In this document: positions 1 through 41,030 of the stretch, one piece after another
How positions within the stretch are numbered: the first letter of the stretch is position 1
Layout of the letters: the number at the start of each line of letters is the position of its first letter
Notes under the pieces: generated by a model
What the model was told of the DNA's origin: nothing
The model's database searches: none
The model's input: the letters and a program-made list of their open reading frames with translations, nothing else
Source of the DNA: a virus
Virus record (IMG/VR): IMGVR_UViG_3300035698_001033
Coordinates: 1 to 41,030 of that record
Strand: one strand, 5' to 3'
DNA length: 41,030 nt
Program-made: the position numbers and the translations under genes

Positions 1-23
1 GGTAAATTGAAGATAATCGTATT

Positions 24-719
24 ATGAATCTTACTATAAACTCAAATGAGGTATTAGCTATCATGTCTACCATTAGTTATAAACCTTATACTTATGTTAT
101 AGGATGGTCGAAATATGCCAAATATTATTATGGGGTAAGATATGCCAAAAACTGTACCCCCGATGATTTATGGGTATCTTACTTTACTTCTTCTAAGCAC
201 GTCAAATCATTCAGAATGGAATATGGCGAACCTGACATTATCAATATAAGAAGAATCTTTGATAATAGTTCAAATGCTATAGCATGGGAAAATGTAGTTT
301 TAAAACGAATGAGAGTCGTTGAAAATTTAAAATTCCTCAATAAAACGGATAATTTTGCTATCAGTGAGAAATCAGCATTAGAAGGTGCAAGAAAGCCTAA
401 ATCTGAATCATTTAAACTCAAGCTGAAGATTGCTAATACCGGAAAAAGGAAATCTGAAGAAACAAAAAGCAAGATATCAAAAAGCAAGATGGGGGTAAAA
501 CAGAGTAGCGAAACTGTCGACAAAAAGATTAAAGCCATGAGTGATATTCGTGTTAGAGATCAAATGTCAAAGAGTTTAAAAATGTTATATGAGAACGGCT
601 ATATACAAACACAATCTAAAGAAGTATCAATAGACAATAAGCTGTATAGTTCTATATCTGAGGCTTGGCGTCTCACTGGAATATCTAAATCAAAGATTCG
701 CAGATACCATTTGATATAA
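24..719 (+). CDS. GIY-YIG-type homing endonuclease with NUMOD3-like repeats
   Basis: Probable mobile (homing) endonuclease lying just upstream of the tail sheath gene. Residues about 20-75 carry a variant GIY-YIG signature: YTYVIGW followed by KYYYGVRYAKNC, then DLWVSYFTSSK and GEPDI, a pattern I know from phage free-standing endonucleases. Residues about 124-157 contain lysine-rich NUMOD3-like repeats (GKRKSEETKSKISKSKMG). The C-terminus (IDNKLYSSISEAWRLTGIS) resembles the small helix-turn-helix DNA-binding module (NUMOD1/IENR type) of intron-type endonucleases. The first ATG is at 24, but an in-frame ATG at 63 has a GAGG 11 nt upstream and begins right before the catalytic domain, so the true start may be 63. 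The stop codon lies inside the late promoter of the next gene, so the ORF fits tightly between host genes. Family assignment is by motif memory; activity is inferred. Confidence 0.75.
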   Translation: MNLTINSNEVLAIMSTISYKPYTYVIGWSKYAKYYYGVRYAKNCTPDDLWVSYFTSSKHVKSFRMEYGEPDIINIRRIFDNSSNAIAWENVVLKRMRVVENLKFLNKTDNFAISEKSALEGARKPKSESFKLKLKIANTGKRKSEETKSKISKSKMGVKQSSETVDKKIKAMSDIRVRDQMSKSLKMLYENGYIQTQSKEVSIDNKLYSSISEAWRLTGISKSKIRRYHLI

Positions 720-722
720 ATA
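715..722 (+). promoter_or_regulatory. T4-type late promoter (TATAAATA) for the tail sheath gene
   Basis: Exact match to the T4 late -10 box recognised by gp55-RNA polymerase. It overlaps the stop codon of the upstream endonuclease and lies about 60 nt before the gene 18 start. Confidence 0.8.
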
Positions 723-781
723 TATGTAAATTGAATACAACCTTATTATGATTTCTTATTATTTTAACAAAGGATAAAAAC

Positions 782-2473
782 ATGTCAGCATTTCAAGTAT
801 CAGCAGGCGTTCAAGTCAAGGAAATTGACTTAACGAATGTCGTACCCGCAGTATCTACATCGATAGGTGCTTTGGTTGGCGACTTCTCGGCGGGCCCGAT
901 TGGCGAAGTAACTACTGTTTCATCAGAAACAGATATGGTTGCTAAGTTCGGTCAACCAACCACCGCAAATTTCACCCCATTCTTTCAAGCTGCAGCATTT
1001 CTAAAATACGGAAATTCATTAAGAATTGTTCGTGCTGCAAAGGCATTACAAGTAAATGCAACTGGTTCTGGAACTGGATTATTAATCAAAAATCTATCAC
1101 ATTACGAAGACAATTTTAAGGCTGGTGAAGCTTCTGTTGGTATCTGGGGCGCACGTGCTGCAGGAACTATCGGTAACGGAATCAAAGTTGAAGTTTGTCC
1201 TGCGTCAGACGCCGCATGGGCAGTTTGGACAGGTTCTGCTGCTCGATACGACAAAGAATTTGATTCTAAACCTACTTCTTCTGATTACGCGGTTGCTCGT
1301 GGTGGGTCTCTTGATGAAATGCACATTATCGTTATAGACACATTGGGTACAATCTCAGGAACACCTGGAAACGTTTTAGAAAAATTCGCATATGTTTCTG
1401 CTGCTTCTGATGCAAAGAAAACTGATGGTACTTCTAACTACTATATTGAAGTTATTGCTTCAACATCAGAATACATCTACTGGCTTGATCACACTACTGC
1501 TGTCGATGCTGGCACTACAAGTATAACTGATTTTACTGCTGGAAGTACAACCGAAGTTACTACTCTTAATGGTGGTGTTGAAGGTTCTGCTGCTACTGCT
1601 GGTGAATTATCAATAGCACTTGATCTGTTTGCAGATGCTGAAACTGTTGACATTAACTTGTTAATCGCTCCAGTTGACGTTAACGGTGTAACAACCCTGG
1701 GCGCTAAAGTAATTACTTTGGTTGAAGGCCGGAAGGATTGTGTTGCTTTTATATCACCACCAATCGCAGATACAGTTAACGCTGCAACTCCTGCTACAAA
1801 CGTTTTAGAATATTTTAACGCACTTGCATCTACTTCATATTCTGTTGCTGATTCTACTGCTGTTAAAATCTACGACAAATACAACGATCTTTATCGTTGG
1901 ATTCCTGCTAACGGACATACCGCAGGACTTTGTGCTTATACAGATGGTGTTGCCGATGCATGGTTCTCGCCTGCTGGATTTAATCGTGGTCAGATTCTGA
2001 ACACAGTTAAGATTGCATATAATCCTACAAAAGCGGAGCGTGATGATCTTTACAAGGCACGCGTTAACCCTATCGTTTCATTCCCAGGTGAAGGAACTAT
2101 TCTTTACGGTGATAAAACTATGTTGGCTCGCCCATCTGCGTTTGATCGAATCAATGTTCGTCGTCTGTTTATCGTCCTCGAGAAGGCTGTTGCAACTGCA
2201 TCTAAATTTCAACTCTTTGAATTGAATGATGAGTTTACTCGCGCACAATTCAGAAATATGGTTGAACCATTCTTACGAGATATCAAAGGCCGTCGTGGTT
2301 TAACAGACTTTAAAGTTGTTTGTGATTCTACTAATAACACGGGTCAGGTTATCGATAGCAACAACTTTGTTGCTGATATTTATATCAAACCTGCCCGAGC
2401 TATAAATTATATTACATTGAACTTTATTGCAACTAGAACGGGGGTCGAATTCTCTGAAATAGCAGGTCAGTAA
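782..2473 (+). CDS. 18: Tail sheath protein (gp18)
   Basis: Contractile tail sheath subunit. The N-terminus (VSAGVQVKEIDLTNVVPAV, then GALVGDFSAGPIGEV) is the classic sheath start in which the chain wraps onto neighbouring subunits. The C-terminal third (NPIVSFPGEGTILYGDKTM, RINVRRLFIVLEKAV, then ITLNFIATRTGVEFSEIAG) is the conserved polymerising core of T4 gp18. At 563 aa it is a little shorter than T4 gp18 (659 aa); the variable middle (residues about 120-290) is rich in Ser, Thr and Ala, as expected for the surface domains. The start follows AAAGGATAAAAAC. A late promoter sits upstream. Downstream comes a structured 100-nt gap and an HNH gene that separates it from gene 19. Confidence 0.97.
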   Translation: MSAFQVSAGVQVKEIDLTNVVPAVSTSIGALVGDFSAGPIGEVTTVSSETDMVAKFGQPTTANFTPFFQAAAFLKYGNSLRIVRAAKALQVNATGSGTGLLIKNLSHYEDNFKAGEASVGIWGARAAGTIGNGIKVEVCPASDAAWAVWTGSAARYDKEFDSKPTSSDYAVARGGSLDEMHIIVIDTLGTISGTPGNVLEKFAYVSAASDAKKTDGTSNYYIEVIASTSEYIYWLDHTTAVDAGTTSITDFTAGSTTEVTTLNGGVEGSAATAGELSIALDLFADAETVDINLLIAPVDVNGVTTLGAKVITLVEGRKDCVAFISPPIADTVNAATPATNVLEYFNALASTSYSVADSTAVKIYDKYNDLYRWIPANGHTAGLCAYTDGVADAWFSPAGFNRGQILNTVKIAYNPTKAERDDLYKARVNPIVSFPGEGTILYGDKTMLARPSAFDRINVRRLFIVLEKAVATASKFQLFELNDEFTRAQFRNMVEPFLRDIKGRRGLTDFKVVCDSTNNTGQVIDSNNFVADIYIKPARAINYITLNFIATRTGVEFSEIAGQ

Positions 2474-2483
2474 ATAAGAGTTA

Positions 2484-2540
2484 TGTTTATGCTAGGGTGG
2501 CCACCCGAAGAGACGAATAACCTATCGTTCTGCATAAACA
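2484..2540 (+). other. Predicted three-way-junction RNA element between genes 18 and 19
   Basis: An outer 9-bp stem (TGTTTATGC 2484-2492 with GCATAAACA 2532-2540) encloses two hairpins. The first is the perfect palindrome GGGTGGCCACCC (2495-2506). The second is AGAGACGA (2509-2516) with TCGTTCT (2525-2531), which has one bulged G. TTTTT follows at 2543-2547. It could end gene 18 transcripts, be a processing site, or be a relic of the HNH mobile element. Pairing was worked out by eye. Confidence 0.5.
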
Positions 2541-2571
2541 CATTTTTAGGTTTTGTTAAAGGTAAACAAAG

Positions 2572-3225
2572 ATGATAATAACGAAATATATCGAAATGAA
2601 GATTTCATCCAGTAACATGAAATATTGGCAATCAAAGGGTTATTCATTTGATAATCCAGCGCCGCGATGGGGAATCATACCAAGAATTAAAGTATTGGTG
2701 TCTGAACTTCTGAGCGGTTCGTGTGTTGATGTTGAATGTAAATGTGATCTATGTGAAGAAACTTATACGCAAAGATATAGTAGAAATACTGATACTTGTT
2801 ACACATGCCGCAAAAGCATTCAGATGAAGGGAAATGTTGCTGGTAGAGCTAATAAGGGCAGAATAATGCCTAATATGCAAGGGACGAATCATCCACGTTG
2901 GAATTCCAACAAAGATGCCCAGAAAGCATATTATGCGAATGTGCTGAGAGTTACAAGATTAAATGACTTATCGTCTTTGAAGAATTATGACAAACCTCGA
3001 GGTTTGTGTGGCCAAGAAGGGGCTTATCAACTAGATCATATCATATCAATTAAATATGGTTTTGATAATAATATTGCTCCCGAGTTATTAGGTCATATAA
3101 ACAACTTAAGATTTATACCCTGGCAAGAGAATAGGAATAAACACATGAATATAAACGAAACACAAATCAAATCAGTTATGAGTAACATCATTGCAACACA
3201 AACTCAAATAGGAGAGATATATTAA
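2572..3225 (+). CDS. HNH homing endonuclease between genes 18 and 19
   Basis: Free-standing HNH endonuclease, 217 aa. Residues about 55-85 hold two CxxC pairs (CDLC and CYTC), probably a zinc-binding module. The nuclease part is near residues 150-195: YQLDHIISIKYGFDNN, then NNLRFIPWQENRNK, the H...N...N pattern of the HNH/treble-clef family. The same block occurs in the HNH protein at 16141-16737 (YQLDHIITIKFGFENG, NLRMLPWKDNL), so the two are paralogues. The gene is wedged between tail sheath and tail tube. Its stop overlaps the gene 19 start (TAATG) and its last codons contain the GGAG ribosome binding site of gene 19. An AAAGGT lies upstream of the ATG. No late promoter is seen directly ahead, so it is probably read through from gene 18. 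Confidence 0.85.
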   Translation: MIITKYIEMKISSSNMKYWQSKGYSFDNPAPRWGIIPRIKVLVSELLSGSCVDVECKCDLCEETYTQRYSRNTDTCYTCRKSIQMKGNVAGRANKGRIMPNMQGTNHPRWNSNKDAQKAYYANVLRVTRLNDLSSLKNYDKPRGLCGQEGAYQLDHIISIKYGFDNNIAPELLGHINNLRFIPWQENRNKHMNINETQIKSVMSNIIATQTQIGEIY

Positions 3226-3752
3226 TGGCAACTTTAGGCGTAGATGACTTCAAGTCGAAATTAAAAGGTGGCGGTGCTCGGGCTAATATGTTCCGAGTTA
3301 CTTGTAACTTTCCAGGATATGCGGGCGGTGACCCCGAACTTGCATCTTTCCTTATCAAAGGTGCTTCACTTCCAGCATCAATCATTGCACCAATCATGAT
3401 TCCTTTTCGTGGTCGTCAACTGCAAATTGCAGGCGATAGAACTTTCGAACCTTGGACCTTGACGGTTATCAATGATGTTGAGATGAGTGTTCGTAACTCG
3501 TTTGAGCAATGGATGAATGGTATCAACCAACATAACAATAATACAGGTTTGAGCAATCCTACCGATTATTCAGCTGATATGGTTGTTGAACAACTAAACA
3601 AAGAAGGAGTTGTTACTAAGACTTACAATATCCGTGGATGTTGGCCTTCAAATGTTTCTGCTATCGATGTTAACTATGATAGTGAAAACACAATTGAAGA
3701 ATTTACAGTTGAATTACAAATCCAATATTGGGAATCCAGTTCAACAAGCTAG
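3225..3752 (+). CDS. 19: Tail tube protein (gp19)
   Basis: Major subunit of the inner tail tube, which assembles inside the sheath. The 175-aa length fits the family (T4 gp19 163 aa). Typical family segments are ANMFRVTCNFPG at the N-terminus, the FLIKGASLPASIIAPIMIPF stretch, GDRTFEPWTLTVINDVEM and SFEQWMNGIN, then a C-terminal ELQIQYWE strand. The ribosome binding site GGAG (3211-3214) lies inside the upstream HNH gene and the start overlaps that gene's stop by one base, so translation is probably coupled. The late promoter of gene 20 follows five bases after the stop codon. Confidence 0.96.
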   Translation: MATLGVDDFKSKLKGGGARANMFRVTCNFPGYAGGDPELASFLIKGASLPASIIAPIMIPFRGRQLQIAGDRTFEPWTLTVINDVEMSVRNSFEQWMNGINQHNNNTGLSNPTDYSADMVVEQLNKEGVVTKTYNIRGCWPSNVSAIDVNYDSENTIEEFTVELQIQYWESSSTS

Positions 3753-3756
3753 GCGT

Positions 3757-3764
3757 TATAAATA
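3757..3764 (+). promoter_or_regulatory. T4-type late promoter (TATAAATA) for the portal gene
   Basis: Exact late -10 box five bases after the gene 19 stop and about 60 nt before the portal start. A strong hairpin lies immediately downstream. Confidence 0.8.
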
Positions 3765-3776
3765 ATAGAAACATAT

Positions 3777-3797
3777 GGGGAGGGTACGCTCTCCCCT
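3777..3797 (+). terminator. Hairpin in the gene 19/20 gap; weak terminator or 5' UTR hairpin
   Basis: GGGGAG (3777-3782) pairs with CTCCCC (3791-3796) and the pairing can extend inward to a TACG tetraloop. Only TTTC follows, so it is a poor intrinsic terminator. It lies downstream of the late -10 box and so would sit at the 5' end of the portal mRNA. Confidence 0.45.
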
Positions 3798-3821
3798 TTC
3801 TATATAAAGAGGTATTGTATA

Positions 3822-5429
3822 ATGGCATTAGATTTTTTTGGATTTGAAATAGTACGAAAAGGCAAGGAAAACAAAGAAAATAAGTCGTTTGTTCCAGCGG
3901 TAAATGACGATGACGGCGGTTATGTAGTTGACGCTGGCGGCCATTATGGAACATATTTAGATCAAGACGGCGGCCAAGCGCAAAACGATAAAGAACTAAT
4001 TATAAAGTATCGTGATATAGCAATGCAAGCTGAATGTGATGCAGCTGTAGACGATATAGTAAACGAAGCAATCGTGTCAGACGATTCTTCATCTCCTGTT
4101 AGCATTACGCTAGACGATTTAAAACAACCAGACAGAATAAAGAATATTATAAGAAAAGAATTTGAATATATCGGCGAATTGCTGAATATGAATTTTCAAG
4201 GTCATGATATATTTAGACGTTGGTACGTTGACGGTAGGTTATATTACCACAAAATTATAGACCCAGACAATCCTAAAAAAGGTTTGATTGAAGTACGACC
4301 AATTGATTCAACCAAGATCAGAAAGGTAAAAGAAGTAATAAAAGAAATTGACCCTGTAACCAAAGCAGAGATAATTACAGGAACAAACGAATTTTATATC
4401 TATGAAAAGAATGGAATTGGTGGAATTGGCGCGGCCAACACAGGACTTAAAGTTGCTCCAGATTCTATTACATATGTAACATCTGGATTATTTGATCCTA
4501 CTAGAACGCAAGTGCTTTCTCATCTACACAAAGCAATGAAAGCGGTTAATCAATTGCGTATGATGGAAGACAGCTTGGTTGTCTACCGTATGTCACGGGC
4601 ACCTGAAAGACGTATATTTTATATAGACGTTGGTAATCTACCTAAAGGCAAAGCCGAGGAATATCTAAGAAATATCATGGCTCGGTATCGCAACAAAATG
4701 GTCTACGATGCATCTACTGGTGAACTTAAAGACAACAATAAACATATGTCTATGCTTGAAGATTTTTGGTTACCAAGACGCGAAGGCGGTCGAGGAACAG
4801 AAATATCAACTCTCCCAGGTGGTGACAATCTAGGACAGATTGACGATATTATATATTTTCAAAAGAAACTATACAAGGCATTAACTGTACCTGCATCTAG
4901 ATTAGATACTGAAAACTCAGGTATGATCTCGTTAGGTCGTGCAAGTGAAACTACAAGAGAAGAACTTAAATTTCAAAAGTTTGTTTCACGTATACGAAAA
5001 AAGTTTTCAAATCTTTTCATAGACATGCTTCATACTCAGTTAATACTCAAAGGTATTGTAACTGAAGAAGAATGGTTAGTAATCAAGCACGATATTTCGG
5101 TTAATTTTATTAAAGATTCTCACTTCGCAGAAATGAAAAATGCGGAATTGTTAAGGGAAAGAATCCTTACTCTTAGAGAAGTTGACGAATACGTTGGCAG
5201 ATACTACTCCGTTGAATGGGTAAGAAAGAATATTTTAATGCAGAATGATGAAGATATCGCATTAACCATCGAACAAATACAGGCCGAAAAGGACGCGGCT
5301 CCAGACGATGACGACGATTTTGGTGAATCCACAGATTTGGTTGTGGATGATAAACCATTAGACTTAGAAGAAGATAAGGCAGATAAATCAGATGATGAAA
5401 TTAATGAGCTGAATAAATTATTAATATAA
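3822..5429 (+). CDS. 20: Portal vertex protein (gp20)
   Basis: Portal protein, the dodecameric ring at the special head vertex through which DNA is packaged and on which the prohead starts. At 535 aa it matches T4 gp20 (524 aa). Recognisable segments are QAECDAAVDDIVNEAIV near residue 70, FRRWYVDGRLYYHKIID, VRPIDSTKIRKVKEV, YRMSRAPERRIFYIDVGNLP (about 255-275), the LEDFWLPRREGGRGTEISTL stretch and LTVPASRLDTENSG. The C-terminal tail is very acidic (DDDDDFGES and EEDKADKSDDE). Late promoter and a stable hairpin precede it; the start has a GAGG upstream. The head-assembly genes 21-23 follow. Confidence 0.97.
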   Translation: MALDFFGFEIVRKGKENKENKSFVPAVNDDDGGYVVDAGGHYGTYLDQDGGQAQNDKELIIKYRDIAMQAECDAAVDDIVNEAIVSDDSSSPVSITLDDLKQPDRIKNIIRKEFEYIGELLNMNFQGHDIFRRWYVDGRLYYHKIIDPDNPKKGLIEVRPIDSTKIRKVKEVIKEIDPVTKAEIITGTNEFYIYEKNGIGGIGAANTGLKVAPDSITYVTSGLFDPTRTQVLSHLHKAMKAVNQLRMMEDSLVVYRMSRAPERRIFYIDVGNLPKGKAEEYLRNIMARYRNKMVYDASTGELKDNNKHMSMLEDFWLPRREGGRGTEISTLPGGDNLGQIDDIIYFQKKLYKALTVPASRLDTENSGMISLGRASETTREELKFQKFVSRIRKKFSNLFIDMLHTQLILKGIVTEEEWLVIKHDISVNFIKDSHFAEMKNAELLRERILTLREVDEYVGRYYSVEWVRKNILMQNDEDIALTIEQIQAEKDAAPDDDDDFGESTDLVVDDKPLDLEEDKADKSDDEINELNKLLI

Positions 5430-5580
5430 TCGATGACTTCTGTATTGAAGGAATAAGTAATGAACAAGAGGGATCGTTTGGTAAAATAATCGGCAAATTG
5501 CTAACAACTATCAAATTTCTAGGTTTGAAATAGTCTAGATATAGATTGTATAAATATAAACATATTAAAGGATAGAAACT
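5430..5580 (+). other. Gene-poor gap between portal gene and next late unit
   Basis: About 150 nt with no convincing gene; only very short ATG frames (under 10 codons) are present. It ends with the late promoter at 5549-5556. Confidence 0.6.
5549..5556 (+). promoter_or_regulatory. T4-type late promoter (TATAAATA)
   Basis: Exact late -10 box 25 nt upstream of the ATG at 5581, leaving a short leader with AAAGGA as ribosome binding site. Confidence 0.8.
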
Positions 5581-6057
5581 ATGTATTACAAACCACTGAC
5601 TTTGGAAATATCTTCTCCTACCTCACAAGCAACAGCATCGACTGTGTCTTTAGGTAAGGCAGTTCGAATTACTAATACAGATAGCTCAAATTCTCATGTT
5701 ATTACTCTTGTAGATAATAATCCACAAACAACTTCAGTCAACAATGCGTCAGGTCAATCTGTTTTGACATTAGATAATGTTGTTGGATTATTAATTGGAG
5801 ATGTTGCAACTGCAGCAAACATTGACACCGGTTCAGTTATAACTGCTATAGCAGGCAACGCAATAACATTGGATAATAATCTTACCGATGATATTGATGG
5901 TTCAGGAACGGCAGAGGTTATTCAATTCGACAGAGCGGTTGCTTCTATGTCAATAGAAGCTGCAGGTTCATTAGTAATGGACAAAAATCAAACACAGAGT
6001 TTATTTGCAGGTAGTTCTCTGTTAAGACTTACATCTATAACTTATCCTAAAGGATAA
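5581..6057 (+). CDS. Small Ser/Thr-rich probable virion protein
   Basis: Not a T4 gene I can name. The 158-aa protein is rich in Ser, Thr, Asn and small residues and is predicted beta-rich. The two ends (KAVRITNTDSSNSHVITLVD and VASMSIEAAGSLVMDKNQTQ, then SITYPKG) look like one small beta-sandwich of a kind seen in cyanophage head regions. The middle (about 50-118) resembles beta-repeat segments (VLTLDNVVGLLIGDVATAAN, AITLDNNLTDD), as if a repeat module had been inserted. It has its own late promoter and lies between portal and protease genes, so a structural head role (for example decoration) is a reasonable inference. No signal peptide or membrane segment is seen. Confidence 0.6.
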   Translation: MYYKPLTLEISSPTSQATASTVSLGKAVRITNTDSSNSHVITLVDNNPQTTSVNNASGQSVLTLDNVVGLLIGDVATAANIDTGSVITAIAGNAITLDNNLTDDIDGSGTAEVIQFDRAVASMSIEAAGSLVMDKNQTQSLFAGSSLLRLTSITYPKG

Positions 6058-6070
6058 ACGGAGAAATATT

Positions 6071-6223
6071 ATGTCAATAGAAAAAATGATTAAATCAATA
6101 GCAGATGGTGATAGTCCAGAAGCTAATTCAATGTTCAAACAAGAGATTGGCGCTCGTATCTCAGATGCTATTGAAGCAAAGAAAGTAGAGATAGGTAAGT
6201 CGATCTATAAACAGGAAGACTAA
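6071..6223 (+). CDS. Small prohead core protein (gp68-like)
   Basis: A 50-aa ORF (starts MSIEKMIKSIADGD, ends KVEIGKSIYKQED) with GGAGAAA upstream of the ATG. Its stop overlaps the start of the protease gene (TAATG), so the two are translationally coupled. Short helical proteins of this type, with an ARISDAIEAKKVEIGKSIY-like C-terminus, occupy the 67/68 position between portal and protease in T4-like phages and form part of the internal prohead core that is later degraded by gp21. The gp68-like name rests on position and general pattern; sequence similarity to T4 gp68 itself cannot be shown here. Confidence 0.65.
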   Translation: MSIEKMIKSIADGDSPEANSMFKQEIGARISDAIEAKKVEIGKSIYKQED

Positions 6224-6867
6224 TGAAACTTATATGTGAAGATTTCGGCCAAGAACTTGAATATATCACAGAATCTAACGGCCAAAAGAAAAGTACCTAT
6301 ATAAAAGGTATATTCATGCAGTCAGAGAAAAAGAATCGAAACGGCCGTATATATCCAAAGAAGATCATGGAAAAGGCAGTAGAGACATATTCTAAAACTC
6401 AAATAGCGGCAGGACGATCGGTTGGTGAATTAAACCACCCAGAAGGTCCTACAATCAATCTTGACAAAGTATCTCATCTTATCACAGAACTGACCTGGGA
6501 AGGAAATAATGTTTTAGGAAAGGCGAAGTTACTTGATACTCCTATGGGATTAATCGCGAAAGGTTTAATTGAAGGAGGAGTTCAGCTTGGTGTATCATCA
6601 CGGGGTATGGGTTCATTAGTAACAAAAAATGGTATCAATCAGGTAGGCGAAGATTTTATGCTTAACACTGTTGATATTGTACAAGACCCTTCTGCTCATG
6701 AAGCATTCGTTAATGGTATCTTAGAAGGTGCTGAATGGTTGTATGATGAAAAGCATGGCGTCTATGCAATGGAGACATTGGAAGAACAAAGAAAGACTCT
6801 TAAAAATAAGAAGATGGATACTGATCTATCTTTTAAATTATTTAAGGATTTCTTAAATACGATATAA
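6223..6867 (+). CDS. 21: Prohead core protease (gp21)
   Basis: Maturation serine protease of the T4 prohead (peptidase family U9/S78-like fold). It cuts scaffold, core and capsid proteins after head assembly. The catalytic pair is visible: His72 in GELNHPEG and Ser125/126 in LGVSSRGMG, with the supporting motif VDIVQDPSAHEAFV near residue 150. The length of 214 aa matches T4 gp21 (212 aa). The N-terminal GIFMQSEKKNRNGRIYPKKIM block is also typical. It is coupled to the small upstream core gene and followed by a clear terminator. Confidence 0.95.
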   Translation: MKLICEDFGQELEYITESNGQKKSTYIKGIFMQSEKKNRNGRIYPKKIMEKAVETYSKTQIAAGRSVGELNHPEGPTINLDKVSHLITELTWEGNNVLGKAKLLDTPMGLIAKGLIEGGVQLGVSSRGMGSLVTKNGINQVGEDFMLNTVDIVQDPSAHEAFVNGILEGAEWLYDEKHGVYAMETLEEQRKTLKNKKMDTDLSFKLFKDFLNTI

Positions 6868-6869
6868 TT

Positions 6870-6889
6870 CGATCCAGAGGATCGTTTTT
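6870..6889 (+). terminator. Intrinsic terminator after gene 21
   Basis: CGATCC (6870-6875), loop AGA, GGATCG (6879-6884), then TTTTT. The late promoter for gene 22 begins one base later, giving a tight terminator-promoter boundary. Confidence 0.8.
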
Positions 6890-6890
6890 G

Positions 6891-6898
6891 TATAAATA
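6891..6898 (+). promoter_or_regulatory. T4-type late promoter (TATAAATA) for gene 22
   Basis: Exact late -10 box directly after the gene 21 terminator. It gives a leader of about 115 nt before the ATG at 7018, longer than for the other late units. Confidence 0.75.
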
Positions 6899-7017
6899 TA
6901 ATTAATGATTTGAAATAATCGTTTTTAACTATATAATGGGTTATTTGATTAAGTGGGACTGAAGTTACATCATGTGATTTCCTCTCAATACTTTAACATT
7001 TTAGGAGCACTGTACAT

Positions 7018-8016
7018 ATGAAAAAGTACAAAAACCCGCATGACCTCCAAGATGAACTCGTTGAAGACATTGAAGAGTTTGATGAGGAAACCGAAGAAGA
7101 AGAAGACGAAGATGAGCAAGATGAAAATCTAGACAACTTCGGAAAGAAAAAAGCTAAACCTTTCAAGGAAGGTGAAGAAGACGAAGAAGACGAAGATGAC
7201 GTTGACGAATCTGTAGAAGATGACGGCGAAGAAGCTGCCGCTGCTACTGCCGCTGCTGTTAAGGCGTCTGCTGCAAAACTAAAAGCCAAGAAATTGAAGA
7301 AAGAAGAAGTATTCAAAAAAGATCTTGACGCATTAGTTGAAGGCGAATCTACTTTATCTGAAGCATTTCGTGCCAAGGCTTCTGTTATATTTGAAGCAGC
7401 TCTTACATCTAAAATCAATGAAACTGTTGACCGTTTAGAAGAAGAATATGCTGAAAAATTAAACGAAGAAGTTGATGCTATACAATCAGCATTAGTCGAA
7501 AAGGTTGATGGTTATTTAAACTATGTTGTTGAAACATGGATGGAAGATAACACAATCGAAGTAGAAAAAGGCATTCGTACCGAAATCGCGGAATCATTTA
7601 TTAGTTCACTGAAAACTGTATTCGATGAGCATTATGTCGAAGTTCCAGAAAGCAAGGTTGATCTTGTTGATGAACTTAGCAATAAAGCTGCAGGTCTTGA
7701 AGAAGATTATAATACAGAAGTTGCGCGTAACATCAAACTTAAAGAAGAAAATGCGAAACTTGTTAAGCAACAAATCATTCGTGAGTCTTCAATTGGGTTG
7801 TCTGAATCGGAAATTGAAAAACTAAAAACTTTAGTCGAAGATATTGATTTTGAAAGTGCTGAAACTTTTACTACAAAAGTAACCACTTTAAAAGAATCTT
7901 ACTTTAAAACCACTGTAGTTACTGCTGATGAAGATGAATTAAACGAAGCTGGCCCTGTTACTAAGTCACTTTCTAATTCAATGACACAGTATATTGCTGC
8001 GTTAAATAATAAATAA
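7018..8016 (+). CDS. 22: Major prohead scaffolding protein (gp22)
   Basis: Scaffold of the prohead core, 332 aa (T4 gp22 269 aa). The N-terminal 75 residues are extremely acidic (runs such as EETEEEEDEDEQDE), followed by an Ala/Lys-rich linker (AAAATAAAVKASAAK). The rest is helical and charged, with FRAKASVIFEAALTSKINE, VDGYLNYVVETWMEDNTIEV, IRTEIAESFISSLKTVFDEH and a coiled-coil-like NIKLKEENAKLVKQQ. It should be cut into peptides by gp21 during maturation. The ribosome binding site AGGAG lies 10 nt before the start. Compared with T4 it has an enlarged acidic N-terminus. Gene 23 follows after 18 nt. Confidence 0.95.
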   Translation: MKKYKNPHDLQDELVEDIEEFDEETEEEEDEDEQDENLDNFGKKKAKPFKEGEEDEEDEDDVDESVEDDGEEAAAATAAAVKASAAKLKAKKLKKEEVFKKDLDALVEGESTLSEAFRAKASVIFEAALTSKINETVDRLEEEYAEKLNEEVDAIQSALVEKVDGYLNYVVETWMEDNTIEVEKGIRTEIAESFISSLKTVFDEHYVEVPESKVDLVDELSNKAAGLEEDYNTEVARNIKLKEENAKLVKQQIIRESSIGLSESEIEKLKTLVEDIDFESAETFTTKVTTLKESYFKTTVVTADEDELNEAGPVTKSLSNSMTQYIAALNNK

Positions 8017-8034
8017 CTCGGAGTTATTAACAAA

Positions 8035-9381
8035 ATGCTAAACCAAAAAGAAATTTTAGAAAAATGGGCACCAATGCTCGACGCTGATGGCGTTGAAACT
8101 ATTGGTAATGCTCAAAAACGCGCGGTAACTGCTGTTGCTCTTGAGAACACTGAACGTGCTCTTATGGAAGAACGTGGTCAATCCACTTATCTTAACGAAG
8201 CTGCGAATGCTACTGCTGGTGGCGCAAGCCCAATGGCAAACTGGGATCCAATTCTGATCTCTCTTGTTCGTCGCGCAATGCCTAATTTGATTGCATATGA
8301 TATTGCTGGCGTTCAGCCAATGTCTGGTCCTACTGGACTTATCTTTGCAATGAAATCTCGTTACACTTCTCAAAGTGGTGCTGAAGCATTATTTGGCGAA
8401 GCTAACTCTGGTTTCTCTGGAAACAACGCTGCTGGTGATTTAACCGGTGCCGGTTCTGCAATGGGTGCTGATTCAAGTTCACTTGGTGGAACTGACTCAT
8501 CTCCTGCTGACACAGTAAATGACGCTTTCGGCGTTGGTCAAGCAATGACTACTGCTGCTTCTGAAGCTCTAGGTAGCGGTGAATCAAACGAAGGTCATTT
8601 TGCTGAAATGTCTTTCAGTATCGATAAGACTACTGTAACTGCAAAGTCACGTGCTCTTAAAGCTGAATACACAATGGAACTTGCACAAGATCTTAAAGCT
8701 GTACATGGTCTTGATGCTGAATCAGAATTGGCTAATATCCTTTCTGGTGAAATTCTTGCTGAAGTTAACCGCGAAGTAATTCGTACTGTTAACTCACGTG
8801 CTGTTCTTGGTGCTCAACAAGCTGGTTTAACAACTGCTGGTATTTACGACCTTTCTACAGATGCTGACGGTCGTTGGGCAATTGAAAAAATCAAGATGCT
8901 TATGTTGCACATCCAACGTGAAGCAAACAAAATTGCAATCGATACTCGCCGTGGAAAAGGTAACTTCGTTATCGTTTCATCTGATATCGCTGCTTCATTG
9001 AATGCTGCTGGTCTTCTTGATTATTCTTCACCTTTGAATGGTCTAACTGTTGGTGATGACGTTACTGGTCCTACTGTTGTAGGAACAATTGGCGGAAACA
9101 TGAAAGTTATCCTTGACCCATATGCCACTGTTGATTATATGTCAATTGGTTATAAAGGTTCTAATGCTTATGACGCAGGTCTTTTCTACTGCCCATATGT
9201 TCCTTTAACAATGGTTCGTGCTGTTGGTGAAAATACATTCCAACCTAAAATTGGTTTCAAAACTCGCTATGGTATGGTAGCAAACCCATTCGTTGACAGT
9301 ACTAATGAAATAGGTGCGGTTCGTACAAACACTTATTACAGAATTGTTAAAGTTAATGGTATCATTGATTCTACTGCTTAG
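8035..9381 (+). CDS. 23: Major capsid protein (gp23)
   Basis: HK97-fold major head subunit, 448 aa. Family blocks: VRRAMPNLIAYDIAGVQPMS, GPTGLIFAMKSRYTSQSGAE, ALKAEYTMELAQDLKAVHGL, DAESELANILSGEILAEVNR, VRTVNSRAVLGAQ-like region, ANKIAIDTRRGKGNFVIVSS, and KTRYGMVANPF near the end. The N-terminal propeptide should be removed by gp21; an LxE-type site is present near residue 56 (TYLNEAANA). The Gly/Ser/Ala-rich stretch at about 120-180 corresponds to a variable insertion. Codon use is strongly biased to a few codons (GCT, GGT, ACT), as expected for the most highly expressed gene. An excellent terminator follows. Confidence 0.98.
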   Translation: MLNQKEILEKWAPMLDADGVETIGNAQKRAVTAVALENTERALMEERGQSTYLNEAANATAGGASPMANWDPILISLVRRAMPNLIAYDIAGVQPMSGPTGLIFAMKSRYTSQSGAEALFGEANSGFSGNNAAGDLTGAGSAMGADSSSLGGTDSSPADTVNDAFGVGQAMTTAASEALGSGESNEGHFAEMSFSIDKTTVTAKSRALKAEYTMELAQDLKAVHGLDAESELANILSGEILAEVNREVIRTVNSRAVLGAQQAGLTTAGIYDLSTDADGRWAIEKIKMLMLHIQREANKIAIDTRRGKGNFVIVSSDIAASLNAAGLLDYSSPLNGLTVGDDVTGPTVVGTIGGNMKVILDPYATVDYMSIGYKGSNAYDAGLFYCPYVPLTMVRAVGENTFQPKIGFKTRYGMVANPFVDSTNEIGAVRTNTYYRIVKVNGIIDSTA

Positions 9382-9412
9382 TCCCTGATTAATCTTTAGA
9401 AAATAATAGGAA

Positions 9413-9440
9413 GGGTCGCTATTGCTGCGACCCTTTTTTT
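9413..9440 (+). terminator. Strong intrinsic terminator after the major capsid gene
   Basis: GGGTCGC (9413-9419) pairs with GCGACCC (9427-9433) around a 7-nt loop, followed by seven T. Confidence 0.93.
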
Positions 9441-9460
9441 ATGGGCGCCGATAAAGATGT

Positions 9461-9468
9461 TATAAATA
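9461..9468 (+). promoter_or_regulatory. T4-type late promoter (TATAAATA)
   Basis: Exact late -10 box between the gene 23 terminator and the ORF at 9496. Confidence 0.8.
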
Positions 9469-9495
9469 GTAACATACAAGAAAATAGAGAACGTT

Positions 9496-10005
9496 ATGCC
9501 GTATAATATTAAAACCAACATATCTTCATCAGACGAAGTTTCTATGATGGAAGACGTTTCCTATTTGTCGCCTACGGGATTTCATTTACTTATAGACAAT
9601 CTTAAATTTAAGAACTCTCAGTTTCTTATTCAAAATGCAACATTGCCCACTATTTCTCTACCACCCGCTAACTTTGCAACACCTGTAAGACAACTAGGCT
9701 TTCATGGTGATAAGATTGATTACAGTCCATTTGACTGCACGTTTCTTATTGACGAGAATCTAATTAACTATCAAGAAATACATGATTGGATTCTGGCACA
9801 GGTTGTTGAAAGTGACAACATAAAGAAAACCCGAGATATGACATTATCAATATTGTCTTCATCAAATAATGTTAATAAGCAAATACAGTTTATTGATGCT
9901 TTTCCAGTAGATTTATCTGCCGTTGCTTTTGATGCAACTGCATCTGACGTTGAATATATGACTGCAAACGTCACGTTTAATTACAGCTACTACAAGATAT
10001 TATAG
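9496..10005 (+). CDS. Tail-tube-like protein, probable tail completion protein (gp3 position)
   Basis: A 169-aa protein with the layout of the tail tube fold: an N-terminal strand (LSPTGFHLLIDNLKFKNSQF), a loop with ATLPTISLPPANF, a central DYSPFDCTFLIDENLINYQE block matching the tube-protein 'dw.i' hairpin followed by IHDWILAQV, and a C-terminal VEYMTANVTFNYSYYKIL strand. The same order of elements is visible in gp19 of this window (ASLPASIIAPIMIPF, then EPWTLTVIND, EQWMNGI). In cyanophage-type genomes the tail terminator gp3 lies between gene 23 and uvsY, so gp3 is a plausible role; gp54-like tube initiator is an alternative. It has its own late promoter. Confidence 0.6.
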   Translation: MPYNIKTNISSSDEVSMMEDVSYLSPTGFHLLIDNLKFKNSQFLIQNATLPTISLPPANFATPVRQLGFHGDKIDYSPFDCTFLIDENLINYQEIHDWILAQVVESDNIKKTRDMTLSILSSSNNVNKQIQFIDAFPVDLSAVAFDATASDVEYMTANVTFNYSYYKIL

Positions 10006-10008
10006 CTG

Positions 10009-10016
10009 TATAAATA
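10009..10016 (+). promoter_or_regulatory. T4-type late promoter (TATAAATA) for uvsY
   Basis: Exact late -10 box 35 nt before the ATG of uvsY. GAAGG upstream of the ATG is the ribosome binding site. Confidence 0.75.
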
Positions 10017-10050
10017 CATATGTAAACTAATTATATGAAGGCTCTTTATA

Positions 10051-10497
10051 ATGATAACATTAGAAGCAATCTATGCTATGTGGAAAGTCGATTCTCCCAT
10101 CGACGAGATGAATCTAGACGCAGCATCTATCCAAGGTGCTAAGCTTCATTCAAAATATATAGAGATCTGGTCGATGTATAGACTTACTCTCAAAAAGCGC
10201 GAAGCAGAACTACAAGTACTCCTAAAAAATAAATATCTATGGTATAATGGCAAAATGTCCAAAGATGCAATAGATAAGCTGGGCTGGGATTACGATGCAC
10301 TCCAAGGTTTAAAGATCATGAAAGGTGAGATGCATTATTTTTATGATGCGGATGAACACATACAATCAGCACTAGCAAGAATCGAATACACCAAAAACGT
10401 GGTAGATGTACTGAAAGAGATAATGGAGTCGATAAAATGGAGACACCAAACTATCGGCAATGCTATAAAATGGCGTCAATTTACAAGTGGGATGTGA
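10051..10497 (+). CDS. uvsY: UvsY recombination mediator
   Basis: Mediator that helps UvsX displace gp32 and load on single-stranded DNA. The 148-aa length fits T4 UvsY (137 aa). Family features are the short helical N-terminus (AMWKVDSPIDEMNLDAAS), the LHSKYIEIWSMYRLTLKKRE helix, YYNG-type loop (YLWYNGKMSKDAIDKLGWDY) and the C-terminal IKWRHQTIGNAIKWRQFTSG, which corresponds to IKSRGFAIKHIQDMRAFEAG of T4. It lies directly before uvsW, as in other T4-like phages, and its end overlaps the possible upstream start of uvsW. Confidence 0.92.
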   Translation: MITLEAIYAMWKVDSPIDEMNLDAASIQGAKLHSKYIEIWSMYRLTLKKREAELQVLLKNKYLWYNGKMSKDAIDKLGWDYDALQGLKIMKGEMHYFYDADEHIQSALARIEYTKNVVDVLKEIMESIKWRHQTIGNAIKWRQFTSGM

Positions 10498-10498
10498 T

Positions 10499-11311
10499 AT
10501 GAAAGAATGGAATACAATAACCTTAAAAAAGAAGAACCAAGCGTTTTTGCATGTTGATGCCGAGCCTTCTATACTCAATGAGTTAACTGACTTCTTTGCT
10601 TTTCAACCTGAGGGATATCAGTTCATGCCCTCATATAAGAACAAGCAATGGGACGGCTACATTCGCATTTTTAACTCGAGAGATAGACAGCTGCCTATTG
10701 GGCTCTATACTTATGTTGAAGAATTTGCCAAAACTCGAGATTACAAGATCGAAGTAGAGCACAATAACTATTATGGCATGCCTGGGACTCTACACTCTTA
10801 TGATATGGAATGGATCAATGACTGCACTTTTACTTCTCGCGGCGCACCTATAAAGCATCACGACTATCAATTAGCCGCGGTAGAGCATTGCCTAGAGAAT
10901 AGAAACTCTTTGGTTATATCTCCAACTGCGTCTGGCAAATCTTTTATTATATATTCTATACTTCGTTATTATCTTGACAACAACGAAAAAGATATACTAA
11001 TTGTAGTGCCAACAACCTCACTTGTAAAACAAATGAATAGTGACTTCGCGGATTATTCAGAATTTGACGACGGGTTTATGTCTGATGATCTTTGCCATAT
11101 TATATACTCGGGGCAAGATAAGGTACCACCCACAAAAGTATACATAGAAATAGAGACGATTGATGGTAAATTGTATAGATTTTTAGGCAATGCGTTTATA
11201 GATATTATAAATAACAATAAGAAATGTAAAATAAGAGCAGACGAACTAAATGAATCTCACGAAATTGACGATAAATGGCTACAAGGGCAAGAACATAAAC
11301 AAATATTATAA
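10499..11311 (+). CDS. uvsW: UvsW helicase, N-terminal piece ending in foreign sequence
   Basis: N-terminal half of the UvsW SF2 helicase, which unwinds R-loops and branched DNA and shifts replication to the recombination mode. The DNA-binding N-terminal domain (FFAFQPEGYQFMPSYKNKQW, DGYIRIFNSRDRQLPIGLYT) is followed by HDYQLAAVEHCLENR, the Walker A loop SPTASGKSF (about residue 141) and VVPTTSLVKQMNSDFADY. UvsW similarity stops at IIYSGQDK (about 11122). The last 60 residues (KVYIEIETIDGKLYRF ... IRADELNESHEID) are foreign and faintly resemble the middle of an intein Hint domain, without a catalytic N-terminal Cys block. The DEAH half is a separate ORF at 12076. I chose the ATG at 10499 (GTGGG 7 nt upstream) over an in-frame ATG at 10487. 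Confidence 0.88.
   Translation: MKEWNTITLKKKNQAFLHVDAEPSILNELTDFFAFQPEGYQFMPSYKNKQWDGYIRIFNSRDRQLPIGLYTYVEEFAKTRDYKIEVEHNNYYGMPGTLHSYDMEWINDCTFTSRGAPIKHHDYQLAAVEHCLENRNSLVISPTASGKSFIIYSILRYYLDNNEKDILIVVPTTSLVKQMNSDFADYSEFDDGFMSDDLCHIIYSGQDKVPPTKVYIEIETIDGKLYRFLGNAFIDIINNNKKCKIRADELNESHEIDDKWLQGQEHKQIL
11206..11213 (+). promoter_or_regulatory. T4-type late promoter inside the uvsW insertion, ahead of the HNH gene
   Basis: Exact TATAAATA 37 nt upstream of the HNH ORF start, inside the foreign segment that interrupts uvsW. The HNH gene at 16141 has the same arrangement. Confidence 0.6.
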
Positions 11312-12098
11312 TTGGTATTGTAATATAATAGCTAACCGGTTAGCTAATCCTGTAGATAGAGACAATTACACCGAAAACCATCACATATTACCTAAATCTC
11401 TTGGTGGTTGTAATGCAAAAAATAATATGGTAAGATTAACAGCAAGGGAACATTATTTAGCACACGTGCTGTTGCCTAAATTTATAACGGACAAAGGTCG
11501 ATATTCTATGTTAAGGGCATATACAGCAATGTCTATGAAATCAAATAACACAGAAAGTCGTGTAACCAATAGGGTATACGAAAGTCTAAAAAGAGACCTT
11601 GCAGCCATGATGTCCGAAGATATGAAAGCTAGTTACAAAGATGGGCGAAGGGACGCCATCACTCAATCTGAGATGATGGTTGCTGAATGGAATTCGGGGA
11701 AAAGAGAAAATCAACGCGAGTTTATGAAAGAGCACAGTCCCTTCAATGATGAGGAAACTCATAAGAAGTCTATAGAAACTCGTACTAAAAATAAAACGAA
11801 TGTGTGGAATACTAACAATCCTATGCAAAATCCTGTTTTTGTTCAGAAAAAACTTGATTCTATGCCTGATATGAAAGGTAGAAAGTGTTGGTATAATACT
11901 GTAACCTATGAACGTACTCAAGCAAACGAAAAGCCCGGAGATGATTGGATCCAACAAGGTCACAATAAGGGTACTACAACTAAAGCGAAGGGTCGATCAA
12001 AACCCAAAATCAAATGTGAATATTGTGATAGAGCTATGGCGGCACATTGCATCCCTAAACATATAAGATCATATCATGAAAATAAAAAAAATAACTAG
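11250..12098 (+). CDS. HNH homing endonuclease inserted in uvsW
   Basis: HNH endonuclease, 282 aa. The nuclease core is near residues 40-75: NYTENHHILPKSLGG, NAKNNMVRLTAREHYLAH and VLLPKF, the T4-type HNH pattern seen in intron-encoded and free-standing phage enzymes. The middle is polar and helical (NPMQNPVFVQKKLDSMPD). The C-terminus (KCEYCDRAMAAHCIPKHIRS) forms a Cys2His2-like zinc finger. It overlaps the end of the UvsW N-piece by 62 nt and the start of the C-piece by 23 nt, each in a different frame, so it sits exactly in the break of uvsW. A late box lies 37 nt upstream. The typical family start (near NKYYNWYCNII) lies 15 codons in, but no better start codon is there, so 11250 is kept. 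Confidence 0.88.
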   Translation: MNLTKLTINGYKGKNINKYYNWYCNIIANRLANPVDRDNYTENHHILPKSLGGCNAKNNMVRLTAREHYLAHVLLPKFITDKGRYSMLRAYTAMSMKSNNTESRVTNRVYESLKRDLAAMMSEDMKASYKDGRRDAITQSEMMVAEWNSGKRENQREFMKEHSPFNDEETHKKSIETRTKNKTNVWNTNNPMQNPVFVQKKLDSMPDMKGRKCWYNTVTYERTQANEKPGDDWIQQGHNKGTTTKAKGRSKPKIKCEYCDRAMAAHCIPKHIRSYHENKKNN

Positions 12099-12990
12099 AA
12101 AAACTACAACACCCAGAATTGTAATATCAACATGGCAGTCTATATACAAGCTCAATAAGAGTTGGTTTGAAAGGTATGGTTGTGTCGTAGTGGATGAAGC
12201 GCACCTCGCTACAGCAAAGTCTCTGACCTCTATTATGTCCAACTTATCAGAAGCAGCATATAGATTTGGCACTACCGGTACTATCAAAGACAGCTCTGCA
12301 AAGAGCCATAGATTGCAGCTTGAAGGTCACTTTGGTAAAGCACATTACGTGACAACAACCAAGAAACTTATTGATGATGGAACTCTCGCTGGCCTGAATA
12401 TTAACATTCTATTGTTGAAGTTTAGAGATGAAGAATGTAAGTTAGTTAAGAAGATGAAGTATCCTGACGAGATTGATTTTATTGTTCGGCACGAAAAACG
12501 TAACAACTTTATCAAAAATCTTGCTCTTGATCTAGATGGTAATACTTTAATCTTGTTTCAGTTTGTGGAAAAGCATGGTATACCACTACATGCTCTTATA
12601 GAAAAGCATGCTCACGAAAGAAGAAAGATCTTTTATGTGTCTGGTAAGACTGATGCCGATACCAGAGAGTATGTACGGAAACTAACTGAAACACAAAAGA
12701 ATGCGATTATTGTTGCTAGTTTAGGTGTATTTTCTACAGGTATAAATATTAGGAACCTACACAATATTGTCTTTGCATCTCCGTCGAAGAGCCAAATTAA
12801 GATTTTACAATCGATAGGACGTGGTTTGAGAAAATCTGATGATGGAAGAATTACAACCGTGTATGACATTGCAGACGACTTGCATTGGAAATCACATAAA
12901 AATTATGCATTAAATCATGCAGCAGAAAGAATTAAGATATACAGTCAACAAGAATTTGATTATAAAGTTTATGAGGTACCTTTAAAATGA
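12076..12990 (+). CDS. uvsW: UvsW helicase, C-terminal piece
   Basis: C-terminal two thirds of UvsW. UvsW similarity starts at about residue 10 (TTTPRIVISTWQSIYKL), which directly continues the N-piece. It includes the DEAH box (VVVDEAHLA, D40-H43), motif III-like FGTTGTIKD, and the second RecA domain with FYVSGKTDADTREYV, IIVASLGVFSTGINIRNLHN and the arginine-finger motif QSIGRGLRKSDDG. Upstream of the ATG there is no good ribosome binding site, and the same frame is closed by a stop at 12064, so independent initiation or coupling to the HNH ORF would be needed. Together the two pieces hold all helicase motifs and could form a gene-in-pieces enzyme, as mobE-split NrdA does in phage Aeh1. Confidence 0.88.
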   Translation: MKIKKITRKTTTPRIVISTWQSIYKLNKSWFERYGCVVVDEAHLATAKSLTSIMSNLSEAAYRFGTTGTIKDSSAKSHRLQLEGHFGKAHYVTTTKKLIDDGTLAGLNINILLLKFRDEECKLVKKMKYPDEIDFIVRHEKRNNFIKNLALDLDGNTLILFQFVEKHGIPLHALIEKHAHERRKIFYVSGKTDADTREYVRKLTETQKNAIIVASLGVFSTGINIRNLHNIVFASPSKSQIKILQSIGRGLRKSDDGRITTVYDIADDLHWKSHKNYALNHAAERIKIYSQQEFDYKVYEVPLK

Positions 12991-13343
12991 GAGCTATAAA
13001 TGAAGTACAATTATTGTATATAAAACTTGCCACTGGAGAGTTTATTGTAGGTAATGTTACATTCCAAAATGATGTCTATATTGAAATGCAAGACAGTCTT
13101 GAAGTAGTTAAAAGCAATTCAGAAGAAGATAAGTATACTTATTATATGAAGGACTTCATGAACTTTGCAGAGAACAACACCGTGACAATTATGAAGACTG
13201 GAATTGTTATAGCAGAGCCTAATGCAGAAATGTGTAACTTTTACGTGGATGCATTAAGTAAAATCGTAGGACAGGAATTAAAGGATGCCTTGCAGGAAGA
13301 AGAACCGCAGGAGGGCAATCCCGAAGGGTTGACCTTACATTAG
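12987..13343 (+). CDS. Small beta-barrel (Lsm-like) phage protein
   Basis: 118-aa protein of unknown function. Its start overlaps the stop of uvsW (ATGA). The N-terminus (LLYIKLATGEFIVGNVTFQN) looks like the first strands of a small Sm-fold barrel, and the segment IVIAEPNAEMCNFYVDALSK recurs in the protein at 29801-30100 (LFMTEPNAELLAHYRSIF), so the two are probably distant paralogues. The C-terminus is acidic. Similar small proteins are common in marine T4-like phages; an RNA-binding role would be a guess. Confidence 0.6.
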   Translation: MRAINEVQLLYIKLATGEFIVGNVTFQNDVYIEMQDSLEVVKSNSEEDKYTYYMKDFMNFAENNTVTIMKTGIVIAEPNAEMCNFYVDALSKIVGQELKDALQEEEPQEGNPEGLTLH

Positions 13344-13446
13344 ATATTTAGTGTACACCAACCTGCCCCGGCACGACTTAGTTATTATAACACAACTACA
13401 CAAGTTTGTCAACCATTTTGTGAATAAGTTTAATATTAAATAGTTA
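13344..13446 (+). other. AT-rich gap before gene 55
   Basis: No gene seen. It holds a short dyad GTTATTATAAC (13381-13391) followed by ACAAGTTT, which resembles the palindrome and ACAAGTT box of the promoters at 18792 and 36257, but lies 55 nt upstream of the gene 55 -35 box. Confidence 0.4.
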
Positions 13447-13475
13447 TTGACAAATACGCCAAGATGGTGTATAAT
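13447..13475 (+). promoter_or_regulatory. Sigma70-type promoter for gene 55
   Basis: TTGACA (13447-13452), 17-nt spacer, TATAAT (13470-13475). The ATG follows at 13497 behind AAAGGA. Confidence 0.92.
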
Positions 13476-13496
13476 ACATTATAAAGGAAACAAACA

Positions 13497-14093
13497 ATGA
13501 AGATTAAACCTAAAGATAAACCGCATTACGTGAACAATAAAAACTTCTCACAAGCAGTTTGTGATTATGTTAAGATTGCAAACACGGCCAAAGAAAATGA
13601 AACCGTGGTGCCAGTTGTTCCAGAATATATTGCCAGATGCTTTCTAAAAATAGCAGAAGGGTTGTCCTACAAATCAAACTTCATTAGATATACATATCGA
13701 GATGAGATGGTAATGGATGCAGTAGAAAACAACTTACGAGCCATAGTTAACTATAACATTGAAGCAGCAACTCGAACGGGTAATCCAAATGCCTTTTCGT
13801 ACTTTACTCAAATTAGCTATTTTGCATTTTTGCGTCGAATAGCAAAGGAGAAGAAGCAACAAGATATTAAATTTAAATTCATAGAAAGATCTGGTTACGA
13901 TGATTTTATGTATCTAAATGATGAAGAACTAAACCATTTAAGTAGCATTGATCATACCTTTGTCGATGATTTAAGATCACGAATTCAAAGAGTAAAGGAA
14001 GACGATGGGTTTACCAAGAAAAAGATAAAAGCTGAGAAGAAAGCACAAAAAGCTAAAAAAGAAGGGTTGGAATTATTCACATTCAATAGGTAG
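13497..14093 (+). CDS. 55: Late-transcription sigma factor (gp55)
   Basis: Phage sigma factor that lets host RNA polymerase read the TATAAATA late promoters in this window. The length of 198 aa matches T4 gp55 (185 aa). It shows KPHYVNNKNFSQAVCDY at the N-terminus, IARCFLKIAEGLSYKSNF, the region-2-like helix block YRDEMVMDAVENNLRAIVNY with NPNAFSYFTQISYFAFLRRI, and a basic KKIKAEKKAQKAKKEG tail. In T4 the extreme C-terminus binds the gp45 clamp; here LELFTFNR could serve. It is expressed from its own consensus sigma70 promoter, so it is made before late transcription starts. Confidence 0.93.
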   Translation: MKIKPKDKPHYVNNKNFSQAVCDYVKIANTAKENETVVPVVPEYIARCFLKIAEGLSYKSNFIRYTYRDEMVMDAVENNLRAIVNYNIEAATRTGNPNAFSYFTQISYFAFLRRIAKEKKQQDIKFKFIERSGYDDFMYLNDEELNHLSSIDHTFVDDLRSRIQRVKEDDGFTKKKIKAEKKAQKAKKEGLELFTFNR

Positions 14094-14097
14094 AAAT

Positions 14098-14265
14098 ATG
14101 TTTTATACACCCGAAGATAACGTAAAACTTCAAGAGGTTGTGGTAGTAAAATCAGATTCAGCAGTAAAAACTGAATTGGTATCTACAAAATATATGACGG
14201 CATTTAATGATTCTCGAATGGATTCGGAACGACAGGATTGGGATATTAGCGACAATGATAACTAA
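14098..14265 (+). CDS. Small acidic protein, unknown
   Basis: 55-aa ORF (starts MFYTPEDNVKLQEVVVV, ends DWDISDNDN), four bases after the gene 55 stop, in the 55-47 operon. No motif is recognised. It is acidic at the C-terminus, has no membrane segment, and its codon use looks like that of its neighbours. The upstream AGGTAGAAAT gives a modest ribosome binding site. Confidence 0.5.
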   Translation: MFYTPEDNVKLQEVVVVKSDSAVKTELVSTKYMTAFNDSRMDSERQDWDISDNDN

Positions 14266-14291
14266 CAAACTTTAATTTGAGCAACATTTTT

Positions 14292-14513
14292 ATGAAGGCA
14301 AAATACAAAACATATCTATTATCTTCTAATAGATATACAGAAGCATTTGAAATGCTAGTAAGAAATGACCAGCCATTTGGCCACAATGTTGATGAATATT
14401 CAATTCGACTAAATCTTAATAACGCGTCAGATTATGTTATTAAGATAATGACTGATCTTGAATTGAAAAGCAAAGGACTCAGAAACTGGCCTGAAAGTAA
14501 AGATCTATCATGA
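14292..14513 (+). CDS. Small conserved-looking protein, unknown
   Basis: 73-aa ORF (starts MKAKYKTYLLSSNRYTEAFE) whose stop overlaps the gene 47 start (ATGA), so translation is probably coupled. An in-frame TTG at 14277 would add five residues, but it has no ribosome binding site; the ATG at 14292 has GAG 11 nt upstream. It is a mixed alpha/beta soluble protein with no recognised motif. Its place between 55 and 47 suggests a role linked to recombination or late transcription, but nothing in the sequence proves it. Confidence 0.55.
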   Translation: MKAKYKTYLLSSNRYTEAFEMLVRNDQPFGHNVDEYSIRLNLNNASDYVIKIMTDLELKSKGLRNWPESKDLS

Positions 14514-15571
14514 AAATTGCATTTTTAAATGATACTCATTGTGGTATACGAAACTCGTCTGAGATCTTTATTAGGTATCAGGCCGACTTTTATGAGAATG
14601 TGTTTTTTCCTTATTTAGTTAAACATGGCATCACTACAATTATTCATCTGGGTGACTATTACGACCACCGAAAGTTTATAAACTTTAAAGCACTTCACGA
14701 AAATCGTAAGCACTTTCTAGACAACCTAAAGAAGTTTGGTATCACTATGGATATCATACCTGGGAATCATGATGTTTTTTATAAGAATGACAACGATCTT
14801 TGTTCACTAAAAGAGTTGCTAGGTCATTACATGAACGAGATAAATATAGTAATGGAGCCACGGGTTATGAACTATGACGGTTGCAATATTGCCCTGTTGC
14901 CGTGGATTAATAACTATAACTATAAAGAAAGCATGAACTTTGTGCAGAACTGTAAAGCAGACTTTCTTGGAGCACACCTAGAGTTGGTGGGTTTTGATAT
15001 GATGAAAGGTATTAAAAACCAGCATGGTATGGGTATGGAGGCATTCAAGCGCTTTGAACAGGTGTGGTCTGGGCACTTTCATACAAAGTCTTCTCAGGGC
15101 AATATAACATATCTTGGGTCACAACTTGAATTTACATGGGCTGATGCTCATGATCCTAAGTATTTCCATATATTTGATACAGATACTCGAATCATGAGTC
15201 CAGTACATAATTCGGTGACTCTATTTGAGAAGATAATATATGATGATAAGACCACCGACTATAGCACAGTTGATGTGCAAAAGTTCACAGACAAATTTAT
15301 AAAGATCGTGGTTGTACATAAATCCGACCCTTACTCTTTTGATAAGTTTGTTGATAGGATTAATGATGTGGGCGTCCATGATCTAAAGATCGCGGAATCG
15401 TTCGATGAATTTGCAGGGATGAACACCTCAGACAATAACATTACGGTAGAAGATACCACGGAGTTATTGGATGGTTACGTGATGAATGTAGAAACGGATT
15501 TGAATAAAGAAAGAATCAAGCAATTGATGCAAGAAGTCTACATTGAGGCTTTAAATTTAGAGGTAGTTTAA
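14510..15571 (+). CDS. 47: Recombination nuclease subunit (gp47, Mre11-like)
   Basis: Nuclease subunit of the gp46/gp47 complex (Mre11/Rad50 relatives) that resects DNA ends for recombination-dependent replication. Calcineurin-type metallophosphatase motifs are clear: FLNDTHCG (D8, H10), IIHLGDYYDHRKF, IPGNHDVF, LGAHLELVGF and WSGHFHTKS. The 353-aa length fits T4 gp47 (339 aa). The acidic C-terminal part should contact gp46. It overlaps the small gene upstream by 4 nt. Its partner gene 46 is separated from it by the YkuK-like gene and an HNH insertion. Confidence 0.95.
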   Translation: MKIAFLNDTHCGIRNSSEIFIRYQADFYENVFFPYLVKHGITTIIHLGDYYDHRKFINFKALHENRKHFLDNLKKFGITMDIIPGNHDVFYKNDNDLCSLKELLGHYMNEINIVMEPRVMNYDGCNIALLPWINNYNYKESMNFVQNCKADFLGAHLELVGFDMMKGIKNQHGMGMEAFKRFEQVWSGHFHTKSSQGNITYLGSQLEFTWADAHDPKYFHIFDTDTRIMSPVHNSVTLFEKIIYDDKTTDYSTVDVQKFTDKFIKIVVVHKSDPYSFDKFVDRINDVGVHDLKIAESFDEFAGMNTSDNNITVEDTTELLDGYVMNVETDLNKERIKQLMQEVYIEALNLEVV

Positions 15572-15574
15572 ATA

Positions 15575-16069
15575 ATGTTTAATCAGATTGAAATTGAAGA
15601 AATTAAAGAATTCCTTACCACAGTAGAGGACGACTCAAAGATCTATTTAGGTTGTGACTCCGTTAAGTATAAGAAAGGCAATACGTGGTATGCCAGATAT
15701 ACTACCGTGGTGGTAATTCATCTTAGCGGCCGCCATGGTTGTAGAGTATTTGGTTACAGCGATACTGAACGGGATTATGACCCAAACAAAGCAAAACCTA
15801 GAATGCGTCTTATGAATGAGTCGTATAAGGTCGTTGGTTTGTATATGGAATTAGCAGAAGAATTAGAAAACTTTGAATGTGAAATCCACCTTGACATTAA
15901 CCCTAATAAAAAGCATAACTCCAGTATCGTTATTAACGAAGCGACTGGTTATGTAATGGGTATGACTGGCATGAAAGCCAAGGCGAAACCAGATGCTTTT
16001 GCTGCAAGTTACTGCGCAGACTGGATGGTTAAACATAAAGGTCATCAGGCGGTAACTTGGAAGCACTAA
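15575..16069 (+). CDS. YkuK-like RNase H-fold protein
   Basis: 164 aa. The sequence IYLGCDSVKYKKGNTWYARY near residue 23, with a catalytic-type Asp28, then VVVIHLSGRHGCRVFGYSD, LYMELAEELENFECEIHLDI (second Asp) and the C-terminal MKAKAKPDAFAASYCADWMV (a further Asp) match the YkuK/DUF458 family, which has an RNase H-like fold. The biochemical function of YkuK is not established. In several marine T4-like phages a gene of this family lies between 47 and 46, as here. It probably acts on nucleic acid together with the recombination genes; that is inference. Confidence 0.75.
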   Translation: MFNQIEIEEIKEFLTTVEDDSKIYLGCDSVKYKKGNTWYARYTTVVVIHLSGRHGCRVFGYSDTERDYDPNKAKPRMRLMNESYKVVGLYMELAEELENFECEIHLDINPNKKHNSSIVINEATGYVMGMTGMKAKAKPDAFAASYCADWMVKHKGHQAVTWKH

Positions 16070-16070
16070 T

Positions 16071-16115
16071 ATGATAAGTTTTACTAAACTGAAATGGAAA
16101 AATGGAAATGTATAA
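16071..16115 (+). pseudogene. 46: Detached 5' end of gene 46 (start codon and ten codons)
   Basis: ATG at 16071 opens MISFTKLKWKNGNV and then stops. The first 11 residues match the expected gp46 N-terminus and also the start of the intact gp46 frame after the HNH gene (IIHFTKLRYKN at 16776-16808); 23 of 33 bases are the same. I read this as the original or a foreign start of gene 46, cut off by the HNH insertion. It could also act as a translated leader ahead of the HNH gene. Confidence 0.7.
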
Positions 16116-16118
16116 ATA
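16111..16118 (+). promoter_or_regulatory. T4-type late promoter ahead of the HNH gene in gene 46
   Basis: Exact TATAAATA 23 nt before the HNH start codon, right at the point where gene 46 similarity breaks off. Confidence 0.7.
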
Positions 16119-16140
16119 ACTCCATACAAAAGAGATTAAT

Positions 16141-16737
16141 ATGCGTTTATCAGAAGAAGATATATTATGGGTTAAAGACCATACCTATGATGAAATTATG
16201 AAGAACTTTAATATATCTAGACCTACAGTAAGCAGATTATTAAAGCATTATCAAATATGTGCAAAGCGCCAAGTTGGAAGTGGACCAAAACACGGGCCAA
16301 AAAATAACAAAATTTGCGGGGAGTGTGGAGTGTTAATGTTAGTCGTTCCATCTAGCAATCGTAAATATTGTTCTAGATCATGTATGCATATAAATGAGGA
16401 ATATCTAACTAAAGTACGAAATATTGATAGATCATATACGCAGACTGAGTCATTCAGTAAGGCTCAAAGCAAAGACACTACGCCAGAATTTAAAAAATTT
16501 GGAGGTAGAGTGCATCGACTTACACAGAAAATATATGAAATGTACAAAGAGGAAATTAATCCGAACGATCATCCCCGAACTATATGTGGTGTTGATGGCG
16601 GATACCAACTGGACCATATTATAACGATTAAATTCGGATTTGAAAACGGCCTTTCAGCTGAGGAATTGTCTCAAAAAGATAACTTAAGGATGTTACCTTG
16701 GAAAGACAATCTGATGAGAAATTGGTATGAGAAATAA
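16141..16737 (+). CDS. HNH homing endonuclease at the start of gene 46
   Basis: 198-aa HNH endonuclease. The N-terminus (EDILWVKDHTYDEIMKNFNI, SRPTVSRLLKHYQI) is a helix-turn-helix like those of resolvases and other HNH proteins. A zinc-binding pair of CxxC-type motifs follows (CGECGVL and CSRSC). The nuclease core is GGYQLDHIITIKFGFENG with NLRMLPWKDNL near the C-terminus, shared with the HNH protein at 2572-3225. It has its own late promoter and a modest AAAGAG ribosome binding site. It sits precisely between an isolated copy of the gene 46 start and the rest of gene 46. Confidence 0.88.
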   Translation: MRLSEEDILWVKDHTYDEIMKNFNISRPTVSRLLKHYQICAKRQVGSGPKHGPKNNKICGECGVLMLVVPSSNRKYCSRSCMHINEEYLTKVRNIDRSYTQTESFSKAQSKDTTPEFKKFGGRVHRLTQKIYEMYKEEINPNDHPRTICGVDGGYQLDHIITIKFGFENGLSAEELSQKDNLRMLPWKDNLMRNWYEK

Positions 16738-16775
16738 CTTAATGCAAAATTACATAATGAATTGGGGTACTACCT

Positions 16776-18491
16776 ATTATACACTTTACTAAACTTCGAT
16801 ATAAAAACTTTCTCAGTACGGGCGATGCTTTTACTGAGATTGCTCTTGATCGATCTCAAACTACACTAGTTGTAGGCAAGAATGGTTCTGGAAAGTCTAC
16901 TATGACAGATGCTTTGTCATTTGCACTATTTGGCAAACCTCATAGAAACATCACAAAGCCACAACTGATAAACTCTATTAACGGAAAGAATTGTGTAGCG
17001 GAAGTTGAATTTAATATAGGAAAGCAATCTTTTCTTATTATACGAGGCATCAAGCCTGCTCGTTTTGAAATATATCAGAATGATACATTAATCAACCAAG
17101 ATGCAAAAGCAAGGGATTATCAGAAGTTTCTTGAACTCAACATAATTAAGATGAACCACAAATCGTTTCATCAGATTGTAGTTTTAGGTTCTAGTTCTTT
17201 TATTCCGTTTATGCAGCTGCCTGCTGGTCATCGGCGCGAAGTAATAGAAGATCTTTTAGATATAAACATATTTTCTAAAATGAATAGTATCATGAAAGAT
17301 CGACTTAATAAGAATAAAGATCATCTAAAAGAAGTTGTCTATCAGAACGATCTTCTTAAAGACAAGATAGATATGCAGAAAGGTCATATAGACAAAGTAG
17401 CAGTACTTAATCAGAACACTTTGGTTGGTATACAGACAGAAGTTGAAAGCCTTGCAGCAGACATAACTAAGTATGATCAACACAACAGCGACTTACAGTC
17501 AGAGATCGATACAAGGTTTGATGTGGTATTAAAAGAATTGAATAAATCTAACGATCAAAATCTTAAGTTGGTTGAATACGCCGCACAATTCAAACAAAAA
17601 ATGAATGATATAGTAAAGGATGCTAAGTTCTACACGGACAATGATCATTGTCCTTCGTGTGGTATTCAAATTGAGGAAAATACCAAGAATCATAATATCA
17701 GATCGTGTGAATCAAAAGCAACAGAGTTGCAACAGGCAATGGCAACTCTTGAAGATACTTCAAATTCAAACAAATTGGCCATGACTGAACTACAGCAAGA
17801 GATGGACAAAATGAATGATCATAAAGGGACCATTCGAAATAACATGTCTGTTATCAAAAGACTGAATAGTATTATCAATAATAAGAATGCTGGTCTCATT
17901 AAATTAAGTAATCAGGATGGAGATATTGGTGTAGCAACCGAAAATCTAAATGATCTTATAAATCAAAGAGACATTATGGTTGAAACTAAATCTAAACTTA
18001 ATGAAGAGCAAACGTATTTTAATGCTTGTAATGAGATGTTGAAGGACACAGGCATAAAGACAAAAATCATAAAAGAGTATCTTCCTGTCATGAATATTAT
18101 TGTAAATAAGTATTTACAGATTCTTGACTTCTTTGTGGACTTCAACATCGATGAAAACTTTAACGAGACCATCAGATCAAGATATAGAGATGCTTTCAGC
18201 TATTCCTCATTCAGTGAAGGGGAGAAGATGAAGATTGATATTTCCTTGTTATTTGCGTGGCGACAGATCGCGAAGTTAAAGAACAGCGCTAGCACCAACT
18301 TGTTGATATTGGATGAAACATTTGACTCTAGTCTTGATCAGGACTCAGTTGATAACCTTATGAAGATAATGGACACTCTGGGCACCGAAAGCAACACCTT
18401 TATCATATCTCACAAAGGCGATATGCTCGCGGATAAGTTTCGATCTAAGATAGAATTCGTCAAGTCTCGTAACTTTAGTGTCATAAAATAA
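16776..18491 (+). CDS. 46: Recombination nuclease ATPase subunit (gp46, Rad50-like), apparent ATT start
   Basis: ABC-type ATPase partner of gp47. Read from ATT at 16776 the product is 571 aa (T4 gp46 560 aa): IIHFTKLRYKNFLSTGDAFT, Walker A GKNGSGKST (about residue 34), coiled coils around the zinc hook CPSC (about residue 292), signature FSEGEKMKIDIS and Walker B LLILDETFD. There is no ATG, GTG or TTG between the in-frame stop at 16758 and residue 42; the first ATG (16902) would delete Walker A. A GGGG at 16764-16767 is well placed for an ATT start at 16776. So either a rare ATT start is used or the gene is damaged by the upstream HNH insertion. The downstream reading frame is fully intact. 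Confidence 0.9.
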   Translation: MIHFTKLRYKNFLSTGDAFTEIALDRSQTTLVVGKNGSGKSTMTDALSFALFGKPHRNITKPQLINSINGKNCVAEVEFNIGKQSFLIIRGIKPARFEIYQNDTLINQDAKARDYQKFLELNIIKMNHKSFHQIVVLGSSSFIPFMQLPAGHRREVIEDLLDINIFSKMNSIMKDRLNKNKDHLKEVVYQNDLLKDKIDMQKGHIDKVAVLNQNTLVGIQTEVESLAADITKYDQHNSDLQSEIDTRFDVVLKELNKSNDQNLKLVEYAAQFKQKMNDIVKDAKFYTDNDHCPSCGIQIEENTKNHNIRSCESKATELQQAMATLEDTSNSNKLAMTELQQEMDKMNDHKGTIRNNMSVIKRLNSIINNKNAGLIKLSNQDGDIGVATENLNDLINQRDIMVETKSKLNEEQTYFNACNEMLKDTGIKTKIIKEYLPVMNIIVNKYLQILDFFVDFNIDENFNETIRSRYRDAFSYSSFSEGEKMKIDISLLFAWRQIAKLKNSASTNLLILDETFDSSLDQDSVDNLMKIMDTLGTESNTFIISHKGDMLADKFRSKIEFVKSRNFSVIK

Positions 18492-18498
18492 TAGAAAC

Positions 18499-18540
18499 GT
18501 TCTAGTACCTTCGTAATGTGTCGGTACTAGAACATTTTTT
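18499..18540 (+). terminator. Intrinsic terminator after gene 46
   Basis: GTTCTAGTACC (18499-18509) pairs perfectly with GGTACTAGAAC (18523-18533), 13-nt loop, then ATTTTTT. Confidence 0.92.
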
Positions 18541-18625
18541 ACATATCTGGCTTGAATCCTTCACGGTAATCACCAAGCAACTCTAAAAGCATGCAGCGTA
18601 CTCAGCGTATCTTATATAACTAAAT

Positions 18626-18641
18626 GTTATAACGTTATAAC
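18626..18641 (+). promoter_or_regulatory. 16-nt palindrome, site A of the GTTATA...TATAAC family
   Basis: GTTATAACGTTATAAC, a perfect palindrome, ends exactly 30 nt upstream of the -35 box at 18672. CCAAGTT follows. Putative transcription-factor site; see the related sites at 18756, 21099 and 36211. Confidence 0.65.
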
Positions 18642-18671
18642 TCCAAGTTCTGTCTAAATCAAAAATAGTTG

Positions 18672-18700
18672 TTGACATTATACTGAAATCCCTATATAAT
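18672..18700 (+). promoter_or_regulatory. Sigma70-type promoter A upstream of the CobT-like gene
   Basis: TTGACA (18672-18677), 17-nt spacer, TATAAT (18695-18700). First of two tandem promoters. An ATG lies at the expected +1 (18707). Confidence 0.85.
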
Positions 18701-18706
18701 GGTCGT

Positions 18707-18853
18707 ATGAATTGGAAAACACCTACACCAAATAATCTTACCGATATAACATTTAGTTATATCGTTATAACTACAAGTTTGCAAATTGTTATTGACATTG
18801 TACTTGGGTTATGGTATAATACATGTATAGAAATTAAGGAATTGAAGAAATGA
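18707..18853 (+). CDS. Possible leaderless 48-aa peptide over promoter B
   Basis: Open frame of 48 codons (starts MNWKTPTPNNLTD, then a hydrophobic stretch TFSYIVITTSLQIVIDIVLG, ends EIKELKK) beginning at the predicted transcription start of promoter A and ending ATGA-coupled to the next gene. It runs through operator site B and promoter B, so the frame may be accidental. Without expression data I give it low confidence. Confidence 0.25.
   Translation: MNWKTPTPNNLTDITFSYIVITTSLQIVIDIVLGLWYNTCIEIKELKK
18756..18771 (+). promoter_or_regulatory. 16-nt near-palindrome, site B of the GTTATA...TATAAC family
   Basis: GTTATATCGTTATAAC ends 20 nt upstream of the -35 box at 18792. A further half site GATATAAC (18743-18750) makes a second inverted repeat with GTTATATC. 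ACAAGTT follows. Confidence 0.65.
18792..18820 (+). promoter_or_regulatory. Sigma70-type promoter B for the CobT-like gene
   Basis: TTGACA (18792-18797), 17-nt spacer, TATAAT (18815-18820). It shares TATGGTATAATACATGTATA with the promoters at 21145 and (almost) 36257. Confidence 0.93.
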
Positions 18854-21084
18854 ATAAACTCATTGTTAATCTACTAGCCAAAGAAGATATTACGGTTCAA
18901 GTTGGAAACTACAAAACAGCCTTCTTTGTTCCTAAAACTCGTACTCTTGGTCTTCCTTTGTGGACCTCTGAATCTAAACATCTTAATGACCTGATGATTG
19001 GCCACGAAGTTGGCCATGCTCTTTACACTCCAACACAAGGTTGGCATGATGCTAAAGAAGAAGTCCCTGGCATACCAAGATCGTTTATTAATATAATTGA
19101 AGACATTAGAATTGAAAAGTTGGTGATTAGAACCTATCCAGGACTTGTTCTTTGTTTCAAACGCGGTTATATGGATTTGTTAAATAGAAACTTCTTCGGT
19201 ATTGACGACAAAGATGTTAACTCTCTACATTTTATAGATCGACTAAACATTAAAGCCAAGGTTCGTAATTTGTTAGATATCAACTTTACAGATGAAGAAC
19301 AACCTTTGCTTAAAGCTGCAATGGCGGTTGAAACTTGGGAAGACACTCTTAGAGTTTGTAGAATGCTTGGTGGTTATGCCGACGAGCTAAAAGAAAGACA
19401 AAAGGAAAAGGAAAAGGAAATGAAAGATTTGATCGACAATCTTGAAGATGAAGAGCCAAGTGATGAAGTCGCTGAGGATTCTGCCAGTGATGAAGTCGCT
19501 GAGGATTCTGTCAGTGATGAGCCAAGTGATCAAGCCGAGGAAGCCGAGGAAGATTCTGGTGGTGATGAGCCAAGTGATCAAGCCGATGAGGATTCTGCCG
19601 GATCAATGGGCAAAAAAGGTTCGCATGATGTGGATATGTCAAAGAAAGATGATTTTGAAACTCCACCCGAACCTTTTACAGATTCGGCGTTTCGTGAACA
19701 CGAAAAGAATGGCGATCTAACTCAAAACGGTGGCGAGTTCATTCATTATATTAAAGCTGTTTCGAAAAAGACTACTAAAACTTGTGTTGTTGGTTATAAA
19801 GAAGTTCTTGATAATCGAAAGAACTATCAAGAAACCGCTTTAATCGAAAAAAAGATTACTTTTAAGGAGATGTCTACACACAACAAAAAAAAATATGATG
19901 ATTTTATGGAAACGTCTAAATCTTCTGTATCGTTGATGATTAAGGAATTTGACTTAAAAAAACATGCTTTTCAATATCAACGGGCCACGACTTCTTCTAA
20001 AGGTGTGCTTGACGTTAACCGCATGTTTTCTTACAAATATGACGACGATGTTTTCAAATCTGTTACTAATTTGGCGGATGCTAAGAGCCATGGAATGGTT
20101 ATGTTTATCGACGCTTCTGGCTCTATGAACGGTGATTTAGGAGATGTTATTAAGCAGAGTTTGATACTGGCCGCATTTTGTAAACGAGCTTATATACCCT
20201 TTGATATTTATACTTTTACGTGTTCTTCTTCTAATGAATCAAAACATAGGGAGAAAGTGATAGGGATCACTCATACACTTCAAGATCAAGATATTGACGT
20301 TAGCGATAGTATTATTAGACATATACTATCATCACGGATGAATAAAGATGAATACACTTCAAGTTATCATTTTCTTTTGGAATTAGCTATTGAAGGACCT
20401 TATGGTGATTTAATTCGCAGGAACTATCCTATACAAGATTATCGATTAGGTGGCACACCTCTGGTCGAAACCATCATGATGGCTAGACATATAATTCGGG
20501 ATTTTAAGAGATTAAATAATGTGCAAAAGGTAACCGCGATATTTTTGACTGACGGGGACGGCGGTGATGTAAATCATCACCTAGACCCTAGTATGAATGC
20601 TCATCGAGTAGACCCAGCGTACTTCAACCGGCAGTTCGGCCGGTTGCCACAACATTATAAAGTAGAAATTGATGGTAAAATATACACATATAATACTCGA
20701 GAAGATCGATATAAAAATCTGCAAAAAGATATGTTTGAATATCTTCAGACTGAATTTAATGTTATTGGTTACTTTGTAGCGACAAATAAAAGACAAATGG
20801 AAAAAAAAATGAATTATGCAGCGTTTTGTGGATATAAAAAGCCCTTTGATATATACTCTATGAACAAGGAATTTAGAAAAAATCATTTTGTTCCTGTCGA
20901 TAACGTTCTAGGCTATAACCGTCTGTTTTTTATGAATACCAAAGATCTTAATGCTGAAAAGAAAGAATTTGAAGTTCAGGAAAATGCCACCGCGACTCAG
21001 ATACGTAGCGCATTTAAGAAACACAGCGTTGGTAAAAAATCTACCCGATTGTTTGCTACCAAGTTTATCGAAATGATTGCATAA
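18850..21084 (+). CDS. CobT-like VWA-domain protein with HExxH metallopeptidase motif
   Basis: 744-aa protein, probable partner of the AAA+ ATPase encoded next. The N-terminal domain has GHEVGHALYTP (H52, E53, H56, a zincin signature) and FINIIEDIRIEKLVIRTYPG. The centre (about 185-260) is a highly acidic, repeated linker (SDEVAEDS, DEPSDQAEE). The C-terminal half is a von Willebrand A domain with an intact MIDAS: MFIDASGSM (about 418-426), GGTPLVETI and FLTDGDGGD. The acidic linker plus VWA next to a CobS-type ATPase recalls CobT of the cobalt chelatase and other MoxR/VWA systems, and such pairs are frequent in cyanophage-type genomes. The real substrate is unknown; cobalamin synthesis is unlikely. 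Two promoters with palindromic upstream sites drive it. Confidence 0.8.
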   Translation: MNKLIVNLLAKEDITVQVGNYKTAFFVPKTRTLGLPLWTSESKHLNDLMIGHEVGHALYTPTQGWHDAKEEVPGIPRSFINIIEDIRIEKLVIRTYPGLVLCFKRGYMDLLNRNFFGIDDKDVNSLHFIDRLNIKAKVRNLLDINFTDEEQPLLKAAMAVETWEDTLRVCRMLGGYADELKERQKEKEKEMKDLIDNLEDEEPSDEVAEDSASDEVAEDSVSDEPSDQAEEAEEDSGGDEPSDQADEDSAGSMGKKGSHDVDMSKKDDFETPPEPFTDSAFREHEKNGDLTQNGGEFIHYIKAVSKKTTKTCVVGYKEVLDNRKNYQETALIEKKITFKEMSTHNKKKYDDFMETSKSSVSLMIKEFDLKKHAFQYQRATTSSKGVLDVNRMFSYKYDDDVFKSVTNLADAKSHGMVMFIDASGSMNGDLGDVIKQSLILAAFCKRAYIPFDIYTFTCSSSNESKHREKVIGITHTLQDQDIDVSDSIIRHILSSRMNKDEYTSSYHFLLELAIEGPYGDLIRRNYPIQDYRLGGTPLVETIMMARHIIRDFKRLNNVQKVTAIFLTDGDGGDVNHHLDPSMNAHRVDPAYFNRQFGRLPQHYKVEIDGKIYTYNTREDRYKNLQKDMFEYLQTEFNVIGYFVATNKRQMEKKMNYAAFCGYKKPFDIYSMNKEFRKNHFVPVDNVLGYNRLFFMNTKDLNAEKKEFEVQENATATQIRSAFKKHSVGKKSTRLFATKFIEMIA
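19448..19600 (+). repeat. Degenerate tandem repeats encoding the acidic linker
   Basis: Repeated units such as AGTGATGAAGTCGCTGAGGA and GATGAGCCAAGTGATCAAGC occur back to back inside the CobT-like gene. They encode SDEVAEDS and DEPSDQA units and could change length by slippage or recombination. Confidence 0.75.
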
Positions 21085-21098
21085 CGTTATAATTAAAA

Positions 21099-21114
21099 GT
21101 TATATTAATATAAC
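21099..21114 (+). promoter_or_regulatory. 16-nt palindrome, site C of the GTTATA...TATAAC family
   Basis: GTTATATTAATATAAC, a perfect palindrome, ends exactly 30 nt upstream of the -35 box at 21145. ATAACGTTAT (21081-21090), also palindromic, lies just before it. Confidence 0.65.
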
Positions 21115-21144
21115 AACTAATTCTAACTAAACTGAAATTAGTTA

Positions 21145-21173
21145 TTGACATTGTGCCGCGACTATGGTATAAT
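21145..21173 (+). promoter_or_regulatory. Sigma70-type promoter for the CobS-like gene
   Basis: TTGACA (21145-21150), 17-nt spacer, TATAAT (21168-21173). Spacer and downstream bases match those of promoter B at 18792. Confidence 0.93.
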
Positions 21174-21209
21174 ACATGTATAGAAATTGAGAAATAAGAG
21201 ACTTATATT

Positions 21210-22478
21210 ATGAAAGATGCTACTACCGTTGTTGGCACTACCGTTGCTGTTGCTAAAATATTTAAACGCCGTATGTCTGTTATGGATAAACCTTCGATGA
21301 AGGTCACAGACACTACGGTTGCTAAGATCGTCGAGGTTGCAAGATCTATCTTTAATCAATATCCCTCAAAGACAGAATTTCGAGCTGATGACGTTGCCGA
21401 CGCGGCACGTGACCTAGGTTACTCACATAACTTCGGGCGACAAATCGCCGTTGCCCAACCTAAACTTGAAAATGGTCTTTACGATCTTTCAGAGATTGCA
21501 AGTCTGTTTTCTGTTAAAAATACCGACGCCATTCCTGTTGTTGAAAATGTGATCTCTTTTACCAAGGAAGACAAGGGACCTGCGCCCACTTCGACTTTAA
21601 TGGAAACATTCATACCTGAAGTTTTAGACACCTATGTCGAATGGGGACATTTTCGGGATGTGGTTAAAATTATAAAATCAAAAATGTTCTACCCTATGTT
21701 TACTTCTGGTCTTTCTGGAAACGGTAAAACTCTTATGATAGAACAGGCTTGTGCAAAGCTGAAACGTTCTTGTGTTCGAGTTCAAATCTCACCAGAAACA
21801 GATGAAGATGATTTGCTAGGTGGTTTTCGTTTGATTAATGGTGATACTGTTTTCCAGAAAGGCCCTGTTATTCAGGCAATGGAAAACGGCGATATTTTGT
21901 TGCTTGACGAAATTGACCGTGGTACTAACAAGATTATGTGTCTTCAGGCGATTTTAGAAGGCAAACCTGTTTTACTTAAAAAGACAGGTGAGATCATTCG
22001 TCCTGCCGAAGGATTCAATGTTGTTGCTACTGCTAATACTAAAGGCAAAGGTTCAGACGATGGCCGTTTTGCCGCGGCGACAATTATAGACGAGGCATTT
22101 CTTGAACGCTTCGCTATTACGTTGGAACAACCATATCCATCGCCATCTGTTGAAAAACGAATCGTCCTAAAACATATGCAACTTTACTCAGGTGAAGTTG
22201 ATGATAAATTTGCAGATAATCTTACGAACTGGTCAAAAACAATTCGTGATACATTTGCAATGGATGCAATTGATGAGATTATTTCGACTAGACGTTTGTG
22301 TCATATTGTCCAAACACATTCAATCTTTAAGGATAAAATGAAATCCATTCAGTTATGTGTTAATCGCTTTGATGAAGAAACTAAAGAAGCGTTTCTTGAT
22401 CTTTACACTAAGGTCGATGCTGATATTGATATTGATATTGATGCTGAATCTAATAGTGATGACGCACCATATCTATAA
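21210..22478 (+). CDS. cobS: MoxR/CobS-type AAA+ ATPase
   Basis: 422-aa AAA+ ATPase. After an N-terminal domain (TTVAKIVEVARSIFNQYPSK, DDVADAARDLGYSHNFGRQI) comes Walker A GLSGNGKT (about residue 169), the MoxR-specific EDDLLGGFRLINGD insert, Walker B LLLDEIDR (about 230), sensor I VVATANTKGKG, and an arginine-finger region AFLERFAITLEQPYP. The C-terminus has an aspartate repeat (DADIDIDIDAE). In marine T4-like phages this family is annotated cobS. With the VWA protein upstream it should form a remodelling complex in which the ATPase ring acts on a target held by the VWA/HExxH partner. It shares promoter architecture with that partner, which suggests co-regulation. Confidence 0.88.
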   Translation: MKDATTVVGTTVAVAKIFKRRMSVMDKPSMKVTDTTVAKIVEVARSIFNQYPSKTEFRADDVADAARDLGYSHNFGRQIAVAQPKLENGLYDLSEIASLFSVKNTDAIPVVENVISFTKEDKGPAPTSTLMETFIPEVLDTYVEWGHFRDVVKIIKSKMFYPMFTSGLSGNGKTLMIEQACAKLKRSCVRVQISPETDEDDLLGGFRLINGDTVFQKGPVIQAMENGDILLLDEIDRGTNKIMCLQAILEGKPVLLKKTGEIIRPAEGFNVVATANTKGKGSDDGRFAAATIIDEAFLERFAITLEQPYPSPSVEKRIVLKHMQLYSGEVDDKFADNLTNWSKTIRDTFAMDAIDEIISTRRLCHIVQTHSIFKDKMKSIQLCVNRFDEETKEAFLDLYTKVDADIDIDIDAESNSDDAPYL

Positions 22479-22495
22479 CGGCTCTAGGAAAAATT

Positions 22496-23161
22496 ATGAA
22501 AACTTGTAAATTAACCGAAAAAAATAAATCCAATCTACCTGATCTTATAGGTTTATGTGGCTCTATCGGTTCAGGCAAAGACACGGCTGGAGACATTCTG
22601 GTTTCAGATTATGGTTATACTCGTCTAAGCTTTGCTGAATCGTTAAAGGATGTAGTTGCTATCTTGTTTGATTGGGACCGTGAGATGTTGGAAGGTCTTA
22701 CCGATGAATCAAGAAGTCAAAGAGATACCCCAGACGTCTTTTGGTCACAAAAGTTGGGTAAACCTTGGTCCCCAAGAACTGCTCTGCAGACTTTAGGTAC
22801 TGAGGTTCTTCGCAACAACTTTCATTCAGATATTTGGTTGAATATTTTGGAGAGCAAAATTGCAAAGTTGGGTAATGTAGTCGTCACAGACGTTAGATTC
22901 CCTAACGAAATTGCTTGGTTAAAAACTAATGGTGATTTGTGGATGATAGAGCGTGGAGTGCGACCTGTGTGGTTCACTTCTGCAAAGATTTGGAACACTG
23001 AAATCGACCAAATTAAATACCCAGAGGAAAAACCAAAAATGCTTGAACATGTCCATGAAAGTGAATGGGCTTGGATAGGTTGTAGCCCGAAATGCACTAT
23101 TAGCAATCATGGTGACATTCAAGACTTAAAATCCAACATTAGAGATTTATTACATGATTAA
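22496..23161 (+). CDS. 1: Deoxynucleoside monophosphate kinase (gp1)
   Basis: dNMP kinase of the T4 gp1 family; it phosphorylates dNMPs, including modified dCMP in T4, to supply the phage dNTP pool. The P-loop is GLCGSIGSGKDT (G22-T30), followed by YTRLSFAESLKDVVAILFDW, WSQKLGKPWSPRTALQTLGT, the TDVRFPNEIAWL motif and ERGVRPVWFTSAK. The 221-aa length is close to T4 gp1 (241 aa). AGGAAAAA precedes the ATG. It overlaps the RNA ligase gene by 8 nt. Its presence fits with the possibility of a modified base in this phage, but gp1 relatives also occur in phages with plain DNA. Confidence 0.9.
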   Translation: MKTCKLTEKNKSNLPDLIGLCGSIGSGKDTAGDILVSDYGYTRLSFAESLKDVVAILFDWDREMLEGLTDESRSQRDTPDVFWSQKLGKPWSPRTALQTLGTEVLRNNFHSDIWLNILESKIAKLGNVVVTDVRFPNEIAWLKTNGDLWMIERGVRPVWFTSAKIWNTEIDQIKYPEEKPKMLEHVHESEWAWIGCSPKCTISNHGDIQDLKSNIRDLLHD

Positions 23162-24149
23162 ATATCCATCTGTATCCCAATATAGAAATACTATAAGAGA
23201 AGTTACCAGACACGGTGCAATGCCATTGCTTACGTTTAAAGGCACTGTTAAACTTCATGGCACCAATGCTTCCGTGGTCATTGCACCCAATGATGATATA
23301 ATTCTGCAATCGAGAAACAAGGAAATTAGGATTGGTGATGATAATCAAGGATTTGCCGCCTGGGCCAGTCTTTATGAATACGAGTTTTTAAGATATAAAC
23401 AAGATCTTATCAGTTCAAATCTTGTAGGCAGCAATGATACGGTTGTCATATACGGCGAGTTTGCTGGCCAGCAAATATCCCCAAATGTTGCCGTTTCTGG
23501 TTTACCAAAGTTCTTTTACACGTTTGGTGTAAAATTGGTGAATGGAGACGATAGCAAATGGATCGACAATCGTCCAGAGTTTAAGTCGAGCCTTGACTGT
23601 ATTACTGATTGTCTGACAATCTGGTCGCAATCAATTGAAATCGATTTTGCTAATCCAGAGAAAGTGCAAAATCAGCTGATTGATATTACAGAAAAAATCG
23701 AAGCTGAGTGCCCAGTAGGCAAGTTCTTTGGTAATTTAGGTATAGGCGAGGGTGTTGTATGGGAACATATTTCAGATAGCGGTGAACTTTTATCTTTTAA
23801 AATTAAAGGTGAAAAACACAGCATATCTAAAGTAAAAACTTTGGCCCCTGTTGATGTAGAAAAGTTAAACTCTATTATGGAATTTATCGAATACGCGGTA
23901 ACTGAAAATCGATTAAATCAGGCTGCAGCAGAGATTTTACCTAATGTGCCGCACCATAAACTTGCCCAGACAGATAACTTATTAGATTTTGATCGACAAT
24001 ACTTAAGCGCCTTTATTCAATGGGTGAATAATGATATCGCAAAAGAAGAATCAGACGTGATTAAGGATAACTCCTTAGAGATGAGGGATATAAGCAAAGG
24101 TACCAGTGCTAAGGCGCGAGCTTGGTTTTTCCAACAAGAAATTCTTTAA
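23154..24149 (+). CDS. rnlB: RNA ligase 2 (Rnl2)
   Basis: Nick-sealing RNA ligase of the Rnl2 family. The lysine nucleotidyltransferase motif I is FKGTVKLHGTNAS with Lys33 (T4 Rnl2 Lys35). Motif Ia/III region: LQSRNKEIRIGDDNQGFAAW; motif IIIa/III: VIYGEFAGQQI; motif IV: GEGVVWEH; motif V: FKIKGEKHS. At 331 aa it matches T4 Rnl2 (334 aa). In T4 the enzyme lies elsewhere; here it is translationally coupled to gp1. Likely role: repair of nicked RNA duplexes, perhaps against host RNA-cutting defence. Confidence 0.94.
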   Translation: MIKYPSVSQYRNTIREVTRHGAMPLLTFKGTVKLHGTNASVVIAPNDDIILQSRNKEIRIGDDNQGFAAWASLYEYEFLRYKQDLISSNLVGSNDTVVIYGEFAGQQISPNVAVSGLPKFFYTFGVKLVNGDDSKWIDNRPEFKSSLDCITDCLTIWSQSIEIDFANPEKVQNQLIDITEKIEAECPVGKFFGNLGIGEGVVWEHISDSGELLSFKIKGEKHSISKVKTLAPVDVEKLNSIMEFIEYAVTENRLNQAAAEILPNVPHHKLAQTDNLLDFDRQYLSAFIQWVNNDIAKEESDVIKDNSLEMRDISKGTSAKARAWFFQQEIL

Positions 24150-24167
24150 TTATTGTGTACTAAAAGG

Positions 24168-24206
24168 TTGACAAACCCAATTTAGTATGATATAATAGTC
24201 ATACTA
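24168..24206 (+). promoter_or_regulatory. Sigma70-type promoter for gene 45 with -10 inside an inverted repeat
   Basis: TTGACA (24168-24173), 17-nt spacer, TATAAT (24191-24196). TAGTATGA (24183-24190) and TCATACTA (24199-24206) form a perfect 8-bp inverted repeat that frames the -10 box. Confidence 0.93.
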
Positions 24207-24238
24207 TTTACAATTACAACAAGTGAGAAAGATTAATT

Positions 24239-24928
24239 ATGAAACTTAGTGCAAACACAGTCAGTATTTTAAAAAATTTGGCATCCATCAATTCTAATAT
24301 CGTGCTCGATGTAGGTTCAGTAATCCGAACTATATCTGAAGGTAAGAATATCCTCGCAAAAGCCACTATCCAAGAAGAATTCGATACATCATTCGGTATA
24401 TATGATCTGAACGAATTCCTTGGTGTGCATGGCATGTTTGAAGAACCAGAAATTGCTTTGAGTTCAGACGCAATGTTTGCCAGAATATCAAGTGGTCGTC
24501 AATCGGTTAAATATTTCTTTTCAGATGCCTCGTTTCTTACAAAGCCCGAAAAAGATGTAAATATGCCAAACATCGATCTTAAGTTTACCATGTCTGATTC
24601 TGACATTAATGCACTTAGGAAAGCCGCGGCAACACTTGGCTCTACTGATATGACCATATCAGGCGATGGTGACAAAAATTCACCTATCACCGCAGTTATA
24701 GGTGAAGTTAAAAACAATACAGCAAATTCCTATTCTATTGATATCACGGCTGATACGAGTACTCGTCCTGATGTACCGTTTTCTTTCGTGTTCAATATTG
24801 GAAACTATAAGTTTATGTCAGGTAATTACGAGGTATCAATATCCTCAAAGTTAATCTCACATTTTGTAAATGATTCTGGCGCCATCGAGTATTGGGTTGC
24901 TTTGGAGAAGTCTTCTAGCTTTGGATAG
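24239..24928 (+). CDS. 45: Sliding clamp (gp45)
   Basis: Trimeric DNA polymerase processivity clamp, which in T4 also activates late transcription together with gp55 and gp33. 229 aa (T4 228 aa). Typical: MKLSANTVSILKNLASINSN at the N-terminus, GIYDLNEFLGVHGMF, the SDSDINALRKAAATLG helix, FSFVFNIGNYKFMSGNYEVS and a final IEYWVALEKSSSF. It has its own strong promoter and a terminator about 190 nt downstream. In this window it is separated from gene 44 by about 2.5 kb of accessory ORFs, unlike the 45-44-62 order of T4. Its last 14 nt overlap a minus-strand GIY-YIG relic. Confidence 0.94.
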   Translation: MKLSANTVSILKNLASINSNIVLDVGSVIRTISEGKNILAKATIQEEFDTSFGIYDLNEFLGVHGMFEEPEIALSSDAMFARISSGRQSVKYFFSDASFLTKPEKDVNMPNIDLKFTMSDSDINALRKAAATLGSTDMTISGDGDKNSPITAVIGEVKNNTANSYSIDITADTSTRPDVPFSFVFNIGNYKFMSGNYEVSISSKLISHFVNDSGAIEYWVALEKSSSFG

Positions 24929-25085
24929 ACCAACCAGACCGTGTTACATTATAACCATATTTCTTGATATGTAACAGCCAATCTATTCCAGAACCCCAAT
25001 ATTTGTGCGGTTCTTGGGTAGTTTTGCCGAGGTATTTTAACCCAGTGATGTTATGGGTTTTTAGATATAAATAGATTGTAGGCAT
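24915..25085 (-). pseudogene. Truncated GIY-YIG homing endonuclease (N-terminal fragment)
   Basis: Reading the minus strand from the ATG at 25085 gives 56 aa beginning MPTIYLYLKTHN, then ITGLKYLGKTTQEPHKYWGS and a GIDWLLHIKKYGYNVT segment. This is the catalytic N-terminus of a Seg/I-TevI-like GIY-YIG nuclease (Y...Y...TGLKYLGKT...KYWGSG..W..HIKKYGYNV). It ends at a stop inside the 3' end of gene 45, where coding similarity breaks off after GYNVTR; full-length relatives continue for more than 100 residues. It is the only minus-strand coding remnant I found and looks like a relic of a mobile gene that lost its C-terminus in a recombination at the gene 45 boundary. Confidence 0.75.
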
Positions 25086-25112
25086 TGCAATATGTCCGTA
25101 TTGTGATGTTAG

Positions 25113-25150
25113 AATCGGTTGGTGCTGAAAACGCCAACCGGTTTGTTTTT
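25113..25150 (+). terminator. Intrinsic terminator downstream of gene 45
   Basis: CGGTTGGTG (25116-25124) pairs with CGCCAACCG (25132-25140), one G-T pair, 7-nt loop; flanking AAT/GTT extend the stem. GTTTGTTTTT follows. Confidence 0.75.
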
Positions 25151-25171
25151 ATTATTTATATAAATTAGGTA

Positions 25172-25200
25172 TTGACAAACACATTAAAATGGTGTATAAT
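25172..25200 (+). promoter_or_regulatory. Sigma70-type promoter for the 25248-dsbA unit
   Basis: TTGACA (25172-25177), 17-nt spacer, TATAAT (25195-25200). The 12-mer ACACATTAAAAT occurs at 25179-25190 in the spacer and again at 25205-25216 after the -10. Confidence 0.92.
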
Positions 25201-25247
25201 GGTTACACATTAAAATATAATGCAACGTAAAATTTGAGACAAATAAT

Positions 25248-25520
25248 ATGAACGAATCTGATACATCAACCAAAGTAACACCTACTGTTGAAACCGAAGG
25301 TGCTGCTGAACAACTGCAGTTAAATGATCTTGTAGGAATGATTGGCATTATTGACAACTGTTCAAAACGAGGAGCATTTGAAGGCGCCGAAATGGAAACT
25401 GTCGGCGCTCTAAGAACCCGAGTAGTGACCTTCATCAAGTCGGTTGCTCCTCAAGCTAAAGAAGTAGAAGAATCTGCATCAGACAACAAGCCACAATTTC
25501 TAACTGAAGGTACTAAATAA
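25248..25520 (+). CDS. Small protein in the gp33 position, unknown
   Basis: 90-aa protein with a low-complexity acidic N-terminus and a compact helical core (LNDLVGMIGIIDNCSKRGAF, EGAEMETVGALRTRVVTFIK). It is coupled to dsbA by a TAATG overlap. In T4 the late-transcription co-activator gene 33 precedes dsbA, so position alone hints at gp33, but I see no sequence likeness to T4 gp33. Small proteins of this kind are common in cyanophage-type genomes. Function remains open. Confidence 0.6.
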   Translation: MNESDTSTKVTPTVETEGAAEQLQLNDLVGMIGIIDNCSKRGAFEGAEMETVGALRTRVVTFIKSVAPQAKEVEESASDNKPQFLTEGTK

Positions 25521-25768
25521 TGTTAAGCAATCCTGCAGATGTAAAAAAGTTAAAAGATGCCATTACTGAAATATCAAACAGTATGACTCGTAATGACGCC
25601 GAAAGGGATTTCCAGAAAGAAGCGGTGGCAAGAATTGCTGACGAACTTGATCTTGACAAGAAAAACGTAAAAAAGATTGCTGCAATCTACCACAAGCAAA
25701 ATTTTACCGAGATTCAACAAGAACAGGAAGATATTGTTGAGTTGTATGAATCTATTACTACGGGGTAA
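25520..25768 (+). CDS. dsbA: DsbA-like double-stranded DNA-binding protein
   Basis: 82-aa protein matching T4 DsbA (89 aa), which binds double-stranded DNA near late promoters. Comparable blocks: NDAERDFQKEAVARIADELD, DKKNVKKIAAIYHKQNFTEI and EQEDIVELYESI, against T4 KELGVDGKMFNRLLALYHKD and ETEEVVELYDTV. It is fully helical and charged. Coupled to the upstream gene and expressed from the promoter at 25172, before late transcription. Confidence 0.8.
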   Translation: MLSNPADVKKLKDAITEISNSMTRNDAERDFQKEAVARIADELDLDKKNVKKIAAIYHKQNFTEIQQEQEDIVELYESITTG

Positions 25769-25806
25769 CAGCAACACAAAATAACAATGAGATGATCTAA
25801 AAAACT

Positions 25807-25853
25807 GCGAATGCCGAACTGATCGCGCTGCATTGCTGGATAACGTAACCAGC
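25807..25853 (+). other. Two adjacent hairpins in the dsbA-25886 gap
   Basis: GCGAATGC (25807-25814) can pair with GCATTGC (25830-25836, one bulge), followed by GCTGG (25835-25839) with CCAGC (25849-25853); the two compete for two bases. No T run follows, so they are weak terminators at best. No gene is seen in this 119-nt gap. Confidence 0.3.
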
Positions 25854-25885
25854 CTTACTAATTTTAAACAAAAAGTATATATATT

Positions 25886-26302
25886 ATGAAAAAATTAAAG
25901 CTACCAGACGTACCGTCAGAACTCATACTTTTGGCCTTGAACGATTTAGAGTTGATAGAAAAAAACCCTAATTATATAGTCAATATGACCCGATGGCACG
26001 ATTATTGTGATGTTGACCAAATCTGTTACGCGTGTTTTGCTGGAGCTGTAATGGCTGGAACGCTAAGATCAAATTTTCGTGAGGTTCTAGATCCTCACGA
26101 TTTTGGTAAAAACTATAATAAGTTAGCGGCGTTAGACGCATTTCGCTTAGGAGATATAATACTAGGTCTACATGAGATGGGTATACATAAAACCAACATT
26201 CTATCCGATTACTTTAGAGTAACACCGTACCAAGAAAGCCCAAAAGCTTGGAAGATCGACATGATGGCAATGGTAGATTTCCTAAAATCTAAGGGGCATT
26301 AA
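25886..26302 (+). CDS. Conserved phage protein, unknown function
   Basis: 138-aa soluble protein. PSELILLALNDLELIEKNPN at the N-terminus, then NMTRWHDYCDVDQICYACFA with GAVMAGTLR, and KLAALDAFRLGDIILGLHEM. This order (PSELI..AL.DLE..E, a W-H followed by C..C.AGAVMA, then ALD.FR.G) is one I recall from hypothetical proteins in several tailed phages, but no function is assigned. The Cys residues near the AGAVMA segment might bind metal. It is followed by the small ORF at 26305. Confidence 0.65.
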   Translation: MKKLKLPDVPSELILLALNDLELIEKNPNYIVNMTRWHDYCDVDQICYACFAGAVMAGTLRSNFREVLDPHDFGKNYNKLAALDAFRLGDIILGLHEMGIHKTNILSDYFRVTPYQESPKAWKIDMMAMVDFLKSKGH

Positions 26303-26304
26303 TA

Positions 26305-26496
26305 ATGATTCGACTTAAAAAATGCACTGGCTGCGATCCTGCTAAGATTATATCTAATTATGACGGTCCAGTGGGACTTAAGTTACAGCAAGTGTTCAGT
26401 GCTCACGGAATATCCAACTCAACTCATTACGAATGGCGAGATGTCGAAATATCAGAAATTGATAAGTCTGATTATGAGATTGTCGATGATGATTGA
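26305..26496 (+). CDS. Small ORF ending at a duplication scar
   Basis: 63-aa ORF (starts MIRLKKCTGCDPAKI) just behind the preceding gene. A CxxC pair is at the N-terminus and the C-terminus is acidic (DKSDYEIVDDD). Its stop falls exactly where a copy of the 3' end of the membrane-protein gene begins, so it may have been shortened by the same rearrangement. No family is recognised. Confidence 0.5.
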   Translation: MIRLKKCTGCDPAKIISNYDGPVGLKLQQVFSAHGISNSTHYEWRDVEISEIDKSDYEIVDDD

Positions 26497-26557
26497 AGAT
26501 CGCAATAGCACCAAAAGTCTGGTTAGTAGAATACGTAGCCAACCTGCCTTTGATTAA
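26493..26557 (+). pseudogene. 3' relic of a duplicated membrane-protein gene
   Basis: Reads LKIAIAPKVWLVEYVANLPL then IK and stop, the same C-terminus as the membrane protein at 26803-27195 (LQIYLAPKVWLVEYVANLPL). 40 nt at 26506-26545 are identical to 27140-27179. There is no start codon or 5' part, so only the tail of a former copy remains. Confidence 0.85.
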
Positions 26558-26594
26558 ATAAAAAGCACCTATCATAAGCAACAAGGAGTATGTA

Positions 26595-26733
26595 ATGAAA
26601 AACGTAAAATTATTAAAATTATTCTGCCGAGCAGTTAGAAAGCAAAGGTGTCAGTATATATCATTACAGAGTAATTTTTAAACCTCAATCAATAATTCCA
26701 GACATTGACTTCGAATCAAGTTTGACAAAATAA
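26595..26733 (+). pseudogene. Small gene with apparent +1 frameshift
   Basis: AAGGAG followed 6 nt later by an ATG (26595) opens MKNVKLLKLFCRAVRKQ, which stops at 26681. After the tenth codon the +1 frame reads AEQLESKGVSVYHYRVIFKP, then a natural-looking QSIIPDIDFESSLTK end with a stop at 26731-26733. Joining the frames near 26622-26628 gives a plausible 46-47-aa protein. It is either a broken gene (one base lost), a sequencing error, or a frameshift site. Confidence 0.5.
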
Positions 26734-26799
26734 CATTAAAATGGTTGACACGAAGCACCATTTGTGATATAATGGTGCTTCAATTACAAAATGAGAAAT
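26728..26799 (+). repeat. Direct repeat carrying a promoter, copy 1
   Basis: Matches 27189-27261 except for one A insertion and one A/T change. Each copy contains a complete promoter, a 10-bp inverted repeat and the first ATGAGAAAT of the next ORF. Confidence 0.9.
26745..26781 (+). promoter_or_regulatory. Sigma70-type promoter with operator-like dyad, copy 1
   Basis: TTGACA (26745-26750), 17-nt spacer, TATAAT (26768-26773). GAAGCACCAT (26752-26761) and ATGGTGCTTC (26772-26781) form a perfect 10-bp inverted repeat over the spacer, -10 box and start region. Confidence 0.93.
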
Positions 26800-26802
26800 A
26801 AC

Positions 26803-27195
26803 ATGAACCAAGCACTTGAAACAGCATTGACTCAACTAGTCACAGGCGTTTTAGATAACGCTAGTGAAGCAAAAGAATTTTTAGCAGGTGAGTTACCAGT
26901 ATATTTAGAACAATTGATTTTATGGTATGGCACCTATAGTTTAATCATGTTTATCATTGGTTTGATTGGATTAACAATATCATTGTTAATAGACATAAAA
27001 ATAGGTTTATCAACTTACAATAAAAACCCGTCTGACGATTTTTGGATAGGGTATGTAGGACTTGGCACAATTATAAGAGTTATAGTCTGGTCCACAATTT
27101 ACACTGTATGTTTAAATCTAACATGGTTGCAAATCTATTTAGCACCAAAAGTCTGGTTAGTAGAATACGTAGCCAACCTTCCATTAATTAAATAA
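26803..27195 (+). CDS. Small membrane protein
   Basis: About 130 aa with three likely membrane segments: LILWYGTYSLIMFIIGLIGL with TISLLIDI, then GYVGLGTIIRVIVWSTIYTV and a C-terminal LTWLQIYLAPKVWLVEY amphipathic stretch. The N-terminus (NQALETALTQLVTGVLDNAS) is helical. An earlier in-frame ATG at 26791 would leave a leader of only about 10 nt; the ATG at 26803 has TGAG 7 nt upstream, so I prefer it. The 3' end exists a second time as a relic at 26493-26557. Function unknown; a role at the host membrane (for example superinfection exclusion) is possible but unproven. Confidence 0.6.
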   Translation: MNQALETALTQLVTGVLDNASEAKEFLAGELPVYLEQLILWYGTYSLIMFIIGLIGLTISLLIDIKIGLSTYNKNPSDDFWIGYVGLGTIIRVIVWSTIYTVCLNLTWLQIYLAPKVWLVEYVANLPLIK

Positions 27196-27261
27196 CATTA
27201 AAAATGGTTGACACGAAGCACCATTTGTGATATAATGGTGCTTCAATTACATAATGAGAAA
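27189..27261 (+). repeat. Direct repeat carrying a promoter, copy 2
   Basis: Second copy of the unit at 26728-26799, now placed before the ORF at 27266. With the 40-nt repeat at 27140-27179 it marks a tandem duplication. Confidence 0.9.
27208..27244 (+). promoter_or_regulatory. Sigma70-type promoter with operator-like dyad, copy 2
   Basis: TTGACA (27208-27213), 17-nt spacer, TATAAT (27231-27236). The same GAAGCACCAT/ATGGTGCTTC inverted repeat lies at 27215-27224 and 27235-27244. It probably drives the 27266-gene 44-dexA-62-regA operon. Confidence 0.93.
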
Positions 27262-27265
27262 TGAA

Positions 27266-27451
27266 ATGACATTAGAAGAATACACGAACGGTCTTATTAA
27301 ATTTGGAAAAGACAATCCTCAACTGTTGACCTCAGAGGTCGTTACTTCGTGTGATGACGAAGGCAATGATTATAATAACATATGCTTTACCCCTTTCTGG
27401 GGCAAATTTGAAGTTCGTGGTGAGTATATTTCAGCCGTGTGTGTGAATTAA
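27266..27451 (+). CDS. Small conserved phage protein, unknown
   Basis: 61 aa from the ATG at 27266 (an in-frame ATG at 27254 would add four residues copied from the repeated leader). The pattern TLEEYTNGLIKFGKDNPQLL, then VVTSCDDEGNDYNNICFTPF, is one often seen in short phage proteins (helix, then V.y..DDEGN.y..v...P). It is 4 nt upstream of gene 44 in the same operon. Function unknown. Confidence 0.6.
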   Translation: MTLEEYTNGLIKFGKDNPQLLTSEVVTSCDDEGNDYNNICFTPFWGKFEVRGEYISAVCVN

Positions 27452-27455
27452 TATT

Positions 27456-28391
27456 ATGAGTGAATTTCTATTTGTCGAAAAGTACCGGCCGGTAACAATT
27501 AATGATACTATTCTCACCAGTGATCTAAAGAAGACATTTTCTGAAATCATCAAATCAGGTGAAGTGCCAAATATGTTGTTTGCTGGTACTGCAGGTGTTG
27601 GTAAAACGACCGTTGCCAAAGCGCTTTGTAAAGAACTTGATCTTGATTATCTTATTATAAACGGGTCGGAAAATGGCAATATTGATACTCTGCGAACAAC
27701 TATAAAGCAATTTGCTTCTACTGTATCACTTCAAGGTGGTTATAAAGTTGTGATTCTAGATGAAGCAGATTATCTAAATCCACAATCTACCCAACCTGCG
27801 CTTCGCGGTTTCATCGAAGAATTTTCCAACAACTGTCGGTTCATTCTAACGTGCAACTTCCGCAATCGTATTATCGAGCCGCTTCATTCGAGATGTTCGG
27901 TCTATGATTTTTCTATACCTTCAGCACAAAAACCTGCCATTGCGAATGGCATCTTCAAACGTACCGCAGGCATCCTTGATAAGGAAGGCATCGAATACGA
28001 CAAGAAAGTCCTTGCTGAACTTGTACAGAGATACTTTCCAGATTTTCGCCGTATATTAAACGAATGTCAGCGATACTCTATATCGGGTAAAATTGATACA
28101 GGCATTCTGGTCAATCTAGGTGATGAAAGCTTTAATAATCTTCTTGCTTATTTGAAGGATAAAAACTTCAAGTTAATGAGAAAATGGGTTGCAGACAATA
28201 TCGATACAGAGTCTCATGTAATATTTAGACGCATATATGATTCAATGTCAGATTCAATCGCGCCATCATCAATACCAACTGTCGTACTTATCATTGCTGA
28301 TTATCAATTTCGCGATGCATTTTGTGCTGACAAAGAGATTAATGTCGTGGCATGTTTGACAGAAATAATGTCCTCAACGGAGTTCAAATAA
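27456..28391 (+). CDS. 44: Clamp loader ATPase subunit (gp44)
   Basis: AAA+ subunit of the gp44/62 clamp loader that places gp45 on DNA. 311 aa (T4 319 aa). EKYRPVTINDTILTSDLKKT, Walker A AGTAGVGKTTVAKAL (about residue 44), VVILDEADYLNPQSTQPALR (Walker B, about 101), sensor I ILTCNFRNRIIEPLHSRCSV with the SRC arginine finger, and YFPDFRRILNECQRYS. Its stop overlaps the dexA start (TAATG). In T4 gene 62 follows directly; here dexA lies in between. Confidence 0.96.
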   Translation: MSEFLFVEKYRPVTINDTILTSDLKKTFSEIIKSGEVPNMLFAGTAGVGKTTVAKALCKELDLDYLIINGSENGNIDTLRTTIKQFASTVSLQGGYKVVILDEADYLNPQSTQPALRGFIEEFSNNCRFILTCNFRNRIIEPLHSRCSVYDFSIPSAQKPAIANGIFKRTAGILDKEGIEYDKKVLAELVQRYFPDFRRILNECQRYSISGKIDTGILVNLGDESFNNLLAYLKDKNFKLMRKWVADNIDTESHVIFRRIYDSMSDSIAPSSIPTVVLIIADYQFRDAFCADKEINVVACLTEIMSSTEFK

Positions 28392-28978
28392 TGACTAACT
28401 TAATATACGATTACGAAACACTAGACACTGACGTGGTTACCTTGCCTGTATTATCTATCGCCACGATGCGATATGAACCAGAAAGATTCACAACAAATCC
28501 ATACACATTTCAAGAGTTGCTAGATGCAACTAAATTCTTCAAATTTGACGTGGCAGAACAGGTAAAAACCTATAAACGAAAGATTAATTTAGAAACTGTA
28601 GCATGGTGGGAAGCGCTGCCTGCAGCCGTAAGAAATACTCAATTGGTTCCTAATCCAGGAGTAGATCAATCTATTACTAATCTTATCGGAATCATTAAAA
28701 ATGAAGCGGCTGGTGTGACCCGAGTCTTTACTCGTGGAAATACATTTGACCCAATGATTACAACTGCATGGGCAAAGCAATTAGGTTACCCCGAACCGCA
28801 TAACTTCTGGACTGTACGAGACACAAGATCTTTTATTGAAGGTTTATCTTATGGTTCTGATATCAAAAATAGCTTTATGCCCGACGGATTGGGAAAAAAG
28901 TTTAAAAAACATGACCCGGAGCACGATATTGTCGTAGACGTTCTTCGTATGCAACAACTAATCATAGCTATATCTTAA
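28391..28978 (+). CDS. dexA: DexA-like 3'-5' exonuclease
   Basis: DnaQ-type DEDDh exonuclease, 195 aa (T4 DexA 227 aa). Motif ExoI is LIYDYETLDTDV (D-x-E), ExoII TRGNTFDPMIT, and ExoIII KKHDPEHDIVVDVLRM with the H and D residues. It also has the VLSIATMRYEPERF segment typical of DexA. I start it at the ATG at 28391, which overlaps the gene 44 stop, rather than an in-frame upstream ATG at 28352 inside gene 44. It is unusual to find dexA between the two clamp-loader genes; coupling at both ends (TAATG) suggests a stable arrangement. Confidence 0.9.
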   Translation: MTNLIYDYETLDTDVVTLPVLSIATMRYEPERFTTNPYTFQELLDATKFFKFDVAEQVKTYKRKINLETVAWWEALPAAVRNTQLVPNPGVDQSITNLIGIIKNEAAGVTRVFTRGNTFDPMITTAWAKQLGYPEPHNFWTVRDTRSFIEGLSYGSDIKNSFMPDGLGKKFKKHDPEHDIVVDVLRMQQLIIAIS

Positions 28979-29382
28979 TGAGTGCACTGTCGCCCTTCGA
29001 TTATCTGAATGCTATAAACACAACTAAGCAGGATATTATGGTTGATGACATAGACGAAAAAGCATATGCTCCGTTTGTTGTCAATCGAGGTCTTTCATAT
29101 TTTGAAGATAGCATACTCTTTGCAAATGAAATGAATAGAGCATATCACCTTGATTCTAAATTGCAGTTTCACTTTTATATAAATACTTTAAGGAAACGCA
29201 AACGATTCTCCAAGTGGTTTAAAGCTGAGGAATCAAGCGATATCGATGTGATCAAAACATATTATGGCTATAGTAACGAAAAGGCTCGCCAAGTTTTGAA
29301 AATATTATCTAATGAACAAGTGATAAAACTATCCAAAAGGGTGTGCCAAGGTGGAACAGGAAAACGAAAACGTAGTAATTGA
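28978..29382 (+). CDS. 62: Clamp loader small subunit (gp62)
   Basis: Non-ATPase subunit of the clamp loader. 134 aa, shorter than T4 gp62 (187 aa), a size I associate with marine relatives. Features: PFDYLNAINTTKQDIMVDDI, then DEKAYAPFVVNRGLSYFEDS, ANEMNRAYHLDSKLQFHFYI and RKRKRFSKWFKAEES, all conserved gp62 segments. Coupled to dexA upstream; its 3' end overlaps the regA reading frame by 32 nt. Confidence 0.88.
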   Translation: MSALSPFDYLNAINTTKQDIMVDDIDEKAYAPFVVNRGLSYFEDSILFANEMNRAYHLDSKLQFHFYINTLRKRKRFSKWFKAEESSDIDVIKTYYGYSNEKARQVLKILSNEQVIKLSKRVCQGGTGKRKRSN

Positions 29383-29773
29383 ATGGACTCCGGCTTGTAT
29401 GCTAGAAGTCTCTCTTAGTGCTCCAGACGATTTTTTAAAGGTAAGAGAAACTCTTACGCGTATGGGTGTTGCTTCGAAAAAAGAAAATAGACTATTTCAA
29501 TCATGCCATATATTACACAAACAAGGACACTATTTTATAGTACATTTTAAAGAACTGTTTTTATTAGATGGAAAATCGTCTAACTTGTTTGAAAATGATA
29601 TTCAGAGAAGAAATAGCATTACGACATTATTGTCTGATTGGGGATTGATTACGATACTAAATGAAGATCAGGCCGCAGATGTTGCTCCTCTGAAACAAAT
29701 TAAAATCATTTCACATAAAGACAAATATAAATGGGAACTTATACCCAAATACAATATAGGTACTGCTAGCTAA
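29351..29773 (+). CDS. regA: RegA translational repressor
   Basis: RNA-binding repressor that blocks initiation on early phage mRNAs. The core matches T4 RegA closely: FLKVRETLTRMGVAS, LFQSCHILHKQGHYFIVHFK and RRNSITTLLSDWGLITI, ending WELIPKYNIGTAS. From the GTG at 29351 the product is 140 aa, with an N-terminal extension (EQENENVVIEWTPAC) before the T4-like start MLEVSL (ATG at 29399). The GTG has AAG just upstream, neither start has a strong ribosome binding site, and VVIEWTP seems to be part of marine RegA proteins, so I prefer the GTG. RegA control of its own start is known in T4. Confidence 0.9.
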   Translation: MEQENENVVIEWTPACMLEVSLSAPDDFLKVRETLTRMGVASKKENRLFQSCHILHKQGHYFIVHFKELFLLDGKSSNLFENDIQRRNSITTLLSDWGLITILNEDQAADVAPLKQIKIISHKDKYKWELIPKYNIGTAS

Positions 29774-29800
29774 CAAACTACATTAAAGAGAATATACATT

Positions 29801-30100
29801 ATGACGAATAAAATAAGTTTAATAAGATTGACTTCAGGTGAAGAACTTCTGGCAGAAATCACAGCATCGTACACACTTGGTAAAATGACTATAAACGACA
29901 TTTCCATAATCATACCGACTGATGAAGGTCTTGCTGTCGGCAGATTTATGCCTTACGCAGATTTGGACGAAGGTCTAGATCTGAACGTAGAGGCAATATT
30001 GTTCATGACTGAACCTAATGCGGAATTGTTGGCCCATTATAGAAGCATTTTTCCCGAAACTCAACAAATCATTACGCCAGAATCCAAAATAGTTTATTAA
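29801..30100 (+). CDS. Small beta-barrel (Lsm-like) phage protein
   Basis: 99 aa. ISLIRLTSGEELLAEITASY at the N-terminus, IIIPTDEGLAVGRFMPYADL in the middle and LFMTEPNAELLAHYRSIFPE near the end. The order and the EPNAE-x(4)-Y segment recur in the 12987-13343 protein. Such proteins resemble a small Sm-like barrel; function is unknown. AAAGAGAA precedes the start. It lies between regA and the polymerase promoter. Confidence 0.65.
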   Translation: MTNKISLIRLTSGEELLAEITASYTLGKMTINDISIIIPTDEGLAVGRFMPYADLDEGLDLNVEAILFMTEPNAELLAHYRSIFPETQQIITPESKIVY

Positions 30101-30103
30101 ACA

Positions 30104-30136
30104 TTGACAAGTACCCATTATTATGATATAATGGGT
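30104..30136 (+). promoter_or_regulatory. Sigma70-type promoter for DNA polymerase with dyad
   Basis: TTGACA (30104-30109), 17-nt spacer, TATAAT (30127-30132). ACCCATTA (30113-30120) and TAATGGGT (30129-30136) form a perfect 8-bp inverted repeat around the -10. Confidence 0.93.
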
Positions 30137-30160
30137 TTACCCACTTAATTATGGATTCAT

Positions 30161-32662
30161 ATGAGATATTACACCAACGTAGCCAGATACGGCAATTCTC
30201 TGCTTTATCGTGGTTATAAAGACGGTCACCGCGATCAGAAACGAGTAAAGTTTAAACCTACACTGTATATCCCTGACAGTGACGGTTCTCACAAATCACT
30301 TCATGGGATCGACGTTTCCCCTATTAAATTCGACTCCATGCGAGAAGCAAAGGATTTTGTTGATCAATACAAGGACGTCCCTAACTTCGAAGTATACGGC
30401 AATCAAAACTATATTGTTCAACACATTCAGGAACAATACCCAGGCAAAACATCATTCAATCGGGACGAGATAAATGTTGCTAATATCGACATTGAAACTG
30501 AATATGATGATGGGTGGTCAGCGCCAGACACAGCGGCGAATCGAATTATATCTATTGCATTATGGCAAAAAGATAGATATTATGTCTGGGGCATGAAAGC
30601 ATATGATAATAGACGTAAAGACGTAGAGTATCACCAATGCTCAGACGAAGCAAATATGCTAATGAGATTCGTTTCACATTGGTCGTCTCCAATTAATACA
30701 CCGGATGTTATTACTGGTTGGAACACTCGGTTTTATGATATACCATATTTGGTTAACAGGATAACGCGAGTACTTGGTGAAGAATTTGCCAAGAAATTAT
30801 CTCCTTGGGGTCTTATATCTCCAAGAGATGTAAATATATTTGGCAAGAAGCAACAAACTTGGGAGATTACAGGTGTAGCATCCTTAGATTATCTAGAGCT
30901 ATTTAAAAAGTTCACATTGAATACTCTTGGCGCTCAGGAATCTTATAAGTTAGATCATATTGCGTCGGTTGTTCTTGGTGAACGAAAGATCTCTTATGAG
31001 GAATACAAAGGTTTGCATGGTCTTTATACGGAAAACTTTCAGTTGTTTATTGACTACAACATCAAAGACGTTGAACTTGTTAACCGCATTGAAGATAAAT
31101 TAGGATTGATCTCGCTTGCAATGACCATGGCCTATCGAGGCGGTGTGAATTATCAGGACACAATGGGTACAACAGCAATTTGGGATGCTATTATATACAG
31201 AAAGCTCCATGATAGAAACATTGTACTGCAACCCAAGACAAGCAAAGCGAAGATTCCCTTTGTTGGTGGTTATGTCAAACCTGTGCAAGTTGGACTTCAC
31301 AATTGGATTGTTTCATTCGATTTGGCTTCACTTTATCCTCTTATTATCACACAGTTTAATATGTCTCCCGAGACTATTCTTGACCCAACGACCAGAGGTT
31401 GTGATGTTGATCTATTTTTGGACGAACAACAACCTATTAATGTACACCCAAACACTTCTATGGCAGTTAACGGTGCTCATTTTACCAAGGATTCAAGAGG
31501 TATAATCCCAGAGATCATCGTAGATTATTATGCACAGCGAAAAGAAATCAAGAAGGCGATGTTGGCCAATCAGCAATTATTGCAGAATGTAGATAAAGCG
31601 GATAAACAGGAAGTGTTTAGATTAGAAAAAGCTATCTCTATTTTAGACAATCAGCAAATGTCAATCAAGATACTTATGAACAGTTTGTATGGTGCTATGG
31701 GTAATCGACATTTCAGACATTACGATGTTCGTATAGCAGAAGCAATTACTTTGTCTGGTCAACTTGCAGTTCGTTGGGCCGATAAAGCATTCAATAAGTT
31801 TATGAATCGGATTGTAGATTCTGTTGATGTTGACTATGTTGTGGCCGCTGATACAGATTCTAATTATTTAAACTTCGGGCCTTTAGTTAAGAAACTTGGT
31901 TTAGGTGAAGATAAAGCAAAGACTGTTGAGTTGATTGATAAAATGTGCAAAGATCAATTTGAACCTATGATAGCACAATCATATGCTAGAATGGCAACCA
32001 ATGCTGATGCTTATGAAAATCGTATGGTTATGGAAAGAGAAGTTATTGCCGATATTGGTATATGGACTGCGAAGAAACGCTATATACTGAATGTACACAA
32101 CAGCGAAGGTGTTCAATATGCAGAACCTAAGATGAAAATTATGGGTATCGAGGCAATTAAATCAAGCACTCCTGCGGTTTGTCGTGAAGCGCTAAAATCT
32201 ATGTTCAAGGTCATTATATCTGGATCAGAAGAAAAAACACAAAAATCAATTGCGGAGTTCAAGACGAAATTCTTCACCCTGCCTATTGAAGACATTTCTT
32301 TTCCTCGTGGATTAAGTGATATCGGCAAGTTTCAGAACAATCTTACGATATACGGAAAAAGAACTCCTATCCATGTCAGAGGTGCTTTGCTTTATAATCA
32401 CCATATTAATGACCGCGGATTAAAAGAATACGATCTGGCCAAGAATGGTGAAAAGATAAAGTTCTGTTATCTAAAGGTGCCTAATCCTATCAGAGAAAAT
32501 GTGATATCATATCCTGATTATTTGCCACCAGAACTTCAGTTGAATAGACACATAGATTATAATACGCAGTTTGAAAAATCATTTACAAACGCCATATTGC
32601 CTATATTGACAGCCATAGGTTGGGAAATCGAACCAACCACGAGTCTTCTTGACTTTATGTAA
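30161..32662 (+). CDS. 43: Family B DNA polymerase (gp43)
   Basis: Replicative polymerase with proofreading exonuclease, 833 aa (T4 gp43 898 aa). Exo I is NVANIDIETEYDDG (about residues 110-114). Polymerase motif A is VSFDLASLYPLII (Asp about 387), motif B KILMNSLYGAMGNRHF (about 505), and motif C VAADTDSNYL (Asp about 564 and 566). The C-terminus ends LTAIGWEIEPTTSLLDFM, a typical clamp-binding tail as in T4 (...LFDMF). The reading frame is intact with no intron or intein, although many relatives carry insertions in this gene. Confidence 0.97.
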   Translation: MRYYTNVARYGNSLLYRGYKDGHRDQKRVKFKPTLYIPDSDGSHKSLHGIDVSPIKFDSMREAKDFVDQYKDVPNFEVYGNQNYIVQHIQEQYPGKTSFNRDEINVANIDIETEYDDGWSAPDTAANRIISIALWQKDRYYVWGMKAYDNRRKDVEYHQCSDEANMLMRFVSHWSSPINTPDVITGWNTRFYDIPYLVNRITRVLGEEFAKKLSPWGLISPRDVNIFGKKQQTWEITGVASLDYLELFKKFTLNTLGAQESYKLDHIASVVLGERKISYEEYKGLHGLYTENFQLFIDYNIKDVELVNRIEDKLGLISLAMTMAYRGGVNYQDTMGTTAIWDAIIYRKLHDRNIVLQPKTSKAKIPFVGGYVKPVQVGLHNWIVSFDLASLYPLIITQFNMSPETILDPTTRGCDVDLFLDEQQPINVHPNTSMAVNGAHFTKDSRGIIPEIIVDYYAQRKEIKKAMLANQQLLQNVDKADKQEVFRLEKAISILDNQQMSIKILMNSLYGAMGNRHFRHYDVRIAEAITLSGQLAVRWADKAFNKFMNRIVDSVDVDYVVAADTDSNYLNFGPLVKKLGLGEDKAKTVELIDKMCKDQFEPMIAQSYARMATNADAYENRMVMEREVIADIGIWTAKKRYILNVHNSEGVQYAEPKMKIMGIEAIKSSTPAVCREALKSMFKVIISGSEEKTQKSIAEFKTKFFTLPIEDISFPRGLSDIGKFQNNLTIYGKRTPIHVRGALLYNHHINDRGLKEYDLAKNGEKIKFCYLKVPNPIRENVISYPDYLPPELQLNRHIDYNTQFEKSFTNAILPILTAIGWEIEPTTSLLDFM

Positions 32663-32669
32663 ATAGTTG

Positions 32670-32698
32670 TTGACAAACACTAATAATTAGTGTATAAT
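32670..32698 (+). promoter_or_regulatory. Sigma70-type promoter for mazG with dyad in the spacer
   Basis: TTGACA (32670-32675), 17-nt spacer, TATAAT (32693-32698). ACACTAAT (32677-32684) and ATTAGTGT (32686-32693) form a perfect 8-bp inverted repeat with a one-base centre that fills the spacer. Confidence 0.93.
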
Positions 32699-32724
32699 AC
32701 ATGTATAAACAGGAAAAGATAATT

Positions 32725-33117
32725 ATGAGTAATTCTGAAAGTAACTTTGCAAAAGTAGGGCGTTTCATGGAAACCTTTGGGCAACCTGTACGAACATTTC
32801 CGGCTTTTCCAACTAAAGCCGAGGCCTTGCTTCGCATCGAATTGATACGGGAAGAACTCTTAGAATTAGAGGCGGCGGTGCTCGATGACGATATGGTTGA
32901 GATAGCGGATGCCTTAACTGATATTCTGTATGTGACATACGGTGCAGGCCATACCTACGGTATACCTCTAGACTTAACCTTTAATGAAGTTCAACGTTCT
33001 AATATGTCAAAATTGGATCAATTCGGCAATCCTATATATCGAAGTGATGGTAAGATTTTGAAAGGAGAGGATTATTCTGAACCAAATCTGTTACCTTTAT
33101 TGGGCGATTATAAATGA
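32725..33117 (+). CDS. mazG: MazG-like nucleotide pyrophosphohydrolase
   Basis: 130-aa all-alpha NTP pyrophosphatase. The metal-binding pattern is REELLELEAAVLDDDMVEIA with DALTDILYVTYGAG (EExxE...ExxD). MazG proteins are common in cyanophages, where they hydrolyse dNTPs such as dGTP and dCTP rather than ppGpp. An ATG at 32701 would precede the expected transcription start (about 32705), so I place the start at 32725, which has AGGAAAAG upstream. It overlaps the glycosyltransferase gene by 4 nt (ATGA), which links nucleotide-pool clean-up with that cluster. Confidence 0.87.
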   Translation: MSNSESNFAKVGRFMETFGQPVRTFPAFPTKAEALLRIELIREELLELEAAVLDDDMVEIADALTDILYVTYGAGHTYGIPLDLTFNEVQRSNMSKLDQFGNPIYRSDGKILKGEDYSEPNLLPLLGDYK

Positions 33118-33965
33118 ACCCGAAATATCCTGTCTATATTATATCGAAGGGTCGGTGGGAATCTCGCCAGACTTCAGATGCTTTGGAACTGATGAAGGTT
33201 CCCTACAGGATTGTAATCGAGCCTCAGGAGTATGATGAATATGCTGCGGTTATTGACCCTGCTAAAATATTGGTGTTGCCGTTCAGCAATCTAGGGCAAG
33301 GAAGTATACCTGCTAGAAATTGGGTTTGGGATCACAGTATATCTGAAGGCCATGAACGCCACTGGATTCTTGACGACAACATTAAATGTTTTTATCGATT
33401 CAACAAGAACAAACGAGTCCGTGTAACTTCTGGCACAACTTTTCGTGCCGCAGAGGATTTTACAGATCGATATGAAAATGTCAAGATTGCGGGAATGCAA
33501 TATTTCTATTTTATACCAAAGCGATCTACTACTCGTCCAGCATATCTGGCAAACACTCGCGTCTACAGTTGTTTGTTAATTGCCAACGATACTGTTCACC
33601 GGTGGCGCGGCAAATATAATGAGGACACTGATCTAAGTCTTAGAGTGTTGAAAGACGGGGATTGTACTATATTGTTCAATGCTTTTCTTTGCGGTAAAAC
33701 AGGTACTCTGAGCATGAAAGGTGGTAATACCGATGAAGTCTATGGCGCTGACAAAGACAATCGATTCAAGTTTGCCAAGTCTTTGTATGATCAACACCCA
33801 GATGTTGTAGAGATTGTGGAAAAATACGGCCGGTGGCATCATCATGTGGACTATCGATCTTTCGAGAATAACCGATTAATCAAGAAAGAAGGCCTTAACA
33901 TTAAAAAAGGTGTTGATAACTACGGAATGGAATTAACCAGACTAGAAGAACCGAAGGTTGATTAA
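33114..33965 (+). CDS. TET/JBP-associated-type glycosyltransferase
   Basis: 283 aa, GT-A-like fold. PVYIISKGRWESRQTSDALE at the N-terminus, then YRIVIEPQEYDEYAAVI, LPFSNLGQGSIPARNWVWDH, the acid motif HWILDDNIKCFYRF and, later, WRGKYNEDTDLSLRVLKDGD. This is the layout of the TAGT family proposed (by comparative genomics) to glycosylate hydroxymethylpyrimidines in phage DNA. A TET/JBP oxygenase or a hydroxymethylase is not visible in this window, so the acceptor base would need genes elsewhere. A sugar-nucleotide enzyme lies one gene downstream. Assignment by motif recall. Confidence 0.78.
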   Translation: MNPKYPVYIISKGRWESRQTSDALELMKVPYRIVIEPQEYDEYAAVIDPAKILVLPFSNLGQGSIPARNWVWDHSISEGHERHWILDDNIKCFYRFNKNKRVRVTSGTTFRAAEDFTDRYENVKIAGMQYFYFIPKRSTTRPAYLANTRVYSCLLIANDTVHRWRGKYNEDTDLSLRVLKDGDCTILFNAFLCGKTGTLSMKGGNTDEVYGADKDNRFKFAKSLYDQHPDVVEIVEKYGRWHHHVDYRSFENNRLIKKEGLNIKKGVDNYGMELTRLEEPKVD

Positions 33966-33967
33966 GG

Positions 33968-34009
33968 TTGACAACACCATCTCTTTGTGTTATAATAGAT
34001 TATAATCTA
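33968..34009 (+). promoter_or_regulatory. Sigma70-type promoter with palindrome at the start region
   Basis: TTGACA (33968-33973), 17-nt spacer, TATAAT (33991-33996). AACAC/GTGTT frame the spacer, and TAGATTATAATCTA (33996-34009) is a perfect 14-nt palindrome at the start point. Confidence 0.92.
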
Positions 34010-34031
34010 ATTAAATGAGGAATATCAGGCC

Positions 34032-34328
34032 ATGGCCGTTAAAAGACCTGTAGTAAACAGTTTATTTGTCAATACTGGACAAGAAGAAGAATCCATGCCA
34101 TTAGATTGGGATGGCATGCCTGAGTATGTTCATGATTCTAGTGGTAAACGAGACGAGGCCGGAGTGCATCGTATAGTAAGGGTACGTTTTAGATGTGAAG
34201 AAGACTATCAATTATTTGCAGAAAGAATGGAACAACCTATGACACATAAAACTAAGTCTATTTGGTTTCCACAACTTGATCGATTTGAAGATACTCTGCT
34301 ACGCTACGTGGATGTAGAAGATGAGTAA
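34032..34328 (+). CDS. Conserved phage protein with KTKSIWFP motif
   Basis: 98 aa. [15 protein letters not shown], then [20 protein letters not shown] with [16 protein letters not shown]. The pattern W.GMPE...Q/H, a short strand, D...F, then KTKSIW-P is one I know from many phage hypothetical proteins, often near ParB-like and modification genes. Function is unknown. It overlaps the start of the UDP-sugar enzyme by 8 nt, so the two are probably co-translated. Confidence 0.7.
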
Positions 34329-35277
34329 AATACTGGTAACAGGCGGCGCAGGATTTATAGGCGGCCATCTTTGTAAAAGATTGTTGGGCGCCGGTCATGA
34401 GGTCATTTGTCTAGACAATTTTCAAACCGGCAGAATGGTTAATATCAAGCATTTGAATCCAAACTCGGATACAGCGAAAGGTATGCCCTTCACTGTGGTT
34501 GAACACGATATTATAAACCCTTATTCTATGATGTCTGTTGATATGATATTCAACTTAGCCTGTGCTGCTTCACCTCCAGCATATCAAAACGATCCTGTAC
34601 ACACAATGAAAACGAATGTCTACGGCATGATAAATGTCCTAGAAATAGCTCGGTCAAATAAATGTCCTATAATTCAGGCATCTACCAGTGAAGTTTATGG
34701 AGACCCAAGCATCACTCCGCAACCAGAATCATATTTTGGTAATGTAAATCCAAATGGTATTCGTAGTTGTTATGACGAAGGTAAACGTGCCGCAGAATCT
34801 TTATGTTTGGATTATAACAGATCATACGGGACTGAGGTGAAGATTGCTAGAATATTCAACACCTACGGGCCACAAATGGACCCACTTGATGGGCGAGTGG
34901 TGTCAAACTTTATAATGCAGGCACTTCGTGGTGAAGACATTACAATATATGGAGATGGTACTCAAACAAGATCATTCCAATATGTTGATGATTTGGTTGA
35001 CGGTCTTGTTAGTTTAATGAATACAAATGTAAATTTAAACAACCCTTGTTTTAATCTTGGCAATCCTGTAGAATTTACAATACGTGAACTGGCCGAGGTG
35101 GTAATTGCGATGACTGACACTAAATCTAAAATCGTAAATAAACCCCTTCCTCTCGATGATCCTAAGCAACGCTGCCCAGATATAACTAAAGCTAAGAAAG
35201 AATTAGATTGGGAACCAAAAGTAAGTTTACATCAGGGCCTTGAGAAAACTATAGAATATTTCAAGCTATATGTCTGA
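34321..35277 (+). CDS. UDP-glucuronate decarboxylase (UDP-xylose synthase)-like SDR enzyme
   Basis: 318-aa extended short-chain dehydrogenase. NAD site [11 protein letters not shown], then [30 protein letters not shown] (Ser/Thr of the triad), the catalytic YxxxK in [14 protein letters not shown], and [40 protein letters not shown]. The [27 protein letters not shown] and DGRVVSNFI segments are diagnostic for UDP-glucuronate decarboxylases, which make UDP-xylose; other UDP-sugar epimerases are less likely. The product could feed the nearby glycosyltransferase (inference). Short overlaps on both sides (8 nt) put it in the promoter 33968 operon. Confidence 0.85.
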
Positions 35278-36211
35278 TACTGCATTCACCATATTTAATG
35301 ATTTATATGACAACAAGACTCACAAATTGGCAGAGTTTAAAACCTTTGCTGAATTTGAGTCGCTGTTGTATGGTTTAAGTAAGGTACCGTGTGCTGGAAA
35401 GAAAAATGCTTGTTTGATATCTCCTGCTACTTATATTGAAGGAACAACAAGAGCGAACAAAAATGTTACCGGATGGGGCGCATGGGCCGCGCTCGACATA
35501 GATGATCATGAATGTAAAGGAGACTTAAAAGATGAACTTCATAATAGATTTGGTGCTTATTACTATATTTGTTATAGCACAGCTTCAAGTACTAAAGACA
35601 AACCTAAATTCAGGTTGGTGTTTCCTGTTAAAAATATCATCAAGACGGAAAACATTAGAGACTTTTGGTATGCTCTCAACACCACTTTCGGTTCAATGGG
35701 AGATCAACAAGTTAAAGATTTTAGTCGTATGTACTATATTCCTGCGTGTTATGATGGTGCTAATAATTTTATCTTTACAAACACTGGCGCTGTACTCGAT
35801 GTTGACGAACTTATAAAGAAACACCCTATGCCGCCTACAGAACGAAAAGTCGGTGGCAACTTCTTCGAGCGCTTACCTGCTGCTATGCAGGAAATGATTA
35901 TACAACAACGAAAGGACAATCAGGAACAAACTAAAGTGTCTTGGACGTCTTTTCATGACTGCAAGTTCGTCAAGAAGTACATGATTGATCAATACAAGGA
36001 AATATCAGGGACTGGCTGGTATCACAAAATGTATTCCTTAATGGTTCAGATAGCCGCGAATGCTGTACGAATGGAGTACCCTATAACATCACATGAAATT
36101 GCACAATTATGCCGTCAAATCGATCTAGAGACTGGAAACTGGTACGGCCAAAGACCTTTTGAATTGGAAGCAGAAAGAGCAATAGAATACATTTACCGTA
36201 ATAACTATTAG
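35270..36211 (+). CDS. AEP-primase-like protein
   Basis: 313 aa, probable replication protein. A central [20 protein letters not shown] holds a D-x-D pair like that of archaeo-eukaryotic primases; it is followed by [20 protein letters not shown] with VFPV, the strand-loop containing Ser/Lys/Arg typical of phage and plasmid AEP-type primases, and by [13 protein letters not shown]. The C-terminal helical part ([20 protein letters not shown], then [16 protein letters not shown]) resembles PriCT-like tails. No zinc-finger primase of the gp61 type is seen in the window. I am fairly sure of the general family and unsure of activity. Its stop overlaps operator site D. Confidence 0.55.
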
Positions 36212-36226
36212 TTATATCGATACAAC
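36211..36226 (+). promoter_or_regulatory. 16-nt near-palindrome, site D of the GTTATA...TATAAC family
   Basis: GTTATATCGATACAAC (one mismatch to a perfect dyad) ends exactly 30 nt upstream of the -35 box at 36257. ACAAGTT follows. Confidence 0.65.
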
Positions 36227-36256
36227 CACAAGTTATAAGAAAACTGAAATCAGTTG

Positions 36257-36285
36257 TTGACATTATACCACACCTATGGTATAAT
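36257..36285 (+). promoter_or_regulatory. Sigma70-type promoter for the DUF262-HNH gene
   Basis: TTGACA (36257-36262), 17-nt spacer, TATAAT (36280-36285). ATTATACC (36262-36269) and GGTATAAT (36278-36285) form a perfect 8-bp inverted repeat that includes the -10. Confidence 0.93.
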
Positions 36286-36316
36286 ACATGTATAAATTAA
36301 TTGAAGAGTCTATATT

Positions 36317-37792
36317 ATGTCTGATGTGAATAAATTATTAGGAATGGGTAAAAACAAACCTTATGTAAAAAGAGGACTTAAGTTCTTTCGTGAAACCATC
36401 ACGGTTAAAGAATACTTATTACTGTATAACATTATCGATACTCAACCTGTTGGTCAGCGTTTAGACGTTGCTCCGAAATTGGAAGGTACCGAAAAAACAC
36501 CTTCGAAGGCGCAAGGTATTATCTCTACGATGATGAAAGGTTATGATATCGGTCAGATCACTATTCACAAAATTCCAAAAAAATCCGCGCTTAAACCTTA
36601 TCAGTTCGATGGAAAGAGAATCTCTCAGAAGGGTACTGGTCTAGTTCCGGCTGATTCTTACACATTCGCAAGTATTGATGGCGGCAACAGAAAAAGATAT
36701 ATTTATGCTTTTGTGAATAACCAGTTTCATGTTGATGGAAAACTTTGGGTGGATTATTCAGACGAAGAAAGAGATGATTTCTTGAAGTATCCTTTGCTTT
36801 TTGCCGTATATGTTAACTTAACCCCAAGTGAAATTGGTGATATATTCAGAACATTGAATAAGACGACTCCAGTTAACAGACAAGAAACTCTTAACTCTTA
36901 TGGAGACATTGCAATCGCCAACGCGGTTAGAGAAACTGCGCGATTGGTTGCGGGCATTAACTCAACGTGTCACCCACTTTTCGATTATAGTGTTAAGAAT
37001 CTGGCTTGGTTGACATTCGACCCAAGCCGACTCAAAATAGATGAAATTGTTGCTAGAATATACTATAGATATCACAGTGATGATAAAGGAGGTATTGGTT
37101 TAGCCGCTGAGAAACAACTTTTAGAGATGTATTCTGATGAAGATTTGGACTTTAAAAAGGTTGATAATTTAAAGAAAAAGGTACATAAGACCTTGGATCA
37201 TGTCAAAAGAATGGCTGAAGTCAAAAAGATGAAATTGAATAGCGGTCTTGGTAAAAGAGAATTTGAGTTGTTTAAGAGGGTTTGGATGTACATGGAAAAG
37301 GAGTTCGGCTCATTCAAAATAATCGATGATGCGGCGTATTTTGATGCATTGAAAAAAGTAATGGATGAAAAATTCTTCAAACCTGTTGCTGATATGGAAG
37401 AGCCTGAGAATCAGGTATCTCCTTACAATCAAAACAAGACAATAGGTCTTCAGTTCAAAGATACATTGGGTGAATATGATGATGCCGAAAGAATGAAAAC
37501 ATGTTTGGGTTGGTTTACACAATATCTTGATTTTACCCAATTGATTACAATCAAAGACACAAGACGATTCTTTTCGAAGACAATGCGAGAATCCAAACTG
37601 GCGGAACAAGGTTATAAATGTGCAGTAGATGGAAAACCATTAAAAATGGAAGATGCTCACGGCGGTCACCTTGTTGCTCACTCTAGGGGTGGAAAGACAG
37701 AATTTTCGAATCTTGTAATGATCTCGGCTAAACACAACATCGCTATGGGTAGTATGTCTTTTGCGCTTTATAAAGAAATTAATGGATATTAA
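36317..37792 (+). CDS. DUF262-HNH protein (GmrSD/ParB-like fold plus HNH nuclease)
   Basis: 491 aa. The N-terminal half looks like a DUF262 (ParB/GmrS-type) domain: SIDGGNRKRYIYAF (about residue 120) in place of DGQQRLTTL, and YVNLTPSEIGDIFRTLNKTT with PVNRQETLNSY, the hallmark I..F..LN....LN..E. The middle is helical and charged. The C-terminus (about 430-485) is an HNH nuclease: QGYKCAVDGKPL, GGHLVAHSRGGKTEFSNLVM and KHNIAMGS. DUF262 proteins with nuclease tails include modification-dependent (type IV) restriction enzymes such as GmrSD. In a phage it might attack host or rival DNA or act in replication; the role is unproven. It has its own promoter with an upstream palindrome. Confidence 0.75.
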   Translation: MSDVNKLLGMGKNKPYVKRGLKFFRETITVKEYLLLYNIIDTQPVGQRLDVAPKLEGTEKTPSKAQGIISTMMKGYDIGQITIHKIPKKSALKPYQFDGKRISQKGTGLVPADSYTFASIDGGNRKRYIYAFVNNQFHVDGKLWVDYSDEERDDFLKYPLLFAVYVNLTPSEIGDIFRTLNKTTPVNRQETLNSYGDIAIANAVRETARLVAGINSTCHPLFDYSVKNLAWLTFDPSRLKIDEIVARIYYRYHSDDKGGIGLAAEKQLLEMYSDEDLDFKKVDNLKKKVHKTLDHVKRMAEVKKMKLNSGLGKREFELFKRVWMYMEKEFGSFKIIDDAAYFDALKKVMDEKFFKPVADMEEPENQVSPYNQNKTIGLQFKDTLGEYDDAERMKTCLGWFTQYLDFTQLITIKDTRRFFSKTMRESKLAEQGYKCAVDGKPLKMEDAHGGHLVAHSRGGKTEFSNLVMISAKHNIAMGSMSFALYKEINGY

Positions 37793-37796
37793 TAGG

Positions 37797-37825
37797 TTGA
37801 CAACCCTGTCAGTTTGTGTTATAAT
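37797..37825 (+). promoter_or_regulatory. Sigma70-type promoter for uvsX
   Basis: TTGACA (37797-37802), 17-nt spacer, TATAAT (37820-37825). The -35 lies in GGTTGACAACC, a small dyad. Confidence 0.92.
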
Positions 37826-37858
37826 ATCATTTAACAAACAATTTACAGGTAAAAATAT

Positions 37859-38908
37859 ATGAGCGTGATGGATAAATTAAAGAAGAACTCCAAGGTGAAA
37901 CAGGCCGCGGTTCTTTCTGAGTCAAAGTTGTTTAGCAACATCGAGACAATAAAGACTGATGTGCCGATGATCAATGTGGCATTATCAGGAAAATTAGAAG
38001 GCGGTCTTACCGCTGGACTTACGGTGTTGGCCGGACCTTCGAAGCACTTCAAAACATCTTTCGCATTGCTAATGGCGGCCGCGTATTTAAAAAAGCATGC
38101 CGATGCAGTTATACTATTTTATGATAGTGAATTTGGCTCGCCTCAGGCATATTTTGAAACTTTCGGAATTGATACTAGTAGGGTATTACATACACCGATC
38201 ACCAACGTAGAAGAACTAAAGTTTGATATCGTTAGTCAACTCGAAGAAATCGAAGTACAGGATAAAGTTATTATAGTAATTGACTCTATCGGCAACCTTG
38301 CTAGCAAGAAAGAAGTGGATGATGCGATTAACGAAAAGTCGGTTGCTGATATGACTCGAGCAAAAGCATTAAAAGGTTTATTTCGAATGTGTACACCTTA
38401 TCTTGCTATGAAAGCCATTCCTATGCTAGCGATTAATCATACCTACCAATCTATGGAAATGTTTAGTAGAGCGATTGTATCTGGTGGTACGGGTATCTAT
38501 TATAGTGCGAACACCATTTGGATTATCGGCCGTCGTCAAACAAAAACTGGAACAGAAGTTACTGGTTATGATTTTGTGATTAATGTGGAAAAATCTCGAT
38601 TCGTTAAAGAGAAGTCTAAAATACCTGTTAGTGTCTCTTGGGAAGGTGGCATCGAAAAGTACAGTGGTTTACTTGAAGTCGCTATGGAATCTGGTCATGT
38701 TGTCAAACCTAAGAATGGTTGGTATGCTCCTGTAAATCAGGAGACAGGTGAAATTGGTGGCAACAAACGTCTGAAAGAAATCATGAATTCTGAATTCTGG
38801 AACCCTATTCTCGAAGACGTGAAGTTTCAGAAATTTGTGGAAGGACAATATACCATCGGCGCAGCTGCGGTGTGGTCCGACGAGTTCATTGCTGAAATGG
38901 AAGAATAA
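37859..38908 (+). CDS. uvsX: UvsX recombinase (RecA family)
   Basis: Strand-exchange ATPase that works with UvsY, gp32 and UvsW in this phage's recombination. 349 aa (T4 391 aa). Walker A is LAGPSKHFKTSFALL (about residue 59), with LFYDSEFGSPQAYFETFGID, Walker B VIIVIDSIGNLASKKE, the AINHTYQSMEMF segment and GGTGIYYSANTIWIIGRRQT. All are typical of UvsX. A terminator hairpin follows that also contains the -35 of the next promoter. Confidence 0.96.
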   Translation: MSVMDKLKKNSKVKQAAVLSESKLFSNIETIKTDVPMINVALSGKLEGGLTAGLTVLAGPSKHFKTSFALLMAAAYLKKHADAVILFYDSEFGSPQAYFETFGIDTSRVLHTPITNVEELKFDIVSQLEEIEVQDKVIIVIDSIGNLASKKEVDDAINEKSVADMTRAKALKGLFRMCTPYLAMKAIPMLAINHTYQSMEMFSRAIVSGGTGIYYSANTIWIIGRRQTKTGTEVTGYDFVINVEKSRFVKEKSKIPVSVSWEGGIEKYSGLLEVAMESGHVVKPKNGWYAPVNQETGEIGGNKRLKEIMNSEFWNPILEDVKFQKFVEGQYTIGAAAVWSDEFIAEMEE

Positions 38909-38915
38909 TCTGATG

Positions 38916-38938
38916 GGGGTTGACAAACAACCCCTTTT
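38916..38938 (+). terminator. Terminator after uvsX, overlapping the next -35 box
   Basis: GGGGTTG (38916-38922), loop ACAAA, CAACCCC (38928-38934), then TTTT. TTGACA of the next promoter lies inside the hairpin. Confidence 0.75.
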
Positions 38939-38948
38939 ATGATACAAT
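38920..38948 (+). promoter_or_regulatory. Sigma70-type promoter for the 38977-gene 41 unit
   Basis: TTGACA (38920-38925), 17-nt spacer, TACAAT (38943-38948). The -35 is part of the uvsX terminator stem-loop. Confidence 0.85.
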
Positions 38949-38976
38949 GTATTATAAACTTAATTATGGAAACTAT

Positions 38977-39303
38977 ATGCCTCATATTATATCAAACGAC
39001 GATTTCAAATTTGTCGAAAGACCTGAAGACGACCATTATACAATTCATTTGACTACCGGCCAGTGGACAGATACAAAATTTCAGTTTGGCCAAGTTCAGG
39101 TTCATGAAGAAGATTCGAATGATGTTGAGGGACTTAAAGTTTCTTTTGACTGGAAGTTGATCGAAGGTGACCCCTCATTAGAACATGATTCTTATTTTCA
39201 GAATTACATCGGCGATTTGTTGACTCATGTTATAACAGATTCATTAGAAGCAAAGATAGGTGAAATGCCAGCCGAGAAAACCAAAGACGAGCCTTCTGAA
39301 TAA
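38977..39303 (+). CDS. Small acidic protein upstream of gene 41, unknown
   Basis: 108 aa from the ATG at 38977 (starts MPHIISNDDFKFVERPED). Longer in-frame readings would begin inside the promoter and are excluded. Features: YTIHLTTGQWTDTKFQFGQV, GLKVSFDWKLIEGDP and a C-terminal helix HVITDSLEAKIG with an acidic tail. It probably folds as a small alpha/beta protein. It is coupled to gene 41 by a TAATG overlap. Similar small proteins precede gp41 in marine relatives as far as I recall; function unknown. Confidence 0.65.
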   Translation: MPHIISNDDFKFVERPEDDHYTIHLTTGQWTDTKFQFGQVQVHEEDSNDVEGLKVSFDWKLIEGDPSLEHDSYFQNYIGDLLTHVITDSLEAKIGEMPAEKTKDEPSE

Positions 39304-40691
39304 TGGGTACAGCGTCTATACAAACTACTATTTTGCGAAATCTATTAGCAAATGACTCGTTTACTCGAAAAGTAATACCTTTTCTTAAAAAAGATTACTT
39401 TGAAGGAATCCATCGGTCGGTGTTCGAAACAATAGTTTCCTTTGTTAGTAAATATAATAATCTGCCAAATATTGAAGCGATATCTATTGAATTACAGAAT
39501 AGTGATATAACTGAACACCAATATTCAGATGCACTTATTGTGTTGAATGAGTTGGACAAGGTTGAAGATGTTAACCCTGAGTGGTTATATGAAAATACAG
39601 AAAAGTGGTGCCAAGATCGAGCTATTTATCTTGCAATCATGGAATCAATTACTATCATTGATGGCACTCATGACAATCTTAGCAAAAACTCATTACCTGA
39701 CTTGTTACAACGAGCACTTGCGGTTACATTTGATGCCAGTGTAGGTCATGACTATTTCGAAAATGCTTCAGATCGCTATGATTTTTATCACCAAAAAGAG
39801 GTTCGAACTCCTTTTGATCTAGATTACTTCAACAGAATTACTAAAGGAGGTCTTCCAAACAAAACTCTGAATGTAATACTTGCAAGCACAGGTGTTGGTA
39901 AGAGTTTGTTTATGTGTCACATGGCCGCGGCATCTCTTGCTCAACAGAAAAATGTACTATATATTACTATGGAAATGGCAGAAGAAAGAATTGCGGAGCG
40001 TATAGACGCAAATCTTTTTAATGTGCCACTAGATCAAATTACTAATCTAAGTTCAGATATGTATATGTCGAAGGTTGACAAAATACAGGCAAAAACTAAT
40101 GGTAAGTTAATCATCAAGGAATATCCAACAGGGGCAGCACACGCCGGCCATTTCCGAGCATTGTTGGATGAACTTAAGTTGAAGAAGAACTTCGTGCCGA
40201 CGATTATCTTTATTGATTATCTAAACATATGTTCATCCTCAAGAATGAAAGGAATTGGCGGAAGTATTAATAGCTATACCTTGGTAAAATCTATTGCTGA
40301 AGAATTGCGAGGACTTGCGGTGGAAAATAATCTACCTGTCGTTACGGCAACACAGTCAAATCGTGATGGCGCTAACAATTCAGATGTTGATCTTACAAAC
40401 ACAAGTGAATCATGGGGTTTACCCGCCACGGCTGATTTTATGTTCGCACTAATAACTAATGACGAACTAGAAAAACTTAATCAGATTATGGTTAAACAAC
40501 TTAAGAATCGTTATGCAGATTTGAGTACTTATAAACGATTTGTTATAGGTGTTGACAGACCTAAAATGAAGTTGTATGATGTTGAAGAAGGTGCTCAAAG
40601 TCTGATAGAAACTAGTCCAGGGACAACTGACGCACCCATAAATAGTTTTGGTAATAGAGACAAACCTGAATTTACAAACTTTAAGATGTAG
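39303..40691 (+). CDS. 41: Replicative DNA helicase (gp41, DnaB family)
   Basis: Hexameric 5'-3' helicase of the replisome, 462 aa (T4 475 aa). The N-terminal helical domain (LRNLLANDSFTRKVIPFLKK, YFEGIHRSVFETIVSFVSKY) is followed by the RecA-type motor: FNRITKGGLPNKTLNVILAS, Walker A STGVGKSLFM (about 194), ITMEMAEERIAERIDANLF, Walker B IIFIDYLNICSS (about 301) and VTATQSNRDG. The tail contains RYADLSTYKRFVIGVDRPKM. All motifs are intact. Its usual partner primase gp61 is not in this window. Confidence 0.96.
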   Translation: MGTASIQTTILRNLLANDSFTRKVIPFLKKDYFEGIHRSVFETIVSFVSKYNNLPNIEAISIELQNSDITEHQYSDALIVLNELDKVEDVNPEWLYENTEKWCQDRAIYLAIMESITIIDGTHDNLSKNSLPDLLQRALAVTFDASVGHDYFENASDRYDFYHQKEVRTPFDLDYFNRITKGGLPNKTLNVILASTGVGKSLFMCHMAAASLAQQKNVLYITMEMAEERIAERIDANLFNVPLDQITNLSSDMYMSKVDKIQAKTNGKLIIKEYPTGAAHAGHFRALLDELKLKKNFVPTIIFIDYLNICSSSRMKGIGGSINSYTLVKSIAEELRGLAVENNLPVVTATQSNRDGANNSDVDLTNTSESWGLPATADFMFALITNDELEKLNQIMVKQLKNRYADLSTYKRFVIGVDRPKMKLYDVEEGAQSLIETSPGTTDAPINSFGNRDKPEFTNFKM

Positions 40692-40699
40692 AATATATT

Positions 40700-40762
40700 A
40701 TGAATCAAGACCTTTGTTGGATTAACGAAGAATGGTCAAGATTTACTAAACGAAGAAAATAA
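40700..40762 (+). CDS. Possible 20-aa peptide after gene 41
   Basis: ATG 40700 to TAA 40762 encodes MNQDLCWINEEWSRFTKRRK. No clear ribosome binding site; it lies between gene 41 and the membrane-protein ORF. It may be real or chance. Confidence 0.25.
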   Translation: MNQDLCWINEEWSRFTKRRK

Positions 40763-40776
40763 GGAAAGATTAAATA

Positions 40777-41010
40777 ATGAAACAAATAATTAGAACTGTA
40801 AAATGGTTGATTCGAGTCTTGATAATGATTGTGTTAGTTCCCGTAGTATTAGTCCTAGCAATTTTGCTTTGTATTGGAGAGATTTTTATATCAATTATGG
40901 AATTTGGATTCAATAATTCTACACACAAAGATCGGCTGCTCTTTGGAAAAGTAGGTTTTCAAACAGCTCGTGCATTAACTCACGATCTCATTAACTCTTT
41001 AAAATGGTGA
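40777..41010 (+). CDS. Small membrane protein
   Basis: 77 aa. A basic N-terminus (MKQIIRTVKWLIR) precedes one long hydrophobic helix (LIMIVLVPVVLVLAILLCIG) and a further EIFISIMEFGF stretch; the tail (KDRLLFGKVGFQTARALTHD) is soluble. AAGGAAAG is a good ribosome binding site. Single-helix phage membrane proteins of this size are common and rarely characterised; holin or exclusion roles are possible but not shown. Confidence 0.6.
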   Translation: MKQIIRTVKWLIRVLIMIVLVPVVLVLAILLCIGEIFISIMEFGFNNSTHKDRLLFGKVGFQTARALTHDLINSLKW

Positions 41011-41015
41011 AAAAT

Positions 41016-41030
41016 ATGAACGCAAGATTA
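41016..41030 (+). CDS. Start of an ORF cut by the window end
   Basis: ATG at 41016 opens MNARL and continues beyond the window. Nothing more can be said. Confidence 0.35.

Follow-up and report, generated by a model that had tools for sequence, protein, structure and literature searches.

The window considered here, i.e., the whole stretch of DNA that was analyzed (41,030 nucleotides of the IMG/VR virus record IMGVR_UViG_3300035698_001033), carries a uvsW gene in two pieces with an HNH homing endonuclease gene between them. The features of the locus are listed below, where L104 is a close relative with an intact uvsW, and L301–L304 are phages with a split one.

10499–11122, plus strand: native part of UvsW-N, an open reading frame (ORF) with the Pfam domains UvsW_N, ResIII, and DEAD, 88% identical to intact L104
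11123–11311, plus strand: element part 1, a 62-residue tail (11123–11308) fused to UvsW-N, with its stop codon; homologous tails occur in L301–L304
11206–11213, plus strand: late promoter box of the T4 type, TATAAATA, lying 44 bases upstream of the HNH start codon
11250–12098, plus strand: element part 2, the HNH homing endonuclease gene (282 residues), with conserved HNH residues and mobE-like matches in phages
12076–12102, plus strand: element part 3, the UvsW-C start codon and a 9-residue leader (MKIKKITRK); leaders occur in L301–L303
12103–12990, plus strand: native part of UvsW-C, with the end of Pfam ResIII/DEAD and Helicase_C; E 9.6e-61 to T4 UvsW (2OCA), the nearest solved structure to the split protein

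The UvsW-N ORF runs from the ATG at 10499 to the stop codon at 11309–11311, and its native part, which ends in GQDK (K codon at 11120–11122), holds the N-terminal domain, Walker A (PTASGKS), and motif Ia (VPTTSLV). The UvsW-C ORF starts at 12076 and stops at 12988–12990; its native sequence begins with TTTPRIVISTWQ at 12103, is 92% identical to L104, and holds motif Ib (STWQS), the DEAH box, and the second RecA domain. An earlier note, made from the letters alone, had placed the break and the resumption of UvsW similarity at these positions, and the ORF check confirms both to the base. It had also described the tail, HNH gene, and C-piece as out of frame with one another, with Walker A on one polypeptide and the DEAH box and second motor domain on the other. 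The three ORFs indeed lie in three different frames (the tail and HNH gene overlap by 62 bp, the HNH stop and UvsW-C start by 23 bp), and the Pfam domains divide between the two pieces accordingly.

The HNH residues ENHHILPKSLGG..N..LTAREH are conserved in the endonuclease. Boxes of the form TATAAATA are enriched in the window (14, against 5.6 expected, with none of 100 shuffles reaching as many), and each of the five split loci discussed here has one at −44 relative to the HNH start codon (exact in three, with one mismatch in two). The codons under this box are conserved tail codons, so where it lies is, by itself, weak evidence for a promoter; the late box that had previously been attributed to the HNH gene is confirmed. 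No RNA hairpin was found just upstream of the HNH gene on the late transcript, and the whole window gave no Rfam match, including to the conserved group I intron core, and a group I intron at uvsW was rejected on this ground.

The closest relatives, L104 and L105, have an unbroken uvsW (UvsW-N identity of 88% and 79%, respectively) and make the empty site visible. They read YSGQDK-NTKKR-ITITTWQSIYKL at the site, and the window reads YSGQDK, the insert, then TTTPR-IVISTWQSIYKL. As the five-residue loop is retained, no UvsW residue has been lost; a loop duplicated in both halves had been considered and was discarded because the empty site is visible in these two phages. The intact gene in L104 and L105, together with the open HNH gene between the pieces, bears out the reading that an HNH insertion has put uvsW into pieces. 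Structure modeling of the unbroken L104 protein (mean pLDDT 86) puts the site in loop 214–224, between strands 210–213 and 225–229; in the first RecA-like domain, this is a surface loop joining strand 3 to strand 4. The locus was also found in four other metagenomes, whose contigs (one of them the 198,785-base G001 of the same phage) are 100% identical to the window locus across the parts they cover, so the split is not an assembly error. At window 11354–11359, within the HNH gene, the assembly from metagenome 3300023237 is interrupted between contigs L094 and L085, perhaps due to strain variation.

Of the other UvsW relatives first fetched (160 matches, 126 of them unique), L143 alone is split at the site, and the rest read through it; no uvsW with a complete intein at this position was found. 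L143, whose locus is that of L301, was found by a scan with an HNH profile; L302, L303, and L304 were found by scanning with two tails (those of the window and L301). In these four divergent phages, uvsW is split at the same loop with an HNH gene of the same family between the pieces, which brings the split uvsW to five different phages, including that of the window. L301 has a UvsW-N whose tail is 52% identical to that of the window, then the HNH gene, then a UvsW-C starting with MKIRKI. A homologous tail is present in all four, with a length of about 50–60 residues in the element, and an MKI(K/R)KI leader opens UvsW-C in each of the three further phages that have this piece on the contig (MKIRKIQHQ in L301, MKIKKIEHK in both L302 and L303). 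The overlaps measure 41 and 11 bp in L301–L303, and 41 bp in L304, where the contig ends ahead of UvsW-C.

The tail shows the marks of a selected protein. Over the 105 nt before the HNH start (35 codons, pooled over the six pairs of L301–L304, which are not independent), pN/pS is 0.23 in the tail frame versus 0.98 and 1.49 in the other frames, and the differences fall mainly at codon position 3. Inside the overlap with the HNH gene, the tail frame is still constrained (0.20 versus 0.98). This speaks strongly against read-through junk. The tail had earlier been called foreign, which holds with respect to UvsW; as a protein feature, though, it belongs to the element and is conserved, rather than being a by-product of insertion. 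Early BLAST extensions had suggested that it continues UvsW, but profile scoring against shuffles found nothing past KVYI. The window tail has untypical codon usage, and searches for the tail in isolated phages, the PDB, and prokaryote genomes gave no match. It is unstructured in the one model made of UvsW-N with its tail, which says nothing on the tail, as it was run without tail homologues.

Comparison with inteins requires the tail family. The window tail alone is not significant against inteins in profile tests and was rejected as an intein on its own, and neither TIGR01445 nor TIGR01443 matches in the window (the positive control for the latter, nrdA of G001, was found). The family of five tails, however, matches the profile of intein N-halves (Int-N) with an hhalign P of 0.0013 and a score of 21.2, where 60 column shuffles gave 10.3 (sd 2.1, maximum 18.2). 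The match is nearly gapless and collinear with positions 62–98 of the 107-column profile, i.e., its last third, and leans on a short motif, AKDLKETDEI. The leader of UvsW-C resembles, by eye and over its nine residues, the starts of intein C-halves (Int-C), such as MKLIRRSEITK in L117 and MKLKSITKVGK in L205. The splicing ends are missing: the tails start with V or other residues, with no conserved Cys, Ser, or Thr as block A nucleophile; the block-B T..H pair is replaced by LGNA, NGNE, EGNE, or DGNQ; and the leader has neither a C2 motif nor a terminal Asn before Cys, Ser, or Thr. The tail and leader are thus likely to be the remnant flanking an intein split point, with both splice junctions gone. 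Because the window tail by itself stays below significance, an intein ancestry of the uvsW element is likely but not proven. The earlier note was right in finding an intact intein unsupported; what it overlooked is this probable ancestry, to which the Int-N-like tail family points, as well as the recurrence of the split in divergent phages, the protein-level selection on the tail, and the nrdA of the same phage.

Two split inteins occur in the same phage (G001). In its nrdA (L116, G001:C1:68500-76500), a fractured gene, a class 1-type split intein is complete and accompanied by an HNH gene, the order being N-extein with complete Int-N (CMTGDT...CTPDH...), stop codon, late box, HNH gene, and Int-C (...FFANDILVHN) with C-extein. 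This HNH protein belongs to the same family as that of uvsW (about 40% identity). The second split intein (L117, G001:C1:52000-56500) belongs to a P-loop protein, whose Walker A motif it interrupts (GGAG|C...HN|SGKGF); its halves lie about 320 bases apart, with no obvious endonuclease gene between them. Related arrangements were observed elsewhere. In L091 and L093, a split intein interrupts the terminase large subunit; its short N-half continues in frame into an HNH endonuclease of the uvsW-element family, and the C-half begins the next ORF. In L205 and L215, an HNH gene of this family is followed by an ORF opening with an intein C-half (MKLKSITKVGKKKVYDITVAGNHEYVLSNGLVVSN) before recombinase-like sequence. 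In L135 (2893–3198), a split-intein N-half directly follows a helicase DECH box (FDECHR|CLVGGT). A motif scan for intein halves beside 58 HNH loci counted none, but it overlooks known kinds such as L205, and this zero carries no weight.

Between L302 and L303, the tail and HNH protein are 85% and 75% identical, but UvsW-N only 57%, and pS is 0.37–0.57 in the tail and HNH gene versus 0.63–0.80 in uvsW for the same set of pairs. In the UvsW-C tree, the window groups with the intact L104 and L105 (100/100), and L301–L303 with the intact L002 and L297 (100/99), forcing at least two changes of state. An element that is better conserved than its host gene and present in at least two lineages most likely moves by homing.

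Taken together, the position of the tail and leader and the sequence of the tail family correspond to the middle of a split intein without its splicing ends, which makes descent from a fractured-gene split intein most likely. We therefore favor, with fair confidence, the reading that uvsW holds a homing element that came from such an intein, that does not splice, and whose tail probably aids the association of the unspliced pieces. On this reading, the split is not a random break. The element consists of the tail, the HNH endonuclease gene with its late box, and the MKI(K/R)KI leader, and it has entered uvsW at one exact point, turning the gene into two pieces without removing UvsW residues. 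Judging from its family, the HNH enzyme presumably nicks element-free uvsW, the repair of which would copy the element in. The tailed UvsW-N and the leader-bearing UvsW-C would be two distinct proteins, whose synthesis is probably coupled at translation, and would have to assemble non-covalently; the helicase motifs and the constraint on both pieces (pN/pS of 0.25–0.44 between split phages) agree with two pieces forming a helicase. The tail would be kept by selection, most plausibly for helping the halves associate or for shielding an exposed edge, and could assist assembly, perhaps with the leader. A narrower version is more tentative, and we hold it to be possible rather than probable: a split intein that lost its splice junctions may have become a non-covalent clamp on a two-chain helicase, in which selection retains the intein middle, with UvsW-N bearing it as the tail and UvsW-C as a strand-like leader, and with the element still homing between phages. 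If true, protein splicing could thereby give way to permanently split genes, as seen in five phages.

The best surviving alternative, which we nevertheless regard as unlikely, is a plain HNH insertion of the Aeh1 nrdA type, where the tail is functionless endonuclease leader DNA with no tie to inteins and the halves assemble by themselves. It would suit a window tail that alone resembles nothing and has untypical codon usage, and the enzymes Aeh1 NrdA and phage 25 gp43 do work in pieces (PMC2988022). Against it, all five phages share the tail, and its reading frame shows constraint that extends into the HNH overlap. Considerably less probable is the inactivation of uvsW in the split phages, with both ORFs decaying. 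UvsW-C has 21 changes unique to the window versus 3 unique to L104, an excess that is not significant against four neighboring genes (Fisher P 0.10), but the helicase motifs are kept, both frames are open in the four phages complete for both pieces, and pN/pS stays in the range given above. Six of the 21 changes lie within the first 18 residues (P 0.001 for an interval picked after inspection), a pattern as co-conversion or local adaptation would give.

About equally improbable is an unrecognized minimal split intein, where the tail and leader splice UvsW-N to UvsW-C by unusual chemistry. Split class 3 inteins manage without Cys1. The layout of the locus is also that of fractured genes with split inteins, such as nrdA of G001 or AceL NrdHF (PMC7891396), but the element lacks all the residues listed above and has only about 60 residues in all. 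RNA splicing joining the two ORFs can practically be dismissed, as the earlier note had already found it unsupported: similar HNH genes reside in group I introns (e.g., in the DNA polymerase gene of phage AC4), but there is no Rfam match, the insert is coding throughout, and such clean junctions as were identified manually either shift the frame or add residues.

Returning to the favored reading of a non-splicing, intein-derived element, it has likenesses to two known kinds of system. Genes in pieces made by HNH insertion include Aeh1 nrdA/mobE and T4 gene 39-60/mobA (PMC2988022), and the former, proposed earlier as the analogue, proves to be the right one. As in these cases, a mob-kind HNH gene divides a gene of an essential process into two ORFs, without an intron or intein, and with overlapping starts and late expression signals. 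Unlike them, the uvsW split recurs in five phages, with a selected tail, a leader, and empty-site sisters, and no description of an intein-like tail was found for either. The second kind comprises fractured genes that combine split inteins with a free-standing endonuclease (Dassa 2009, as cited in PMC10448857), with AceL NrdHF, from an Ace Lake phage contig, as another example (PMC7891396). Here, the order of N-piece, endonuclease gene, and C-piece is the same, the tail and leader stand where Int-N and Int-C would be, and the HNH family and late box are those of G001 nrdA. The differences are the absence of block A, the block-B residues, the C2 motif, and the terminal Asn, and a size of about 60 intein-like residues versus about 140 in split inteins, so that no splicing by known chemistry is expected. 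Split uvsW would thus work like an HNH-made gene in pieces, probably having come from a fractured-gene split intein. A third system, T4 segE, is also a homing endonuclease gene with uvsW as its target (PMC2988022), but it encodes a free-standing GIY-YIG enzyme, i.e., of another nuclease family, is situated between inh and uvsW, and does not interrupt the gene.

In the open-access literature, no description of a split uvsW or of a non-splicing intein tail was found. T4 gene 39/60, Aeh1 nrdA, and other genes in pieces have so far been single cases of unclear origin. As the split uvsW exists in five natural alleles and has sisters that lack the element, and as nrdA of the same phage offers a complete split-intein version, the origin of a split gene becomes directly testable, namely whether such genes come from inteins that stop splicing, and how the fragments of a RecA-like motor hold together. 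The tail, if it is a compact clamp, may also offer a non-splicing pairing tag for split enzymes.

Other genes of the window are associated with endonucleases. Endonuclease-like genes (by eye, GIY-YIG-like and HNH-like) lie at 24–719 and 2572–3225, next to the genes for the tail sheath and tail tube. Gene 46 is similarly hit at its 5′ end (16072–16902): MISFTKLKWKN, followed by GNV and a stop, begins at 16072, and is succeeded by a late box at 16111 and an HNH gene at 16141–16737. The gene then resumes as IIHFTKLRYKNFLSTGDAFTE with different codons, and with no ATG, GTG, or TTG until 16902, behind Walker A; its start is intact in L138 and L139.
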